Below are positions 1 to 64,000 of a stretch of 64,000 bases of DNA, piece by piece; the first letter of the stretch is position 1; each line of letters begins with the position of its first letter. This DNA comes from Halostella salina. GTDB taxonomy: Archaea; Halobacteriota; Halobacteria; Halobacteriales; Natronoarchaeaceae. The notes under the pieces are model-generated. The model was given only the letters and a program-made list of their open reading frames with translations, made no database searches and was not told the origin of the DNA. The translations under genes and the position numbers were made by a program. The stretch is taken from assembly GCF_003675855.1 (NCBI RefSeq), contig NZ_RCIH01000006.1, positions 1 to 64,000 on the forward strand, written 5' to 3'.

Positions 1-118
1 CTTTCGTGAAGTAAAACGACGAACCTCTTCGTTCTCAAACTGTTTCAGCAACGCCGACGCAGACACCGCCAACAACTGGCTCAGAGCGTTCAGCTTCGCA
101 TGGAATCAGCTTATCTGA
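1..118 (+). CDS. IS6-family transposase, C-terminal end (partial)
   Basis: Reading frame 2 is open from the window edge to a TGA at 116-118 and encodes about 38 residues. It contains the run VKRRTSSFSN followed by an Asn/Ala-rich stretch and a final tryptophan region. This resembles the C-terminal end of haloarchaeal IS6-family DDE transposases. The catalytic core lies outside the window, so integrity cannot be judged. The assignment rests on recalled family similarity only. Confidence 0.6.
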   Translation, partial: FREVKRRTSSFSNCFSNADADTANNWLRAFSFAWNQLI

Positions 119-127
119 ACACTACCG
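1..127 (+). mobile_element. Right end of an IS6-type insertion sequence
   Basis: The transposase tail is followed at once by CTGAACACTACC (116-127). Read inwards from the element end this is GGTAGTGTTCAG, which resembles terminal inverted repeats of haloarchaeal IS6 elements. The element boundary would lie near 127, about 20 bases before the next gene's stop. The left end is outside the window, so the inverted repeat and target duplication cannot be confirmed. Confidence 0.5.
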
Positions 128-147
128 CTGACGGGGACCCGACGCTA

Positions 148-690
148 TTACGGATCCGCGCAGGTCCACAGCCCGGTGTCGTTCTCGCGGGCGCGTTCCT
201 CCGCCGCGGCGTAGTCGTCCCGGTCGGCGAACGTCGTGTCGTAGAGCCGGGCGTACCCCTGCTCGACCAGCGCCCGGTTGAACCGCCCGCCGTCGTAGTC
301 GACGTAGGCGAGCAGGCGTCCGTAGCCGCCCCGGCGGTCCGCTTCGTCGTCGAACACGAGCGTCACCTCCTCGCCCGCCAGCTCGGAGCGCGCGAACGCC
401 GACGAGCGGTTCCCCCACTCCCGCAGGCAGGCTCGCCCGGCCTCGGTGTCCGGGACGCCCTCGTACTCGGCCGGGTCGTTCTCGACGTGGACCTCGGGCG
501 TGTCGACGCCGAGCAGGCGCACCGTCTCCCGGGTTCCGTTGGGGTACGCCACCTCGACGGTGTCGCCGTCGGTCACCTCGACGACGGTCACCTCGATCCG
601 TTCGGTCGTCCGGCTTCCGTCGTCCGTGATCGCCCCGAGACAGCCGGCGAGGGCGAGGACGAGCAGACACGCCGCGAGCGCGCGTCGCAT
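148..690 (-). CDS. Secreted thermonuclease-like (SNase-fold) lipoprotein
   Basis: A 180-residue protein with an N-terminal signal ending in the lipobox LAGC (Cys17), so it is probably lipid-anchored outside the membrane. The rest matches the staphylococcal nuclease fold: TDGDTVEV, then VRLLGVDTPEVH with the catalytic-type Arg/Asp, a DDE-RRGGYGR segment carrying the second Glu/Arg pair, and a C-terminal ALVEQGYA helix. The family hydrolyses DNA or RNA with calcium. I chose the start at 690 because it places the signal peptide at the N-terminus; an upstream in-frame start at 801 would bury it. Confidence 0.88.
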   Translation of the reverse strand: MRRALAACLLVLALAGCLGAITDDGSRTTERIEVTVVEVTDGDTVEVAYPNGTRETVRLLGVDTPEVHVENDPAEYEGVPDTEAGRACLREWGNRSSAFARSELAGEEVTLVFDDEADRRGGYGRLLAYVDYDGGRFNRALVEQGYARLYDTTFADRDDYAAAEERARENDTGLWTCADP

Positions 691-808
691 GCCGGGTGCC
701 TGCGCGCGGGGCCACAAGGGCGTTCCGGTGACACCTGCTGTCGGACGACGGTCCGATGGCTGGCGGTCGTCGGCCGACCGCGCTTCCCGACGTACGACCA
801 CCCCCGGC

Positions 809-2284
809 TCAGTCCGCCGAGGACAACGCCGCGGTGGCGGCGGGGTACAGTTCCACGACCCCGCGTTTCGACGGCGCGCTGACGAGCGTCACGGCCTCGT
901 CCTCGCGCTCGACGTAGTAGTTGGCGGCGAAGGGACCGTCGTCGATGACCCACCGCCCGTCGCGGCGCTCTGCGCCGTGGTATGCGAGCAGCTTCTCGTA
1001 CCCGTCGACGAACTCCGTGGCGTTGGCGACGTCGTCCCACCGGATCCGCCAGACGTAGCCCGTCCTGTCGCCGTTCTCGTAGGCGTACAGGCGGTCGTTG
1101 CCCCAGCCGTTCGAGTAGTTGATGTCGTAGTCGAGTCGCTGGCTGCCGTTTTCGGACCGGACGAACGCCGCCCGGTCGATCACCGCGCCGTCGCGGTCGT
1201 CGTACAGCGTGTACGCGAACATGGTGGCGAGGCCGCGCTCGCCGAGCGTCGTCGACTGCGACCCGGCGGCCCCCCCGACGCGCTCCCAGTCGGCGGTGCT
1301 CCGGTCGGGGAGGGAGAGCGGGATCGGTTCCTCGGTGCCGCCGTGGATCACCGCCGCAGTACTCGTCGGCGGGTCGGCGTACAGGTCGGAGACGCCTTCC
1401 CAGCCGGCCCGCTCGCGGACGGATTCGACGTACGCCTGTCCCTCGGCGTACGGGAAGTAGGAGTGGATGTACAGCCCCATGTGGATGCCGGCGGTCGACG
1501 CGTTGCCGTCCCCGCCGTCGTCGCGTGGCCGGAGGCAGTCCCACTCGGCCTCGCAGCGGGCGGCGTACCGCTCGTCGACGAGGTTCGCGTCGCCCTCGAT
1601 CAGCGACAGGAGCGCGGCCACGCGGTCGTCGGACGCGGTCGGGGGGATCCGGGGTTCGACCGCGTTGCCGTAGCGGAACTGGTAGGCGTGGTACAGCTCC
1701 TGTGCGAGCGTTATCTCGTCGACCCGGGGCTGCTCACTGTCGGAGACGAGCACGATCCGGTCGTCGCGGATGTCGTAGTAGCCAAGCACCGCGGACGCCC
1801 GGTTCTCCTGGGCCACGTCCGCGGCGTCCGCGTCGTCGCCCACGAGAAACAGCGCGCGGTTCCGGACGTTCGCGAACGCCCCGCCGCCCGTGCCCGTCGC
1901 GGCGGTGTCGTTGCGGTACTCGGCCCGGCTGATGACGCTGACGGGCACATCGCTGTCGAACTCCACCCCGCGGACGCGCTCGACCCGGGCCATCGACCGC
2001 GCCACGACGGCGTCGAGCTCCGCGTCGGTCAGGCCGTCGCTCGCGTTCACTGACAGCGTGTCGTTGTACCAGTAGCCGTCCTCCCAGCCCTGCACGTCCT
2101 CGGTTCGGTCGGACGCGGCGGCCGTCGTCCCGTTCGGTTCGCCGTCGGTCGGGGCAGGCTCCCCGTCTGTCGGCTGGGCCTGCGCGGCCGTCGTCGCGGT
2201 TCGGTCGGCTCCGGGCGTTGCCGGTGCCGTACACCCGGCGAGAACCAGCAGCGCGACAAGCACGAGCGGGCGGAGGGAACGCAT
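809..2284 (-). CDS. Hvo_1808-family surface lipoprotein
   Basis: A 491-residue exported protein with signal peptide and lipobox LAGC (Cys18), followed by a Thr/Ala/Pro-rich linker (about residues 19-70) typical of haloarchaeal cell-surface proteins. The globular part starts near VQGWEDGYWYND and includes LAQELYHAYQFR, an HExxH-like but not canonical segment. I recognise the family as the haloarchaeal Hvo_1808 surface proteins, whose activity is unknown to me. It is transcribed leftward towards the nuclease, with 118 bases between them. Confidence 0.75.
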   Translation of the reverse strand: MRSLRPLVLVALLVLAGCTAPATPGADRTATTAAQAQPTDGEPAPTDGEPNGTTAAASDRTEDVQGWEDGYWYNDTLSVNASDGLTDAELDAVVARSMARVERVRGVEFDSDVPVSVISRAEYRNDTAATGTGGGAFANVRNRALFLVGDDADAADVAQENRASAVLGYYDIRDDRIVLVSDSEQPRVDEITLAQELYHAYQFRYGNAVEPRIPPTASDDRVAALLSLIEGDANLVDERYAARCEAEWDCLRPRDDGGDGNASTAGIHMGLYIHSYFPYAEGQAYVESVRERAGWEGVSDLYADPPTSTAAVIHGGTEEPIPLSLPDRSTADWERVGGAAGSQSTTLGERGLATMFAYTLYDDRDGAVIDRAAFVRSENGSQRLDYDINYSNGWGNDRLYAYENGDRTGYVWRIRWDDVANATEFVDGYEKLLAYHGAERRDGRWVIDDGPFAANYYVEREDEAVTLVSAPSKRGVVELYPAATAALSSAD

Positions 2285-2334
2285 TCGTCCGCTCTAGCGG
2301 CTCCGGTCGCAAAAATGGTCGGCCCGCCGAGCGG

Positions 2335-3132
2335 TCAGTCGTCCGATTCGAATTCTGCGGGCGGGACCGGCGTTGCGGCCGCCCGGCGGTCCGCCAGTTT
2401 CGCCTCGGCCCACTCGACGACACGGTCGTCGTCGGACTCCAGCAGCGCCCGCGGTTCGCCGTCCGCGTCGACGCCGATCTGAACGCGCTCCCCGTCGAAC
2501 ACCCCGAGGAAGTAGGGGACCGGCTCGTCGGTGACGCGGACGTCGTACCGGTCCAGTTCGATGAGTTCGGCGGCTTTCGGCCGGTACGCCGGCGACTGCA
2601 TCGTCTCCAGCGCCGCCGATTCGAGCAGCATGTCGACGGTCGCCCCGTCCTCGACGACGCGCTCGTGGACGGTCTCGTGGGCGTGGAGGCCGACCAGCGG
2701 CAGCATCCCGCGGAACCGGTCGCAGTCGGCGATCGCCGCCACGTGACGGTTGATCATCGCGTAGGGGTCCCCCTCCTCGGGCGTGTGGAGGTCGGCCTCC
2801 GTCAGCCACCGCGGGTTCACGTCGAACTCCTCCGCCGGCAGCCACCTGAGGAACGGGTCGAGCCTGGCGATCGTTGCGGCCGTCCGCTCGAACTGCCGGT
2901 ACTCGCGGACGAGGAGCCGGCCGGCCGCCGTGAGGTCGTACCCGTCACCGGCGCGTGCGACCAGCCCTTCGGCTTCCAGCTCGCGGACGGCCCGGTCGAC
3001 CGTCGACCGGGAAACCCCAAGCTGGGATTCCAGCTCCCGCTTCCCCTTCGGATCCTCCCGGAGCGAGTCGAGCACGTCGCCCCGGCCGTCGAGGACCGAG
3101 AGGAAGCGGGTCGGGTCGGTGTCCGGATCCAT
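2335..3132 (-). CDS. HTH transcriptional regulator with FilR1-type domain
   Basis: A 265-residue cytoplasmic protein. Residues 18-75 form a winged helix (LESQLGVSRSTVDRAVRELEAEGLV). The remainder, with HAHETVHERVVEDGATVDMLLES and a C-terminal YFLGVFDGERVQIGVDADG, fits the FilR1 (formerly DUF1724) ligand or regulatory domain common in archaeal repressors. It is divergent from the HAD gene at 3277, with a shared region of about 145 bases between them. The targets cannot be read from the sequence. Confidence 0.85.
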   Translation of the reverse strand: MDPDTDPTRFLSVLDGRGDVLDSLREDPKGKRELESQLGVSRSTVDRAVRELEAEGLVARAGDGYDLTAAGRLLVREYRQFERTAATIARLDPFLRWLPAEEFDVNPRWLTEADLHTPEEGDPYAMINRHVAAIADCDRFRGMLPLVGLHAHETVHERVVEDGATVDMLLESAALETMQSPAYRPKAAELIELDRYDVRVTDEPVPYFLGVFDGERVQIGVDADGEPRALLESDDDRVVEWAEAKLADRRAAATPVPPAEFESDD

Positions 3133-3240
3133 CGTTCTGCTATTGCCCGGGACCGAGCGATGTTAAAGCTGACCGTGCGCGGCGGTCCGTCGGCCCAGCG
3201 GCGGGTCGAGACCCGCGGTTGGCGGGACCGTAGGAGGGGA

Positions 3241-3249
3241 ATACTTATT
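3241..3249 (+). promoter_or_regulatory. TATA box for the HAD hydrolase
   Basis: ATACTTATT lies in GC-rich surroundings about 28-36 bases before the ATG at 3277, the usual distance for a short-leader or leaderless haloarchaeal promoter. Confidence 0.5.
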
Positions 3250-3276
3250 CGGACCCGAGGCGTAGTGACTGGCCCT

Positions 3277-3900
3277 ATGGTCCCGGAGTACGACTACTGG
3301 CTGTTCGACCTCGACGGGACGCTCGTCGACGTCGAGTCGGCCTACCGCCACGAGACCCTCTCCGAGGTCGAGGACCGCCTCGGTCTCTCCTTTACCGACG
3401 ACGAGCGCTACCTCGTCTGGCACGGGACGGACGACCACCGGTCCGCGCTCCTGCCGGACGGCCTCTCGATCCGGTCGTTCTGGGAGACGTTCGACGAGGT
3501 GGATGACCCCGTCGCCCGCGCCGAGGCGACGTACCTCTACGACGACGCCACACGGGTCGCGGAGGTCGACGCGCCCTCGGGGATCGTCACCCACTGCCCC
3601 CAGCCCGTCGCCGACGTGGTGTTCGACACCCTCGACATCCGCGACTGGTTCGAGACGATCGTCTGCTGCTCGGAGGAGGTCGGCTGGAAGCCCGACCCCG
3701 CGCCGGTCGACCGAGCGAAACGGGAGATGCAGGTTGCACACAACGGCCACCGCGGCGCGCTTGCGGGCGACGCCCCCTGCGACGTGGGCGCGGCGTGGAA
3801 CGCCGGTCTCGACGGGATCCACGTCGAGCGCCACGACCCAGACCTCCAGGGGCGGTGCGTGCTGGGTGACTACCGCGTCTCGTCGTTCGCGGAGCTGTAG
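3277..3900 (+). CDS. HAD-superfamily hydrolase (phosphatase-like)
   Basis: A 207-residue protein. Motif I is DLDGTLVD with the nucleophile Asp11 and acid/base Asp13. Motif III is the Lys in VGWKPDP, and motif IV is the acidic GDAPCDVGAAWNAG. This is the layout of phosphoglycolate-phosphatase-type HAD enzymes; the substrate is unknown. The open frame extends far upstream (2218), but that part is antisense to the FilR1 gene, and the TATA box supports the start at 3277. The last 31 bases overlap the end of the convergent MoeA-fusion gene. Confidence 0.82.
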   Translation: MVPEYDYWLFDLDGTLVDVESAYRHETLSEVEDRLGLSFTDDERYLVWHGTDDHRSALLPDGLSIRSFWETFDEVDDPVARAEATYLYDDATRVAEVDAPSGIVTHCPQPVADVVFDTLDIRDWFETIVCCSEEVGWKPDPAPVDRAKREMQVAHNGHRGALAGDAPCDVGAAWNAGLDGIHVERHDPDLQGRCVLGDYRVSSFAEL

Positions 3901-5819
3901 CCGGGCAGGTCCGCGGCGAGTTCCGGAACGCCCGACAGCGCCTCGCGTAGCTCCGCCACCCCTGCCTTCTCCGCCCGGTCCGGGTTCCCGTGCACGCGCA
4001 CCGTCTGCTCGCCGACCGGGACGAAGCCGAGCCCGAGCGTCGCCGCGGTCGCCCGGAGCCCCACGCCCGCGTCGGCCTGCCCGGCCGCGACCTTCCGGGC
4101 GGGACTCTCGACCGCGCGGACCGCCAGGTCGAAGCCGTCGATGGCATCGACGAGGTCCCGCCGGTCGACGCCGCGCTCGTCGGCCAGCGCCGCGACCGCG
4201 TTCCCGAGGCTGGTCCGCAGCCCGGAGTCGGTCGTCCGGTTGACGAGCCGCAGGTCGCGGTCGACCAGGTCGGCGACCCCCTCGACCCCCTCGGGGTTCC
4301 CCGCCGGCACGACCAGCCCCCACTCGCGGGTCCATTCGCCGAGCGAGGCGGCGTCCACGTCGCGCTCGACCGGCCCCGCGGTCACGGCCACGTCCGGCGT
4401 CCCGTCGCGCAGACGGCGCAGGCCCCCCCGGCTCCCGACCGAGAGGTACCGGGGGTTCGCCACGCCGTCGAGCAGGCGCGACAGGAGCGGGTCGTCCTCG
4501 CCGACGCCGAACAGCGACGGCGGCCGGACCTCGGGCGAGAACAGTTCGACGGTGACGCTTTCGTCCGCTGCGAGGTAGTCCGTGTCGGGGTCGACCGCGA
4601 CGACGCCGTCGGCCTCCACGAGGCTGGTCGTCGCGCCGCTGCCCTTGTCGACGGGGTAGACGAGCGTCCCCCCGTCGCCGTCCGTGACGAGGCCGACCGG
4701 CATGTACCGCAGGCGGCCCTCCGCGTACCGCTCCTGCCGGGCCATTCGGCCCTCGACCGTCGCCGTCCGCGGTTCGGGGAGGCCGGCCGCCTCGCGGACC
4801 GCCGGCGCGACGAACGTCCGGAAGATGGTGAGCGCGGAGACGGGGTAGCCCGGCAGGCCGACGTAGGCCGAACCCTCCATCCGTCCGACCAGCATCGGCT
4901 TCCCCGGCTTGACCGCGACGCCGTGGAGCAACAGCTCGCCGCGGTCCTCGACCACGTCGTACACCACGTCGACGGCGCTGGCGCTCGTCGACCCCGACGA
5001 CAGCACCAGGTCGCACTCCTCGGCGGCGGTCGTAAGCACCCGCTCCATCTCCGCCCGGTCGTCGCCGGCGTGCGGGTAGGTGACGGCCTCGCCGCCGGCC
5101 TCCTCGACGGCGCTGGCGACGGCGTAGGAGTTCACGTCGTGGATCTGGCCGCGTTCGCTGTGCAACTCCTCGCCCGGGCGCACCAGCTCGTCGCCCGTCG
5201 AGACGATGCCGACCCGCGGCTTGCCCCGAACGGGCACCTCGCCGACGCCCAGCGCCGACAGCAGGCCGATCTCGCGGGCCGTGAGGCGGGTGCCGGGGCC
5301 GAGCGCGCGCTCGCCGGCTGCCACGTCCGCCCCCGCGAGCATCACATTGTCGCCGGGCGCGACCGAGGTGCGGACGAGCACTTCCCCATCTTCCTCGCTC
5401 GCGGCCTCGCCGCTCGCGCCGTCCGTCGAGCGTGGCTCGACGCGGTCAGTTTGCTCCATCATCACCATCGCGTCCGCCCCGGGGGGCATCACCGCGCCGG
5501 TCGAGATCTCCACGGCCTCGCCGTCGCCCACCTCCACGGTCGGCTCCTCGCCGGCGTGGACCGCGCCGACCAGGTCGAGGCGCGCGGGGTCGGCCTCGTC
5601 CGCGCCGAACGTGTCCCGGGCGCGGAGCGCGTAGCCGTCCAGCGACGCGCGGTCGAACCCCGGCACGTCGAGGCCGGCGTCGACCCGCTCGGCGAGGACG
5701 CGACCGCCGGCATCGTCGATGGGGACCGACTCGGGGTCCGGGGCCAGGTCCAGCGACGCGATCGCCTCGCGGGCCTCGGCGGGCGGCGCGAGGTCGCGGA
5801 ACTCCTTGCGCTCCGTCAC
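3870..5819 (-). CDS. MoeA-type molybdopterin protein fused to a periplasmic-binding-like domain
   Basis: A 649-residue protein. Residues 1 to about 410 are a full MoeA (molybdopterin molybdenumtransferase) with GFDRASLDGYALRARDTF, STGAVMPPGADAMVMMEQTD and LPGYPVSALTIF. Residues about 425-640 resemble the PBP-like (LysR substrate/ModA-like) domain found fused to MoeA in many archaea. The family inserts molybdenum or tungsten into molybdopterin; the extra domain may sense or deliver the metal. The start is GTG (5817-5819), and 67 bases separate it from the upstream stand-alone MoeA gene, so the two are probably cotranscribed. The 3' end overlaps the convergent HAD gene by 31 bases. Confidence 0.88.
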   Translation of the reverse strand: MTERKEFRDLAPPAEAREAIASLDLAPDPESVPIDDAGGRVLAERVDAGLDVPGFDRASLDGYALRARDTFGADEADPARLDLVGAVHAGEEPTVEVGDGEAVEISTGAVMPPGADAMVMMEQTDRVEPRSTDGASGEAASEEDGEVLVRTSVAPGDNVMLAGADVAAGERALGPGTRLTAREIGLLSALGVGEVPVRGKPRVGIVSTGDELVRPGEELHSERGQIHDVNSYAVASAVEEAGGEAVTYPHAGDDRAEMERVLTTAAEECDLVLSSGSTSASAVDVVYDVVEDRGELLLHGVAVKPGKPMLVGRMEGSAYVGLPGYPVSALTIFRTFVAPAVREAAGLPEPRTATVEGRMARQERYAEGRLRYMPVGLVTDGDGGTLVYPVDKGSGATTSLVEADGVVAVDPDTDYLAADESVTVELFSPEVRPPSLFGVGEDDPLLSRLLDGVANPRYLSVGSRGGLRRLRDGTPDVAVTAGPVERDVDAASLGEWTREWGLVVPAGNPEGVEGVADLVDRDLRLVNRTTDSGLRTSLGNAVAALADERGVDRRDLVDAIDGFDLAVRAVESPARKVAAGQADAGVGLRATAATLGLGFVPVGEQTVRVHGNPDRAEKAGVAELREALSGVPELAADLPGYSSANDETR

Positions 5820-5886
5820 GCGAACCCCTCCGTGGTGAGGGTGATGTCGTCAGTCGCAGTCCCGCAGGGGAAGCGTCTGACGGAAG

Positions 5887-7098
5887 TCATGCCGACCACT
5901 CCCAGTCCTGCACGGCGACGGTCTCGCCGGCGGCGACGCCCTCGCTGTCGTCCGGGATCTCGACCCAGCCGTCGGCCAGCGCGACGCTGGAGAGGACGCC
6001 CGCCCCGCTCGCTCGGGTCGGGACGGCGACGCGCTCGCCGTCCTCGTCCGTCAGCCGGACCCGGGCGAACGTCCGGGTGCCCGGCTCGCTCGGGACCTTC
6101 CGGTCGAGCCGCGCCTCGACGGTCGGGGGGTCCCGGAGCGGCATGTTGCCCGCCCACTTCAGCGCCGGCCGGAGGAACTGCACGGCGTTGACGATGCAGG
6201 CGACGGGGTAGCCCGGGAGCATCAGCACGGGGGTGTCCGCGACGACGCCGAGCGCGACGGGATGGCCGGGCTTCACCGCGACGCCGTGGACCAGCACCTC
6301 CCCGAGGTCGTCGACGACTTCCGGGATCAGGTCGCGCTCGCCGACGGAGGAGCCGCCGGTCGTGACCACGAGGTCCTTCGTCAGGTCGCGCTGGACCGCC
6401 GCGCGCAGGGCCTCCCGGTCGTCCGTCACGACGTTGCGGTACGTGGCGCGGCCGCCCCAGCGCTCGACGTACCGGGAGGCCGTCAGCCCGTTCGTCTCGA
6501 CCACCTCGCCGGGGGCGGGGTCGCGCTGGACGAGTTCCTCGCCGGTCGGGACCACGCCGACGGTCGGCCGGTCGTAGACGGCCACCTCGTCGACGCCGAC
6601 GGACTTCAGCATGCCCAGGTCGGACGGCCGGAGCCGGTGGCCCGGCTCGTACAGCGTCTCGCCCTCGCTCACGTCCTCGCCGACCGGCGCGACGTTCTCG
6701 CCCTCGGCCACCGCGTCGAACACTTCGAGGTCGTCGCCGACCTGCTCGACCCGTTCGACCATGACGACGGCGTCGGCACCGTCGGGCAGTTCGCTCCCGG
6801 TGTGGACGCGCGTCGCCCGCTCCGGCCCCACCGCGTCGCCGGCCCGGAGCAGCGCCGGGGAGCGGTCGCTCGCGCCGAAGGTGTCGGCGGCACGCACCGC
6901 GTAGCCGTCCATCGCCGCCCGCCGGTAGTGGGGCACCGGGCGCTCGGCCGTCACGCGCTCGGCGACGACCCGCCCGTCGGCCGCCGTCAGCGGGACCTGC
7001 TCGGTGCGGTCGGTCCCAGCGACGGCGTCCCGGAGGGTCGCCCGTGCCTCGTCGAGCCGGGTGCGGTCCTTGAACCCGGCCTCGGTGAGATCGCTCAT
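5887..7098 (-). CDS. moeA: Molybdopterin molybdenumtransferase MoeA
   Basis: A 403-residue protein of normal MoeA length. Motifs include AAMDGYAVRAADTFGA, TGSELPDGADAVVMVE, VVPTGEELV, TTGGSSVGERD and LPGYPVACIVNAV. It catalyses metal insertion into adenylylated molybdopterin in the cytoplasm. It lies directly upstream of the MoeA-PBP fusion on the same strand. Paired MoeA genes are usual in archaea, possibly one per metal (Mo and W), though which does what cannot be told here. Confidence 0.92.
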   Translation of the reverse strand: MSDLTEAGFKDRTRLDEARATLRDAVAGTDRTEQVPLTAADGRVVAERVTAERPVPHYRRAAMDGYAVRAADTFGASDRSPALLRAGDAVGPERATRVHTGSELPDGADAVVMVERVEQVGDDLEVFDAVAEGENVAPVGEDVSEGETLYEPGHRLRPSDLGMLKSVGVDEVAVYDRPTVGVVPTGEELVQRDPAPGEVVETNGLTASRYVERWGGRATYRNVVTDDREALRAAVQRDLTKDLVVTTGGSSVGERDLIPEVVDDLGEVLVHGVAVKPGHPVALGVVADTPVLMLPGYPVACIVNAVQFLRPALKWAGNMPLRDPPTVEARLDRKVPSEPGTRTFARVRLTDEDGERVAVPTRASGAGVLSSVALADGWVEIPDDSEGVAAGETVAVQDWEWSA

Positions 7099-7137
7099 AC
7101 CTGCCCCTTCGGGTCGGTGCGGGAAAAGCTACGGCGG

Positions 7138-8751
7138 TCAGGGGCGGTAGCGCCACAGCGCCAGCGCGGCGACGGCCAGCCCCACCGCGACGGCGGCGAC
7201 GGTCCCGCCGGGGACGAGCGACCGGTTCCCGTCGTCCGCCGTCCCCGTGGTCTCGCTTGCGTCGCTACCGGCGGTTTCCGAGGCCGCATCGGTGCCCGCC
7301 GTCGCGTCAGTTCCCTCGGCCGCGGTGGTCGTCCCGCCGTCCGTCCCGTTCGGTGACGCCGGCGGCGTCTCGACCGCGCAGTCGCCGGCCAGCAGCGTCG
7401 CGGAGCCGCTGACGCCGGTCGTGTTCTCGTGTGGCGCGCCGACCAGCGCGTCCAGCGTCCCGTCGCCCGTCGCGTTCGCCGCGAGGCCGACGCGGTAGCC
7501 GGAGAGGTCACCCCCGCTCTCGCCGGTCAGCACCCGCGCGGGGTCCCCGTCGGCCGGGACGAGGTACGTCGCCCCCGCGTTCCCGTCGGCGTACGGCGCG
7601 CCGACGAGCAGGTCGACCTGTCCGTCGCAGGTCAGGTCGCCGGCGGTCGCGTCCCAGCCGGCGCGCTCGCCCGGCCCCCCGACGAAGGCGGGGTCGACCG
7701 CCGAGAGGTCGGCGTCCGCGGGCGGCACGACGTACACGGCCCCCGAGTCGCTCCCGTTCGCGCTCGCGGTCGGCGCGCCGACGACCACGGCGGCCGAGCC
7801 GTTCCGGTCGGCGAGCGCGACGGTCGAGCCGGCCCTGTCGCCCGGTTCGGCCCCGACGATCGTCGCGTCAGCGTCCGCGAGCGAGACGGGGCCGGTTCGG
7901 TCGGCGGCGACGCCGTACACCGCGCCGGCCGACGACGGCCCCACGTCCCGCGCGCCGACGAACAGCTCCGCCGTCCCGTCGCCGTCCGCGTCGCCGCCGG
8001 CGACGTCCCAGCCGGCGCGCCCGCCCTCGGCCGCCCCGACGAGCGCCAGATCCGCGTCGGCCGTGGTACCGTCCGCGGGGAGGTCGGCGAAGTAGTAGGC
8101 TGCGCCGGCGTCCGTCGCGCCGGTGTCGCTCCGCGGCGCGCCGACGATCAGGCCCGCGCCGCCGTCAGCGCCCCCGCCGTCGCCGCCGTTCTCGACCGGC
8201 GCGACCGAGAGCCCGAACTGCTCGTCGCCCTGCCCGGCGATCACGGCGTCGGCGTCGGCGGGCGTGAGCGTCCCCGACAGCGACGGCCCGCCGTAGAACA
8301 CGTACACGCACCCCGGGCCACGGAGCGGGGCGCTCACGACCAGGTCGTCGACGCCGTCGCCGTTCAGGTCCGCCAGTGCAACGTCGTAGCCGGTCCACTC
8401 GCCGCCGTCGGCCCCCGTGACCGTCACGTCGGCGTCGTCGGTGCCGTACTCGCCGCGCTCGACGGGGCCGTAGAAGAGGTACGCGGCCCCGGCGTTGCCG
8501 CCCGCCCCGTCGGCGAAGGGCTGGCCGACCGCCACGTCGCCGGTCCCGTCGCCGTCCGCGTCGCCGCCGGCGACGGACTCGCCGACGGCCGGGCCGCCGC
8601 TCACGGTCGCGTGTGGCGAGAGCGCCGTGTCGTTCCCGCTCTCGTTCGCCTCTTGCGCGCCGACCGCCGCCGGGGCCGCCGCTGCGCCGGCCACGGCGAC
8701 CAGCAGGGCGGCGAGCGCGCCGACCGCCGCTGTGGCCGTTCGTGCGTGCAT
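7138..8751 (-). CDS. FG-GAP repeat surface protein with C-terminal membrane anchor
   Basis: A 537-residue exported protein with an N-terminal signal of about 35 residues. At least seven FG-GAP-like units follow, with calcium-loop motifs such as GDADGDGTGD and LNGDGVDD and repeated 'GAPYADGNAG'-type strands, predicting an integrin-alpha-like beta-propeller. A Thr/Ser/Ala-rich stalk (about residues 465-510) leads to a C-terminal membrane helix and WRYRP tail. It is probably displayed on the cell surface. A start at 8763 is possible but less likely than the signal-proximal Met at 8751. Confidence 0.85.
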   Translation of the reverse strand: MHARTATAAVGALAALLVAVAGAAAAPAAVGAQEANESGNDTALSPHATVSGGPAVGESVAGGDADGDGTGDVAVGQPFADGAGGNAGAAYLFYGPVERGEYGTDDADVTVTGADGGEWTGYDVALADLNGDGVDDLVVSAPLRGPGCVYVFYGGPSLSGTLTPADADAVIAGQGDEQFGLSVAPVENGGDGGGADGGAGLIVGAPRSDTGATDAGAAYYFADLPADGTTADADLALVGAAEGGRAGWDVAGGDADGDGTAELFVGARDVGPSSAGAVYGVAADRTGPVSLADADATIVGAEPGDRAGSTVALADRNGSAAVVVGAPTASANGSDSGAVYVVPPADADLSAVDPAFVGGPGERAGWDATAGDLTCDGQVDLLVGAPYADGNAGATYLVPADGDPARVLTGESGGDLSGYRVGLAANATGDGTLDALVGAPHENTTGVSGSATLLAGDCAVETPPASPNGTDGGTTTAAEGTDATAGTDAASETAGSDASETTGTADDGNRSLVPGGTVAAVAVGLAVAALALWRYRP

Positions 8752-8870
8752 CGTCCCGAGCAATCCCGCGCCGCCGCTTTGTTATCGGCCGGACAAGCGG
8801 CGGTAAGGAGCGTTTACCGGCCCCGCTGTGGGGCCCAACGCTTACCGTCCGGGCGTCGGAACCGGGTGCC

Positions 8871-9641
8871 ATGCCCGCCGGCCTCTCGTTCCTGACGCAC
8901 CTGTCCGCCGGTCTCGCCCTCGTCGGCGTCGTGCTCCTGCTCGACGCCGGCCGCCACGGACTGCGTGCCTACCGCGTCCACGCGAACGAGCCGATCCCCG
9001 TCGGCTCGGCCGCCGACGAGCACGGGACGGTCGAGGTGGAGGGAACCGCGGAGCGCCACGAGCGGTCGCTGGTCGCGCCGTTCTCCGGCGAGGAGTGTCT
9101 CGTCTGCGAGTACGAGGTGCTTGAACTGCAGTCCTCGGGCCAGTCGAGTAGCTGGAACAGCATCAAGCAGGGCGGCGGCTCCGTCCCCTTCGCCGTCTCG
9201 GACGGCACGGGCCGCCTGCTGGTCGAACCGGCGGGGGCGACGCTGGCGCTCGACGAGCACGTCACCCGCGTCGACGGCGGCGACCGGCCGCCCGAGCGGA
9301 TCGCCCGCTGGATCGAGGAGACGCCCGACGTCGACTCCGAGGAGAAGACGTGGGACCTCCGGGTGATCGAACTGAAGGCCGGCAACGACCGCAAGTACGT
9401 CGAGCGCCGCGTCGACCCCGGCGACGCGGTTCACGTCTACGGAACGGGTGAGTACCGGTCCTGGTCCAACGCCGCGGGGGCGGTCAACGCCGTCGTCCGG
9501 GACGGCTCCGCGCCGCTGTTCCGGATCACGGACGGTGACGAGCGCGCGGCGGTGCGGAGCCTCGCGACCCCGGCGCTCTACCGGGTCGTCGGCGCGGCGC
9601 TCGCGCTCGCGGTGGCGCTGGTCCTGCTTCCGGCGCTGTAG
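8871..9641 (+). CDS. GIDE-type membrane protein
   Basis: A 256-residue protein with one membrane helix at each end (about residues 5-22 and 236-255). The middle contains VEVEGTAERHERSLVAPFSGEECLVCEYEVLE and a late GDAVHVYGTGEYR, which match the GIDE/MULAN-like domain of haloarchaeal proteins. There is no RING domain, so no ubiquitin-ligase role is implied. The function is unknown. It is divergent from the FG-GAP gene and is followed after 43 bases by the Hsp20 gene. Confidence 0.7.
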   Translation: MPAGLSFLTHLSAGLALVGVVLLLDAGRHGLRAYRVHANEPIPVGSAADEHGTVEVEGTAERHERSLVAPFSGEECLVCEYEVLELQSSGQSSSWNSIKQGGGSVPFAVSDGTGRLLVEPAGATLALDEHVTRVDGGDRPPERIARWIEETPDVDSEEKTWDLRVIELKAGNDRKYVERRVDPGDAVHVYGTGEYRSWSNAAGAVNAVVRDGSAPLFRITDGDERAAVRSLATPALYRVVGAALALAVALVLLPAL

Positions 9642-9684
9642 GCCGACCGCGGGCTTTTTCGCCCCTGAATCCTTATCCGCATCC

Positions 9685-10044
9685 ATGTCAGCGCTGCGTG
9701 ATTCCCTGCGCGACCTGCCCGACGCCGTGTTCGCTGACCTCCTGGAGAGCGACGACGCGTACCTGCTCGTCGTCGACCTGCCCGGGGTCACGGCGGACAC
9801 CGTCGACGTGGCCGTCGACGGGGCGAGATTACGGATCGAGGCGCGGCGCGAGAAGGATATCCCCACAGAGTACCGCTACCACACGGAGGAACGGTCCCTG
9901 TTTCTCGACGCCGACCTGCCGCTGCCGCCGGACGCCACCGACGACGGCGCGGCGGCGACGGTCGACCGCGGCGTGCTCGAACTCCGACTGCCCAAGCGGG
10001 GCACCGGTGCCACCGAGGCGACGATCGAGATCACCGAGGCGTAG
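9685..10044 (+). CDS. Hsp20/alpha-crystallin small heat-shock protein
   Basis: A 119-residue protein. The alpha-crystallin core spans about residues 22-115, with VVDLPGVTADTVDVAVDGARLRIEARRE and the closing strand DRGVLELRLPKRGTG. Small heat-shock proteins bind unfolded proteins without ATP. The C-terminal I-x-I anchor is present as IEI near the end (TIEITEA). The gene ends 6 bases before the UbiB-type kinase gene, so the two are probably cotranscribed. Confidence 0.85.
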   Translation: MSALRDSLRDLPDAVFADLLESDDAYLLVVDLPGVTADTVDVAVDGARLRIEARREKDIPTEYRYHTEERSLFLDADLPLPPDATDDGAAATVDRGVLELRLPKRGTGATEATIEITEA

Positions 10045-10050
10045 CGCGGG

Positions 10051-11733
10051 GTGGTGAGCCTGGTCAACCTTCGGGCGTACTGGCGGTTTATCGTCGTCGC
10101 GCGCCAGTTCCTGCCCCTGCTCGTCGCGTACGCTCGGGACCGCCGCCGCTTCCTGTTTTTCGGCGGCCGTCGCCGGGTCGACGCCGAGACGCGTCGCCGC
10201 CGCGCGAACCGCCTGCTTGACTCGCTGCTCACCCTCGGGCCCACGTTCATCAAGCTCGGCCAGCTGCTGTCGACCCGCCCCGACATCCTCCCCCCGGAGT
10301 ACATCGAGATCCTCTCACAGCTACAGGACGAGGTGCCGCCGGCGGACTGGGACCGGGCGCGGGTCGTGATCGAGGAGGAGCTGGGCCCCGTCGACGAGGC
10401 GTTCGACGACTTCGACCGCGAGCCGATAAGCGGCGCGAGCCTCGGACAGGTGTACACCGCGAAGGTCGACGACGACCCGGTCGCGGTGAAGGTCCGGCGG
10501 CCCGACATCGAGTCGCTGGTCGAGGCCGACCTGCAGGTGCTCCGCTGGTCGCTGCCGATCCTCCTCTTTTTCATCGACGACTCCCGGTCGTTCTCGCTGG
10601 AGAACCTCGCCGACGAGTTCGCCAAGACGATCCGGGAGGAGATGGACTACGAGCGCGAGGCGGAGATGCTCCGGGAGATCCGCGGCAACTTCGCCGACGA
10701 CGACAGCATCGTCATCCCGCCGGTCGTCGAGAGCCGGTCCGGCCCGCGCGTGCTGACGATGGAGTACCGGCCGGGGACGAAGATAAACGACCTGGACGAA
10801 CTGGAAGCGCGGGACATCGACCGCACTGAACTCGCCGAGAACCTCCAGCGGGCGTACCTCCAGATGATCATCGAGGACGGCGTGTTCCACGCCGACCCCC
10901 ACCCCGGCAACCTCGCGGTGACCGACCAGGGGCAGATCATCTTCTACGACTTCGGGATGAGCGGCCGCGTCGACGACTACATTCAGGAGAAGATCGTCGA
11001 CTTCTACATCGCCGTCGCCAACCAGGACATCGACGGCATTCTCGACGCTCTCGTCGAGATCGGCACGCTGTCGCCCGAGGCCGACCGGCAGGTGATGGGC
11101 GAGGTGATGGAACTGGCCATCCAGGACGTGCGCGGCGACGACATCGAGCAGTACCGCGTCCAGCAGATCGTCGGCCAGATCGAGGACTCCATCTACGAGT
11201 TCCCGTTCCGCCTGCCGAAGAACCTCGCGCTGGTGCTCCGGGTCGCGACGGTCGTCGAGGGCGTCTGCGTGACGCTGGACCCCGAGTTCGACTTCATCGC
11301 CATCGCCACCGACTACCTCACCGAGCAGGGCTACCGCGAGGAGAGCATCCGGCAGTTCCTCGAGGGCGCGAGCGACCAGGTCCAGGAGTCGGTGCAGTCG
11401 ACGGTGCGGTCCCCGCCGAAGATAGAGCGCGCGCTGGACCGGATCGACCGCGAGAACTTCCACGTCCGGGCCGGCTTCGAGGACGACGAGGGCGTGTTCG
11501 ACAAACTCGCCAAGCGGCTCATCTACGGCCTGTTGCTGACCGCCGGCGTGCTCTCGACCGCGCTGCTGTACTCCTTCGCGACGGTCCAGTCGACGGCTGT
11601 GGCGGCGGGGTTCTCCCTGATTATGGCTGTCCTGCTGTACCGGTCCTTCCGCTCCCGGAAGGGGCTCCGAGCGACGCCGCAGTTCACCCGGCAGAACCTG
11701 AAACAGCAACAGCGCGGGAGCGAAGGCGACTGA
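10051..11733 (+). CDS. ABC1/AarF/UbiB-family atypical kinase
   Basis: A 560-residue protein. The N-terminal part has the family signature GPTFIKLGQLLSTRPD (KxGQ motif) and a QDEVPP element. The kinase-like core has GASLGQVYTAKV (Ala-rich nucleotide loop), VAVKVRRP (Lys), HADPHPGN (catalytic loop) and YDFGMSG (metal-binding DFG). Two membrane helices close the protein (about 490-535). Relatives support ubiquinone or lipid metabolism; haloarchaea use menaquinone, so a role in lipid or quinone homeostasis is an inference. The start is GTG at 10051, with a second GTG directly after. Confidence 0.88.
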   Translation: MVSLVNLRAYWRFIVVARQFLPLLVAYARDRRRFLFFGGRRRVDAETRRRRANRLLDSLLTLGPTFIKLGQLLSTRPDILPPEYIEILSQLQDEVPPADWDRARVVIEEELGPVDEAFDDFDREPISGASLGQVYTAKVDDDPVAVKVRRPDIESLVEADLQVLRWSLPILLFFIDDSRSFSLENLADEFAKTIREEMDYEREAEMLREIRGNFADDDSIVIPPVVESRSGPRVLTMEYRPGTKINDLDELEARDIDRTELAENLQRAYLQMIIEDGVFHADPHPGNLAVTDQGQIIFYDFGMSGRVDDYIQEKIVDFYIAVANQDIDGILDALVEIGTLSPEADRQVMGEVMELAIQDVRGDDIEQYRVQQIVGQIEDSIYEFPFRLPKNLALVLRVATVVEGVCVTLDPEFDFIAIATDYLTEQGYREESIRQFLEGASDQVQESVQSTVRSPPKIERALDRIDRENFHVRAGFEDDEGVFDKLAKRLIYGLLLTAGVLSTALLYSFATVQSTAVAAGFSLIMAVLLYRSFRSRKGLRATPQFTRQNLKQQQRGSEGD

Positions 11734-11794
11734 CCCGGCCGACCTTCGCACGCGAACCCCGCCGCCTAAGACCGATCCGACCGACCACCCCGCC

Positions 11795-12865
11795 ATGGAG
11801 ATCGCGGAGTTCGGACTGGAGCGCTGGTTCGCGGAGCACGAACACGAGGCCGACATCATGCTCGCCGAGAGCGGGATCCGCAGTCTCGACGCCGACCGGT
11901 TCGACACCGACCCGGGGGAACTTGGCTACGTCATCCCCACGAACGGCGACCCCGACCTCCGGGCGGAGGTGGCCGACCGCTACGGCAGAGACGCCGACGA
12001 GGTGCTGTTCACCTGCGGCGCGCAGGAGGCGAACTTCCTCGCATTCCTCTCGCTGCTCGACGAGGGCGACCACGCCGTCGTCGTCACGCCGACGTATCAG
12101 GCGCTCCACAGCGTCCCCGAGGCGCTCTGTGACGTGACGCGCGTCCCGCTGTCGCCGCCGGACTGGGAACTCGATCCGGACGCCGTGGCCGACGCCATCC
12201 GGCCCGAGACCGAGGTGGTCGTCGTCAACAACCCGAACAACCCGACGGGGCGCTACCACCCCGAGGCGACGGTCCGGGCGCTGTACGACATCGCGGCCGA
12301 CGCGGACGCGTATCTGCTCTGCGACGAGGTGTACCGGCAGCTGGCCGAGGATCCGCTCCCGCCCGTCGCCAGCATGGGGCCGCGGGGGATCAGCACGTCG
12401 AGCGTGACGAAGGCCCACGGGCTCGCCGGCCTTCGCTTTGGCTGGGCGGTGCTGCCCGAGGAACTGGTCGAAACGGCGTGGAACTGGAAGGATTACACCA
12501 CCATCTCGCCCTCCACGTTCGGCCAGCACGTCGCCCGACAGGCGCTCGGCGAGCAGGAATCGGAGATCCTCCGCGAGAACCGCGACCACGCCGCGCGGAA
12601 CCGGGAGCGGGTCGCGGCGTTCGCCGACGACTACGGCCTCGACTGGCACGACCCCGTCGGCGTCAACGGGTTCCTGACGACCCCCGACGGGTTCGACGAC
12701 GCCCGGGACTTCTGTACCGCAGTCGTCGAGACGGAGAGCGTCGTGCTCGCGCCCGGCGACCTGTTCGGTTACCCCGACCGCTTCCGGATCGGGTTCGGAC
12801 TGCCGGCGGACGAACTTGACGAGGGACTCGACCGCGTCGGCCGGTGTATCGCCCGGCACGCGTAA
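11795..12865 (+). CDS. PLP-dependent class I aminotransferase
   Basis: A 356-residue fold-type I aminotransferase. Motifs are NNPNNPTGRY, LCDEVYRQL (Asp binding the PLP nitrogen) and SSVTKAHGLAGLRFGW, where Lys206 is the Schiff-base lysine. Residues at the N-terminus are short compared with aspartate aminotransferases, as in many archaeal homologs. The amino acid substrate cannot be read from sequence. The ATG at 11795 follows the UbiB-type gene by 61 bases. Confidence 0.87.
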   Translation: MEIAEFGLERWFAEHEHEADIMLAESGIRSLDADRFDTDPGELGYVIPTNGDPDLRAEVADRYGRDADEVLFTCGAQEANFLAFLSLLDEGDHAVVVTPTYQALHSVPEALCDVTRVPLSPPDWELDPDAVADAIRPETEVVVVNNPNNPTGRYHPEATVRALYDIAADADAYLLCDEVYRQLAEDPLPPVASMGPRGISTSSVTKAHGLAGLRFGWAVLPEELVETAWNWKDYTTISPSTFGQHVARQALGEQESEILRENRDHAARNRERVAAFADDYGLDWHDPVGVNGFLTTPDGFDDARDFCTAVVETESVVLAPGDLFGYPDRFRIGFGLPADELDEGLDRVGRCIARHA

Positions 12866-12910
12866 CCGGCTCCCGGTCGGGGACAGCGCCGGGCGGTCCG
12901 TCGGTCGCGG

Positions 12911-13564
12911 TCACACCCATGAGACGCGGTACGTACAGCGTCCGCCGCCGTCGCTCCGGCACCCGTCGCCGACTTCCTCGACGGTCACGAAACTGTCCGT
13001 GAACTTCTCGGCGACGCCCCGGAGCAGTCCCTGATCGAACTCGCAGGGGTACGGGTTCTCACAGGCCATCACTCCCTCGTCGCCGTCTCCCCGTTCGAAC
13101 TCGTAGAAACCGACATCCCCACCGCGGTGGTTCTGCTGGTACGCCTCGCCGATCGAGTGCAGTGCCTCCTCGACGCCGTCGATGTCAGGCGGGAACTCGA
13201 CGTGTTCGGGGATATGTTTCCCCATGTTCTGCATGCTGCTCTCCCCGTAGTCGTCGCGGAGTTCGTACAGCATGTCGAGGGGGATCTGTATCGGGTACCA
13301 CCCGTCCGGGTCTATCTCCTCGACGCCGTAGCTGGCGAGTTTGTGCTCGGTCTGTTTGCCCATGAACTCGGTGACGGACTCGCTCGCGGCGACGTGTGAC
13401 ATCGGGATGCGACCGATCGCCTCGGCCCCGTCGAGGTCGCCCTCGAACCCGGTCCGGTCGGCCACCGTCGGGAGGTCCACGTCGGAATCCGGCTCGTCGC
13501 CACCGAGCCCGACGGCTCGCTTGATCCTGTTACCCGCCCCGGATATTGAATGACCGAACACCAT
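12911..13564 (-). CDS. V4R-like regulatory or sensor protein, copy A
   Basis: A 217-residue protein that I do not recognise with certainty. The N-terminal 50 residues are variable and acidic. The middle has ESVTEFMGKQTEHKLASYG and [18 protein letters not shown]. The C-terminus has [16 protein letters not shown] and a final CRSDGGGRCTYRV, whose C-x(n)-GG-x-C-x-Y pattern resembles the end of V4R (4-vinyl reductase) small-molecule-binding domains. It is roughly 70% identical by eye to the protein at 15359-16015. The start at 13562-13564 (MVFG) is shared with that paralog. It is divergent from the aldehyde dehydrogenase. Confidence 0.7.
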   Translation of the reverse strand: MVFGHSISGAGNRIKRAVGLGGDEPDSDVDLPTVADRTGFEGDLDGAEAIGRIPMSHVAASESVTEFMGKQTEHKLASYGVEEIDPDGWYPIQIPLDMLYELRDDYGESSMQNMGKHIPEHVEFPPDIDGVEEALHSIGEAYQQNHRGGDVGFYEFERGDGDEGVMACENPYPCEFDQGLLRGVAEKFTDSFVTVEEVGDGCRSDGGGRCTYRVSWV

Positions 13565-13593
13565 CGTGGGAAGAAACACACACACATACGAGT

Positions 13594-13608
13594 AAAATGG
13601 CTTATGGC
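13594..13608 (-). promoter_or_regulatory. Conserved promoter box of V4R-like copy A
   Basis: On the minus strand this reads GCCATAAGCCATTTT, 30 bases upstream of the start codon. The identical 15-base string lies 28 bases upstream of copy B (16043-16057), while the sequence around it differs. The position fits a TATA/BRE element, and the conservation beyond TATA length suggests a regulator site as well. Confidence 0.6.
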
Positions 13609-13783
13609 CACGCACACGGGGCCGAGCGGTTTCGGGTGCTCGGCGGCTCCGGGCGAGGGTGGCCAGCGCAGCCACCGGAACGCGTTCGCCGTCGCCGGGG
13701 TCGATCACACGTTCCCGTGCGGTTTCGTGTGGTGTCGAGAAGGGAAACAGTAACAACCGACGACACGCCAAATCACCGGGTAC

Positions 13784-15295
13784 ATGGTAGCAGTTGATAC
13801 CGACTCCGTCGAGGAGCCGGATATCGACGAGTTGGACATCGCCCCGGACGACGGGTGGAACGCGCTGTACGTCGACGGCGAGTGGGCACCAGCCGGCGAC
13901 CGGGACGTGATCGAGGTCGAGAACCCCGCAACGCGGTCGACCCTGACGACGGTTCCGTCGGCGACCGAGGCCGACGTGGACGACGCCTACGAGGTCGCGG
14001 CCGAGGCCCAGGCGGCGTGGGCCGACCGCCCGCCACAGGAGCGTGCGGGGATCGTGAACCGGGTCGTGAGTCTGATCGACGAGTACGCCGACGACCTCGC
14101 GACGCTGTTCGCCGTCGAGTGTGGCGGCGTCGGCCTGAAGGCCGGCTTCGAGACCGAACTCGCACAGGGGACGATCGAGGTCGGTGCCGGCCTGGCGATG
14201 CGCCGGACCGGCCGCCACCAGGAGTCGGTGACGCCGGGCAAGGAGAACATCGTCGTGCGGGAGCCGGCGGGCGTCGTCGGCGTCATCACGCCGTGGAACT
14301 TCCCGCTGTATCTCACCAGCCGGGTCGTCGCACCCGCCATCGCGCTCGGCAACAGCGTGGTGCTCAAGCCCGACGAGAACACGCCGATAACGGGCGGGCT
14401 GGCGCTCGCGGCGCTGTTCGAGGAGGCCGGCCTCCCCGACGGCGTGTTCAACGTCGTCCCCGGCTACGGGCACACGATCGGCGACCACTTCTCGGGCCAC
14501 CCCGTCCCGTCGGTGATGTCCTTCACCGGCTCCTCGGAGGTCGGCCGCGGCGTCGGCCAGCGTGCGATCGGGGAGTACACCGAACCGGCGCTCGAACTCG
14601 GCGGGAACAACGCCCACATCGTGCTGTCCGACGCGGACCTCGAACGGGCGGTCGACGCGGGCGCGTTCGGCTCCTTTACCCACCAGGGCCAGGAGTGCAT
14701 CTCGATCAACCGCCACCTCGTCCACGAGTCGCTGTACGACGACTACGTCGCGGGGCTGGCCGACCGCGCCGAGCAGCTACCGATCGGCGACCCGCTGGAG
14801 GAGGGGAACATCGTCGGACCGGTGATCAACGAGTCCCAGCGCGACAAGATCGTCGGCTTCGTCGAGGAGTCGGTCGCGCAGGGCGCGACGGTCGAGGCGG
14901 GGGGCGACCACGACGGCCTGTTCGTCGAGCCGACGGTGCTCTCCGGCGTCACGAACGACATGCCGACGGCCTGCAACGAGCACTTCGGGCCGGTCGCGCC
15001 TGTCATCCCCTTCGAGAGCGACGCGGAGGCCGTCGAACTCGCCAACGACACCGAGTACGGGCTCTCCGGCTCGGTCCACTCGTCGGACGTGTCCCGGGCC
15101 CGGGACGTGGCCGACGACCTGGAGACCGGCATGGTCCACATCAACGACCAGCCGCTGAACGACGAGCCACACGTCCCCTTCGGCGGCGTCGGTGCATCGG
15201 GGATCGGCCGGTACAACGACGAGCAGATCCTGGAGACGCTGACAGAACTCAAGTGGATCTCCGTGCAGCGCGAGCCGCGGGAGTACCCGTACTGA
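13784..15295 (+). CDS. NAD(P)-dependent aldehyde dehydrogenase
   Basis: A 503-residue protein of the aldehyde dehydrogenase superfamily. It has the oxyanion Asn172 in TPWNFPL, FTGSSEVGR for cofactor binding, Glu271 in ELGGNNAHIVL and nucleophile Cys305 in GQECIS. The GGNNAHIVL variant and overall pattern recall benzaldehyde or vanillin dehydrogenase-like members, so an aromatic aldehyde is possible but not shown. It sits between two V4R-like paralogs, divergent from one and convergent with the other. Those may sense or regulate a related small molecule (inference). Confidence 0.9.
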   Translation: MVAVDTDSVEEPDIDELDIAPDDGWNALYVDGEWAPAGDRDVIEVENPATRSTLTTVPSATEADVDDAYEVAAEAQAAWADRPPQERAGIVNRVVSLIDEYADDLATLFAVECGGVGLKAGFETELAQGTIEVGAGLAMRRTGRHQESVTPGKENIVVREPAGVVGVITPWNFPLYLTSRVVAPAIALGNSVVLKPDENTPITGGLALAALFEEAGLPDGVFNVVPGYGHTIGDHFSGHPVPSVMSFTGSSEVGRGVGQRAIGEYTEPALELGGNNAHIVLSDADLERAVDAGAFGSFTHQGQECISINRHLVHESLYDDYVAGLADRAEQLPIGDPLEEGNIVGPVINESQRDKIVGFVEESVAQGATVEAGGDHDGLFVEPTVLSGVTNDMPTACNEHFGPVAPVIPFESDAEAVELANDTEYGLSGSVHSSDVSRARDVADDLETGMVHINDQPLNDEPHVPFGGVGASGIGRYNDEQILETLTELKWISVQREPREYPY

Positions 15296-15358
15296 CCCGA
15301 CACGGGCGAAAGCCCATCGAGGAAGAACGTCGCCGGCCGGCGTGACACGCCGGCGGCT

Positions 15359-16015
15359 TCAGGTCCACGTGACGCGGTACGTACAGCGCTGGCCGCCCTC
15401 GGCCCGGCATTCGTCGCCGACTTCCTCCACGTCGACGAAGCTGTCGGTGAACTGCTCGGCGACGCCCCGGAGCAGCCCCTGGTCGAACTCGCAGGGGTAC
15501 GGGTTCTCACACACCATCTTCCCCTCGTTTTCGCTCACTTTCTCGAACTCGTAGGACCCGATGTCGATTCCCCGGTGATTGTGCTGGTACGCCTGGTCGA
15601 CCGAGCGCAGCGCCTCCTCGACGCCCTCGATGTCCGGGGGGAACTCGACGTGTTCGGGGATATGTCGCCCCATGTTCTGCATACTGCTCTCCCCGTAGTC
15701 GTCCCGCATGTCGTACAGCATCGCGAGCGGCACCTTCAGCGGATACCACTCGTCAGGGTCGAGTTCCTCGATGCCGTAGTTCGCCAGCTTCGACTTGGTC
15801 TGCTTGCCCATGAAGTCGGTGACGGACTCGCTCGCCGCCACGTACGACATCGGACTCCGCCCGATGACCTCCGACCCGTCGAGGTTGCCCTCGAACCCGG
15901 TCCGGTCGGCCACCGTCGGTACCTCGTCGACGCCGTCGTCGCCGTCGTCGGTGTCGACCCCGACGAACCGTTTGATCGTGTCACTGACTCCGGATATCGA
16001 ACGCCCGAACACCAT
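15359..16015 (-). CDS. V4R-like regulatory or sensor protein, copy B
   Basis: A 218-residue paralog of copy A with the same architecture: variable acidic N-terminus, [67 protein letters not shown] and a terminal [13 protein letters not shown]. The end is convergent with the aldehyde dehydrogenase, 63 bases apart. Six invariant cysteines or cysteine-like positions near the C-terminus are kept in both copies. The start at 16013-16015 is the shared MVFG; longer in-frame starts exist (16036), but the paralog comparison argues against them. Confidence 0.7.
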
Positions 16016-16042
16016 CGTAAGCACAACGAGACACATTCAGCA

Positions 16043-16057
16043 AAAATGGCTTATGGC
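16043..16057 (-). promoter_or_regulatory. Conserved promoter box of V4R-like copy B
   Basis: The same 15-base string as at 13594-13608, here 28 bases upstream of the copy B start. It is probably the TATA/BRE region with an extended conserved flank. Confidence 0.6.
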
Positions 16058-16218
16058 TTCCCCGTGCGCTCGGAGCGCCGTTCGGCCCGACGGGCGACGG
16101 AGGCGACAGGATCGTCCCCTGTCGCGAACGCGGCCCGGACGGACGATCGTGTGGGACGCGTTATCGTCCGAAAACCGGTCGAACAGGCCCGTATACCCCC
16201 GCTCCGCGCTTCCAAATC

Positions 16219-16226
16219 GTTTATAC
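16219..16226 (+). promoter_or_regulatory. TATA box of the aIF5A operon
   Basis: GTTTATAC is centred about 27 bases upstream of the aIF5A ATG (16250). The spacing predicts a leaderless mRNA. Confidence 0.65.
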
Positions 16227-16249
16227 AGTTACGTTGTTTAAGCCGCCCT

Positions 16250-16627
16250 ATGGCGAAAGAGCAGAAGGAAGTCCGCGACCTTCAGGAAGGGAACTACGTG
16301 ATGATCGAGGACGCCGCGTGCAAGATCAACTCCTACAGCACGGCCAAGCCGGGCAAGCACGGCAGCGCCAAGGCCCGCATCGAGGCCGAGGGCGTCTTCG
16401 ACGGCAAGAAGCGCTCGCTCTCCCAGCCGGTCGACGCGAAGGTGTGGGTCCCGATCGTCGAGCGCAAGCAGGGCCAGGTCGTCAGCGTGGAGTCCGACAC
16501 CGTCGCGCAGGTGATGGACCTGGAGACGTACGAGACGATCACCATCTCCACGCCGGAGGACGCCGACCTGTCGCCCGACGACGACATCGAGTACCTGGAG
16601 ATGGACGACCAGCGAAAGATCGTATGA
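16250..16627 (+). CDS. eif5A: Translation factor aIF5A
   Basis: A 125-residue archaeal initiation/elongation factor 5A. The hypusination loop [12 protein letters not shown] is intact, with Lys36 as the modified residue, followed by the OB-fold C-terminal half ending in [15 protein letters not shown]. It stimulates peptide-bond formation at difficult stretches on the ribosome. The stop overlaps the start of the agmatinase gene (ATGA at 16624-16627), so the two are translationally coupled. Deoxyhypusine synthase, which modifies Lys36, is encoded 2.6 kb downstream at 19236. Confidence 0.97.
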
Positions 16628-17424
16628 TGTTCCCCGGGGCCGCCGCCGACCGCGACGAGGCGTCGTACGTGGTCGTCGGGGCTCCGCTGGACATCTCGAC
16701 GACGTTCCAGCCCGGCGCGCGGTTCGGTCCGGACCGCGTCCGGCGCTTCGCCGAAACGTACGACGACTTCGACCGTCGAACCGACACCCGCTTTTCCGAA
16801 CTCTCCGTGCACGACCACGGCGACGTGCGCGCCTGGGACGACGCCGCCGAGTACCTGGAGTACCTCGAGGGCGTGCTGACGGACGTGGTGTGGGACGACG
16901 CCGTCCCGCTGACCATCGGCGGCGAGCACACCGTCTCGGTGGCCGGCGTCCGCGCCGTCGACCCGGACGCCGTCGTCGTGCTCGACGCCCACCTCGACCT
17001 GCGAGAGGACTACGACGGCAACGAACTGAGCCACGCCACCGCCACCCGCCACGCGCTAGACGTGGCCGACGAGGCCGTGATCCTCGGCGTGCGCACCGGC
17101 AGCGAGGCCGAGTGGGAGCGCGCCGCCCGCGACGACGTGACCGTGGTGCCGCCCGAGGACGTGGCGGGGTGGTCGCCCGACTTCGACGAGGAGTCGGTGT
17201 ACCTGAGCGTCGATATCGACGGCGCGGACCCCGGGTTCGCGCCCGGCACCGGCACGATGGAGCCGTTCGGCATGACCCCCCGCGAGATGCGCGACGCGGT
17301 CCGGGCGGTCGCACCCCGCGCGGACGGGTTCGATGTGGTCGAGGTCAACGACCGCGACGACGGCCAGGCGGCGGCGCTCGCGGGCAAACTCCTCCGCGAG
17401 TTCGTCCGCGAACACGCCCGGTAG
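16624..17424 (+). CDS. speB: Agmatinase (ureohydrolase family)
   Basis: A 266-residue arginase/agmatinase-family enzyme. Metal ligands are His102 in GGEHTV, DAHLDLR (Asp121, His123, Asp125) and SVDIDGADP (Asp197, Asp199), and His137 lies in LSHAT. The family hydrolyses agmatine to putrescine and urea. In haloarchaea agmatine or its derivatives feed deoxyhypusine formation, so direct coupling to aIF5A makes biological sense. The start overlaps the aIF5A stop by 4 bases; a second ATG follows immediately at 16627. Confidence 0.92.
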
Positions 17425-17462
17425 GGGGAGATATTTACGTCGCGCCGGCGAGGCTTCGAACC

Positions 17463-18326
17463 ATGACCCTCTCGTCGTGTTACTTCTGCGGCACGGCCAT
17501 CGAGGAGCCGCTCGCCGAGTACCCGGTCGTCCCGGACGCGCTCTCGCCCGCGCCCGACGACCAGGTGACCGTCGTCCTCTGTCCCTCCTGCCACCGGAAG
17601 CTGTCGACGGTCACGGACCGCGTCGTCGCCGCGGCCGAGAAGCGCCAGCGCACGCTCGACGAGGCCGGCGCAAACGCCGCGGCGGCCGCCAGCGACGAGG
17701 CGGGCGGCGGCGACGGGACCGCGGCCGAGGACGAAACCACCGACGGCGATGAAACCACCGCCGGGGCCGACCGGCCGTCGATCGACGAGGGCGCGGCCGC
17801 CGACCTGCTCGGCGACGACCCGCTCGCCGCCGGCGAGGCGGACGAACCGGCGGCTGCGGAAGCGGCGGCTGACGCCGACGACACCGACGCGACTGCGGAC
17901 GCCGAACCGGCCCCGACCGACGAACCGTCCGGCCCCACGGACGGCGGTGCCGGCGGTATCACGGTCGACGACGCCGACGAAGCCGGGACGGACGACGGAT
18001 CGGCGGACGCGGTGACCGTCGATGCGGGCGGTGGGGCGACCGACGACGCCGACGACCCAACCGGCGGAGCCGGGGACGCAGCCGGTTCCGGGGCGTCCGA
18101 GCGCGCGGACCCGACCAGCGCGGGCGACGCGCCGTCGCAGGCGACGTACAACCGAGTGGTTCGGCTCCTGCAGAACCGCGAGTTCCCCGTCGAGCGCGAC
18201 GAGATAGCGACGGTGGCGATGAACGCCTACGACATCCCGCCGGAGGACTTCGACGCCGTCATCCAGACCGCCGTCAACCGCGGCGTGCTGGCCGAGGACG
18301 GCAACTACCTGCAGAAGCCGGAGTAG
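17463..18326 (+). CDS. Zinc-ribbon protein with long acidic linker and C-terminal helical domain
   Basis: A 287-residue protein of unrecognised function. The N-terminus has CYFC (Cys6, Cys9) and CPSC (Cys40, Cys43), a likely zinc ribbon. Residues about 60-220 are an Ala/Asp/Glu/Gly/Thr-rich stretch that must be disordered. The last 65 residues (YNRVVRLLQNREFPVERDEI...VNRGVLAEDGNYLQ) look like a compact winged-helix domain. The layout suggests a nucleic-acid or transcription-associated tether. It lies inside the aIF5A-agmatinase-DHS cluster on the same strand. Confidence 0.75.
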   Translation: MTLSSCYFCGTAIEEPLAEYPVVPDALSPAPDDQVTVVLCPSCHRKLSTVTDRVVAAAEKRQRTLDEAGANAAAAASDEAGGGDGTAAEDETTDGDETTAGADRPSIDEGAAADLLGDDPLAAGEADEPAAAEAAADADDTDATADAEPAPTDEPSGPTDGGAGGITVDDADEAGTDDGSADAVTVDAGGGATDDADDPTGGAGDAAGSGASERADPTSAGDAPSQATYNRVVRLLQNREFPVERDEIATVAMNAYDIPPEDFDAVIQTAVNRGVLAEDGNYLQKPE

Positions 18327-18386
18327 CGACGAGCGGCGGGCTCCGGGAACAAAACGCCTACGGCGACGGCGGGAGTACCGCCGCGC

Positions 18387-19154
18387 ATGGATCTCACCGC
18401 GTTCGTCGACCGGTTCGACGAGGAGCTGCGCGTCGACGACTACGCCGACGTGGACGCCGCCGCGAACGGTCTCCAGGTCGGTCCCGACGAGGGAACGGTC
18501 GAGCACGCCGCCTTCGCCGTCGACGCCGCCGTCGAGACCATCGACGCCGCGGCCGACGCCGGCGCGGACGTGCTGGTGACCCACCACGGCGTCTCGTGGG
18601 GGGGCTTCGACCGCGTCACCGGCCGGACGTACGACCGGGTCGCGCCCCTGATCGAGCGCGACCTCCCGCTGTACGCGGTCCACCTGCCGCTGGACGGCCA
18701 CGAGGAGTGGGGCAACGCCGCCGGGGTTGCCGACCTGCTCGGCCTGACCGAGCGCGAACGGTTCGGCGAGATCGGCCCGGAGTACGTCGGGCTGCGTGGG
18801 CACGCGCCGGAGCCGTTCGCCGCAGCGGATCTCCGTCGGCAGCTGGACGAGGCGCTCGACACCGGCGGGCGGGACGTGCAGCTTCTCGACTTCGGCCCCG
18901 ACGAGATCGAGGACGTGGCGGTCCTCACGGGGAGCGGGACGGACTGGATCGGCGAGGCCGACCGGAAGGGCGTCGACGCGCTGATCACCGGCGAGGGCAA
19001 GCAGAAGGCCTACCACGAGGCCCGCGAGGCGGGGATCACGGTCGTCCTCGCCGGGCACTACGCGACGGAGACGTTCGGCGTCCGGACGCTCCGGGACGTG
19101 GCCGCCGACTGGGGGCTGGAGACGACGTACGTCGACCACCCGACGGGGCTGTAG
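18387..19154 (+). CDS. Nif3-like dinuclear metal-centre protein
   Basis: A 255-residue member of the Nif3/YbgI (GTP cyclohydrolase I type 2-like) family. Metal-ligand motifs are LVTHHGVSW near residue 65 and the C-terminal GEGK plus AGHYATETFGV. These proteins form hexameric rings with a two-metal site; their reaction is still unclear. It is preceded 60 bases upstream by the zinc-ribbon gene and followed by deoxyhypusine synthase. Confidence 0.9.
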   Translation: MDLTAFVDRFDEELRVDDYADVDAAANGLQVGPDEGTVEHAAFAVDAAVETIDAAADAGADVLVTHHGVSWGGFDRVTGRTYDRVAPLIERDLPLYAVHLPLDGHEEWGNAAGVADLLGLTERERFGEIGPEYVGLRGHAPEPFAAADLRRQLDEALDTGGRDVQLLDFGPDEIEDVAVLTGSGTDWIGEADRKGVDALITGEGKQKAYHEAREAGITVVLAGHYATETFGVRTLRDVAADWGLETTYVDHPTGL

Positions 19155-19235
19155 CCGGGCCGGCCCGGGCGGTCGCCCTCCCCACGGCGGCCCCGGATCG
19201 CGGCGTTGAAAGCGCTGGCCCGTCCATCTCGGCGC

Positions 19236-20246
19236 ATGACAGAGGACCACGACGAGCCGGAGCGCGAGGAGTTCGCGCACGACCCGGTCGCACACGCCGA
19301 GGCGCGGGCGGGGATGACGGTCGACGACCTCGTCGCGGAGTACGGAAGCGCCGGCATCGGCGCGACGGCGCTCCACGAGGCCGTCGACGTGTACGCCGAG
19401 ATGCTCGGGAACGACGACGTGACCAACTTCTTCGGGCTGGCCGGGGCGATGGTCCCGGCTGGGATGCGCCGGATCGTCGCGGACCTGATCCGGGACGGCC
19501 ACATCGACGCGCTGGTGACGACCGGCGCGAACCTCACCCACGACGCCATCGAGGCGATCGGCGGGAAGCACCACCACGGCCGGGACGAACAGCCGGACAA
19601 GTCGATGCGCGACCACGACGAGCAGCTGCGGGACGAGGAGGTCGACCGCATCTACAACGTCTACCTCCCGCAGGAACATTTCGCGCTGTTCGAGGACCAC
19701 CTCCGGTCGCGGGTGTTCCCCGAGTGCGAGGGGACGGTGAGCATTCAGGAACTGACGGCCGAACTCGGCCGGGCGAACGCCGAAGTCAACGACGCGGAGG
19801 GGATCGAGGAGGGCGCTGGCATCGCCGCCGCGGCGTACGAGAACGACGTGCCGATCTACTGCCCCGCCGTGCAGGACTCCGTGCTCGGCCTGCAGGCGTG
19901 GATGTACTCCCAGACGAGCGAGTTCTCGCTCGACGCCCTGGCAGACATGACGCCGCTGACGGACCTCGCGTTCGACGCCGAGCGGGCCGGCGCGATGGTC
20001 GTCGGCGGCGGCGTCCCGAAGAACTTCGTCCTCCAGACGATGCTGGTCGCCCCCTCCGCGTACGACTTCGCGGTCCAGCTGACGATGGACCCGCCGAACA
20101 CCGGCGGCCTCTCCGGCGCGACGCTCGACGAAGCGCGCTCGTGGGGGAAAATAGAGAAGGCCGGCCGCAACGCCAGCGTGTACGCCGACGCCACCATTAC
20201 GCTCCCGCTGGTCGTCGCCGCGGCGCGCGAACGGATCGGGGAGTAG
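19236..20246 (+). CDS. dhs: Deoxyhypusine synthase
   Basis: A 336-residue enzyme that transfers an aminobutyl-type group to the conserved lysine of aIF5A. NAD-binding segments TTGANLTHDAIEAIGG and VVGGGVPKN are clear, and the catalytic Lys305 sits in RSWGKIEK near the C-terminus, followed by YADATITLPL. The ATG at 19236 is chosen; an in-frame ATG at 19206 exists but lies in non-conserved sequence. Its substrate gene (aIF5A) and a polyamine enzyme (agmatinase) are in the same cluster, so the whole modification pathway is local. Confidence 0.93.
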   Translation: MTEDHDEPEREEFAHDPVAHAEARAGMTVDDLVAEYGSAGIGATALHEAVDVYAEMLGNDDVTNFFGLAGAMVPAGMRRIVADLIRDGHIDALVTTGANLTHDAIEAIGGKHHHGRDEQPDKSMRDHDEQLRDEEVDRIYNVYLPQEHFALFEDHLRSRVFPECEGTVSIQELTAELGRANAEVNDAEGIEEGAGIAAAAYENDVPIYCPAVQDSVLGLQAWMYSQTSEFSLDALADMTPLTDLAFDAERAGAMVVGGGVPKNFVLQTMLVAPSAYDFAVQLTMDPPNTGGLSGATLDEARSWGKIEKAGRNASVYADATITLPLVVAAARERIGE

Positions 20247-20380
20247 ACGGACCGGATCGACGGCGCCGGAACGCGGCGGAGCCGACGCGGCCGAACCGCC
20301 GGCCTTCCGACCTGTCTCCGGCGGGACCCGTCACCTGACGCACCCGGGAACGTATCCCGTTCGGCGGCCTACGGCGGACA

Positions 20381-20767
20381 ATGTCACAGGAGACCCTCGA
20401 AGCCGAGGCCGTCGAGGCGCTCGTCGGCGGGGAGCGGGCCGCGCTGAAACGGATGGACCTCGTCAGCACGCTGCTCGACGACGCGATCCGGATCCCCGGC
20501 ACCGACTTCCGCATCGGTCTCGACCCCATCGTCGGCGCGCTCCCGGTCGCCGGCGACTCGGTCATGTCGCTGGTCTCGCTGTACGTCGTCCTCGAAGCGG
20601 TCAACCTCGGCGCGTCGACGACCCTCGTGGCCCGGATGCTTCTCAACGTCGCCATCGATGCGACCATCGGGTCGATCCCGCTGCTCGGCACCGTCTTCGA
20701 CGCGGTCTGGAAGGCGAACCGCCGGAACGTCCGCCTCGTCGAGCGCCACGTCGACGTGGGCGGGTAG
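20381..20767 (+). CDS. DUF4112 small membrane protein
   Basis: A 128-residue protein. It begins with a basic/acidic helix, then DDAIRIPGTDFRIGLDPIVGALPVAGD and two hydrophobic stretches (about residues 60-82 and 86-110, the second containing DATIGSIPLLGTVFDAVWKANRRN). This is the pattern of DUF4112. The function is unknown. It is the last intact gene before the decayed stretch at 20768-21985. Confidence 0.85.
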   Translation: MSQETLEAEAVEALVGGERAALKRMDLVSTLLDDAIRIPGTDFRIGLDPIVGALPVAGDSVMSLVSLYVVLEAVNLGASTTLVARMLLNVAIDATIGSIPLLGTVFDAVWKANRRNVRLVERHVDVGG

Positions 20768-20944
20768 TCGGTCAGGGGTCGCGGCAACGCCAGTACGAAC
20801 ACGAACAATTATTAAGGATACGCTCGACTGGACGAGTAACCCGATGCTCCCGTCCGTACCGGTACGCGCCTGATCCTTCGACGGCCGTTTCGCCTCCGTA
20901 ACTGTCCGACCTGCCTGCCTGCCTGCCGCTCCCGACCAGCCCAC

Positions 20945-21133
20945 ATGCCCGAGACCACACACCGACCCACAGCGCGTCCCGAGACGGAACCGACCCCGAC
21001 CGACGAGCGAACCGCCAGCGACGCCGCGCCGGCGACGTTCGACCCGCACTGTACGACCCGCCTGCCGAACGCCGTCGACGGCGAGAACGCGTCGCCGCCG
21101 GCCGCGACCGACCGCGGACGGAACGGTCAATAG
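20945..21133 (+). CDS. Doubtful 62-residue hypothetical protein
   Basis: A 62-codon frame rich in Thr, Pro and Ala with two cysteine/histidine-like residues (DPHC). No promoter lies at the usual distance and no family is recognised. High GC makes such frames common by chance. It is kept only because nothing else explains the stretch. Confidence 0.2.
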   Translation: MPETTHRPTARPETEPTPTDERTASDAAPATFDPHCTTRLPNAVDGENASPPAATDRGRNGQ

Positions 21134-21272
21134 GCGGGACCCGCTACGTCCGCCCGGCCGATGACGAGGCGACCGGGCCGAGCCGGCTGGCACCCGGCGA
21201 CGACGAGCCCTATGAGTGCCGAGGCCTTTGTACTGGCTCCCGGGCTACTGGACGAACGGCGGTGACATCGAT

Positions 21273-21553
21273 CTACTCCGCGAGCAGCGTCCCGGCGACC
21301 AGCGCGACCGTGCTTACGAGCAGGCCGGGGATGACGGGTTCGACCACGGAGAGCGCAGACGACAGCACGGTATTGCGGGCCAGTTGCCAGCCGAGGACCG
21401 TGCCGCCGCCGCAGGTCATCCCCGCCAGTACGCCGGTCTTCGTCGCGCGAGACCAGTACAGCCCGGCGACGACCGGGACGAACAGTGTCCCGGCGAGCAA
21501 CGACGTGTAGAGGGCGACGATCAGCTGGATGAGTCCGCCGAACGCACCGTCGT
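21273..21553 (-). pseudogene. Sodium:solute symporter (SSS family), C-terminal remnant
   Basis: About 90 residues are readable on the minus strand, from near 21553 (AFGGLIQLIVALY) to a TAG at 21273-21275. They include LLAGTLFVPVVAGLYWSRATKTG, a signature-like loop between late membrane helices of SSS transporters, and end with a final helix (LLVSTVALVAGTLLAE). The family has 12-14 helices and about 480-550 residues, so at least 80% is missing. The upstream side runs into unrelated sequence, so this is a truncated gene. Confidence 0.75.
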
Positions 21554-21557
21554 CCGG

Positions 21558-21918
21558 GGTGAGACCAACGACATCGCCGTCGGCGCGTCCGGGACGGTGC
21601 TGGAGACGGACGTGCAGGTCGAGACGGTGAAGCGCTCCGGTCCCGAGGTGGTCTGAAGGGCGACGCCGTCGTCACCGCCGACGGCCCGGACGGCTTCCCG
21701 GTCGACGGCACGCTCCGGGCGCTGGACGAGGCCGCGATGTACGACCCGGGCACTGCGGGGACGGCGGAGTTCGGGCTGTACGACAGCGGCAACGTCGCGC
21801 TCACGCTCGAACCGGCGGCCGACAAGCCTGCGTCGGACTACCTCAGCGCGACCCTTCGGTACGGCGACGACACGAGCGAGACGTTCCACTTCGCGGTGAC
21901 GAACGTCAACTCGTCGGC
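21558..21918 (+). pseudogene. Frameshifted remnant of an unrecognised (probably exported) protein
   Basis: A plausible peptide reads IAVGASGTVLETDVQVETVKR in one frame, hits a TGA at 21654-21656, then continues one frame over as KGDAVVTADGPDGFPVDG and later NVALTLEPAADKP and DTSETFHFAVTNVNSS. Joining the two needs one indel near 21653. The beta-strand-like, Thr/Val/Asp-rich text looks like a haloarchaeal surface protein, but the family is not recognised. No start or clear stop belongs to it. Confidence 0.45.
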
Positions 21919-21985
21919 GGCCGCCGACGGCTCTCAGGCCGGTCGCGCCGCTGTCGGGCGTCGCGTGCGGCGAAAACAGTTCCGC

Positions 21986-22270
21986 TCAGTCGATGTGGCC
22001 TTCGCGTCGGAGCTGGTCGGCGTCCTGCCCCGTGTAGCGCCACTCGATGTTCGCCTTCTCGTCCTGCCAGTCCCACGGTTCGACGAGCACCACGTCGTCC
22101 TCTTCGATCCAGGTCCGGTACTTCATGCGACCGGGGATCCGGCCCATGCGGCTCTTGCCGTCCTCACAGCGGACGCGGACGTGGTTCCCGCCGTTGTGTT
22201 CGGTCACCACGGCGAACAGTTCGTCGTCGTCGGGCATTCGGAGATTCCGTCGCCCTGATTCTTCACTCAC
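21986..22270 (-). CDS. eif1A: Translation initiation factor aIF-1A
   Basis: A 94-residue S1/OB-fold factor with the diagnostic [38 protein letters not shown] and [21 protein letters not shown]. It binds the A site of the small ribosomal subunit during initiation. The start is GTG at 22268-22270, giving the normal [14 protein letters not shown]-terminus; a TATA box lies 26 bases upstream. The longer frame from 22330 would run through that promoter and is rejected. Confidence 0.95.
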
Positions 22271-22292
22271 TACCCGAAGTAGGCGTCGCCCA

Positions 22293-22300
22293 CGTTTAAG
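22293..22300 (-). promoter_or_regulatory. TATA box of aIF-1A
   Basis: On the minus strand CTTAAACG is centred about 26 bases before the GTG start at 22270. This supports that start and a leaderless message. Confidence 0.6.
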
Positions 22301-22373
22301 AGCTTGGAGAGATGTGTTGACGATCCACACGTTCGCTCGTCAGACGTATGTGTCCCGTGCCCCTACGAGAAGT

Positions 22374-23000
22374 ATGAGCGACGACGATCAGGGGGAGATC
22401 CCCGTCACCGCGGACCGACCGGACAGCCCGATCCACGTCACCGGCACCGACCACATGACGCTGATCGGCAGCAACGAGGAGGACACCGTCGAGTTCTACC
22501 GCGACCTGCTCGGGATGCCGCTGGTGCTCCGGCAGCCGAACCTCGACGATCCTGACTCGACGCACCTGTTTTTCGACACCGGCGACGGGCGGATCATCAC
22601 CTTCTTCGTCACCGACGACCGGCAGTCGAACCCGCAGCCACACCGCCACCGGGCGGGGTCCGTGCATCACCTCTCCTTCAGCATCGACGCGGAGCGGTTC
22701 GCCGACGTGAAGCAGGCGCTGGACGAGGCCGGGCACGGCTACAACGAGTTCGACCGCGGCATCTTCCACTCGCTGTACACCCGGGACCACAACGGGCTGG
22801 TGATCGAACTGGCGACCGACAAGTACGACGTGCCCGACGACCGCCGCGGCGAGGTGCTGGCGACGGCCCAGCGCATCCGCGTCGAGGACGGGTCCGACTT
22901 CGCCGAAGCCGAACATCTTGAGGCCGCGCTCGACGAACTCGGCATCGACAGCGAGCCGGTCGAACTGCCCGACGCGCCGACCGGCGCGGGCGTGGAGTGA
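22374..23000 (+). CDS. VOC-family metalloprotein (glyoxalase/dioxygenase-like)
   Basis: A 208-residue protein with the vicinal oxygen chelate fold. Likely metal ligands are His27 in GTDHMTL, a His in VHHLSF (about 98-99) and the Glu in VIELATD. The module DTVEFYRDLLGMPLVLRQ is typical of extradiol dioxygenase and glyoxalase relatives. The reaction is unknown. The C-terminal 45 residues are an acidic extension. It is divergent from aIF-1A. Confidence 0.85.
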   Translation: MSDDDQGEIPVTADRPDSPIHVTGTDHMTLIGSNEEDTVEFYRDLLGMPLVLRQPNLDDPDSTHLFFDTGDGRIITFFVTDDRQSNPQPHRHRAGSVHHLSFSIDAERFADVKQALDEAGHGYNEFDRGIFHSLYTRDHNGLVIELATDKYDVPDDRRGEVLATAQRIRVEDGSDFAEAEHLEAALDELGIDSEPVELPDAPTGAGVE

Positions 23001-23115
23001 CCGGCGTGGCCGCGGCGTGACCGCCACGCTGGACTGAACACCTGGGTCGATCCGGACGGCCCTGCGGGGTACCGACAGCTTTTCCCGGGCCGCGAGCGAC
23101 CGGTTCGCCGGCACC

Positions 23116-25041
<1,926 letters not shown>

Positions 25042-25069
25042 CGGCGGGGGTCACGGACCGACCGACGGA

Positions 25070-25288
25070 TCAGTTCAGCGCGTCGACCTCCTCGGTGAGG
25101 TCCTCCGGGGCGTCGACGGGACCGTTGACGAACATCCCGTGGCCCATGATGGCGACCGCGACCAGCCCCGACGCAATGACCGCGAGCTGGAGCGACAGCG
25201 CCGTCAGGAGGCCGACGACGGCGCCGACGGCCATGCTCCCGCCGACGCCGAGCAGGACGAGGTCGTAGTACTGCCAGGTGTAGGCCAT
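25070..25288 (-). CDS. Small two-helix membrane protein
   Basis: A 72-residue protein starting MAYTWQYYDLVLLGVGGS with two membrane helices (about 11-30 and 34-52) and an acidic tail PVDAPEDLTEEVDALN. The start at 25288 is preferred over 25411. The first 30 residues are clearly related to the remnant at 37463-37573 (IQYYDLVLLGIPGS), so this is a small haloarchaeal family. The function is unknown. It is convergent with the ABC exporter, 28 bases apart. Confidence 0.7.
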   Translation of the reverse strand: MAYTWQYYDLVLLGVGGSMAVGAVVGLLTALSLQLAVIASGLVAVAIMGHGMFVNGPVDAPEDLTEEVDALN

Positions 25289-25385
25289 ACGCACCCTACG
25301 GGCTCCGGACGGGAAGCGTTGTGGGTCGGACCGCGTTCGGGACCGACGGGAAAAACACTTGTCCGACATCCGGATAATGGCCTGT

Positions 25386-25958
25386 ATGTCCCGCTGGTCC
25401 CGCAGGCACACCCTCCACTGCTGTGCCGGCCTGCTCGCGGCCGCCGCCGGTTGTAGCGATGCGGACCGGAGCGACCCGCCGACGACCTCCGGCGAAGCGG
25501 TCGACGGCTACGAGACGCACTCCCTCCGCTCGGACGGACGGATCGTCGCCGACGAACGCGACGACGGACCGAACGGGAGGGTGACGCTCAACACGCTGCT
25601 GCAGTCCCCCGACCACTCGCTCCGGTTCGTCGCCGAACTCGACGGCATCGACGCCGCGCGGGCGTTCGTCGACGAGACGCGGTTCGGCGAGGGGTCGGTT
25701 CTGGTCAGCCAGGGCAGGATCGGCGACTGCTACCGCCGGGAAGTCGCGTCGGTGAGCCGCTCGGACGGGTCGTTCTCGGTCGACTTCTGCGATGTGGTCC
25801 GGGACGCCTCCGTCGCCTGTTCGGAGGACGAGACGGCGGTGCAGGCGACGTTCGTCCGGCTCCCGTTCGCGTTCGAGAACGGGACGGAGAGCTACTCGGT
25901 CGGGTCGGGCGGCGACTGTCGTCGGGCCGTGCGACCGAACGGAGGTGAACGGGCGTGA
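25386..25958 (+). CDS. Predicted lipoprotein, unknown function
   Basis: A 190-residue protein with a twin-Arg-like N-terminus (SRRHTLHCC) and lipobox AAGC (Cys23). The mature part is polar with three or four cysteines that could form disulfides (DCYRRE, FCDVV, VACSED, GDCRR). No family is recognised. The alternative start at 25377 adds three residues. Its last four bases overlap the start of the next gene (GTGA), so it opens a tight operon with the genes to 30112. Confidence 0.65.
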   Translation: MSRWSRRHTLHCCAGLLAAAAGCSDADRSDPPTTSGEAVDGYETHSLRSDGRIVADERDDGPNGRVTLNTLLQSPDHSLRFVAELDGIDAARAFVDETRFGEGSVLVSQGRIGDCYRREVASVSRSDGSFSVDFCDVVRDASVACSEDETAVQATFVRLPFAFENGTESYSVGSGGDCRRAVRPNGGERA

Positions 25959-27328
25959 GCGGCAGCCCTCCCACGACCGACACGACCGTGGACGGGGAGC
26001 GGACGGCCGCGGCCACGGGCCGTCGCAGGTTCCTCGCCGCCGCGGGAAGCGCCACCGTGGCCTCAGTGTCGGGCTGTTTCGGTCTCTGGAGCGACGACGC
26101 CGACGCGCCGTCGTACGACGCCGACGCGCTCCGGTCGGTCGCCGCCCTGCCGACGCCGAAGCTTCCGGAGACGCTGCCGGTGTCCCCGACGCCGACGTAC
26201 CGCGAGGAGGTGCGGGAGCGCGTTGCCGCTCTGCTCGAGCCGATCCCCGAGCCGCTCGCCGCCGAGGACGTTCCCAACGAGGCCGTCCGGACGCGTATCG
26301 CCGAGGAGCGCGACCGCGCCCGGTCGGCCCTCGACGACTCCGTCGACGCGGCGACACCCCTGTCGGCGCTCGGATCGCTCCGGTACGCGCGCCACAGCGC
26401 CGCGGACGCGAGTGCGGTGTACGCCGCCGGTCGGGACGAACTGACGCTGGCGGCGGTGCTCGACCGCCGCGAGGCAGTGCGGTCGGAGCTGGACGACCTC
26501 CGGGACCGGTTGACCTACGAGGGCGGGGACCCGGTCGCGGCGCTCGCCACGTTCGCCACGGTCGAGCAACACGTCGCCCGGGCGGCGGACATGCTCGACA
26601 GGGCCGACGAGACACACGAGTCCGGCGTCTTCGCGGTCGGCGATGCCGCCGGAACGGTGGAGTGGGCACGCGCCCGCGTCTCGGACGCGGCCCACCTCCA
26701 CGGCCGCTACGTGGCGACGGTGGACGAGCCGATGGAGTGGCGCGACCGCTTCGTCGAGGTTGGCCGCGCGCTCGCCGCGGACGCCCGCGCCCGCTTCGGC
26801 GACGTGTCGAGCGGCTACGCCGAGGACCCCGACGGGGAGTTCGACCGCGACATCGCCGACGCGCCCGCCGAGGACGTCGTCCGGGACGCGTACCTCGCGG
26901 CGGACTCGGTCGCGACGACGGTGCCCGACCCCGCTGACCGCCCGGCGTTCGCCGCCTTCGCCGGGGCCGCCGCCGACCGCGACCTGCGCGCGTTCGAGCG
27001 GGTCCGGTCGTCGATCGCCGACGGGGCGTACCAGCGACCAGAGTCGGTCGCCGCCGTCCGGACGGCGAAGCTCGACGCCGTCGAGGCGGTCGAGCGAGCC
27101 CGGGCGGACGACCCGCTCACGCGGCGGCTCCTCCGACCCGCGGCGATCGACCTCCGGGGCGGGGACCAGTACCTCGTGCGGTTCGGCGACGTGAACGACA
27201 ACCCCGCCGACGTGGCGAACGCGTTCGCCGAGTACGCCTACGCCGCCGCACGCGCCGAGGCCGCCCCCGGCGCGGCCGCGCGCCTCCGTGGCCTGCTCCG
27301 GGGGGCGTCGGACGACCCGGACCACTAA
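25955..27328 (+). CDS. Tat-exported lipoprotein, helical, unknown function
   Basis: A 457-residue protein with Tat motif GRRRFLAAAG and lipobox VSGC (Cys41). The mature protein is almost entirely predicted helix, rich in Ala, Arg, Asp and Glu, with repeated 'AARAEA' and 'VRERVAALL' segments that suggest a helical-bundle or repeat fold on the outer face. No catalytic motif is seen. The start is GTG, overlapping the previous stop. The next gene begins 27 bases after its end. Confidence 0.65.
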   Translation: MSGSPPTTDTTVDGERTAAATGRRRFLAAAGSATVASVSGCFGLWSDDADAPSYDADALRSVAALPTPKLPETLPVSPTPTYREEVRERVAALLEPIPEPLAAEDVPNEAVRTRIAEERDRARSALDDSVDAATPLSALGSLRYARHSAADASAVYAAGRDELTLAAVLDRREAVRSELDDLRDRLTYEGGDPVAALATFATVEQHVARAADMLDRADETHESGVFAVGDAAGTVEWARARVSDAAHLHGRYVATVDEPMEWRDRFVEVGRALAADARARFGDVSSGYAEDPDGEFDRDIADAPAEDVVRDAYLAADSVATTVPDPADRPAFAAFAGAAADRDLRAFERVRSSIADGAYQRPESVAAVRTAKLDAVEAVERARADDPLTRRLLRPAAIDLRGGDQYLVRFGDVNDNPADVANAFAEYAYAAARAEAAPGAAARLRGLLRGASDDPDH

Positions 27329-27354
27329 ACGGTCCCCCGTGGTACCACGTCCCC

Positions 27355-28161
27355 ATGGACAGTACGGACCCGAGCGACCTGCGCGGCGTCACCGTGAGCG
27401 GCGACCCGGACGGGTCACCCGTCGTGTTCGTCCACGGCGCGACGCTGACGCGTGCGCAGTGGCTCCCGCAAACGGCGGCGCTCTCCGGCGTTCGCGCGAT
27501 AACGTTCGACCTGCCCGGCCACGGCGAGCGCGCGGACGAGACATTCCGGTTCGAGCGCGCGCTGGACCTGCTCGACCGTGTCGTCCGCAAAGTCGCGGAC
27601 GGGAGCGCCGTCGTCGTCGGGCTTTCGCTCGGCGGCTACCTCGCCACGGCCTACGCCGCGGACAACCCCGACAGGGTCGACGCGCTGGTGATCTCCGGCA
27701 GCAGCGCTAACCCGACCGGCCTGCTCGGCGTGCTCACCCGGATCGTCGGCGCGCTCTCGCGGCTTGCAAGCCGGCTCGGACCGGTCCGTCGCGCGTACAG
27801 TTCGCTCTGGGAGCGCGCCGTCGAGGCGTTCGACATCGAACCTGACCACCGCGACGCCATCGTCGATGGCGGGTTCTATCTGCGCCCGTTCGGCGAGGCG
27901 GGCCGCGACCTGGCGGGCCGGGACTTCCGCGCCGAGTTCGGCCGCTACCCCGGACCGGCGCTCGTGCTCAACGGCGAGGACGACGCGCTCGCCCGGCGCG
28001 GCGAGGACGCCCACGCCGCGGCCACGACCGACGCACGGGTCGAGGTGGTCGAGGACGCCGGCCACACCTGCAACCTCCACCGCGCGACGGCGTACACCGA
28101 GGCCGTCGAGCGGTTCTACCGGGAGGCGGTGCCGACGGAGGTCGGCCGTGGCGGGTCCTGA
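27355..28161 (+). CDS. Alpha/beta hydrolase
   Basis: A 268-residue alpha/beta hydrolase. Oxyanion region VVFVHGATLTR, nucleophile elbow GLSLGG (Ser), an acidic LNGEDDALA and a late histidine in EDAGHTCNLHRA form the likely triad. There is no signal peptide, so it is cytoplasmic, unlike its neighbours. Substrates could be esters or small amides. The stop lies 14 bases inside the next gene, and the strand and spacing place it in an operon with three lipoproteins. Confidence 0.85.
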   Translation: MDSTDPSDLRGVTVSGDPDGSPVVFVHGATLTRAQWLPQTAALSGVRAITFDLPGHGERADETFRFERALDLLDRVVRKVADGSAVVVGLSLGGYLATAYAADNPDRVDALVISGSSANPTGLLGVLTRIVGALSRLASRLGPVRRAYSSLWERAVEAFDIEPDHRDAIVDGGFYLRPFGEAGRDLAGRDFRAEFGRYPGPALVLNGEDDALARRGEDAHAAATTDARVEVVEDAGHTCNLHRATAYTEAVERFYREAVPTEVGRGGS

Positions 28162-30112
28162 CGCCGGCCGACTCTCGCGTCGCGCCTGGCTCCGGACGTC
28201 CGGCGGGACGCTGGCCGGTGCGATGGGGAGCGGCTGTCTGGCGACGCCGCGGAACGGTGAGACGGCCGCCGAGGCGGCCGGACAGGACGGCGACGGCCGC
28301 GAGGACTTCATCTGGGTGAGCGGCGCGATGCAGACCGTCGAGCGTGTCCGCGACAACGCCCTGGCGTTTGCGGCCCGGAACGACCTCGCGGCCGTGTTGA
28401 CGGTGGGCGACCTGACGCCCCCCGACCTGCTCGACGACGTGCGCGCTCACTTCGACGCCGCGGCCGAGTTCGGGATCGACCTGTGGCTCAACACCGGCAT
28501 TCTCCGGGTGCCAGCGGCCTCGGTGGTCCAGGACGACGACGTTCGGGCGCGACACCTGGACAGCCTGCGCTCGGTCGTGGAGCTGTACCACGACCGCTTC
28601 GGCGACGGCCGGATCGTCCTCTGGCAGGAAGCACCGGTGCCGGGACGGTGGACCGAGAACGGGCAGTGGACCGACGAGTCCGTCGAGAACCTGCTGTCGT
28701 ACGGCCCGACCGTGTTCGCGGCCCAGCGCGCGGCGATCAGGTCGGTATCGACGGGGATCGACGTGGGGATCTTCCCGCATTTCCCCTACGTGGTCGACTC
28801 GAAGCAGCCGGACGCCTTCCCGGAGCTGGTCGACGCCATCCGCGAGCGCGACGCCGCGCCCGACTTCGTTTTCACCGACTTCTATCGGGGCTGGTACGAG
28901 AAGGACGCCGGGGCGGCCCCTGCCACCGCCGCCGTCCGGAGTCTCATCACGAACGCACGGGCGACCGTCGACGCGCCCGTGTTCTTCCTCGCTCAGGCCC
29001 ACACGATCAACCCGAACCACACACCGAGCCGGGTGGCGATGCGTGAGGACCTGCGGACAGCGACTGACGCGAACGTCGACGGCCTCGGCTGGTACTCCCG
29101 GAACCGCTACGTCCCGACCGAGGTCGGCTTCGACCCCTTCGTCCCGAACCGTGGCGACCCCGACTCGTTCGCCGACATCGATGCGACCTGCACCTTCACC
29201 GTCGCCCGGGACCGCTACGCGTACGCCTGGACGGCCACCCATCCGACGCGGGACGGGTACGACCTCGACGAAAAGTTCGACCTCTGGATTCACACCGACG
29301 GCGCTGGCTTCTACGACCATCGGATCTCGCTCCGAACCGCCGACGGCGTCTGGGCGTTCGTCGGAGACGCAACGGGCTACATCGACGGCGACCACGGCGA
29401 CGGTCGCGGACCGCGACTCGGCGGCCCGCAGGTCACCGCCTTCCGGGGACTCGACCGCGAGCGGTTCCTCGGCCGGGCGCTCGACCTCCGGGTCGAGTCC
29501 CGCGGCGACGCGACGCTCCGAACCGTCTCCGTCCTCCCCTTTGCCCCGGACGCGTTCGTCACCGAGCCCCGCGCCGTCGCGCTGGCAGCGACGGGCGCGG
29601 AGACGCCCTGCTGTCTCGGCCGCCGGAGGCTCGACCGCCGGCTGACGGCCGGCGGGGAGACCACCGTTCGCGTCCCGGTCCCGCGGGACGCGCCGGTGCG
29701 CCATCCCGGCGCGCTCGTCACGCCGGACCACGCCGGCGTCCGGGCGGCGCTCCGCGACGCCGAAGCGGACGCCGGATTCGACCCGCTTTCCCGCTTCGAT
29801 CTGTGGGTCCGCTGCGCCGATCCGGGGGCGCTCGACGCCGTCCGGGTTGGCGGACGCGACGCGCTCGAAGCGGCCCCGGCGGTCGCGCGGGGGGACGCTG
29901 CCGCCGTCTGCTACGGCGCGCCCCGGTCGCTGCTGGACGGCGAGGGCGCGCTCGCTGCGACGGACGTCGCTGGCGACGCCGGCGTGGCTGCGCTGTACGC
30001 GATGCCGTACGGCGGTCCGGGCGCGTTCACGCCGCCCGACCGCGCTGCAGACCTCGTCGCGGCCGACCCCGACGCCGCGGCGACGTTCGCGCTGGCGGCC
30101 ACCGCGCGCTGA
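28148..30112 (+). CDS. Tat-exported lipoprotein, glycosidase-like, unknown activity
   Basis: A 654-residue protein with Tat motif SRRAWLR and lipobox GSGC (Cys30). The mature N-terminal half has an alternating strand/helix pattern with motifs LWLNTGILR, VLWQEAPVPGRW, DFVFTDFYRGW and GLGWYSRNRY, which suggest a TIM-barrel, glycosidase-like fold with acidic catalytic candidates (Glu in WQEAP, Asp in FTDF). The C-terminal half looks like beta-sandwich modules. I recognise no family. The start is GTG at 28148, overlapping the hydrolase by 14 bases. Confidence 0.65.
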   Translation: MAGPDAGRLSRRAWLRTSGGTLAGAMGSGCLATPRNGETAAEAAGQDGDGREDFIWVSGAMQTVERVRDNALAFAARNDLAAVLTVGDLTPPDLLDDVRAHFDAAAEFGIDLWLNTGILRVPAASVVQDDDVRARHLDSLRSVVELYHDRFGDGRIVLWQEAPVPGRWTENGQWTDESVENLLSYGPTVFAAQRAAIRSVSTGIDVGIFPHFPYVVDSKQPDAFPELVDAIRERDAAPDFVFTDFYRGWYEKDAGAAPATAAVRSLITNARATVDAPVFFLAQAHTINPNHTPSRVAMREDLRTATDANVDGLGWYSRNRYVPTEVGFDPFVPNRGDPDSFADIDATCTFTVARDRYAYAWTATHPTRDGYDLDEKFDLWIHTDGAGFYDHRISLRTADGVWAFVGDATGYIDGDHGDGRGPRLGGPQVTAFRGLDRERFLGRALDLRVESRGDATLRTVSVLPFAPDAFVTEPRAVALAATGAETPCCLGRRRLDRRLTAGGETTVRVPVPRDAPVRHPGALVTPDHAGVRAALRDAEADAGFDPLSRFDLWVRCADPGALDAVRVGGRDALEAAPAVARGDAAAVCYGAPRSLLDGEGALAATDVAGDAGVAALYAMPYGGPGAFTPPDRAADLVAADPDAAATFALAATAR

Positions 30113-30171
30113 CTGGCGGATCACGAAACCGCCCGACTGCGAAAATTAACTCGATTACGAATCACCGTACC

Positions 30172-30178
30172 TTTTTAC
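30172..30178 (+). promoter_or_regulatory. TATA box of the 42-residue protein gene
   Basis: TTTTTAC is centred about 28 bases upstream of the ATG at 30203, consistent with a leaderless transcript. Confidence 0.5.
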
Positions 30179-30202
30179 GGGCGGAAGTCGGATCATCTGG
30201 TG

Positions 30203-30331
30203 ATGCCAGAAATCACGGTGTCCGACAGCCTGTACGACAAACTGGAAGAGGCGGCCGAGGACAGCGAACTCGACGACGCCCTGTGGGAGATGGTGTACCT
30301 GTTCGAGCGCGGCAACAACCCCGCCGAGTAA
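30203..30331 (+). CDS. 42-residue haloarchaeal small protein
   Basis: A short acidic protein beginning MPEITVSDSLYDKLEEAAED and ending ERGNNPAE. The strand-helix-helix pattern resembles small ribbon-helix-helix or antitoxin-like haloarchaeal proteins, but it is too short to be sure. A TATA box at the right distance and acidic composition support it as a real gene. Its stop lies one base before the end of the convergent YchF gene. Confidence 0.65.
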   Translation: MPEITVSDSLYDKLEEAAEDSELDDALWEMVYLFERGNNPAE

Positions 30332-30332
30332 C

Positions 30333-31526
30333 TCAGTTCGTCGATACGATTTCTACGACGTCGCGGTTCGACAGCGTCGCGTCCGCGGCGATCTGGCGTT
30401 CACTCCGGCAGTCGACGGCGTGGAGGAACCCGTCGCCGATGTCCGAGTGGAGGTGGTACGCGAAGTCCTCGGCGGTCGCGCCCTCGGGGAGGACGAAGCA
30501 GTCCCGGAGCACCTTCCCGTCATCCGTGACGATGCCGTTCGCCGACCCGGGGAAGACGGCGACTGCGCCCATCTCGTCGAACAGCGCGGTCTCCAGCGTC
30601 CGCTGGACGCCGGTGCCGCCGAACTCGGCGACGAACGCCTCGATGGTTTCGAGGCCCGCGGCCTGCTCCTCGCCAACGTCGCCCGTGATCTCGAACTCGT
30701 CGTCACCGGCGCGGTAGTCGACGACGCCGCCCTCGTCGGCGGCCTTCAGCGCCTTCTCCGCGTGGGCGCTCGCCGGCACGACCGTGAGGTGGTCGTACTC
30801 GGGGTCGTTCGTGATCGCCTCGTAGTTGGCCTGTGCCTCGGGCGTGTCCATCTTGTTCGCCGCGATCACCATCGGCTTCGTGCGCTTGCGGATCTCGCGG
30901 GCCAGCGCCTCGCGGTCGTCGGCGTCCCAGCCGTCCGGGTCCAGCGGCAGGTCCAGCGAGAGGACCACCTGCTTGATCTCGTCCTTGTTCGTCCGGAACG
31001 CGCTCATCTGCTCGGCGAGGTCGACCTCGATCTTCGACTCCGTCCCGTCATAGCCCGAGCGGTGGCGCTCGATCCCTTTCTCCAGCACGTCGAGGTACCA
31101 CATGTCGAGTTCGTTCTCCAGGAAGTCGATGTCCTCGCGCGGGTCGTGGCCCTCGGTGGGTTCGCCCTCCAGGTCCGTCTCGCCGGCGAAGTCGACGACG
31201 TGGACCAGCACGTCGGCCTCGTTCAGGTCGGTCAGGAACTGGTTGCCCAGCCCCGCGCCCTCGTGTGCGCCGGGGATGAGGCCGGCCACGTCGACGAGTT
31301 TCACCGGAACGAACCGGGTACCGTCCTCGCAGTAGCCCGTCTCGGGGGTGCAGGTCTCGCCGAACTCCGGCGCGGCGCAGTCCACGCGGACGTACGCTTC
31401 GCCGACGCTGGGGTCGATGGTCGTGAACGGATACGCGCCCTCCGGCACGTCGTTCATCGTCGCCGCGTTGAAGAAGGTCGACTTGCCGACGGAGGGCTTG
31501 CCGACGAGGCCGATCTTGTAGGTCAT
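30333..31526 (-). CDS. ychF: OBG-family GTPase YchF
   Basis: A 397-residue protein. G1 is GKPSVGKST (residues 9-17), G3 is in VDVAGLIPGAHEG, G4 is NKMD and the C-terminal TGS domain runs to the end (SNRDVVEIVSTN). YchF/Ola1 proteins bind ribosomes and can hydrolyse ATP as well as GTP. The start MTYKIGLVG at 31526 matches the family; the longer frame to 31583 does not. Confidence 0.93.
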   Translation of the reverse strand: MTYKIGLVGKPSVGKSTFFNAATMNDVPEGAYPFTTIDPSVGEAYVRVDCAAPEFGETCTPETGYCEDGTRFVPVKLVDVAGLIPGAHEGAGLGNQFLTDLNEADVLVHVVDFAGETDLEGEPTEGHDPREDIDFLENELDMWYLDVLEKGIERHRSGYDGTESKIEVDLAEQMSAFRTNKDEIKQVVLSLDLPLDPDGWDADDREALAREIRKRTKPMVIAANKMDTPEAQANYEAITNDPEYDHLTVVPASAHAEKALKAADEGGVVDYRAGDDEFEITGDVGEEQAAGLETIEAFVAEFGGTGVQRTLETALFDEMGAVAVFPGSANGIVTDDGKVLRDCFVLPEGATAEDFAYHLHSDIGDGFLHAVDCRSERQIAADATLSNRDVVEIVSTN

Positions 31527-31601
31527 TACGTCCGCTGGACGGGCGCGCCACGAAAGGGTTGCCAAACGTCGGCCGTTCGGCACTGCGTCGCACTCCCACG
31601 C

Positions 31602-32309
31602 CTACGTCTCGTCGTCGGCGTCCGTCTCGTCGTCCGCGTCGCCGCCGTCATCGCTCTCGGCTCCGTCAGCGCCCTCGGACGACGCCGCGGTGTCCGTCGA
31701 CTCGTCCCCCTCGTCGTCGGTTTCGACCGCCATGCTCCCGGCTTCCTCGTCCGTCGCCTCGTCCGCTTCGGCCGCCTCGGAGCCGAGGTCGATGCCGGTC
31801 TCGGCCTCCCCGACGGTGCCCACGTCCGTCTCGTGTTCGTCGCCGGCGGGCGTCTCCTCGGTCAGGTCGCCGGCGTTCGCCTCCGCCTCGTCCTCCTGCG
31901 TCAGGTCGTCGCTGGCCTCCATGTCGGACTGCATGTCCTCCGGCGGTTCGTCCGTCCGGTCGTCGAGTTCGACCGCCGTCATGTCGTCGTCGGGAGTCGC
32001 TTCGCCGTCCGCCTCGCCCCGGATCGTCTCCGTGAGGTCGCCCTCGGGGAGCGTGCTTCCCTCGCGCTGTGACCGGCGCTGGAGCAGGCCGACGGCCACG
32101 GCGACGCCGCCGAGCGCCAGCCGCCGCCCGCGGCGCTCGGAGGAGCGCAGGCCGCGCACGATCCAGAGCAGGCCGGTCACTATCGCCAGGCGGCCGGACC
32201 GCAACTGGTGGAGGAGGCGGCCGCGAACGCCGTCGCCTTCGCGTTCCGCCTCCTCCGCTGATTCCGTGTCCGCTGCGGTCCGGCCGTGAATGAGACTGGT
32301 GAGTCGCAT
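31602..32309 (-). CDS. Acidic membrane-associated protein, unknown function
   Basis: A 235-residue protein. The N-terminal 90 residues contain two weak hydrophobic stretches (RLAIVTGLLWIV and RLALGGVAVAVGLL) among arginines. The rest is an Asp/Glu/Thr-rich disordered tail. This is a known haloarchaeal type, a membrane-tethered acidic tail, but it has no assigned role. Start at 32309 (MRLTSLIHG). Confidence 0.65.
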   Translation of the reverse strand: MRLTSLIHGRTAADTESAEEAEREGDGVRGRLLHQLRSGRLAIVTGLLWIVRGLRSSERRGRRLALGGVAVAVGLLQRRSQREGSTLPEGDLTETIRGEADGEATPDDDMTAVELDDRTDEPPEDMQSDMEASDDLTQEDEAEANAGDLTEETPAGDEHETDVGTVGEAETGIDLGSEAAEADEATDEEAGSMAVETDDEGDESTDTAASSEGADGAESDDGGDADDETDADDET

Positions 32310-32386
32310 ACTGGTGGCCGCTCTACCACGGCGACGCAATTAAACGGCGACCCCGGCGGACGCGTCGAGGTGACCGCGGCAAACGG

Positions 32387-32854
32387 CTACTGCCGGTCGA
32401 TCGCCCGCTCGGCGTACCAGACCAGCGAGAAGTCCCTCGGGCTGGGGAGCGCGCAGGCGAACCAGCCAAGCGTCGCGGCGACGACGGCCGGTTCCCCGGC
32501 GGCGGTCGGGTCCGGCAGGGTGCCGGCGAGGACCAGCGCGCCGGGCGCGGCGAGCGTGAGCGGCGCGAGCGCGGCGACGCGCAGCAGCCACGGCGAGGTG
32601 TCGTCGGGGAGCCGGCGCGGCGTCACCGCGGCCCAGGTGCCGAGCGCGCCGGCGCGGAGGAGCGTCGCCCCGCCGCGCTCCGGCAGCCAGTTGACCTCGC
32701 AGGGGACGCCGCCGAGCGAGAGCACCGCGGCGTGGGCGAACTCGTGGGCGACGGTGCCGACGCCGACGGCGAGACAGAGCGCGGCAACCGCGACCACGAG
32801 TTCGAGCGCTGCGCCCGCGGTGAGAGTCGCCCCGCCGGAAAGGTCGAGGACCAT
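32387..32854 (-). CDS. M50-like membrane metalloprotease homolog
   Basis: A 155-residue membrane protein with HEFAH (His37, Glu38, His41), the HExxH zinc motif, inside the second hydrophobic stretch. Two further membrane helices follow (about 88-108 and 118-140). This resembles short site-2-protease-type or DUF3267 proteins. It may cleave membrane proteins, but a third ligand is not obvious. It is divergent from the UspA gene. Confidence 0.7.
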   Translation of the reverse strand: MVLDLSGGATLTAGAALELVVAVAALCLAVGVGTVAHEFAHAAVLSLGGVPCEVNWLPERGGATLLRAGALGTWAAVTPRRLPDDTSPWLLRVAALAPLTLAAPGALVLAGTLPDPTAAGEPAVVAATLGWFACALPSPRDFSLVWYAERAIDRQ

Positions 32855-32982
32855 GGAAAGCTGTGCTTACCACTGCGATCGCCCCCCATTAATCTCTCGT
32901 TTCGCCGGCAGGTCGCGTGAGCCGTCGCGACGGCTCCGGGCTGACGCCCCGATTGAAGTATGTGGATTGCGAACGCTCGACC

Positions 32983-33420
32983 ATGTACGACGAGGTACTG
33001 ATGCCGACCGACGGGAGCGAGGGGACGGTGACGGCACTCGCCCACGCCCGGGAGATCGCGGCGAACCACGGCGCGACCTTGCACGTCGTCCACGTCGTCG
33101 ACCGCCGGGTGTACCTCGCGGCCGGCAAGGACGAACAGGACGAGGTGCTGGCCGGGCTGGAGGACGACGGCGAGGCCGCCATCGAGACGGTCCTCGACCG
33201 CCTCGACGGCTCCGGGCTTGACGTGGTGACCGAACTCCGCGAGGGCGTCCCCCACCGGGAACTGCTCGACTACGCCGACGAGCACGACGTCGACCTGATC
33301 ACCATCGGAACCCACGGTCGGTCCGGCCGGGACCGGCTGGTCAACATGGGCAGCGTCACGGAGAAAGTGGTCGATAGCTGCGAGCGGCCGGTGCTCGTCG
33401 TCACGCTCGACGACGCGTAG
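32983..33420 (+). CDS. Universal stress protein (UspA)
   Basis: A 145-residue Usp domain: MPTDGSEGTVTAL at the start and the ATP-binding GTHGRSGRDRLVNMGSVTEKVV (G-2x-G-9x-GS) at the end. It probably binds ATP as a dimer. The start at 32983 matches the family. Confidence 0.92.
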   Translation: MYDEVLMPTDGSEGTVTALAHAREIAANHGATLHVVHVVDRRVYLAAGKDEQDEVLAGLEDDGEAAIETVLDRLDGSGLDVVTELREGVPHRELLDYADEHDVDLITIGTHGRSGRDRLVNMGSVTEKVVDSCERPVLVVTLDDA

Positions 33421-33422
33421 CG

Positions 33423-34703
33423 TTACCCTCGCCGGCGGAGCGCGACGAGCGCGCCGGCGAGCGCGACTATCGCCGCGCCGGCGGTGAAGCCGGGGAGCCC
33501 GCCGCCGTCGGAACTATCGTCCTCCGTCGTGTTCGTCGTCGTGGACTGCGGTTCGGTCGTGGTGGTTGTGGTCGTCGGTTCCTCGCCGCCCTCGTCGATG
33601 CCTTCGACGGTCACGGGCTCCGAGCCGACGCTGCCGTTCTCGGCCGTGATCTCGAACTCGCCGGCCGACGTGATCGGGACGCTCAGGACGCCGTTGGCGT
33701 CGGTCGTGCCGACCTCGGTGTCGTCGCGGAACACCGCCGCGTCCCCGACGGCCTCGCCGTACTCGTCGGTCACGACGACCCGGATCGTCTCGCCGACGGC
33801 GGCGCTGTTCCGGCTCGCGTTGACCGACAGCGCCGCGGACCGGGTGATGTTGTACGTGGCGTCGATCGACTCCTGCTCGTCGACCGCTAGCTCGCGTTCG
33901 ATCGTGTCGTACTCGGGGTGTTCGACGGTCACGGCGTACTCCGTGTTCACGCCGAGACGGGTCGCGGCTTCGCCGGCCCGGTTGTCGGTCGTCAGCGTGG
34001 CGACGGTCTCGCCGCCGTTCGCCAGCGAGATGGTCGCGTCGCCGACGGGCGTCGCGTTCTCGAAGTAGGCGTCGAGAACGGTGAACCCGACGTTCGTCCG
34101 CGCGCCCTCGATGTCGACCGACTCCGTGACGGTGCCCTGCACGTTGAACTCGCTGGTCGTCTCCAGATACCCCTCCTTGACGACCGTCGCGGTGTACGTG
34201 CCGGCCTCGACGTCCTCGGCCTCGAAGACGCCGTCGGCGTTCGTCCGCCCGCGGTCGACCGTCCGGGGGTCGCCCTCCTTCTTCAGGAACACCCGCGCGT
34301 TCTCGATTGCGCCGTTCGCGTCGGCCACCTCGACGACGGCGGTCGCCCTCGGATACACCGTCACGTTGGCCGTCGTCGTCTCGGTCATCTCGCCGATCCG
34401 GGCGGGGAAGTTCCGCACGTAGTCGTCGTGCGAGACGCGGATCTCGGGCGTGACGCCCCGCGGCACGTCGACGAGCGCGCGCCCGTTCGAGACGGTCGTC
34501 GTCTCGTTGTACCCGCCGTCGTACGTCACGTTCACGTCTGCCTGTCCGACCGGGTCACCGTCGTCGTCGGTGACTGCGATCTCCAGCGTCACGAGGTCTG
34601 CCGTTCCCGTTGCCCCACGCTCCGCGGACCCCGCTACCGGGGCCGCAACGCCGACAGCGCTCGTCACGAGCAGCGCGGCGACGAGAACCGCTGTTCGATG
34701 CAT
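33423..34703 (-). CDS. PGF-CTERM surface protein with carboxypeptidase-regulatory-like repeats
   Basis: A 426-residue exported protein. A signal peptide (about 30 residues) is followed by several Ig-like/CarboxypepD_reg-type modules (for example TNADGVFEAEDVEAGTYTA). A Thr-rich stalk leads to the sorting tail GLPGFTAGAAIVALAGALVALRRRG-type end, the tripartite PGF-CTERM signal read by archaeosortase A. It is probably a lipid-anchored S-layer-associated protein. A TATA box lies about 29 bases upstream. Confidence 0.88.
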   Translation of the reverse strand: MHRTAVLVAALLVTSAVGVAAPVAGSAERGATGTADLVTLEIAVTDDDGDPVGQADVNVTYDGGYNETTTVSNGRALVDVPRGVTPEIRVSHDDYVRNFPARIGEMTETTTANVTVYPRATAVVEVADANGAIENARVFLKKEGDPRTVDRGRTNADGVFEAEDVEAGTYTATVVKEGYLETTSEFNVQGTVTESVDIEGARTNVGFTVLDAYFENATPVGDATISLANGGETVATLTTDNRAGEAATRLGVNTEYAVTVEHPEYDTIERELAVDEQESIDATYNITRSAALSVNASRNSAAVGETIRVVVTDEYGEAVGDAAVFRDDTEVGTTDANGVLSVPITSAGEFEITAENGSVGSEPVTVEGIDEGGEEPTTTTTTTEPQSTTTNTTEDDSSDGGGLPGFTAGAAIVALAGALVALRRRG

Positions 34704-34727
34704 ACTCGCGGTGATGGCGACGGCTCA

Positions 34728-34736
34728 CTTAAAATT
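34728..34736 (-). promoter_or_regulatory. TATA box of the PGF-CTERM gene
   Basis: On the minus strand AATTTTAAG is centred about 29 bases before the ATG at 34703. Confidence 0.55.
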
Positions 34737-34825
34737 CGCCTTTCGTGGTGTATTGTATCTTACATAGTTCCCGGAGCATCGCCACCTCCACAACGCTCTT
34801 GTCGCCGTCTCGCCATTCGTTCCCC

Positions 34826-36070
34826 ATGACAGCGACGCGGACCGTGGAACTGGAGGGCCACATCATCGACTCGGGGATGATGGGCCGCTGTTTCGGCCTC
34901 ATCATGGACATGGACGGCTCCTTCGAGGTCGAGCAGTTCGACATCGGCCGCCACAAGCACGCCGAGTCGTACGCCCGGCTGGCCGTCTCGGCCGACACGG
35001 AGCACGACCTGCAGGCGATCCTCCACGAACTCCACCAGAACGGGGCGACCCTGCTGGACCCCTCCGACGCGACGCTGGAGCCGGCACCCGAGGACAGGGT
35101 CGTGCCGACCGGCTTCTACTCCACGACGAACCACCCCACGTTCGTCCGCGTCGACGGCGAGTGGATCGAGGTCGAGGCCATCGAGATGGACTGTGCGGTC
35201 GTCGTCGAACGCGGGGACGACGCGGGAGCGAACGGCCCGCGCGCCTACACCAAAGTGCTCAACGCCGTCGAGGCGGGCGACATGATCGTTACCGGCGAGG
35301 CCGGCATCCGCGTCGAACCGCCGGAGCGTCCCCGGGGCGACGAGGGCGGTGCGTTCGGCTTCATGCAGGGCGGCGTCTCCAGCGAACGGCCCTCGGAGTC
35401 GCTCATCGCCAAGGTGGCCGACGCCGTCGAGCAGACCAAGGAGGACGGCGGCGACGTGCTGGCGGTGTGCGGTCCCGCGCTCATCCACTCCGGCGCGGCC
35501 GACGACCTGGCCCGCCTCGTCCGCGAGGGGTACATCGATGGCATCTCCGCGGGCAACGGCTTCGCCGTCCACGACCTCGAACGCGGCCTCTACGGCACCT
35601 CGCTCGGGATGGACATGGAGACGATGGAGCACCCCCGGAAGGGCCACAAGCACCACATCTACACGATCAGCGAGATCATCCGCGCCGGCGGCATCGAGGA
35701 AGCCGTCGAGGAGGGCGTCGTCACCGAGGGGATCATGTACGAGTGCGTCGAGAACGACGTGCCGTACGTCCTCGCCGGCTCGATCCGCGACGACGGGCCG
35801 CTCCCCGACACGATCACCGACGCCGTCGAGGCTCAGAACGCCATCCGGGAGCAGGCCCGCGACGCCGACATGGTGTTGATGCTCGCCACCCTGCTGCACT
35901 CCGTCGCCGTCGGCAACTGCCTCCCCTCCACGACGCGGGTCGTCTGCGTCGACATCAACCCCTCGACCGTCACCCAGCTGCTCGACCGCGGGAGCGCGCA
36001 GGCCATCGGCATGGTGTCGGACATCGGCACGTTCGTCCCGATGCTCGCGGACAATCTGGTCGACGACTGA
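34826..36070 (+). CDS. TIGR00300-family protein (LOR/SDH-like, ornithine cyclodeaminase type)
   Basis: A 414-residue protein that starts TVELEGHIIDSGMMGR and has the conserved GNGFAVHDLERGLYGTSLGMDM and HKHHIYTISEIIRAGG. This is the archaeal TIGR00300 family, whose members include nickel-pincer-nucleotide-dependent ornithine cyclodeaminase-like enzymes (ornithine to proline). The exact reaction here is inferred from the family. It is divergent from the PGF-CTERM gene. The start at 34826 is the first ATG matching the family. Confidence 0.88.
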   Translation: MTATRTVELEGHIIDSGMMGRCFGLIMDMDGSFEVEQFDIGRHKHAESYARLAVSADTEHDLQAILHELHQNGATLLDPSDATLEPAPEDRVVPTGFYSTTNHPTFVRVDGEWIEVEAIEMDCAVVVERGDDAGANGPRAYTKVLNAVEAGDMIVTGEAGIRVEPPERPRGDEGGAFGFMQGGVSSERPSESLIAKVADAVEQTKEDGGDVLAVCGPALIHSGAADDLARLVREGYIDGISAGNGFAVHDLERGLYGTSLGMDMETMEHPRKGHKHHIYTISEIIRAGGIEEAVEEGVVTEGIMYECVENDVPYVLAGSIRDDGPLPDTITDAVEAQNAIREQARDADMVLMLATLLHSVAVGNCLPSTTRVVCVDINPSTVTQLLDRGSAQAIGMVSDIGTFVPMLADNLVDD

Positions 36071-36075
36071 CGCCC

Positions 36076-36456
36076 CTACCCGCCGTCGAGCGGGACCACG
36101 GTGACGGGCACCGTCGGGTCGGCGAGCAGGTCGCGGGCCGTGCCGCCGAGCACGGGGTCGGCGTCCGGGTCGCCGCGGCGCGGTCCGATGACGAGTTCGT
36201 CCGCCCCGTGGTCGTCGACGGCGCTCCGGAGTTCGGCGGCTGTGTCGCCGTGCCGGAGTTCCGTCTCGATGCCCGCGCCCGGGAGCCTGACGCGAAACAC
36301 GTTCAGCGCCTCCCGGCGGTCGCGCTCCGCGTCGGAACCGTCCGTCTCCGCGACCGCGACGCCGACGACCGCGTCGCCGTCCGCGAGGCGCTCGCCGAGG
36401 TAGTCACACGCCGCCGCGCTCGTGTGGACCGAGTCCGTCGCAACGAGGTATCGCAT
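36076..36456 (-). CDS. Universal stress protein (divergent)
   Basis: A 126-residue Usp-like protein. The N-terminus (RYLVATDSVHTSAAACDYL) fits the fold, but the ATP-binding loop near the end is altered (GPRRGDPDADPVLGGTARD). It may not bind ATP the usual way. It lies 63 bases downstream of the next UspA gene on the same strand. Confidence 0.8.
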   Translation of the reverse strand: MRYLVATDSVHTSAAACDYLGERLADGDAVVGVAVAETDGSDAERDRREALNVFRVRLPGAGIETELRHGDTAAELRSAVDDHGADELVIGPRRGDPDADPVLGGTARDLLADPTVPVTVVPLDGG

Positions 36457-36519
36457 GGCCGTCGTCGGGAGCCGAGCGCACAAAGGCCTGCCGGCGAACG
36501 GGTCGACAGCCGGCCGCCG

Positions 36520-36939
36520 TCACCGAACCGTCGTCACCGGCCCCGGCGAGCGGCGGAACACCCGTTCGGCCACGTCGCCGACGAACAGGCGGTCCGAGAG
36601 GCTGCCGCCGTGGCTGCCCAGCACGACCGCGTCGTAGTTCTCGGCGCGGGCGACGATGGCCCGGGCGGGCCGGCCGACTGCGACGGCGGTATCTATCTCC
36701 GCGTCGTGGTCCGACGCCAGTTCGCGGGCGTGGTCGACCACCGCCTCGGCGCGCTGCTCGGCGGCCGCCTCGATGTCTTCCTCGAACGCGAGGCTCATCG
36801 CCTCGCCCATCATCACCGACGGCTCGCCGACGACGACGAGGACGGTCACGTCGGCGTCCGGGTGGTTCTCCAGCGCGTAGCCGAGCGCGCGCTCCGCCAT
36901 CTCGGAGCCGTCCATCGGAACGAGAACGCGGGAAAGCAT
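36520..36939 (-). CDS. Universal stress protein (UspA)
   Basis: A 139-residue Usp domain with VLVPMDGSEMAERAL at the start and GSHGGSLSDRLFVGDVAERV at the end, the usual ATP-binding pattern. In haloarchaea PiT permease genes are often followed by UspA genes, and here the PiT remnant lies directly upstream. Confidence 0.9.
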   Translation of the reverse strand: MLSRVLVPMDGSEMAERALGYALENHPDADVTVLVVVGEPSVMMGEAMSLAFEEDIEAAAEQRAEAVVDHARELASDHDAEIDTAVAVGRPARAIVARAENYDAVVLGSHGGSLSDRLFVGDVAERVFRRSPGPVTTVR

Positions 36940-36980
36940 GGCCGACCTACGACGACCAGCGGCTTAAGCGCGGACGGCGG

Positions 36981-37462
36981 TCAGACCGGCACCGCCAGAA
37001 GGAAGGCGTACGCCAGCCCGGCCGACGCCGACGGCCCGATGATCCAGAAGGCGACGAAGCGTGCGACTGCGTCGGGTCGAACCAGGTCATCGGCGTCGGC
37101 CACGTCCGCCGGGTCCTCCTCGCCGATCGGGGGCACCTCCGCGGGCGTCTCCTCCGTGAGCACGCCCATCGATAGCTCGAACTCCTCCTCGCCCCGGGCG
37201 AGGCCGGCGATGGTCGCCGTCCGACTCGCACGGCCCCAGCCGAGGCCGACGATGGTCATCACCGTCGCCATCACGAGGCTGATCGGGATGCCGATCCACG
37301 AGAGGATGGTCGTGATGGTGGCGGCCGTCAGCGCCACGATCAGCGCCGCCAGCAGCGGCAGTTCCGTGAGGTCGTTGCCGACCGACTCCATCGTCCGGCG
37401 GGCGATGGTGAAGCCGCCGAGGCTGATCGCGACCGCGCCGACCGCGATGCCCACGTCGGCCC
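36981..37462 (-). pseudogene. PiT-family inorganic phosphate permease, C-terminal remnant
   Basis: The frame starts in the middle of a membrane protein (VGIAVGAVAISLGGFTIARRTMESVGNDLTELPL) and includes SWIGIPISLVMATVMTIVGLGWGRA, typical of the second half of PiT transporters. The first half, including the conserved N-terminal repeat, is missing. Upstream lies the front of a different gene in another frame. A GTG at 37454 could start a 157-residue peptide, but a half permease is unlikely to work. Confidence 0.8.
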
Positions 37463-37573
37463 CGTCCCGGCCGCCGACGGGAGCGGCGTCAGCACGCTGA
37501 CCGCCGCCCCGAGCACCAGGCTACCCGGAATGCCCAGGAGGACGAGGTCGTAGTACTGGATCGTGACCCGCAT
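37463..37573 (-). pseudogene. Small two-helix membrane protein, N-terminal remnant
   Basis: The first 33 residues (MRVTIQYYDLVLLGIPGS then LVLGAAVSVLTPLP) match the small membrane protein at 25070-25288. Similarity ends near PLPSAA, where the sequence passes out of frame into the PiT remnant. The ATG at 37573 has lost its own gene body. Confidence 0.7.
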
Positions 37574-37716
37574 ACACACCGTACGTACCGGACGGGCAAA
37601 TACGCGATCTCGGCATGCTGACACGCTCTGACGGGCAGCGGAGCGAGCTATCGGTCTGTGACCGGGGGTTCAGCGCCGCCGAGACGCCCCGTTCGAACCA
37701 CGTGACGCGACACGAA

Positions 37717-37727
37717 TTATTATACTA
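37717..37727 (+). promoter_or_regulatory. TATA box upstream of crtB
   Basis: TTATTATACTA is the strongest AT tract in the region. It is about 87 bases before the crtB ATG, but only 15-25 bases before the start of a small upstream ORF (37742). Confidence 0.55.
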
Positions 37728-37741
37728 CTACAATCCTTACC

Positions 37742-37816
37742 ATGGGTGTATTCATGCTCGGTGTAGCACGTCCCGTCCGAAGACAGGCCGCCGCGTCCGG
37801 ACACAACCATGCCTGA
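37742..37816 (+). CDS. Upstream ORF overlapping the crtB start
   Basis: A 24-codon frame, MGVFMLGVARPVRRQAAASG then HNHA, whose TGA overlaps the crtB ATG by 8 bases (ATGCCTGA). The TATA box is at the right distance for a message that begins near this ATG or the in-frame ATG at 37754. It could be a leader peptide controlling crtB translation. It may also be chance. Confidence 0.35.
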   Translation: MGVFMLGVARPVRRQAAASGHNHA

Positions 37817-38762
37817 CGACGGGCGGGTCCAGAAGAGCAAGGCGATCCAGCAACGAACCGGGAAGACGTTCCATTTCGCCACCCGCGTTCTCCCGGAGCG
37901 CGTTCGCCACCCGACGTACGTTCTCTACGCGTTCTTCCGGATCGCCGACGAAGTCGTCGACGACGCCGACGGCACGCCCCCCGACCAGCAGGCCGCCCGC
38001 CTCGAGGAACTCCGGAACGAGGCGCTCGGCCGCGTCGAGACGGACTCCGACGTGCTGTCGGCGTTCCAGGAGGTCCGGGCGGAGTACGACGTGCCGGACG
38101 GCGAGATCCACGCCTTTGTCGACGCGATGAAGTCGGACATCGACACGGACCGCTACGAGACGTACGACGACCTCCGGGCGTACATGCGCGGCTCCGCCGC
38201 CGCGGTGGGCGCGATGATGACGGCGATCATGGGCACCGAGGACGAGGAGGCCGCCCTGCCACACGCCGTCGCGCTCGGCGAGGCGTTCCAGATGACGAAC
38301 TTCCTCCGGGACGTGCGCGAGGACGTCATCGACCGCGACCGGATCTACCTGCCACAGGAGACCCTCGACCGGCACGGCGTCCCCGAGGAGCAGGTCGAGA
38401 ACCTGGAGTTCTCCGACGCCTTCGCCGACGCGATGCGGGAGGAACTCGGCCGCACCGAGCGGCTGTACCGGCAGGGCGTCGCCGGCATCCAGTACCTGCC
38501 CGAGGACTGTCAGTTCGCCGTCCTGCTGTCGGCGGTGCTGTACGCCGACCACCACCGCCTGATCCGCAAGCAGGGGTACGACGTGCTCTCGTCGGAGCCG
38601 GAACTGGGCACCGCACGGAAGGCGTGGCTGGCGCTCCGGACGCGCTGGCACTGGCAGTGGAACCGCGACCCCGTCGCCGTGTTCCGCCGTGTCAGCGCGC
38701 TCCCCGAATCGGGGACGGCCCGGTACGAGGTCGAACCGCCGGAGCCGGTTCCGGTCCGCTAA
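37809..38762 (+). CDS. crtB: Phytoene synthase
   Basis: A 317-residue squalene/phytoene synthase. The two Asp-rich motifs are ADEVVDDAD (residues 46-54) and NFLRDVREDVIDRDRIYLP. It joins two geranylgeranyl diphosphates into phytoene, the first step of C40 carotenoids and of the C50 bacterioruberin made by the genes to its right. The ATG at 37809 is preceded by an in-frame TAG at 37764, so no longer start is possible. Confidence 0.94.
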   Translation: MPDDGRVQKSKAIQQRTGKTFHFATRVLPERVRHPTYVLYAFFRIADEVVDDADGTPPDQQAARLEELRNEALGRVETDSDVLSAFQEVRAEYDVPDGEIHAFVDAMKSDIDTDRYETYDDLRAYMRGSAAAVGAMMTAIMGTEDEEAALPHAVALGEAFQMTNFLRDVREDVIDRDRIYLPQETLDRHGVPEEQVENLEFSDAFADAMREELGRTERLYRQGVAGIQYLPEDCQFAVLLSAVLYADHHRLIRKQGYDVLSSEPELGTARKAWLALRTRWHWQWNRDPVAVFRRVSALPESGTARYEVEPPEPVPVR

Positions 38763-38790
38763 CCGCCGTCAGGCATCGTTCTACAGTCCC

Positions 38791-39630
38791 TCACCGTCCG
38801 GCGAACCGCTCGACCGGCCGCCGCAGGACCGCCCCGTCGAACTCGTCGGTCCGGAGCAGCGCGGCCAGGAAGCCGGCGGCGACCAGCGCCGCCACGGCGT
38901 TGCCGTAGAAGACGTTCACCAGCCCCCACAGCAGCACGAAGCTCACCAGGTCGTCGAGCATGAACGAGCAGGCGCGCAGGCGCTCGACCAGCGCCCCGTG
39001 GTCGAAGCCGAGGTCGAAGCAGCCGACGGCGACCGCCCCCGACAGCACCCAGCCGGCGTAGTTCGAGAGCGGCACGCCGTAGTACGCGCCGCCGCCGTCG
39101 TACGCCCAGAACCCGAGCGCGACGGCCCCGGGGTCGAGCACGAGGTCGACGGCGAGCACCGTCGCGAGCGTCGCCAGCAGCCGGACCGCGCGCCGCCGGG
39201 CCGAATCGCCGAGCAACAGCAGGACGAGCAGGTAGCTGTTCAGCACCAGCGGCAGGAAGAAGACGGGGAGCCCGACCGGCACCTCGCCGGCGAGCATCGG
39301 CCCGAGGTCGATCCCGTACTCGAAGTGGCCGTACGGCCACCCGGTGCGGACGCCGACGAACTCGATCCCGTAGGCGTAAGCGGTCACCGCGAGTATCGCC
39401 ACGGCCGCCCGGCGGTCGACCAGCGGGCCGACGCCGGCGATGAGGGGCAGGCGCATCACGAGCGTCCCGAAGAGGATGAGCGTCGGCTGGAAGGCCAGCG
39501 GCGGCGGCACGACCCCTTCGGCGCTGGCGAGCAGGAGGACGGCCCCGACCGCCGGGAACACGACGGCGATGGTGAAGCGGTTCTCGCGCACCAGGTCGTC
39601 CAGCCGCCGCTGGAGGGCGGCCCTATCCAT
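38791..39630 (-). CDS. cruF: Bisanhydrobacterioruberin hydratase
   Basis: A 279-residue membrane protein of about seven or eight helices, of the carotenoid hydratase CruF family (COG2324). The key acidic and aromatic segments LVLDPGAVALGFWAYDGGGAYYGVPLSNYAGW are present. It adds water to bisanhydrobacterioruberin, the last step to bacterioruberin. Its start overlaps the end of lyeJ by 8 bases. The crtD-lyeJ-cruF order is the standard haloarchaeal one. Confidence 0.9.
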   Translation of the reverse strand: MDRAALQRRLDDLVRENRFTIAVVFPAVGAVLLLASAEGVVPPPLAFQPTLILFGTLVMRLPLIAGVGPLVDRRAAVAILAVTAYAYGIEFVGVRTGWPYGHFEYGIDLGPMLAGEVPVGLPVFFLPLVLNSYLLVLLLLGDSARRRAVRLLATLATVLAVDLVLDPGAVALGFWAYDGGGAYYGVPLSNYAGWVLSGAVAVGCFDLGFDHGALVERLRACSFMLDDLVSFVLLWGLVNVFYGNAVAALVAAGFLAALLRTDEFDGAVLRRPVERFAGR

Positions 39631-40462
39631 GGACGGTCCCCCACAGCGCGCCCATCGTCAGGACCGCGCCGACGACGGTGTTTATCGCCGGATAGTACCA
39701 GTACGCCCGGTCGACCGCCACGTCCGACAGCGCGACGCCCGTGACGATGGCGGGGTAGACGCCCAGCAGCGCGCCGGCCCGCGGGTCCAGCGGGACGAAC
39801 GCGACTGCCGCGAGCGTCCAGAGGACGGCGCAGTACGCGTACGTCCGGCGCTCGCCGAGCGCCGTCGCGGTCGTCCGGATCCCCGCGCGGCGGTCGGGTT
39901 CGATGTCCGGGATGGCCGAGAACGTGTGCATCGCCATCGACCAGCACCAGCCGCCGGCGACGGCCAGCGCGGGCGGGTGCTCGCCGGCGACGGCGGCGTA
40001 GGCGGCCGCCCCCGGCAGGACGTACAGCCCGTTCGACAGCGAGTCGAGGAACGGCGTCGTCTTGAACCGCAGCGGCGGGGCGCTGTACTCCGTCGCCAGC
40101 AGGAAGTAGCCCGCGAGCCACGGGAGCGCCAGCGGCGGCGCGAGCGCGGTCGGGACGGCCAGCAGGGCCGCCGAGACGACGACGGCGGCGACGACGAACC
40201 GCTGGCCGCCGTAGCGGACCTCCTTCTCCTCTTTCTTCGGGTTCTCGGCGTCGATGTCGGCGTCGAACACGTCGTTGATCCCGTAGAGGTAGACGTTCGC
40301 CGGGACGAGGAAGTACGCGAACAGCGCGACGGTGACCGGCGTGAACAGGTCGGCTACCGCCCGCGCGCCGAAGGCCACGCCGACGACGACCGGCCCGGCG
40401 AGGTAGAGCCAGAACCGCGGGCGCGACAGCTTCAGCAGGTACGCCGCGCGGCCCGCGCTCAT
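39623..40462 (-). CDS. lyeJ: Lycopene elongase/1,2-hydratase (UbiA-family prenyltransferase)
   Basis: A 279-residue UbiA-type prenyltransferase with about eight helices. Its Asp motifs are NDVFDADIDAENPKK and DIEPDRRAG. It adds C5 units and water to lycopene on the way to C50 bacterioruberin. The start at 40462 overlaps the crtD stop (ATGA at 40459-40462). The longer frame to 40516 is antisense-like and rejected. Confidence 0.92.
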   Translation of the reverse strand: MSAGRAAYLLKLSRPRFWLYLAGPVVVGVAFGARAVADLFTPVTVALFAYFLVPANVYLYGINDVFDADIDAENPKKEEKEVRYGGQRFVVAAVVVSAALLAVPTALAPPLALPWLAGYFLLATEYSAPPLRFKTTPFLDSLSNGLYVLPGAAAYAAVAGEHPPALAVAGGWCWSMAMHTFSAIPDIEPDRRAGIRTTATALGERRTYAYCAVLWTLAAVAFVPLDPRAGALLGVYPAIVTGVALSDVAVDRAYWYYPAINTVVGAVLTMGALWGTVHG

Positions 40463-42012
40463 GCGTGCGCGTCCTCGACCACCATCTCCGCGGTCACGTC
40501 CCCGCTGATGAGACACATCGGGACGCCGATGCCCGGCGTCGTGTACGACCCGGTGAAGTAGAGGCCGTCGACCTCTTTCGACCGGTGGGGCGGCCGGAAC
40601 GCGGCGGTCTGGGGGAGCGTGTGGGCCATCCCGAGCGCCGTCCCCTGCATGCTGTTGTACCGGTCGGCGAAGTCGGAGACGGAGAAGGTCTCCTCGACGA
40701 CGATCCGGTCACGGAGGTCGGTGTCGGCGTGGGTCGCGATGTCCCGGAGGACGAGGTCACGGTACTCCTCGCGGACCTCGGGACCATCGTCGAGTCCCGG
40801 CGCGATGGGGACCAGCGCGAACAGGTTGCTGTGGCCCTCGGGTGCGACCGTGTCGTCGGTTTTCGAGGGGACACAGAGGTAGTAGGCAGGGTCCTCCGGC
40901 CAGCCCGGGTCCTCGAAGATGCGGTCGAAGTGCTGCTGCCAGTCGGCCGGCAGGACGAGGGTGTGGTGGGCGAGTTCCGGCACGTCGCCCTCGACGCCGA
41001 GGTACATGAGGAAGGCGGAGGGGGCGTACGTCCGGGAGTCCCAGTACTCCGCCGAGAAGCCGCGCTTCTCCGGCGGGAGCAGGTCCTGCTCCGTGTGGGC
41101 GTAGTCGGCGTTGCTGACGACGATGTCCGCGAGGTGTTTCCCGCCCTCGGTCTCGACGAGGAACCCGCCGCGCTTGCCCTTGATCTCGGTCGCCGGCTCG
41201 CCGGTCCGGAACTCGACGCCCAGCTCCTCGCCGAGTTCGACGATGCCGTCGACGACGCCGCCGATCCCGCCCTCGGGGTAGTAGACGCCGAGGTTGAAGT
41301 CGACGTGGCTCATCAGGTTGTACAGCGCCGGCGTGTTCGTCGGCGAGCCGCCGAGGAACACGAGCGTGTACTGCATGATCTGCTGGAGCTTCGGGTGGTC
41401 GAAGTACCCCTCGACGTGCTCCTGCATCGTTCCGAGCAGGGAGAGTCCGTCGGCGTGCTTGGCGATGCTCGGGTCGAGGAAGTCCCGGAACCGGCTCCGG
41501 TCCTCGTAGACGAAGTGTTCCATCCCCACGTCGTAGGTGTACGACGCCTCCTCCAGATACGCCGTGAGTGCGTCGCCGGCCCCGTCCTCGTAGGCCTCGA
41601 AGATGCGCTTGGACTGCTCCTTGTCGGCCGGCACGTCGACCACGTCGCCGTCGGGGCGTGCGTGTAACCCCTCCGGAAGCTCCTCGCCCTCCGGGGCAAC
41701 GGGACGCCGTCCCTCGTTCTCCTTGAAGAAGATCCGGTAATGTGGGTCGAGCCGCTCCAGCCCGTAGTACGCCTCCGGCGAGCGGTCGAAGTGGCCGAAG
41801 AAGCGCTCGAACACGTCGGGCATCAGGTACCACGACGGTCCCATGTCGAACCGGAACCCGTCGACCTCCAGCCTGCTGGCGCGGCCGCCCAGCTGGTCGT
41901 TTTTCTCCAGTACGGTCACGTCGGCCCCGGCGTCGGCGAGGTAACACGCCGTCGAGAGGCCGCCGAACCCGCTGCCGATGACCACGACCGACCGGCCCGC
42001 GAGCGATTGCAT
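40459..42012 (-). CDS. crtD: Carotenoid 3,4-desaturase / phytoene desaturase-type FAD enzyme
   Basis: A 517-residue CrtI-family oxidoreductase. The N-terminal FAD motif is VVIGSGFGGLSTACYLADAG, and the C-terminal signature TGSYTTPGIGVPMCLISGD closes the FAD site. Given the neighbours (lyeJ, cruF) it is most likely the 3,4-desaturase CrtD acting on dihydroisopentenyldehydrorhodopin-type intermediates, though phytoene desaturase CrtI is the close alternative. It heads the leftward operon. Confidence 0.88.
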   Translation of the reverse strand: MQSLAGRSVVVIGSGFGGLSTACYLADAGADVTVLEKNDQLGGRASRLEVDGFRFDMGPSWYLMPDVFERFFGHFDRSPEAYYGLERLDPHYRIFFKENEGRRPVAPEGEELPEGLHARPDGDVVDVPADKEQSKRIFEAYEDGAGDALTAYLEEASYTYDVGMEHFVYEDRSRFRDFLDPSIAKHADGLSLLGTMQEHVEGYFDHPKLQQIMQYTLVFLGGSPTNTPALYNLMSHVDFNLGVYYPEGGIGGVVDGIVELGEELGVEFRTGEPATEIKGKRGGFLVETEGGKHLADIVVSNADYAHTEQDLLPPEKRGFSAEYWDSRTYAPSAFLMYLGVEGDVPELAHHTLVLPADWQQHFDRIFEDPGWPEDPAYYLCVPSKTDDTVAPEGHSNLFALVPIAPGLDDGPEVREEYRDLVLRDIATHADTDLRDRIVVEETFSVSDFADRYNSMQGTALGMAHTLPQTAAFRPPHRSKEVDGLYFTGSYTTPGIGVPMCLISGDVTAEMVVEDAHA

Positions 42013-42092
42013 ACCTCACAGTACGGCGGAGTGATAAAAAGCGCTCCCCTCTCCCCCCGTGGTTTTACGCCCGCCTCGCCCCTAGGCGGGGT

Positions 42093-42788
42093 ATGGACGA
42101 CGAGACGGCCGTCGTGACCGGCGGCACCGACGGCATCGGACGCGCGGTCGCACGGGAGTTCGCGGACGCCGGCGCGAACGTGGTGCTCTGTGCCCGCGAC
42201 GCGGACGCCGTGGCCGAGACGGTCGAGGCGATCGAGGCGGACGGCGGCACGGCGACCGGCATCCGGGCCGACGCCCGCGACGAGTTCGACGTGGAACGGC
42301 TGATGGAGACGGCCGCCCGCTTCGAAGCCGACGGGATCGACTGCGTCGTCGCCAACGCGGGCGTCTACCACGGCGAAACCGGGGAGACGCCCCTCTCCGG
42401 CGAGTCGTACGCGGCGTTCGACGACCACCTCCGGACGAACGCCCGGGGCGTGTTCGCGACGGTCAGCGAGGCGCTGCCGCACCTGAACGACGGCGCTCGG
42501 GTGCTGGTACCGACCGGATCCGTTGCCCGGGAGCCGAAACCGGGCCTCGGCTCGTACGCCGTCTCGAAGGCCGCGGCGGAGGCCGTCGCGCGCGGCTTCG
42601 CGGTCGACACGCCGTACGCCGTCGGCTGCGTCGACCCCGGCATGGTGGCGACCGACCTCTCGGGACCGCAGGGGCGGGACCCGGCGGAGGTCGCGCCCAT
42701 GTTCCGGTGGGCGGCGACCGAGGCAGCGGCCGAGGACCTCGACGGGAACGTGCTCGGCCTCCGCGAGTGGCGGTCGGCCACGCGATAA
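42093..42788 (+). CDS. Short-chain dehydrogenase/reductase
   Basis: A 231-residue SDR. Cofactor motif TGGTDGIG, NAG motif as VANAGVYHG, and catalytic SYAVSKAA (Tyr and Lys). The Ser lies in VPTGSVA. Substrate unknown. It is divergent from crtD. Confidence 0.9.
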   Translation: MDDETAVVTGGTDGIGRAVAREFADAGANVVLCARDADAVAETVEAIEADGGTATGIRADARDEFDVERLMETAARFEADGIDCVVANAGVYHGETGETPLSGESYAAFDDHLRTNARGVFATVSEALPHLNDGARVLVPTGSVAREPKPGLGSYAVSKAAAEAVARGFAVDTPYAVGCVDPGMVATDLSGPQGRDPAEVAPMFRWAATEAAAEDLDGNVLGLREWRSATR

Positions 42789-42795
42789 CCCGGAG

Positions 42796-42802
42796 TTTAT
42801 TA
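42796..42802 (+). promoter_or_regulatory. TATA box of the ZIP-like gene
   Basis: TTTATTA is centred about 29 bases before the ATG at 42828; leaderless spacing. Confidence 0.55.
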
Positions 42803-42827
42803 CTATCGAGATACGCTGTTCTACTGA

Positions 42828-43703
42828 ATGAGTATTAACAAGCAAACTAGTGTTATTAACACTGTCCGGGGAACCTCGGGCATCGGCGTCGTTGCGGTGG
42901 CGCTGCTGGTCGGGATGACGGCCTTCGTCGCGCTGTTCGCCGGCGAGACGACGGGTGCCGGAAAGGTCGTGGGCATCTCGTGGGTCGCCTTCGCCGCGAT
43001 GGCCGGTGCCGCGCCGCTTGGCGCGCGCAGCGCCGGCAACGAGCGCGCGCTGACGCTCGTGTGGGGGTACGGCCTCGCCAGCGGCGCGATGGTGACGAGC
43101 GCCGCCGTGTTCCTGCTCCCGCAGGCGTTCGGGCTGCATCCGAAGATCGGCGGCTTCGGCGTCGCCGCCGGGCTGCTGGCCGGCTTCGGCGCACACACCG
43201 TCGGCCACCGCTTCACCCACGTCGACTTCGGCTTCGACCACACCGCGATCGAACTGTCGGCCCACGCGCTGTCGGCCGGCGCGATCATCGGGATCATCTA
43301 CGGCAACATGCCCGAACTCGGGCCGCTGCTCGGACTGGCTATCGTCTCACACAAGGGACCGGCAGGCTACGCTGCCGCCCGCCGCCTCGCCGCGGACGGC
43401 CGCTCGGTCTCGGTGCTGCTCCTGCCAGCCGCCGGCGTCGGCCTCACCGCCATCCCGTCGGCGCTGATAGAGCTCCCGGCCAACCAGACGGTCAACGCCG
43501 CGGTGTTCGGATTCGCCGCCGGCGTGTTCCTCCACGTCGCGATGGACTTCCTCCCCGAGTGCGAACTCGGCGGCGAGGTGTACGAGGTGGCGCAGGTGAG
43601 CGACGACGCCCACAGCCTGCTGGACCGCCTCCGCCTCCACGCGGTCGGCAGCACCGCGGTCGGCGCAGTCGTCGTGTTCCTCGCGTGGCTATCCCTCAGC
43701 TGA
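42828..43703 (+). CDS. ZIP-family metal transporter-like protein
   Basis: A 291-residue protein with about eight membrane helices. Helix 4-5-type motifs ELSAHALSAGAIIGI and a late VAMDFLPECEL supply the His/Glu residues expected of ZIP metal permeases. It may import zinc, iron or manganese, or be a divergent member. The first codons (ATGAGTATTAACAAG) are AT-rich, typical of a leaderless haloarchaeal start. Confidence 0.75.
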   Translation: MSINKQTSVINTVRGTSGIGVVAVALLVGMTAFVALFAGETTGAGKVVGISWVAFAAMAGAAPLGARSAGNERALTLVWGYGLASGAMVTSAAVFLLPQAFGLHPKIGGFGVAAGLLAGFGAHTVGHRFTHVDFGFDHTAIELSAHALSAGAIIGIIYGNMPELGPLLGLAIVSHKGPAGYAAARRLAADGRSVSVLLLPAAGVGLTAIPSALIELPANQTVNAAVFGFAAGVFLHVAMDFLPECELGGEVYEVAQVSDDAHSLLDRLRLHAVGSTAVGAVVVFLAWLSLS

Positions 43704-43719
43704 TCCCGACGAGTCCGTC

Positions 43720-44238
43720 TCAGATCTCCCGGTCCGAGGACGGGTCGTCGAGGTCCCACAGCAGTTCCGGGAGGAAGGCGTCGAGTTCCTCTATCACCCG
43801 GCGCTCGCTCACGTCCAGCCCCTCGCAGTGCTCGTGGGCGGAGTCGCGCACGTCGACGTGGATGTCGCCGTCCTCGACGCTGACCGCGAGCGGAAACACC
43901 GAGCAGCGCGCCGGCTTCCAGTCGTGCTCGTCGTGGAGCGCACAGAGACCGTCCTCCCGCAGGAAGTAACAGGCCGCGCCGTCGTCGGCGACGTGCTCGT
44001 CGCGGTCCTTCTCCTCGCGTTTGACGAAGTCCTGCCCCCGGAACTGCGTCGTCGCCCGGTTCACGCTCTCGCGGTCGGCGAGTTCGAGGAAGTCCTGCTC
44101 GTACAGCAACACGCCGTGCTGACAGCACCAGGTGCAGTCGTCGACGCACTCGAAGGTCAGCGCGGGGTCGAAGTCGACCACGGCCTCCTTGCCGGGGTAC
44201 ACTTCGACGCGGCGCTCGCCGTCCGCTTCGGTCGTCAC
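43720..44238 (-). CDS. YkgJ-family cysteine-cluster protein
   Basis: A 172-residue protein. The cysteine cluster is FECVDDCTWCCQHG, AACYFL...CALHDE, RCSVFPLAV and HCEG, the YkgJ (CxxxCxxCC...) pattern. These proteins probably bind a metal or iron-sulfur cluster. Convergent with the ZIP-like gene. Confidence 0.88.
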   Translation of the reverse strand: MTTEADGERRVEVYPGKEAVVDFDPALTFECVDDCTWCCQHGVLLYEQDFLELADRESVNRATTQFRGQDFVKREEKDRDEHVADDGAACYFLREDGLCALHDEHDWKPARCSVFPLAVSVEDGDIHVDVRDSAHEHCEGLDVSERRVIEELDAFLPELLWDLDDPSSDREI

Positions 44239-44293
44239 GGCGTCCTGTTCGGGAGCGCAGGGGATAAGCGCCGCGGACGGTGCTTCCCGGCAG

Positions 44294-45121
44294 TCACTCC
44301 ATCTCGACGGTCACTTCGCGGGTCAGCTTCTCGCCGCGCCAGTGGAGGTGAAACCGCATCGAGCGCTCGTCGGCGTCGCCGCCGGCGCGGTCCTCGTCGA
44401 CAGTGTGGCTGAACTCCCACGACGCCGTCTCGCCGGCCGCCACGTCGATCGAGGTGGCCGTCTGCGGCGCGTACGCGATCCACGGACCGACGCGGTTGAC
44501 CGCGCCGACGAACGTGCCGTCGGCGTCACCCGTGTTCTCGACGGTCAGCGAGACGGTCGCTTCCTCGCCCAGCGCGACCGAGTCCGGTGCGGCGAACTCC
44601 CGAACCTTCCAGGCGGTCGGCGGCCGCGTGAGTGCCGCGACGGCGTCGTCGCCGAGGACGTGTTCGCCGTCTTCCCAGCCGATAGCGACCTCATCCGCAT
44701 CGAGGGGGTTCGGGAGGCGGAACGCGAGCCAGCCCTCGAAGTTCGCATCCTCGCCGTACGGCTCGTCGCGCTCCCAGAGCCGACTGCCGTAGCCGACTTC
44801 CGTTCGCGCTCGATACGCCTCTCCGCCGGCGGCGAGCGCGAACTCGTCGGGCGGCGGGGCCTGTAGCTCGCTTGCCGCCACGGTCGCGAGGACGTACTGC
44901 TCGTCCCGGTCGCCGTACGTTCCGACGGAGTCCGGGGAGTTCGCCCCGACGAGCGCGGGCGCGACCGTCACGTCGGTCACCCGGACGCCGTCGGTCGACC
45001 CGTCCCCGGAGTCCGTCGTCGTGTCCGTCCGGTCGGTCGCGTCGCCGTCGAGCCGGGAGAGACAGCCCCCGAACGCGCCGATGCCGGCGGTGAGCGCGCC
45101 GAGCAGGCGTCGTCGTTGCAT
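44294..45121 (-). CDS. Tat lipoprotein with beta-sandwich domain, unknown function
   Basis: A 275-residue protein. Tat motif RRRLLGAL and lipobox FGGC (Cys20). The mature part alternates short strands and ends with a CARDB-like module (VSLTVENTGDADGTFVG and AAGETASWEFSHTV), so it is probably extracellular. Function unknown. Confidence 0.75.
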   Translation of the reverse strand: MQRRRLLGALTAGIGAFGGCLSRLDGDATDRTDTTTDSGDGSTDGVRVTDVTVAPALVGANSPDSVGTYGDRDEQYVLATVAASELQAPPPDEFALAAGGEAYRARTEVGYGSRLWERDEPYGEDANFEGWLAFRLPNPLDADEVAIGWEDGEHVLGDDAVAALTRPPTAWKVREFAAPDSVALGEEATVSLTVENTGDADGTFVGAVNRVGPWIAYAPQTATSIDVAAGETASWEFSHTVDEDRAGGDADERSMRFHLHWRGEKLTREVTVEME

Positions 45122-45226
45122 ATCCGGCGGATGGACACCGCCGGGTAAGTACTTTCAGAAGGGACAAACGGGTGTTTGACCGATCTGCGATGCGTCGCCG
45201 GGCGGCGGTCCGCGGTCGGAACGCCG

Positions 45227-47917
45227 CTACCCGGTGTTTTTCATCCCGGCGGCGATCCCCTTCACCGTCAGGCGGAGCGTCCGCTCCTCCTCCTCGGTCC
45301 GGTGAGTCTGCCGGAGCAGGTGCGTCTGGAGCAGGTTCAGCGGGTCGACGTACGGGTTCCGGCGGCGCAGGCTCTCGCGGAGCCAGTCGCGAGCGATCGT
45401 ATGGTCGCGGCCGGCGATCTCCGTGACGAGGTCGACGGCGTCCTCGTACTCCTCGGTCACGCGCGGGAAGAACCGCTCGCGCAGGTCGGCCTCGGCCAGA
45501 TCGGCGTACTCGGCTGCGATCTCCATGTCGGTGCGGCCCAGCGCCATCGCCGCGTTGTCGAGCGTCGTCCGGAAGAACGGCCACTCCTCGTACATCTCGC
45601 GCAGCGTCTCCACGTCGCCGCCGTCGTCGAGGTACGCCCGGAGCCCGGTCGCCAGCGCGTACCAGCCCGGCAGGATGCAGCGCGACTGGGTCCACGAGAA
45701 CACCCACGGGATCGCCCGCAGGTCCTCGACGTTGCGCTCGCCCGACCGGGAGGCCGGCCGGGAGCCGAGGTTGAGGTCCTCGATGACGGCGATGGGCGTC
45801 GCCTGTCCGAAGTACGAGACGAAGCCGTCGGTCTCCAGCAGGTCACGGTACTCCTCGCGGGCGGCGTCGGCCATCAGGTCCATCGCCTCGACCCACTCGT
45901 CCTCGATGTCCTCGGTCGGGTTGTTCATCGCCCGGTAGCGCGCCCGGAGCTGGGCGTTGAGCATCTGCTCGATGTTGCGCTCCGCGACCCGGGGGTTGGC
46001 GTACTTCTCGGCGATCGCCTCGCCCTGTTCGGTGAACTTCACCTGCCCGGTGATCGTCTCGTTGGGCAGGGCGAGCAGGGCGTCGTTCATCGGGCCGCCG
46101 CCGCGGGAGATGGAGCCGCCGCGGCCGTGGAACAGCCGCATCGTGACGTCGAAGTCGTCGCAGATCTCGGCGAGGTGGCGCTGGTTCTTGTACAGCGACC
46201 AGTTGGCCGCGAGGAAGCCGTTCTCCTTGTTCGAGTCGGAGTAGCCCAGCATGATCTCCTGGGTGTTCCCGCGGGCGGCAAGCGCCTGGGCGTACGCCTC
46301 GTTCTCGAACAGCGTCCCCATGATCCGGCGTGCGCCGGACAGCGCGCGCTCGGTCTCCAGCAGCGGGACGATGTCCAGCCCGCAGTGGCCCGGCAGTTCG
46401 ACCACGTCGGCCTGGTCCGCGAGGAACAGCACCTCCATCACGTGGCTCGGCTCGTCGGTCATCGAGATAGCGTAGGTGTCGATGGCCTGGATGCCGTACT
46501 CCCGGTGCCACTCAGCGAGGGTGTCGAACCGCTCCAGCACGCGCGCTGCCGTGTCGGAGACGCCGCTGTGGTCGCTCACGTCGACGACCCGCTCGTCCTG
46601 GAGGACGGCCTCGGTCAGCGTCTCCATGCGCTCGTCCTCGGACATCGACTCGTAGTCGATACCCTCGCGGGCCAGCGCCTCGGCGACGGCCTCGGTGTGG
46701 TTCTCCTGGTGGTCGCGCAGGTCGAGGCTCGCCAGGCTGAACCCGAACGTGTCGACGCGGCGGGTCAGCGGGTCGACGTGGGCCTCGGCGACGCTGTCGG
46801 CCCCGTTGGCGCGCAGGCTCTCGGCCAGCACGGCGAGGTCGTCCTGCAGTTCGCTCACGTCCTCGTAGCCGCCGGGGCGCACGTCGCCGACGCGGTCGAG
46901 GCGCTCGCGCATCAGCTTCAGCTTCTGCCGGTAGGGCTCGCCGGGGTAGCGCTCCTCGGCCTCGTCGGCGATGCCGGGCAGGCGCTCGCGGTCGGCGGCC
47001 AGCGACTTCTCGAAGCGCTCGCCCACGTCGATCCGGCTCCCGTCCTGGCTGAGGACGCCCGACAGCTCCTTCAGCTGCTCGCGGTAGCGTTCGAGGACGA
47101 CGGCGCGCTGGCGCTCCAGCGTGTTCTCGGTCACCTCGGTCGTCACGTACGGGTTGCCGTCGCGGTCGCTCCCGGCCCACGACCGGAACTCGAACAGCTT
47201 CGGCACGTCGATCGACTCGGCGAACTCCTCGTCGAAGGCGTCCTCGAGTTCGTCGTACACCTCGCCGACCACGTCGAACAGCGTGTTCTCCAGGTACCAC
47301 TGGACGTTGCGCGCTTCGTCCTCCGGGTTGGGACGGCGCTTGCGGACCTGCGGCGTCTGCCAGAGGCTCGTCACCTCGGCGTCGATGTCGCGCTCGACCT
47401 GCCCGCGTTCCTTGTCGGTGAGCAGGCGCTCGTCCAGCGTCTCCAGGTGGTTGGCGACCTGCCGGAGCTTCGATTTCACCGTCTTCCGGCGCGCCTCGGT
47501 CGGGTGCGCGGTGAACGTCGGCTCGATGAGCACGTCGTCGAGCACCTGCTCGACCGTCTCGGGGTCGGCGTCGGACAGCTCCGCCGTGGCCGCCTCCAGG
47601 CTGTCCTCAAGGTCGCCCTCGTGTGATCCAGTTCGGATCGCCCGGACGCGCTCGCGCTCCTCCGCGAGGTTGATCAGCTCGAAGTAGGTGGTGAACGCGC
47701 GGGCGACGACGCTCTCCAGCTCGGGCGTCAGCCCGTCGAGTTCGTTCTGGAGCGGGGCTCGCGAGTCGAGTTCGTCCGCCCGGTAGTCGATGGCCGAGGT
47801 CCGGAGCGTCTCGACCGTCTCGAACGCCGACTGGGACGCCTGGTCGGCCAGCACGTCCCCGAGGAGCGCCCCGAGCTCCCGGACGTCCTGGCGTACCTCC
47901 CTGTTGTGCAATCGCAT
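45227..47917 (-). CDS. ppc: Phosphoenolpyruvate carboxylase
   Basis: An 896-residue bacterial-type PEP carboxylase. Active-site segments are FTAHPTEARR near residue 140, GYSDSNKENGFLAANW, FHGRGGSISRGGGP and the C-terminal KGIAAGMKNTG. It carboxylates PEP to oxaloacetate, feeding the TCA cycle and amino acid synthesis. The start MRLHNREVRQDV at 47917 is chosen over 47938. Confidence 0.95.
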   Translation of the reverse strand: MRLHNREVRQDVRELGALLGDVLADQASQSAFETVETLRTSAIDYRADELDSRAPLQNELDGLTPELESVVARAFTTYFELINLAEERERVRAIRTGSHEGDLEDSLEAATAELSDADPETVEQVLDDVLIEPTFTAHPTEARRKTVKSKLRQVANHLETLDERLLTDKERGQVERDIDAEVTSLWQTPQVRKRRPNPEDEARNVQWYLENTLFDVVGEVYDELEDAFDEEFAESIDVPKLFEFRSWAGSDRDGNPYVTTEVTENTLERQRAVVLERYREQLKELSGVLSQDGSRIDVGERFEKSLAADRERLPGIADEAEERYPGEPYRQKLKLMRERLDRVGDVRPGGYEDVSELQDDLAVLAESLRANGADSVAEAHVDPLTRRVDTFGFSLASLDLRDHQENHTEAVAEALAREGIDYESMSEDERMETLTEAVLQDERVVDVSDHSGVSDTAARVLERFDTLAEWHREYGIQAIDTYAISMTDEPSHVMEVLFLADQADVVELPGHCGLDIVPLLETERALSGARRIMGTLFENEAYAQALAARGNTQEIMLGYSDSNKENGFLAANWSLYKNQRHLAEICDDFDVTMRLFHGRGGSISRGGGPMNDALLALPNETITGQVKFTEQGEAIAEKYANPRVAERNIEQMLNAQLRARYRAMNNPTEDIEDEWVEAMDLMADAAREEYRDLLETDGFVSYFGQATPIAVIEDLNLGSRPASRSGERNVEDLRAIPWVFSWTQSRCILPGWYALATGLRAYLDDGGDVETLREMYEEWPFFRTTLDNAAMALGRTDMEIAAEYADLAEADLRERFFPRVTEEYEDAVDLVTEIAGRDHTIARDWLRESLRRRNPYVDPLNLLQTHLLRQTHRTEEEERTLRLTVKGIAAGMKNTG

Positions 47918-48036
47918 ATCGCACCCATGGACACCCATGGGGTAAAACTCACCGAATAGTGGCGAAAACTACGTTCGTGAACCGAAATTCGTGATAGAAT
48001 ACGAATGATCGGTGCTAATAGTTAGCCTCATTTGGG

Positions 48037-48186
48037 CTATACGATTAACATCAGAAGCTGTATGCCAAAATAGATAGCTGTTACGAAGCCAGAAAACACT
48101 CCTGCCATGTAGAATAGCTTCTTCCAATTTATAGTAGTAGTGAAATCAGGTGGGTCACTATCTCCACCTGTGGATTTGCTTGCCAT
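48037..48186 (-). CDS. 49-residue membrane protein in AT-rich island
   Basis: A 49-residue frame on the minus strand, starting MASKSTGGDSDPPDF and followed by NWKKLFYMAGVFSGFV then TAIYFGIQLLMLIV, one long membrane helix. Codon use is AT-rich, unlike the rest of the window. It begins 3 bases after the stop of the HTH gene, so the two are probably cotranscribed. Unrecognised. Confidence 0.65.
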   Translation of the reverse strand: MASKSTGGDSDPPDFTTTINWKKLFYMAGVFSGFVTAIYFGIQLLMLIV

Positions 48187-48189
48187 TGC

Positions 48190-48660
48190 TTAATCCCCGC
48201 TAAGTCGTCTTAGCTCATTTTTTCCAGCCTCTGAAATCTCATATTCATAGCTTTGCCCTTCTCCCTCAGAGCGAATAACTAAACCCCGATCATGGAGATC
48301 TGACATTGCGGCATAGCCAGTTCCTTCGCCAAGGTCAGTTTTTTCTAAGATTTTTTTAGTAGATGCAGGTGGATGTGGAATATCATTGTATAACGCTCTA
48401 AGGATTTTGTGATGAGAAGTTCCCTGCCGTATTTGACCCTCAACTTGTTCGTTTTCACTATTTCGCATAAATTCTGATTGGGTGGTTTGACGTGAGTCTA
48501 TACTTGGATCGTCTTCTACCCGAGGCTTAGACTCTAATTCTATGTATACTCTCTCGAAATCCTGTCCCTTTGAATTGATCATCTCCAATGCGTCTAGAGC
48601 GCTATTTAGAGCATTTTCCCCCGTAGACTCAAACGTTATTGAGGAGTGTGTATCGGGCAT
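48190..48660 (-). CDS. Winged-helix regulator in AT-rich island
   Basis: A 156-residue protein. The C-terminal half is a winged helix (HHKILRALYNDIPHPPASTKKILEKTDLGEGTGYAAMSDLHDRGLV then an acidic beta wing). The N-terminal 75 residues are of unknown fold. AT-rich codons mark it as recently acquired. It is followed by the 49-residue membrane protein. Promoter: TATA-like CATAAAGT region at 48685-48692. Confidence 0.75.
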   Translation of the reverse strand: MPDTHSSITFESTGENALNSALDALEMINSKGQDFERVYIELESKPRVEDDPSIDSRQTTQSEFMRNSENEQVEGQIRQGTSHHKILRALYNDIPHPPASTKKILEKTDLGEGTGYAAMSDLHDRGLVIRSEGEGQSYEYEISEAGKNELRRLSGD

Positions 48661-48684
48661 ATGCGTTTAATAATGCTACCACAC

Positions 48685-48692
48685 CATAAAGT
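48685..48692 (-). promoter_or_regulatory. TATA box of the HTH/membrane-protein pair
   Basis: On the minus strand ACTTTATG is centred about 29 bases before the ATG at 48660. Confidence 0.55.
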
Positions 48693-48707
48693 TTGCTTTA
48701 GTTTAGT

Positions 48708-48776
48708 GGCATGGGTGGCATGGGCGGCATGGAGAAAATGGATAAAATGGCGGCATGGGCAGCATGGGTGGCATGA
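48708..48776 (+). repeat. GGC-ATG (Gly-Gly-Met-like) degenerate repeat
   Basis: GGCATG units recur with spacer changes. One frame gives a GGMGGM run, then Glu/Lys/Asp; after a one-base shift a second frame reads GGMGSMGGMTG and meets a stop near 48801. Gly-Gly-Met tails end thermosome and GroEL chaperonins, so this may be the broken tail of one, or a repeat. No larger coding context survives. Confidence 0.5.
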
Positions 48777-48851
48777 CTGGTATAGATATGGCTGAGGTCT
48801 GATCTGTTACAGTCTACCGATTACTGGTAATGGGGTGAGTAGGTGTTTAGT

Positions 48852-49175
48852 TTAATTGTAGTCCCGCCAGCGGTTGCCACAGTCCTGACACTTGAAGAAG
48901 CGCGTCGGCGGCTCGTCGGCCGAGCCGGTCTGCTTGATCGTGTACCACGCCTTCGTGTGGCCGCAGTCGTCACAGACCACGTCGTCAGCGGTCGGTTTCC
49001 CCTCGAAGTTCGCCCCCTCCTCCGTCTCGATCACGTCGTCCTCGGACTGGGACTCGGTGCTGACGAACTCGGCGGCCCGGCCCTCGTCGCGCTCGACGCT
49101 CGCGCCGCAGCTCGTACAGACCATCTCTCCGTCTTGCGATTTCATCATCGAGCCGCAGTCGTCGCAGAACTGCAT
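48852..49175 (-). CDS. tfs: Transcription elongation factor TFS
   Basis: A 107-residue protein with two zinc ribbons: CDDC...CTSC at the N-terminus and CDDC...CQDCGNRW at the C-terminus. The tip of the second ribbon has ADEPPT with the Asp-Glu pair that stimulates RNA cleavage by stalled RNA polymerase. It is the archaeal counterpart of TFIIS. Confidence 0.93.
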   Translation of the reverse strand: MQFCDDCGSMMKSQDGEMVCTSCGASVERDEGRAAEFVSTESQSEDDVIETEEGANFEGKPTADDVVCDDCGHTKAWYTIKQTGSADEPPTRFFKCQDCGNRWRDYN

Positions 49176-49213
49176 GCCCCCGGCTACTCGCTCCGGGACG
49201 AAAAACGGCCCGC

Positions 49214-49786
49214 TTACGCGTCGTCGCGGGCGTCGCCGACGTCGTCGAGGAGTTCCTCCTCGCGGACGACCGGGCAGTCGACGACGCGGAACCGGTCCAG
49301 GTCGACGACCTCCAGGATCTCGGTGCCGGCGTGGTCACAGCGCACGTCCGGCGGCGCGGAGAAGTGTTCGCAGCCCTGACAGTACGACCGCTTCGAGACC
49401 ACGCGCTCGTCGCGCTGCGGGGCGTTGCCGGCGTCGTCCGGCGGCGTGGCGTCGTCTGCACCGGTGACCTGTTCCCAGAGGCGGTCGCTGTCGATGCTCT
49501 CCGCGGACTGCTCGGTGAACAGTTCCGATTCGGTCGCCGACGCGCGTTCGGTCCGCCGCTCGTCAATCCGCGCGGCGAGGTCGCCAAGCGGCGCGTCGTC
49601 GACCGGTTCACGGTCGGGCGGATCGTCCGCCGACGCGTCGGCTTCGGCGTGGTCGGCAGCGTCGGTCCCCCCGGCGGGTTCGCCGTCCGCGTCCCCGGTC
49701 ACCGCCGGGTCGGGCAGGTCGTCGACGAGCCCGGAGAGGGGGTCGTCGGGATCGGCCGCAGCGTCCGGCTCGCCGTCGTCGGTCAC
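49214..49786 (-). CDS. Acidic protein with C-terminal Cys/His cluster, unknown function
   Basis: A 190-residue protein. Residues 1-120 are acidic and probably disordered. The end carries YCQGCEHFSAPPDVRCDHAGTEI and VDCPVV, a probable zinc site. Its start overlaps the stop of the upstream gene (ATGA at 49783-49786). Unrecognised. Confidence 0.65.
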   Translation of the reverse strand: MTDDGEPDAAADPDDPLSGLVDDLPDPAVTGDADGEPAGGTDAADHAEADASADDPPDREPVDDAPLGDLAARIDERRTERASATESELFTEQSAESIDSDRLWEQVTGADDATPPDDAGNAPQRDERVVSKRSYCQGCEHFSAPPDVRCDHAGTEILEVVDLDRFRVVDCPVVREEELLDDVGDARDDA

Positions 49787-50691
49787 TGGTTCTCACCGCC
49801 GTCGGCCCCGAGTTGCCCGGTTCCCTCGGGGGCGCTCCGGCCGTCCTCCTCGGTTACGAGGTCGTCGAGCGCCTCGTCGAGGTCCGGTTCGGCTCCGCTC
49901 GTCAGCGCCGGTGGGTCGCCGGTGAGAAGCGTCGAGGAGCCGAGGAAGCCGCGTTTCGGCTCCACGTCGCTGAACGTGGTCGCACACTCCGGACACTCCG
50001 GCGCGGCGAGCAGGGCGATGTCGACCTCCGCCCCGCAGTGCTCGCAGTCGGCGGTCCGGATGCCGGCGCGGTTGGCCGCCAGCTGGAGCGATTCGGCCTC
50101 CGCCCGGCGGGCCGACTCCCCGGCGAGCCGGCGGACCTCGGTGCGAACGTCGACGACGGCGCGGGCGAGCAGGTCGGTCCGGTCCTGCAGGTCGTCGGTG
50201 GCGTCGGTCAGGTACTCCAGCACGTCCTCGTAGTTCTCGAAGCCAGCCGACAGCCGCCGGTCGACCTCGTCCACCCGGTCCTCGAGTTCGTCGAGGTCGT
50301 CCTCGATCCGGTCGAGGGCGGCGTCGGCGTCGTCGAGCCGGCCGTCCAGCGAGGGGTGGTCGTGGTCGGCCGGTGCCTTCCCGTCGGCCTCCCGCTTGAC
50401 CTGGATGACGCGCTCCCGGACGTCCTCGACGAGCGCCGTGAACTCGTCGTCGAGGTCGTCGATCCGCTCCTCGACGGCGGGGGGGACCTCGTCGTCCGGC
50501 GCGACGAGGCGCTCGGCGACGGCTTCGGGGGAGCCGTCGTCGTCGAGCTGGTCGACGGCGTGTGCGGACTCGAGGAGACGGCGGAGCACCGTCCCCCTGT
50601 CGGTGTCCTGCTCCGCGGCCCGGCGGTCGAGCCACTCGCTCACGTCGCGCGGAACGGTGACTGACAGCTCCCCCGTCTCCTCGCTTGCCAT
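49783..50691 (-). CDS. RHH-coiled-coil-zinc-ribbon protein, unknown function
   Basis: A 302-residue protein. Residues 1-45 look like a ribbon-helix-helix DNA-binding module (LSVTVPRDVSEWLDRRAAEQ). Residues about 60-190 form a long coiled coil of Asp/Glu/Arg/Leu heptads. A zinc ribbon follows (CEHC ... CPEC) and a short acidic tail. It could be a chromosome or transcription tether. It is translationally coupled to the gene that follows. Confidence 0.75.
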   Translation of the reverse strand: MASEETGELSVTVPRDVSEWLDRRAAEQDTDRGTVLRRLLESAHAVDQLDDDGSPEAVAERLVAPDDEVPPAVEERIDDLDDEFTALVEDVRERVIQVKREADGKAPADHDHPSLDGRLDDADAALDRIEDDLDELEDRVDEVDRRLSAGFENYEDVLEYLTDATDDLQDRTDLLARAVVDVRTEVRRLAGESARRAEAESLQLAANRAGIRTADCEHCGAEVDIALLAAPECPECATTFSDVEPKRGFLGSSTLLTGDPPALTSGAEPDLDEALDDLVTEEDGRSAPEGTGQLGADGGENQ

Positions 50692-50752
50692 TCGTGTCGG
50701 CTTGGGAGGGCGCGTTCTTAAGGGTTGTTGCCGTGCCGCTCGCGTCCCGCGG

Positions 50753-51589
50753 TCAGCGGATCTTGCGGACGTTCGTGATGTTGAACCCGTCGTCGTCGAT
50801 CTCCGTCTCGAACTGGACGATGTTTTCCTCCTCCAATCGGGAGAGGACGCCGCGGAACGACTGGACGATCATCGAGCGGTCCCGCTCGCTGCCGCCGCTC
50901 TCCCACTTGAACCGGATCGTCCCGTCGGCGGCGTCGTTGAGCCGGCCGAGCTGGGTGTCGGTCAGCGCCTCGACGTTGACGTGCAACAGGATGAGCCCGC
51001 CCCAGGCCTGGGAGGCCTTCTTCAGCCCCTTCATCAGCATCGTGATGTCCGACCAGTCCATGCTGTCGCTGGCCGCGCTGATGAGGTCGGTGACGGAGTC
51101 GACGAGGACGAGGTTGCCGGCCGCGTGCTCGTTCAGGTAGTCGCCCATCGCGTCGAGCACGTCCCGGCGGTCGTGGCGGTCACCGAGCGACGTGATGTCG
51201 CCGGTTCGCTGGGTGTACCACTCGGTCGGCACCGGGGAGAGCTGGAAGTACTCGGGCGAGAGGTCCGCAAAGCGGATCGGGTCGGCGACCGCGTCGACGA
51301 TGTCGCCGTCCATGGTGAACTCCATCTCGTCGACGATCGCCGGCTGGTCGCTGGTGAAAGAGAGGTAGTGGATCGACCCCGGCACGGTCGAGTTCTCATG
51401 GAGCGAGCCGTAGTAGAGGTCGAACAGTTCCGGCTCGGCCTCGACGAGCGCATTCATCGCCGCGCTCGTGTAGAGGAACTCCCGCGCCCCCGCTCCGATG
51501 TCGCCCGCCAGGAGGACGACGCTCCCCGGCGGCGCGCCCCCGTTTATCATCGAGTCGAGCCGCGAGACCCCGAAGGGGATGCGGTCCAT
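50753..51589 (-). CDS. RecA/KaiC-like (HTR-like) protein with degenerate Walker A
   Basis: A 278-residue KaiC/RadA-fold protein. The P-loop region reads AGDIGAGAREF (residues 28-38), where the lysine and the following Ser/Thr are replaced by Ala35 and Arg36. Walker B LVLVDSVTDL remains. It probably cannot bind ATP normally and may act as a structural or regulatory relative. The start at 51589 is the ATG nearest to the family start. Confidence 0.8.
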   Translation of the reverse strand: MDRIPFGVSRLDSMINGGAPPGSVVLLAGDIGAGAREFLYTSAAMNALVEAEPELFDLYYGSLHENSTVPGSIHYLSFTSDQPAIVDEMEFTMDGDIVDAVADPIRFADLSPEYFQLSPVPTEWYTQRTGDITSLGDRHDRRDVLDAMGDYLNEHAAGNLVLVDSVTDLISAASDSMDWSDITMLMKGLKKASQAWGGLILLHVNVEALTDTQLGRLNDAADGTIRFKWESGGSERDRSMIVQSFRGVLSRLEEENIVQFETEIDDDGFNITNVRKIR

Positions 51590-51621
51590 GGCAAACCCGT
51601 TCGGGCGGACTCGCTTACGCT

Positions 51622-52620
51622 TTACGGGCGCTCGCCGACGGGGTCGCCCGTCACGCCCCCGCGAACCGTCGCGCCCTCGTTGCGGACCCGCGCGACCAGT
51701 ACGTCGCCGTCGACGCCGGCCGCTCGGAGCGCGTCGCGGGCCGACTCGCACGCCGCGTCGACGCCTGTGGCGTCCGTCACACCGTACACCGTCGGCCCCC
51801 AGGAGGACTGGCCCGCCCCCGCCACCGCCGGGCAGTCGGACAGCCGCTCGACCACCGTGCCGACCGGCGGCCGGTAGACGCCGCCCTGCGCGTCGGCGTA
51901 CCAGGCCCCGTTGAGGCGGCCGACCTCCGCGACCGCGTCGCCGAAGGCGGACAGCCGCCCCTCCGCTGCCGCCGGGAGCAGCCGCCGCGAGACGACGCCG
52001 CTTATCTCGTCGGCGACGGCGGGGTCGGCCCGCTCGACCACCGCCCGCATGCTCGACTCTTCCTCGTCGCCGCTCCGGCCGGGGTCCGCGTCCGGGAGCG
52101 CGAGGACGAACCGCCAGTCTTCCGGGAGTTCGTGGCGCGCGACGACCGCGGGCACCTGCCACTCGCCGTCCGCCGGGCGGTCCGTCGTGAACCGCGCCGT
52201 CGGGTGGCCGGCGTCGACGACGAACCCGCCCTGCTCGAACCCGGCGACGCCGACGCCGCTCCGCCCGGCCCGGCCGAGTTTGGGAGCTGCGTCCCGGACG
52301 TCCGGGTCGATCCCGTTCGCCCGCGCGACGGCCGCGTAGACGGCCAGCGCCAGTTGTGTGCCGCTGCCGAGGCCGACGTGGCGCGGGAGCCGCTGTTCGA
52401 CGGTCACCGCCGCGCCCGGGACGTTCAGCAGTACGGCGGCGCGCTCGGCGTACTCGCGGGCCGCATCGTCGGTCGCGCTCACCGCGTCGGCGGGCGTCGC
52501 CTCGACCCGGAGCCGCGGCGCGGTCAGCGCGACGCCGACGCTCCCGTACAGCCGCTCGTGGGCCAGCGAGAGGTTGCCGAAGCCGAAGTGAAGCCGCGCC
52601 GCCGTTTCGACAGTCGCCAT
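51622..52620 (-). CDS. GHMP-family beta-ribofuranosylaminobenzene 5'-phosphate synthase-like protein
   Basis: A 332-residue GHMP-family protein with ARLHFGFGNLSLAHER at the N-terminus and PRHVGLGSGTQLALAVYAA, the GHMP nucleotide loop. The closest function is RFAP synthase (MptG/MptN-type) of methanopterin-like cofactor synthesis. The start could also be 52662. Confidence 0.78.
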   Translation of the reverse strand: MATVETAARLHFGFGNLSLAHERLYGSVGVALTAPRLRVEATPADAVSATDDAAREYAERAAVLLNVPGAAVTVEQRLPRHVGLGSGTQLALAVYAAVARANGIDPDVRDAAPKLGRAGRSGVGVAGFEQGGFVVDAGHPTARFTTDRPADGEWQVPAVVARHELPEDWRFVLALPDADPGRSGDEEESSMRAVVERADPAVADEISGVVSRRLLPAAAEGRLSAFGDAVAEVGRLNGAWYADAQGGVYRPPVGTVVERLSDCPAVAGAGQSSWGPTVYGVTDATGVDAACESARDALRAAGVDGDVLVARVRNEGATVRGGVTGDPVGERP

Positions 52621-52788
52621 TGCCGGCCGTTCGGGGGGGAGGGGGTTTTCGGTTTCGGCCATGGCAACGCTGGCTGGTCCTCCAGCCGTTCCGCGACCCC
52701 CTTCCAGCGTGTCGGCGCACACGTTCGGGCGGGGGCAACGCTTGTCCCCGAGCCGACCCCTTAAGCCGCCGCGTCGCAATTGCCGCGT

Positions 52789-54543
52789 ATGAACAAGGAG
52801 CAAGCGAAACGCGGGGACGACGCGGACGGGGCTCCCGGCGACGGGGGCAAGGATCCCGACCTGCGCAGCGCCGAGGTCACCGAGGGCACCGAACACGCGC
52901 CCCACCGCGCCATGTTCCGCGCGATGGGGTACGACGACGCGGACCTGTCGTCGCCGATGGTCGGCGTCGCCAACCCCGCCGCCGACATCACGCCGTGTAA
53001 CGTCCACCTCGATGACCTCGCCGAAGCCGCCTACGACGGCGTCGACGAGGCCGAGGGGATGCCCATCGAGTTCGGCACGATCACTATCTCCGACGCCATC
53101 TCGATGGGAACCGAGGGGATGAAGGCGTCGCTGATCTCGCGTGAGGTCATCGCGGACAGCGTCGAACTCGTCGCCTTCGGCGAGCGCATGGACGGGCTAG
53201 TCACGATCGGCGGCTGCGACAAGAACATGCCCGGGATGATGATGGCCGCCATCCGGACGGACCTGCCGTCCGTGTTCCTCTACGGCGGCTCGATCATGCC
53301 CGGCGAGCACAACGGGCGCGAGGTCACCATCCAGAACGTGTTCGAGGGCGTCGGGGCCGTCGCCGAGGGCGAGATGTCCGAGGACGAACTCGACGACCTC
53401 GAACGCAACGCCTGCCCCGGAGCCGGCTCCTGCGGCGGGATGTTCACCGCGAACACCATGTCCTCCATCGCTGAGGCGCTGGGCTTCTCGCCGCTCGGTG
53501 CAGCGTCGCCGCCCGCCGAGGCCGACTCCCGTTACGAGGAGGCCGAGCGCGCCGGCGAACTCGCCGTGCAGGTCGTGCAGGACCGGCACCGGCCGTCCGA
53601 TTTCCTCTCGAAGGCGTCCTTCGAGAACGCCATCGCGCTGCAGGTCGCTATCGGCGGCTCGACCAATGCGGTCCTCCATCTGTTGGCGATGGCCGCCGAG
53701 GCCGGCGTCGACCTGGATATCGAGGATTTCAACCGCATCAGCGAGCGGACGCCCAAGATCGCCGACCTCCAGCCCGGCGGCGAGCGCGTGATGAAGGACC
53801 TCCACGACGTGGGCGGCGTCCCGGTCGTCCTCCGGGAGCTCCACGACGCCGGCCTGCTCCACGGCGACGCGCTGACGGTCACCGGCGACACGCTCGCCGA
53901 GGCCATCGAGCAGCGGGACCCGCCCGCGGTCGCCGACCTCGACGCCGACTTCCTGCACACCGTCGACGACCCCATCCACGAGCGCGGGGCCATCCGCATC
54001 CTGACGGGCAACCTCGCGCCCGGCGGCGCGGTCATCAAGATCACCGGCGAGGACCACCTCCACCACGAGGGCCCCGTCCGGGTGTTCGAGGACGAGGAGA
54101 ACGCGATGAAGTACGTGCAGGAGGGCAACGTCGAGTCGGGCGACGCCATCGCCATCCGCAACGAGGGGCCACGCGGCGGGCCTGGGATGCGCGAGATGCT
54201 CGGCGTCACCTCCGCCGTCGCCGGCCAGGGCCACGCCGACGACGTGGCGCTGCTCACCGACGGCCGGTTCTCGGGCGCGACCCGCGGGTTCTCCATCGGC
54301 CACGTCGCCCCCGAAGCCGCCGCCGGCGGCCCCATCGCGGCGCTTGAGGACGGCGACCGGATCACAATCGACATCGACGACCTCGAACTCTCGGTGGACC
54401 TCTCCGACGATGAGATCGAGGCACGGCTCGATGGCTACGACCACGAACCGACCTACGAGAGCGGCGTGCTGGCGAAATACGGGGCGGCGTTCGACTCCGC
54501 CGCCAACGGCGCGGTGACCAACCCCGCCGCGAAGCGGGAGTAA
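52789..54543 (+). CDS. ilvD: Dihydroxy-acid dehydratase
   Basis: A 584-residue enzyme of isoleucine/valine synthesis. Iron-sulfur ligands are in GGCDKNMPG and [16 protein letters not shown]. The ending motif [27 protein letters not shown] is canonical. It converts 2,3-dihydroxy acids to 2-keto acids. The ATG at 52789 is preferred over a TTG at 52780. Confidence 0.95.
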
Positions 54544-54637
54544 GCTGCTCACGGGCGCTCTCCCCCTGTTTTCCACGACCCGCCGTAGTTTAGCGGAGAA
54601 GAGTACTTACAAGAGCGCGGCGGTGGCACTGTCGGGT

Positions 54638-55282
54638 ATGGAACGGCAGGAGACGCTCCAGCAGATGCAGGACAGCGGCGTCGTCGCGGTCATGCGCGGC
54701 GCGGACGCGGACGCGGTCGTCGACATCGCCCACGCGCTCCGTGAGGGCGGCGTCACGGCGCTCGAACTGACCGCCGACACGCCCGGTGTGATGGGCCTCA
54801 TCGAGGACGTGGTCGACGCGCTCGACGACACCGAGGTCGTGGTCGGTGCGGGTACCGTCCTCGATTCGGAGACTGCGCGGGCCGCCAGCCTCGCCGGCGC
54901 GGAGTTCGTCGTCTCGCCGAGCTTTCACGAGGACGTGGTCGAGACGTGCAACCGCTACGGCGTCCCCGTCGCACCCGGCGTCGCCACCCCGACCGAGGCC
55001 ATCGAGGCGTACCAGGCCGGCGCGGACATGGTGAAGCTGTTCCCCGCCTCGGATCTCGGCCCGGGCTACCTCTCCAGCATCAAGGGACCCCTCGGGCAGG
55101 TGCCGATCATGCCGACCGGCGGCGTCGGCCCGGACAACGCCGGCGAGTTCATCGAGGCCGGTGCCGAATGCGTCGGCGCGGGCGGCGCACTGGTCGACCA
55201 CGACGCCGTCGAACGCGGCGACTTCGAGACCATCACCGAGAACGCTCGGGCGATGGTCGAGGCCGTCGAGAACGCCCGGTAA
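54638..55282 (+). CDS. kdgA: 2-keto-3-deoxy-6-phosphogluconate (KDPG)-type aldolase
   Basis: A 214-residue class I aldolase. Schiff-base Lys133 is in MVKLFPAS, and Glu43 in ALELT is the general acid/base. KDPG aldolase is the split step of the haloarchaeal semi-phosphorylative Entner-Doudoroff pathway. The ATG at 54638 is favoured by a TATA-like TACTTAC at 54604-54610; a GTG at 54623 is the alternative. Confidence 0.88.
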   Translation: MERQETLQQMQDSGVVAVMRGADADAVVDIAHALREGGVTALELTADTPGVMGLIEDVVDALDDTEVVVGAGTVLDSETARAASLAGAEFVVSPSFHEDVVETCNRYGVPVAPGVATPTEAIEAYQAGADMVKLFPASDLGPGYLSSIKGPLGQVPIMPTGGVGPDNAGEFIEAGAECVGAGGALVDHDAVERGDFETITENARAMVEAVENAR

Positions 55283-55354
55283 GCGTCGCGGCCGTCCGGT
55301 TCAAATACTTTAGGCGCTACAGGAATGCCCGTCGGTCGACTACCACGATCCGTT

Positions 55355-55486
55355 GTGAACGAGTTCCCCTGCCCGGAGTGTGCCGACGGCGTCGGCGACC
55401 GGATCTCCCGGGAGCGAACCGCCGACGGCATAAAGACGCTGTTCAGATGCGCGAACTGTGACCACTCCTGGGAAGTGATATTCTAA
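55355..55486 (+). CDS. 43-residue zinc-ribbon protein
   Basis: Short frame with FPCPECADG and RCANCDHSWEV, two CxxC pairs. The GTG start at 55355 sits about 48 bases after a TATA-like AATACTTTA; an in-frame ATG at 55325 lies too close to it. Such zinc microproteins are common in haloarchaea. Function unknown. Confidence 0.65.
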   Translation: MNEFPCPECADGVGDRISRERTADGIKTLFRCANCDHSWEVIF

Positions 55487-55544
55487 CCGGGTTCGGTTCG
55501 TGGATCCGGCACTCTGAAATATCGGAACTCCGTTCATCGGGACG

Positions 55545-56078
55545 ATGTTCACGATCAGTGCCGCGAAACGGCTCTTCGCCCTCACGGCGGTCCTGTTCCC
55601 GTTCGACGTGTTCTGGTACGGGAACGGGATCGGGTGGGGAGCACACTCGGCCTTCGGGCGGTACGTCGACACCGTCCTCGGGTCGCAGTTCCTGCTGCCA
55701 CAGGAGCTGTTCGAACTGCGGGACGGGTTCGGAACCGTGGGCCGGATCGCCATGTACGCGTGGCTCGTCGCGTCCGCAGTCGCGTTGCTCGCGACTCTGT
55801 ATCTCCTCGTGACGTGGGTCGTCGACTCGCCGCTGCCCGAACGGCGCAGCGACCGCGCGGTCGGCGCGGCGTTTCTCGCCGCCGGCGGACTGTTCCTGCT
55901 CAGCCGGCTGCTGGTGTACGGTAACATCCTTATCGGCTCGTCAGGGGGACTGAACTGGTACTCCGTCCCGGTCGGCGCGGTGTACATGCTGTTCGTCGGC
56001 CTCGTGTTCTACCGCGACCTGTTCCAGTTCGGCATGGACACCGGCGGCGACTCGACGGCGTCGGCGAACGGGGGATAG
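55545..56078 (+). CDS. Four-helix membrane protein, unknown function
   Basis: A 177-residue protein with hydrophobic helices at about 8-26, 70-93, 105-125 and 135-155. No family is recognised. It stands alone before the tRNA. Confidence 0.6.
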   Translation: MFTISAAKRLFALTAVLFPFDVFWYGNGIGWGAHSAFGRYVDTVLGSQFLLPQELFELRDGFGTVGRIAMYAWLVASAVALLATLYLLVTWVVDSPLPERRSDRAVGAAFLAAGGLFLLSRLLVYGNILIGSSGGLNWYSVPVGAVYMLFVGLVFYRDLFQFGMDTGGDSTASANGG

Positions 56079-56138
56079 GCGTCCCGGGAGTCTCAGATGG
56101 TCGAGACTACCGAGAATGGAAAGCGATTGAATTTCGAG

Positions 56139-56209
56139 TGGGACCGCCGTGATTCGAACACGGGTCCAACGCACCCCATGCGCAGAGGATACCACTACCC
56201 CACGGTCCC
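56139..56209 (-). tRNA. tRNA-Pro (anticodon GGG)
   Basis: On the minus strand a 71-base cloverleaf can be drawn: acceptor GGGACCG paired to CGGTCCC with discriminator A; a D arm with A14 and GG; anticodon loop ATGGGGT giving U33 and anticodon GGG; T arm CCGTG-TTCGAAT-CACGG. One weak pair is seen at the outer end of the anticodon stem. No intron, no encoded CCA. Confidence 0.8.
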
Positions 56210-56250
56210 GCGAGTGAAGCGAGGACCGTCGTACAATTAAGCGCTTCGTT

Positions 56251-57279
56251 TCAACCCCGCCACCGGAGGGCGGTCGCCGCCCAGGTGTACCCCGTGCCGG
56301 CGGCGACGAAACAGACCACGTCGCCCGGCTCGATCCGGCCCCGCGAGCGGCCCTCGTCGAGCGCGAGCACCTGGTCGACGCTCTGGACGTGGCCGTAGTC
56401 GTCGAGGTAGTAGCCGTCGGTTTCGGGGTCCAGCCCCATCTCCTCGAAGTAGTAGTCGTGGAACGAGCGCTTGACGTGGGTGAGCGCGACGAAGTCCACG
56501 TCGTCCCGGTCGAGTCCCGACCGCTCCAGGGCCTCGTCGGTCACGTCGAGGAAGTTCGGGAGCGAGACGGGCGCGAGGCGCTCTTTCATCCCGTCGGGGT
56601 CGGGCACGTCGAGCGAATGCTCGCCCGCGGCGACGGTGTCCTCGCTCGTTGGGTTGCGGGTGCCGCCCGCCGGCATCACCACGTCGCGGGAGAAGGAGCC
56701 GTCGGTGACGGCACCGCTGCCGAGCACCGCTGCCCGCGAGCGGTCGCCCGCGTCGCGCTCGACGACCATCGCCGACGCGCCGCTGCCGAAGTTGAACATG
56801 AACGACGAGTCCACGTTGGCGTAGTCGACGAGGTCCTCCTCGCGGCTGGCGGCGACAAGCAGCGCCGCGTCGATATCCCCGGCGAGCAACTGGGCGCGGA
56901 CCTGCCGGAGCGCCACGGGCGCGCCGGCACAGAGCGTGTAGCTCTCGGTCGCGTACGCCGACTCTGCCCCGAGTCGCTCGGCGATGTCTGCGGCGGCGCT
57001 CCAGACGACGAAGTCCTTGAACTCGCTGCCGTGGTACAGCACCAGGTCCAGATCCGCGGCGTCGCGGTCCGCGTCGGCGAGCGCGTCCTCGGCGGCGGCG
57101 ACGCACATATCGGTCGGGTGGTCATCGTCGGGTGGACAGACGCGCTTCTCGCGGACGCCCATCTTCTCGACGACGACTTCCTCGGGGATACCGCTGCGTT
57201 CAGCAATTTCCGGGCCGGTGATGCGCTCGTCCGGGACGTAGCGGCCGTAGCCAGTGAGGGAGACGGTCACTTCCGCCAC
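56251..57279 (-). CDS. KAS III (FabH)-like beta-ketoacyl synthase
   Basis: A 342-residue thiolase-fold enzyme. Nucleophile Cys117 in TLCAGAP. His268 in LTHVKRS takes the place of the usual HQAN histidine, and the expected Asn is replaced by His297 in YGHVQS. So the Cys-His-Asn triad is altered to Cys-His-His. It may condense acyl-CoAs. Its start overlaps the end of livM by 13 bases. Confidence 0.83.
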   Translation of the reverse strand: MAEVTVSLTGYGRYVPDERITGPEIAERSGIPEEVVVEKMGVREKRVCPPDDDHPTDMCVAAAEDALADADRDAADLDLVLYHGSEFKDFVVWSAAADIAERLGAESAYATESYTLCAGAPVALRQVRAQLLAGDIDAALLVAASREEDLVDYANVDSSFMFNFGSGASAMVVERDAGDRSRAAVLGSGAVTDGSFSRDVVMPAGGTRNPTSEDTVAAGEHSLDVPDPDGMKERLAPVSLPNFLDVTDEALERSGLDRDDVDFVALTHVKRSFHDYYFEEMGLDPETDGYYLDDYGHVQSVDQVLALDEGRSRGRIEPGDVVCFVAAGTGYTWAATALRWRG

Positions 57280-58673
57280 CCCCGGATCCGGGCGCGAACG
57301 CGGTCGGGCAGGCGGTCCGCGACGTGGCCGCCGAGGCGGTCCCGGAGCGTGCCGAGGATGCCGCGGGGCACGTAGAGGACGAAGAGGATGAACACGATGC
57401 CCAGATACAGGTCCGCGCGGCCGTCGACGAAGACGTTGATCAGTTCGGCGACGCTGACCCCGCCGACTTCGGTCGCAAGGGTTCCTTCCCCGAGCGCGTC
57501 CCGGAGGTACCGGGCGATCCCGTCGCTCTCGGTGGTCAGAACCCCCTCGACCGAGGCCGTGAACAGGTAGCCGTACAGCGGCCCGGCGAGCGTGCCGAGG
57601 CCGCCGACGATGGAGGCGAGCAGGGCGTCGGCGGTGACGAACAGGTCGAACGTGTTCACCGGCGCGACCGAGCGGCGGTAGCCGGCAAACAGCGCGCCGG
57701 CGACCCCCGCGAAGAAGCCGCTGATCGCGAACGCGACCAGCTTGAACTTGTACACGTCGTAGCCGACCGCCCGGGCGCGCTCCTCGTTCTCGCGGACGGC
57801 GATCATCACCCGGCCAAAGGGCGAGTGGATGATCCGCTGCATACAGAGGTACGACAGGAGCACCATCAGCCCCACGCCGTAGTAGGAGCCGGCCGCCGCG
57901 TCGAGTTCGACGCCGAGGCCGGGCACCGTGCCGAGGCTGTCCCGGACGAGCCGCCCGAGTTCGATCTGGAGCGCGTCGACGCCGGGGACGCCGACGGCGA
58001 AGGCGTCGACGCCGCCCCCGACGCTCGCGCCGTCACGCGGGTTGCCGCTCACGCGGTCCCAGTTCCGGATGAACACGTGGGCCACCTCAGCGAAGCCGAG
58101 CGTGATCATGGCGAAGTAGACGCCCGAGAGCCGGAACGACACCACGCCGACGGCCAGCGCGATGACGACGGCAACCACGCCGGCGAGCAGCAACAGCAGC
58201 ATGAACGGCGTGTCCGCCCCCAGCAGCGGGAGCTTCTCCGTCGCCGCGAGCACGACGAGGTACGCGCCCGTGCCGTAGAACAGCGAGTGCCCGAAGGAGA
58301 GGTAGCCGGTGTAGCCGCTGATGAAGTCGAAGCTGATCGCAAAGAGGCCGACGTACAGCACCGTGACCATCACGTCGGCACCCGGGAGGATCACGTCGAA
58401 CTCCCGCCCGAGCGGCGTCCGGACCAGCGTCGCGTACAGCACCGGGTACACCGCGAGGAACGCCACGACGGCGATGTGGACCCGGTGGTCGGCGATCAGC
58501 TGTCGGACGGACGCGTCGCCGATCGTGAGCCCGCCCGCGGCGTCCGCGTCCGCGGTCTCCCCGGGGGCCGCGGCGTCGGCTGCCTCCGTGCTTCCGCCGT
58601 CGGTCGCCTCCGCACCGCCATCGTCGGTGGCCGGCGGCTCCGCGCCGTCGGCCGGGTCGGTGGGGTCGCTAAT
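57267..58673 (-). CDS. livM: Branched-chain amino acid-type ABC permease LivM, probable ATT start
   Basis: The permease has about ten helices and the LivM signature GYTGYLSFGHSLFYGTGAYLVV. The only ATG/GTG/TTG start in frame is GTG 58466, which cuts the first helix (VHIAVVAFLAVYPVLYATLV) short. The frame stays open upstream to 58673, where ATTAGCGACCCC overlaps the livH stop (CATTAG), exactly where an ATG would be expected. This adds 69 residues: an acidic tail and complete first helix. If GTG is used the protein is 399 residues; with ATT, 468. Confidence 0.8.
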   Translation of the reverse strand: MSDPTDPADGAEPPATDDGGAEATDGGSTEAADAAAPGETADADAAGGLTIGDASVRQLIADHRVHIAVVAFLAVYPVLYATLVRTPLGREFDVILPGADVMVTVLYVGLFAISFDFISGYTGYLSFGHSLFYGTGAYLVVLAATEKLPLLGADTPFMLLLLLAGVVAVVIALAVGVVSFRLSGVYFAMITLGFAEVAHVFIRNWDRVSGNPRDGASVGGGVDAFAVGVPGVDALQIELGRLVRDSLGTVPGLGVELDAAAGSYYGVGLMVLLSYLCMQRIIHSPFGRVMIAVRENEERARAVGYDVYKFKLVAFAISGFFAGVAGALFAGYRRSVAPVNTFDLFVTADALLASIVGGLGTLAGPLYGYLFTASVEGVLTTESDGIARYLRDALGEGTLATEVGGVSVAELINVFVDGRADLYLGIVFILFVLYVPRGILGTLRDRLGGHVADRLPDRVRARIRGWRK

Positions 58674-59673
58674 GGCCGCCCACCTCCGCGACGCCGAACA
58701 GGCCCTGTGGTCTGACGATCAGCACGCCGACCAGCACGACGAACGACACCATCTCGGGGAGACCGGCGAAGGCGACGTGGTCGTTGACGAACAGCCACGT
58801 CGCGAACGCGTCGGTCAGGCCGACGATGCCCGCCGCGGCGACCGTGCCCCGGAACGAGCCGAGGCCGCCGATAATCACGACGACGAACGCGACGAGCAGC
58901 GTCTCGACGCCGAGCGGGACGCTCGCGCCGAACCGCGGGTCCCACATCAGCACGACGCCCGCGACGCCGGCCAGCCCCGCGCCGACGCCGAACACGACGG
59001 TGAAGGCCCGCCGCACGTCGACGCCGAGCGCGCGGGTCATCTCGGGGTCCTCGCTCCCGGCGCGGATGTACAGGCCGTACCGCGTCCGGGTGAGGAACGC
59101 CCAGATGGCCACGACCGCCAGCACCCCGAGCAGCCCCTCGAACAGGTAGAGGCCGCGCGTGGTGACCCCGGCGACGGTGTACCACTCCGCGAGGAAGTCC
59201 GGCGCGGTGCCGAAGGCGGCCTGCCAGTCGGTCCGGGGCTGGAGGCCGTACAGTTCGACCGCGATGCGGACGAGTTCGTCCAGCACGAGCACGACGCCGA
59301 ACGTCAGCAGGATCTGGAACAGCGGCGCGCGGTCGTACAGCGGCCGGATCAGCGTCACCTCTATCGCGCCGCCGAGCAGCGTGAGCAGCGCGAACGTCGC
59401 GGCGATGGCGACGAAAAACAGCAACAGGCGGGTCGGCCCGCCCGTGCCGCCCGACACCAGCACGACCATGACCGCGCCGCCCAGATACGCGCCGAGCATC
59501 GTCAGCGACCCGTGGGCGAAGTTCAGCACGCCCATCAGCCCGAAGATGAGCGAGAGGCCGCTGGCGATCATGACGTACAGCGCCGACTTCGAGAACGCGC
59601 CGAGGAAGATCCCGGCGAGCGTCGACGGGTCGAGCAGGTCGACGAGCACGTCGACGACGGCGATCCCGCTCAT
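58669..59673 (-). CDS. livH: Branched-chain amino acid-type ABC permease LivH
   Basis: A 334-residue permease with about eight helices and the LivH motif GLSLIFGLMGVLNFAHGSLTMLGAY. Couples with LivM to move short hydrophobic acids. Its start overlaps livF by 4 bases. Confidence 0.93.
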   Translation of the reverse strand: MSGIAVVDVLVDLLDPSTLAGIFLGAFSKSALYVMIASGLSLIFGLMGVLNFAHGSLTMLGAYLGGAVMVVLVSGGTGGPTRLLLFFVAIAATFALLTLLGGAIEVTLIRPLYDRAPLFQILLTFGVVLVLDELVRIAVELYGLQPRTDWQAAFGTAPDFLAEWYTVAGVTTRGLYLFEGLLGVLAVVAIWAFLTRTRYGLYIRAGSEDPEMTRALGVDVRRAFTVVFGVGAGLAGVAGVVLMWDPRFGASVPLGVETLLVAFVVVIIGGLGSFRGTVAAAGIVGLTDAFATWLFVNDHVAFAGLPEMVSFVVLVGVLIVRPQGLFGVAEVGGH

Positions 59674-60377
59674 GCTGAAAGGTACCTCCGTATCATCTCG
59701 TCGTCGCGGGACACCTCGTCCGAGTTCCCCGACTCAACCACCTCGCCGTGGTCGAGCAGGTAGAACCGGTCGGTCAGGTCCATCGCCAGCGGGAAGTTCT
59801 GCTCGACGAGCAGCAGCGTCACGTCGTCGGCGAGCGATTCGAGCGCGTCGACCACCTCCTCGACGATGAGCGGGGCGAGCCCCTCGCTCGGTTCGTCGAC
59901 GAGCAGCAGGTCGTTGTCGCCAACCAGCGCCCGGGCGATGGCGACCATCTGCTGCTGGCCGCCGCTGAGGTCCCCGGCCTCGCGTTTCCGGTGGTCCCGG
60001 AGGTCGGGGAAGGCGTCGAGGGCCTCCTCGATGCGGGCCGCCGAGTCGGCGTCGGGCGGCGTCGCGACCCGGAGGTTCTCCTCCACGGTGAGGTGGCCGA
60101 ACATCCGGCGCTCCTCGGGCACCCAGCCGACGCCGAGCCGGGCGATGTCGTGGGTTTCGACGCCCGTCACGTCCTCGCCGTCGATCCGCACGGTCCCCTC
60201 GCGGGGCGGCGTCAGCCCGAGCACCGAGCGCAGCGTCGTCGTCTTGCCGACGCCGTTGCGGCCGACCAGCGCGACGTTCTCGCCCGTCTCGACGGCCAGG
60301 TCGACGCCACGGAGGACGTGGCTCTCGCCGTAGTAGCTGTGGACGCCGTCGAGTTCGAGGGCGGGGGCGTCGCTCAC
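59670..60377 (-). CDS. livF: Branched-chain amino acid-type ABC ATPase LivF
   Basis: A 235-residue ATPase with Walker A GRNGVGKTT, signature LSGGQQQM and Walker B LLLVDEPSEGLAP, of the LivF type. The start is GTG, overlapping livG by 4 bases. Confidence 0.93.
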   Translation of the reverse strand: MSDAPALELDGVHSYYGESHVLRGVDLAVETGENVALVGRNGVGKTTTLRSVLGLTPPREGTVRIDGEDVTGVETHDIARLGVGWVPEERRMFGHLTVEENLRVATPPDADSAARIEEALDAFPDLRDHRKREAGDLSGGQQQMVAIARALVGDNDLLLVDEPSEGLAPLIVEEVVDALESLADDVTLLLVEQNFPLAMDLTDRFYLLDHGEVVESGNSDEVSRDDEMIRRYLSA

Positions 60378-61177
60378 GCCGCCTCACCTCCGCGCGCGCC
60401 GTCGTCAGCGTCGGCGTCGGCCTCGTCGGGGTCGTAGCCGCCGAGGTACGCTTCCTGTACCACGGGGTCCTCCCGGACCGCCTCCGGCTCGCCGTCGGCG
60501 ATCAGTTCGCCCTGGTGGAGCACGGCGACGCGGTCGCTCACGTCCATCACCACGTCCATGTTGTGCTCGACCAGCAGGACGGCGTGGTCCGCCGCCACGT
60601 TCCGAATGAGGTCGACCAGCCGGTCGATGGCGTCGCTGGAGACGCCGGCGGTCGGCTCGTCCAGCAGCAACACGTCCGGGTCGCCGGCGAGCGCGACGGC
60701 GACTTCGAGGTGTCGCTTCTGCCCGTGCGAGAGGGTCTCGGCGACCGTGTCGGCCTCGTCGCCGAGCCCGACCCGGTCCAGTATCTCCCGGGCCTCGCGC
60801 TCGTACTCGTCGAACGCGCCGACGTTGCGCCAGAGCTTCCAGGCGTCGCGGCCGCCGTCGGCCTGGGCGGCGACGCGGACGTTCTCCAGCGCCGTCGCCG
60901 TCGGGAACACGTTCGTGATCTGGTACGACCGGTGGAGCCCGCGCAGCGCCATCTCGTGTGGCTCGTCGTCGGTCACGTCGACCCAGTCGCCCTCGCGGTA
61001 CTCGACCGTGCCCGCGGTGGGTTCGAGCGTCCCCGTGAGCAGGTTGAAAAACGTCGTCTTCCCCGCCCCGTTCGGGCCGATGAGCGAGCAGAGTTCGTCC
61101 GCGCCGAGTTCGAAGTCGACGCCGTCGACGGCGGTCAGTCCGCCGAACCGTTTCGTCAGTCCGCTCGTTCGGAGCAT
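60374..61177 (-). CDS. livG: Branched-chain amino acid-type ABC ATPase LivG
   Basis: A 267-residue ATPase with Walker A GPNGAGKTT, signature LSHGQKRHLE and Walker B LLLDEPTAGV. The start overlaps the upstream stop by one base (TAATG). Confidence 0.93.
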   Translation of the reverse strand: MLRTSGLTKRFGGLTAVDGVDFELGADELCSLIGPNGAGKTTFFNLLTGTLEPTAGTVEYREGDWVDVTDDEPHEMALRGLHRSYQITNVFPTATALENVRVAAQADGGRDAWKLWRNVGAFDEYEREAREILDRVGLGDEADTVAETLSHGQKRHLEVAVALAGDPDVLLLDEPTAGVSSDAIDRLVDLIRNVAADHAVLLVEHNMDVVMDVSDRVAVLHQGELIADGEPEAVREDPVVQEAYLGGYDPDEADADADDGARGGEAA

Positions 61178-62520
61178 TACAGGTCGCAGCTCATGCCGTC
61201 GGCGTCCGCCGGGATGGTCGTCTCGCTCGCTTCGACGGTGGCGACGGGGTCGCTGGGCATCACCGGCGACTCCCAGCTATCGGCCCACTCGTCGCTGGTC
61301 GGCACGGGGTCCGCGATGGTCATCGCCGACCGGGCCTGGTTGTTGTACTCCTGGTAGGTGTACGCGCCCTCGCCCTTCGGCGTGTCCTGGACGGTCATGC
61401 CGGTGAGCGCGTCGATCAGGTCGCCGGCCGCGGTCGACCCGCTCTCCTCGACGGCCTGGACCAGCGACGAGGCGGCCGTGAACTGGCCGGCGGTGAACAG
61501 GTCGGGGACGACGCCGTACGTGCTCGTGTACGAGTCGACGAAGGCGCTGTTGATCTCGTTGTCGTACTGGTTCCAGTGGTAGCGCGTCGTGAAGGGGCCG
61601 AGCTTCGCCTCCTGCAGGTCCTCGGCGGTGAAGTCCTCGCCGAACACGCGCTGGGCGACGCCGCCGAGCGCGGCGTTCGTGATCCGCGTGGCGAACCCGC
61701 CGAACATCCGGAAGTCGTACTCGCCGGAGAGGCCCGTCCCGAGGAACGCCGGGAGCGTCTGGACGGTGAATCCGCCGATGACCGCGTCGGCGTTTGCCTC
61801 CTGTGCGTTGTCGTACAGCCCCTCGAACTCGGAGTATCCCCGTGCGACGAACCGTTCGCCGACGATCTCGACGCCCTCGCTCTCCAGCACGTTGCGGTAG
61901 TTGTTCGCCACGGCCCGCCCGAAGCTGTAGTCGGCGGCCATGATGAACACCCGCTCCACGTCGGTCTCGTTGGCGACGTACCGGCCGCCGCTCCGGGCAT
62001 CCATCGCGGTGTTCTCGTTGGCGCGGAACACCTGGCTGTTGCAGTAGTCGCTGCTGGACGTGATGTCGGCGGCCGCCGCCGGGCCGGCGATGAACGGCAC
62101 GTCCGTGTTCGGGATGATGTTGTCGATCACCCGGCGGGCCGACGCCGACGAGGACGTGCCGACGAGCACGTCCACCTCCTGCTCCTGCACGAGGTCGGTC
62201 GCGATCGACTGCGTCTGGTCGGCCGACGCTTCCGTGTCCTCGATGAACAGCTCGTAGTCGTAGTTCTCGCCCTCGACCGTCTGCTCGCCCGCGGAACTCA
62301 CGTCGAGCGGGTCCTGGTCGTGCTTGTACGCCAGCCCGGACAGGAACCCCCAGACGCTCTGCAGGCCGTAGTATTCGAGCGGCCCGGACAGCGGCTGCAT
62401 CATGCCGACCCGGACCGTCCCGCCGTCGCTTCCGCCCTCTTCCGAGAGACAGCCGGCCGCACCGGCCAGCCCCAGTGCCCCTGCGCTTTTCAGCACCGAT
62501 CGCCTGTTGACCCGTGTCAT
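61177..62520 (-). CDS. Tat-exported substrate-binding lipoprotein of the Liv transporter
   Basis: A 447-residue type I periplasmic-binding protein. Tat motif NRRSVLK and lipobox AAGC (Cys24). The mature part has GMMQPLSGPLEYYG and DVLVGTSSSASARRV, like LivJ. It traps the substrate outside the cell. The start at 62520 gives the correct signal peptide. The substrate is uncertain: an amino acid, short acid or aromatic acid. Confidence 0.92.
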   Translation of the reverse strand: MTRVNRRSVLKSAGALGLAGAAGCLSEEGGSDGGTVRVGMMQPLSGPLEYYGLQSVWGFLSGLAYKHDQDPLDVSSAGEQTVEGENYDYELFIEDTEASADQTQSIATDLVQEQEVDVLVGTSSSASARRVIDNIIPNTDVPFIAGPAAAADITSSSDYCNSQVFRANENTAMDARSGGRYVANETDVERVFIMAADYSFGRAVANNYRNVLESEGVEIVGERFVARGYSEFEGLYDNAQEANADAVIGGFTVQTLPAFLGTGLSGEYDFRMFGGFATRITNAALGGVAQRVFGEDFTAEDLQEAKLGPFTTRYHWNQYDNEINSAFVDSYTSTYGVVPDLFTAGQFTAASSLVQAVEESGSTAAGDLIDALTGMTVQDTPKGEGAYTYQEYNNQARSAMTIADPVPTSDEWADSWESPVMPSDPVATVEASETTIPADADGMSCDL

Positions 62521-62560
62521 TGTACACCAATGATCGCCACGGTCCCGCAAAGTCACCCGT

Positions 62561-62574
62561 GTTGATATACCAAC
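62561..62574 (-). promoter_or_regulatory. Dyad element in the Liv promoter
   Basis: GTTGATATACCAAC is a GTTG-N6-CAAC inverted repeat around a TATA-like core, 41 bases before the binding-protein start. The same GTTGATATAC occurs at 63494-63503 before the SDR gene. It is a likely operator overlapping TATA. Confidence 0.5.
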
Positions 62575-62610
62575 CTCGCCGTCGGAGACCGCAGACCGAC
62601 CCGCCTGCGC

Positions 62611-63456
62611 TCACTCGTAGGTCAGCGTCATCCCGCCGTCGAACAGCAGGTCGCCGCCGTTCAGATGGTCGGCGAGCCGGGAGAAGCCGAGCAGAAAGAG
62701 GTTGCCCACGTCGACCGGGTCCATCATCTCTTTCGTCCGGGACTGGCCGAGCATCACGTCCTCGACCACCTCGCGTTCGCTGATCCCGCGCTGTTCGGCC
62801 GTGTCGGGGATCTGGTCGGTGACCAGCGGCGTCTTCACGTACCCCGTGCTGACCGAGAACGAGCGCACGTCGCCGTCACCCTCGGCCGCGATCGACTGTG
62901 TCAGCCCCCGGATGCCGAACTTGGCGACGTTGTACGCCACCTTGTCGCTCGTCACGTAGTGGCCGTGCACCGAAGCCATGTTACCGATACAGCCGCCCGT
63001 CTCCCGCATGTGAGGCATGCAGCGCTTGGCGAGATACGTCGGCGCGCGCACCATCACGTCCTGAATGGCGTCGTACCGCTCCATCGGGAACTCGTCGATC
63101 GGGTCGACGTGCTGGAGGCCGGCGACGTTGGCGAGGAACCGAAGCTGTCCGCGCTCGGCGGCCGCCTCGACCAGCGCATCCATTTCCTCGTCGATCCGGA
63201 GGTCGGCAGTCACCGTCTCGACCGGCCCCTCGGCGTCGAGTTCGGCCGCGCGAGCGGCCGTCTCGGCCAGTCCGTCCCCGTCCACGTCGGTCGCGACGAC
63301 GGTGAGTCCGTTCACCGCGGCGACGAGCGCGACCGCGCGACCGATACCCGACGCCGCGCCCGTGACGAGACAGACGCTCTCGGCCGTGAACCGCTCGTCG
63401 TCGACCGTGTGAACGTCGCTGCGCTCGACCGCCGGCGGCGTGGGGGCCTCTGACAT
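62611..63456 (-). CDS. Short-chain dehydrogenase (3-hydroxybutyrate dehydrogenase-like)
   Basis: A 281-residue SDR. TGAASGIG cofactor motif, NVAGLQHVDPIDEFP, and catalytic MASVHGHYVTSDKVAYNVAKFG (Ser, Tyr and Lys). The pattern is close to 3-hydroxybutyrate dehydrogenases, which use acetoacetate/3-hydroxybutyrate. It lies between the thiolase/DUF35 pair and the Liv genes. Confidence 0.85.
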   Translation of the reverse strand: MSEAPTPPAVERSDVHTVDDERFTAESVCLVTGAASGIGRAVALVAAVNGLTVVATDVDGDGLAETAARAAELDAEGPVETVTADLRIDEEMDALVEAAAERGQLRFLANVAGLQHVDPIDEFPMERYDAIQDVMVRAPTYLAKRCMPHMRETGGCIGNMASVHGHYVTSDKVAYNVAKFGIRGLTQSIAAEGDGDVRSFSVSTGYVKTPLVTDQIPDTAEQRGISEREVVEDVMLGQSRTKEMMDPVDVGNLFLLGFSRLADHLNGGDLLFDGGMTLTYE

Positions 63457-63493
63457 GCTACTCGCTACGGCGGCGACCACAAACAAGGGGGGA

Positions 63494-63507
63494 GTTGATA
63501 TACGAAC
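63494..63507 (-). promoter_or_regulatory. Shared element in the SDR promoter
   Basis: GTTGATATACGAAC; the first ten bases match the element at 62561, and the dyad is nearly kept. It is 38 bases before the SDR start. Confidence 0.5.
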
Positions 63508-63509
63508 CG

Positions 63510-63884
63510 TCAGTCGAACAGCGGGGCCGGCCCCTCGGGCGTCGACGCGGCTCCCTCGAACGTCACGGTCTCGCCGATCTCCGCCTCGTCGCCGAGCCGG
63601 GCCGTGACCCGGCCGCCGTCGAACGCCACCATCGCCACGTGGTACGGCGCGTCGAACCCTTCGGGCGCGACCTCGATCCGCGTGACGGAGTACACTTCGC
63701 CCGTCTCCGGGAGGTGGACCGTGTCGAGCGCCCGGGAGCCACAGCGGACGCAGGCCGCCTTCGGCGCGCCGGTGACGTGGCCGCAGTCGCGGCACTCCTG
63801 GCCGAGCAGGACGCCGTCGTCGAGCGCCTCGCGCCACCCGGACGTGGTCAGCCTGCCGGCCTCGGCGTACTCGTCGACGCTCAT
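63510..63884 (-). CDS. DUF35 OB-fold zinc-ribbon (acyl-CoA-associated) protein
   Basis: A 124-residue protein. A zinc ribbon (CRDCG...CVRCG, residues about 31-48) is followed by an OB fold. These proteins partner with thiolases; here the thiolase gene overlaps the start (ATGA at 63881-63884). Confidence 0.9.
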   Translation of the reverse strand: MSVDEYAEAGRLTTSGWREALDDGVLLGQECRDCGHVTGAPKAACVRCGSRALDTVHLPETGEVYSVTRIEVAPEGFDAPYHVAMVAFDGGRVTARLGDEAEIGETVTFEGAASTPEGPAPLFD

Positions 63885-64000
63885 CGCGCCACCCCCGAGC
63901 CGGCGTCGGTCGACTCCAACACGCTCACGACGGTCGTCGCCGCGTCGCCGCCGAGGTTGTGCGCCAGCCCGACCCCGGCGTCCTCGACCGAACGCTCGCC
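63881..64000 (-). CDS. Thiolase, C-terminal end (partial)
   Basis: The last 39 residues of a thiolase-like enzyme, ending in GLAHNLGGDAATTVVSVLE and a short tail. The GLAHNxGG motif is typical of archaeal DUF35-linked acetyl-CoA acetyltransferases. The rest is outside the window. The stop overlaps the DUF35 start. Confidence 0.8.
   Translation of the reverse strand, partial: GERSVEDAGVGLAHNLGGDAATTVVSVLESTDAGSGVAR

Follow-up and report, generated by a model that had tools for sequence, protein, structure and literature searches.

A predicted GH-A-like barrel protein and a predicted lipoprotein pair in two adjoining gene modules of Halostella salina

Four closely packed genes of Halostella salina, here called A to D, raise two questions: whether they work together as one extracellular polymer-processing unit, as a preliminary description of the locus proposed, and what the last of them, D, encodes. 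We analyzed them within a window of 64,000 nucleotides, meaning the whole stretch of DNA considered here (Table 1). All four lie on the same strand, and every frame opens with a start codon and closes with a stop codon. The gene coordinates given earlier are borne out, as are the overlaps of 4 bases between the A and B frames and of 14 bases between the C and D frames; the distance from B to C, described as within 27 bases, is 26 bases. The nearest relative (genome G002) has the same genes in the same order, with all four frames kept. Compared with it, A, B, C, and D show amino acid identities of 58.6, 60.4, 79.5, and 77.1%, dN values of 0.31, 0.30, 0.13, and 0.14, and dS values of 0.53, 0.49, 0.41, and 0.43. 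Since dN is below dS and the genes are conserved in this relative, A to D are constrained genes and not chance frames of GC-rich DNA. The explanation that we favor overall, with a probability of roughly 55%, combines a layout of two units with D as a glycan-cleaving protein built on a barrel of clan GH-A type.

Table 1. Positions of the genes and of selected parts of D in the window
Feature	Position	Strand	Description
A	25386..25958	+	190-aa predicted Tat lipoprotein (paired with B), RR + AAGC
B	25955..27328	+	457-aa predicted Tat lipoprotein, RR + VSGC
C	27355..28161	+	268-aa alpha/beta-fold hydrolase, without export signal
D	28148..30112	+	654-aa protein, predicted Tat-type export; GH-A-like barrel and beta-rich C-terminal part
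D barrel, residues 54-371	28307..29260	+	predicted (beta/alpha)8 barrel
D beta-sandwich, residues ~375-510	29270..29677	+	weak likeness to PLAT/LH2 domains
E161 codon	28628..28630	+	invariant Glu just past strand 4 (WQEAP), clan GH-A acid/base position
D244 codon	28877..28879	+	invariant Asp (26/26) close to end of strand 6 (DxYRG)
Q283 codon	28994..28996	+	end of strand 7, presumed GH-A nucleophile position

The AlphaFold2 model of D (m5f849482c849; mean pLDDT 71) has eight alternating strands and helices across residues 54-367, with pLDDT below 50 at residues 162-166, 285-289, and 318-354, near the presumed active site. Foldseek placed beta-1,4-galactanases on top (6gp5, E = 1.1e-8) and GH164, GH5_18, and GH10 structures lower, in a list that also contains pyruvate carboxylase. 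Structural alignment with VIA gave Z = 21.2 for the GH5_18 structure 7lqx (rmsd 3.5, 282 residues aligned), 21.1 for 7bob, 20.4 for the GH164 structure 6t7g, and 19.9 for a haloarchaeal beta-galactosidase (6lvw); the best 50 rows are all glycosidases (Z 19.1-21.2). The predicted model and these matches together give D the (beta/alpha)8 barrel of clan GH-A. Because 998 of the 999 chains aligned by VIA reached Z >= 8, the barrel itself has good support, whereas the assignment of D to GH-A rests on rank. D had previously been called glycosidase-like without a recognizable family, and a structure prediction against glycosidases was proposed as the check, the absence of a TIM barrel counting against the idea. 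A TIM barrel is what was predicted, nearest to the clan GH-A type, and no family matched.

How does D compare with the known families? The top Foldseek rows for the barrel, 6gp5 and 1ur0 (GH53 endo-beta-1,4-galactanases), reach a TM-score of 0.63 on the target, at 14% identity. The beta-mannosidases of GH5 subfamily 18 (7lqx, BlMan5B) and Op5Man5 resemble D in the barrel (Z about 20 to 21 over about 280 residues) and in a Glu directly past strand 4; D differs from them in lacking both the conserved strand-7 Glu and a match to PF00150. The GH164 beta-mannosidase Bs164 shares the barrel (Z about 20) and a Glu on strand 4, but D has Q283 in the place of its nucleophile, Glu-297 on strand 7 (PMC7105311). 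At the level of sequence, D matched nothing in Pfam (E up to 1), NCBIfam, or the PDB sequences, and 12 members of its family, compared with Pfam at E up to 10, gave weak rows to four families, PF00150 not among them. The GH5 (PF00150) and GH42 (PF02449) models found no match in D or in the genome of the window (G000), and the GH53 model (PF07745) found none in D or in 79 genomes, that of the window included (its control matched in 3 of 14). Assignment of D to GH5 by profile was tried and rejected: hhalign against haloarchaeal GH5 gave a probability of 6%, with an alignment off the active site.

Behind the barrel, the beta-sandwich of D weakly resembles the PLAT/LH2 domains of lipoxygenases and lipases. 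VIA gave Z up to 7.6 (rmsd 3.2, 100 residues aligned), which is less than 8, and at such values the tool cautions that the arrangement may simply be a common one; Foldseek gave E = 2.2e-4, and there is no sequence match. The likeness to vCBM60 (2xfd) is at Z = 6.8, and none of the best 50 VIA rows reaches past residue 511 of D. A PLAT-like sandwich in this position could, tentatively, keep D on a surface or a substrate.

The conservation of D is concentrated in the barrel. An alignment of 26 proteins has 59 invariant columns, 47 of them in residues 48-371, with a dense group where the strands end (W159-E161, H211, D244-Y246-R247, H285, and Y316-R318); the only fully invariant acids in this region are D79, E161, D244, D329, and D355. 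E161, present in all 26 sequences, comes after the predicted strand 155-160, and PMC7105311 puts the acid/base Glu of clan GH-A at the end of strand 4. Clan GH-A has its nucleophile Glu where strand 7 ends; in D the presumed equivalent position, located from the predicted strands and from GH5 sequences compared by eye, holds Q283. Position 283 is Gln in 18 sequences, the window protein among them, Glu in 7, and Gly in 1, and well-supported branches force at least three switches between Glu and Gln. As the nucleophile position is usually Gln, catalysis by D would need another carboxylate or a nonclassical path. We propose E161 as the putative general acid; the second carboxylate would most probably be D244 on strand 6, or else catalysis may depart from the classical retaining path with two Glu. 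We read D as an enzyme that is probably exported and acts on glycans; it would belong to a family not yet classified and have an active site that is GH-A-like but altered. Most likely, it binds and cleaves glycan outside the cell. The fullest version of this reading is more speculative: D would be the founder of a family of haloarchaeal enzymes, exported and cleaving glycans, in which the GH-A barrel and the strand-4 acid were retained, while the second carboxylate shifted from strand 7 to the invariant strand-6 Asp and the mechanism changed. We offer it tentatively, as a possibility well short of even odds.

The loss of the strand-7 nucleophile could also mean that D is no longer an enzyme, but a catalytically dead barrel of GH-A-like type, binding glycan or another ligand of the cell surface. 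Gln or Gly at the nucleophile position in 19 of 26 members and the repeated Glu/Gln switches fit such a protein, as does a sandwich with weak likeness to CBM60 and PLAT. However, dead active sites usually drift more, and D keeps most of its invariant residues (47 of 59) within 48-371, where the strand ends bear carboxylates, histidines, and arginines, which makes this an unlikely account, if one to be taken seriously. Unlikely, too, is the idea that D shares just the barrel with glycosidases and is an enzyme of other chemistry, e.g., a lyase, transglycosylase, isomerase, or esterase. The relation to glycosidases is one of fold alone, with no GH5 profile match; nearly every aligned chain passed Z >= 8, and Cwp19 of C. 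difficile stands at Foldseek ranks 7 and 12. Against this, glycosidases fill all of the best 50 VIA rows, and the WQEAP motif past strand 4 resembles, by eye, the NEP of haloarchaeal GH5. Finally, D could be a retaining GH-A glycosidase of the ordinary kind, with its actual nucleophile at another residue because the strands were mapped wrongly here. The low pLDDT of loop 285-289 and the Glu found at position 283 in 7 of 26 members leave some room for such an error, but there is no other conserved Glu near strand 7, and we regard this as improbable.

The N terminus of D carries twin arginines and, 17 residues on, GSGC, with G at -3. The status of D as a lipoprotein is weak, since none of the four other Halostella D proteins has this Cys; a clear [LVI][AT]GC was counted by eye in 11 of the 25 further D sequences that are distinct and intact. 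Among the genomes searched, D occurs only in haloarchaea, and no relative was found in the viral contigs or the plasmids searched; the defense library gave no match. At 25 D loci, the neighbors form recurrent groups of up to seven loci, mostly of one lineage, with D itself and a frame on its opposite strand excluded. Read by eye, the neighbors at six loci (L016 and L150-L154) resemble genes of serine and methionine/threonine biosynthesis, and six other D loci have an epimerase-type gene within 9 kb. A link of D to glycans is thus not clear from its neighbors outside Halostella. Literature searches, mostly at title level and hence no proof of absence, returned no title on this family.

The partner of D, C, is the cytoplasmic hydrolase of the preliminary description: it matches the alpha/beta hydrolase model PF12697 at 86.5 bits (cutoff 26.3) and has no export signal by eye. 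Its motifs GLSLGG (the elbow), NGExD, and AGHT, kept in 5/5 Halostella, presumably provide a Ser-Asp-His triad, judging from general knowledge of such motifs. The C-D overlap in these genomes is 14, 14, 4, 8, and 8 bases, lengths that hinge on the start codons chosen. Among 12 named D loci, C adjoins D at two (L011 and L017), both apparently corresponding to Halostella genomes (G004 and G003), and when 25 D loci were clustered, the C group was made up of four Halostella relatives only. Across the D loci examined, the C-D linkage is confined to Halostella, and C is missing at the others.

A and B form a different pair. The second Arg and the lipobox Cys are separated by 15 residues in A and 16 in B. 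PMC2945643 describes haloarchaeal Tat lipoproteins as having RR, then a lipobox Cys 12 to 21 residues on, most commonly in LAGC, and the agreement of spacing and lipobox with this pattern makes A and B predicted Tat lipoproteins. Three lipoproteins with Tat or Sec signals had been described at the locus; the label is safe for A and B but weak for D, given the four Halostella proteins without the Cys, and the twin arginines of all three speak for Tat, with no case for Sec. Across 21 aligned sequences each, C115, C145, C178, and the lipobox Cys of A are invariant, as are P107-N108 and Y427 of B, whose sequence looks mostly helical by eye. A matched nothing in Pfam or NCBIfam, and the Pfam rows among its relatives are at chance level; B had no Pfam match and one NCBIfam row at chance level, and its aligned members gave only weak Pfam rows, the strongest to HTH_25 (0.0005 in one member). 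Sequence and profile searches of the PDB returned nothing of weight (best E, 0.037 for A and 0.2 for B; for D, no rows by either kind of search). B adjoins A at 20/20 of the best A places, the window's own among them, and A adjoins B at 19/20 of the best B places, the twentieth being found by a separate neighbor analysis. With B in 159 and A in 139 of the 293 haloarchaeal genomes sampled, A-B is a two-gene module common in haloarchaea. Its tight pairing suggests a Tat-exported, lipid-anchored pair that may act jointly at the cell surface. Beyond A, the largest recurrent group of neighbors spans 4 of 21 loci, and no relative of B was found in the viral contigs searched. In two annotated plasmids, an FAD-dependent oxidoreductase directly follows A-B.

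The distributions of the two pairs bear on the question of one unit or two. Among five Halostella genomes, D is present in all, and B, with A, in the same two; A-B was not found in the other three, all of which keep C-D and one of which (G003) is 89% complete. B is also rarer in genomes with D (6/23, against 153/270 of the others; Fisher p = 0.008, relatedness ignored, with 4 or 5 candidates scored per genome). Hence, A-B does not go along with D from genome to genome, and the phyletic profile proposed earlier as a check (A-B in 2/5 and C-D in 5/5 Halostella) goes against the four-gene unit. The pairs A-B and C-D differ in distribution and are separate modules of two genes each; their grouping as one unit is not supported. 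That A to D form a single functional extracellular polymer-processing operon is very improbable: the shared strand, the overlaps, the short B-C gap, and the identical order in the nearest relative favor it, but three Halostella retain C-D where A-B was not found, and A-B stands by itself as a pair elsewhere and is rarer where D is present. The locus would instead hold two independent units head to tail, A-B and then C-D.

These results make the locus a lead on undescribed archaeal surface proteins, and not one new four-gene machine. A-B is an unnamed lipoprotein pair carried by about half of the sampled haloarchaeal genomes. D would be missed by surveys built on Pfam or NCBIfam, because it matches nothing in either. 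Exported haloarchaeal glycosidases bear on the turnover of surface glycans and the use of polymers in brines. If the strand-6 Asp truly replaced the strand-7 Glu, D would be a natural example of an altered active site in a well-studied fold.

The four genes A to D follow one another on the same strand of the window, A and B overlapping by 4 bases, B and C separated by 26 bases, and C and D overlapping by 14 bases.

Coordinates of the four genes in the window
Gene	Position	Strand
A	25386-25958	+
B	25955-27328	+
C	27355-28161	+
D	28148-30112	+

The preliminary description suggested that this row may be a single glycan- or polymer-processing unit, a proposal that the distribution of the genes does not bear out. 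D is present in all five Halostella genomes, and C overlaps it in every one (by 14, 14, 4, 8 and 8 bases), whereas searches for A and B succeeded in only two of the five, that of the window and that of its nearest relative, G002. The pair is widespread in haloarchaea: of 293 genomes, 159 have B and 139 have A. B occurs in 6 of the 23 genomes with D versus 153 of the 270 without it (Fisher p 0.008, relatedness ignored), which is the opposite of what a joint function would predict. Given these separate distributions, the four-gene row is most likely a local juxtaposition common to two close species.

Comparison with G002 revealed purifying selection on all four genes. The dN of A and B is about twice that of C and D. 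DNA identity to G002 is 72-74% in positions 25343-26955, a stretch that covers A together with the initial portion of B, against 84-91% in matched stretches upstream of A. Across the 10 kb that start at 26020 and contain B, C and D, it is 82%. Elsewhere in the window, two adjacent minus-strand genes (3870-7098) are presumably MoeA paralogues of molybdopterin biosynthesis, and plus-strand genes lying near each other (about 16.2-20.2 kb) resemble those for eIF5A, an agmatinase relative and deoxyhypusine synthase.

In haloarchaeal genomes, A and B go closely together. B was adjacent to A at all 20 of the best A places (the window's own included), and A was adjacent at 19 of the 20 best B places by tblastn, the twentieth being recovered by ORF clustering. 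In the clustering, A lies directly upstream of B in 19 of 21 loci, and the 4-base overlap recurs in 14 of these 19, with start codons partly chosen by the analyst. Both proteins carry twin arginines and a lipobox (AAGC in A, VSGC in B), matching the haloarchaeal Tat-lipobox pattern (PMC2945643). Among 21 aligned sequences of each, the lipobox cysteine is invariant, as are three more cysteines in A (C115, C145, C178) and Pro-Asn at 107-108 plus Y427 in B. Neither protein matched Pfam, where their relatives gave weak rows only; NCBIfam returned only a chance-level row for B, and neither had a match of any weight among solved structures. Five annotated plasmid regions (Haloferax, Halolamina, two Halorussus and Haloarcula) label them hypothetical. 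From the pairing, we infer that A and B may form a surface complex. The Halolamina plasmid NZ_CP054588.1 has two A-B copies, tail to tail (about 26.8-30.7 kb; L097/L107). A FAD-dependent oxidoreductase directly follows A-B in the plasmids of Haloferax lucentense (L106) and Halorussus pelagicus (L108), and its group occurs in 3 of the 21 clustered loci.

C is a predicted alpha/beta-fold hydrolase, with a match to PF12697 above the Pfam cut-off and a nucleophile elbow and His motif conserved across Halostella. It adjoins D in just 2 of the 12 named D loci (L011 and L017), and in ORF groups from 25 D loci its group comprises four Halostella relatives only. Within the order, D itself was detected in 23 of the 293 genomes, representing 11 of 87 genera. 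A phylum-wide sample of 294 genomes gave three matches, all within the same order, and a genome contig scan, pattern-based and thus liable to miss distant relatives, gave 12 loci with haloarchaeal titles throughout. Twin arginines are present in the D of the window and in the other distinct D sequences, except that the fragment L020 cannot be judged. The cysteine of its GSGC motif is absent from the four other Halostella proteins, and, counted by eye, 11 of the 25 remaining intact distinct sequences show a clear [LVI][AT]GC lipobox. This pattern suggests that D is probably exported, and probably lipid-anchored in some lineages. In L020 (about 10001-11970), from the MAG QS_5_70_17, the D frame is interrupted, which may reflect an assembly error. 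In the window, D is followed by a 42-codon frame (30203-30331, plus strand) beginning MPEITVSDSLYDKLEEAAED. In G002, a gene of GH5 type (PF00150; G002:C2:438608-439402, minus strand) precedes the D locus by about 14 kb; PF00150 was not found in the window's genome.

D matched no Pfam or NCBIfam family, its relatives gave chance-level Pfam rows only, and PDB sequence searches, single or as a profile, returned nothing. The preliminary guess of a glycosidase-like product nevertheless holds at the level of predicted structure. The AlphaFold2 model (12 sequences, pLDDT 71) has eight beta/alpha units, and its top Foldseek/VIA matches are beta-galactanases, GH5_18, GH164, a haloarchaeal beta-galactosidase and GH1 enzymes, the best in VIA reaching Z 19.1-21.2 across about 270-290 residues. 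Since 998 of the 999 chains that VIA aligned score Z 8 or more, the predicted barrel is well supported, while the GH-A assignment follows from the rank of the matches. A separate model covers what lies behind the barrel (pLDDT 81). Its first sandwich is weakly similar to PLAT domains (Z 7.6, 3.2 Angstrom, 100 residues), and a CBM60 matches this part at Z 6.8.

How would such a barrel work? Among 26 sequences, 59 of the 654 positions of D are invariant, 47 of them within residues 48-371, including the strand-end residues W159-x-E161 (strand 4), H211-F-x-Y214 (5), D244-x-Y246-R247-G248 (6), H285-T286 (7) and Y316-x-R318 (8). A pair of conserved glutamates is common to clan GH-A (PMC6637243); in its enzymes strand 4 carries the acid/base and strand 7 the nucleophile (PMC7105311). 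Strand 7 of D reads PVFYLGQSHT or PVYYLGESHT, by eye like the PAYLGEFG of haloarchaeal GH5 proteins, which puts Q/E283 at the nucleophile position. This residue is an unlikely nucleophile, because it varies between Q (18 sequences), E (7) and G (1), and the tree implies at least three changes between E and Q; E161 and D244 are unchanged in all 26. The residue pattern fits an altered catalytic pair or else a binding protein, a choice that the model cannot make given its low confidence at loops 162-166 and 285-289. The glycosidase function of D is a prediction, and one that would involve an unusual active site.
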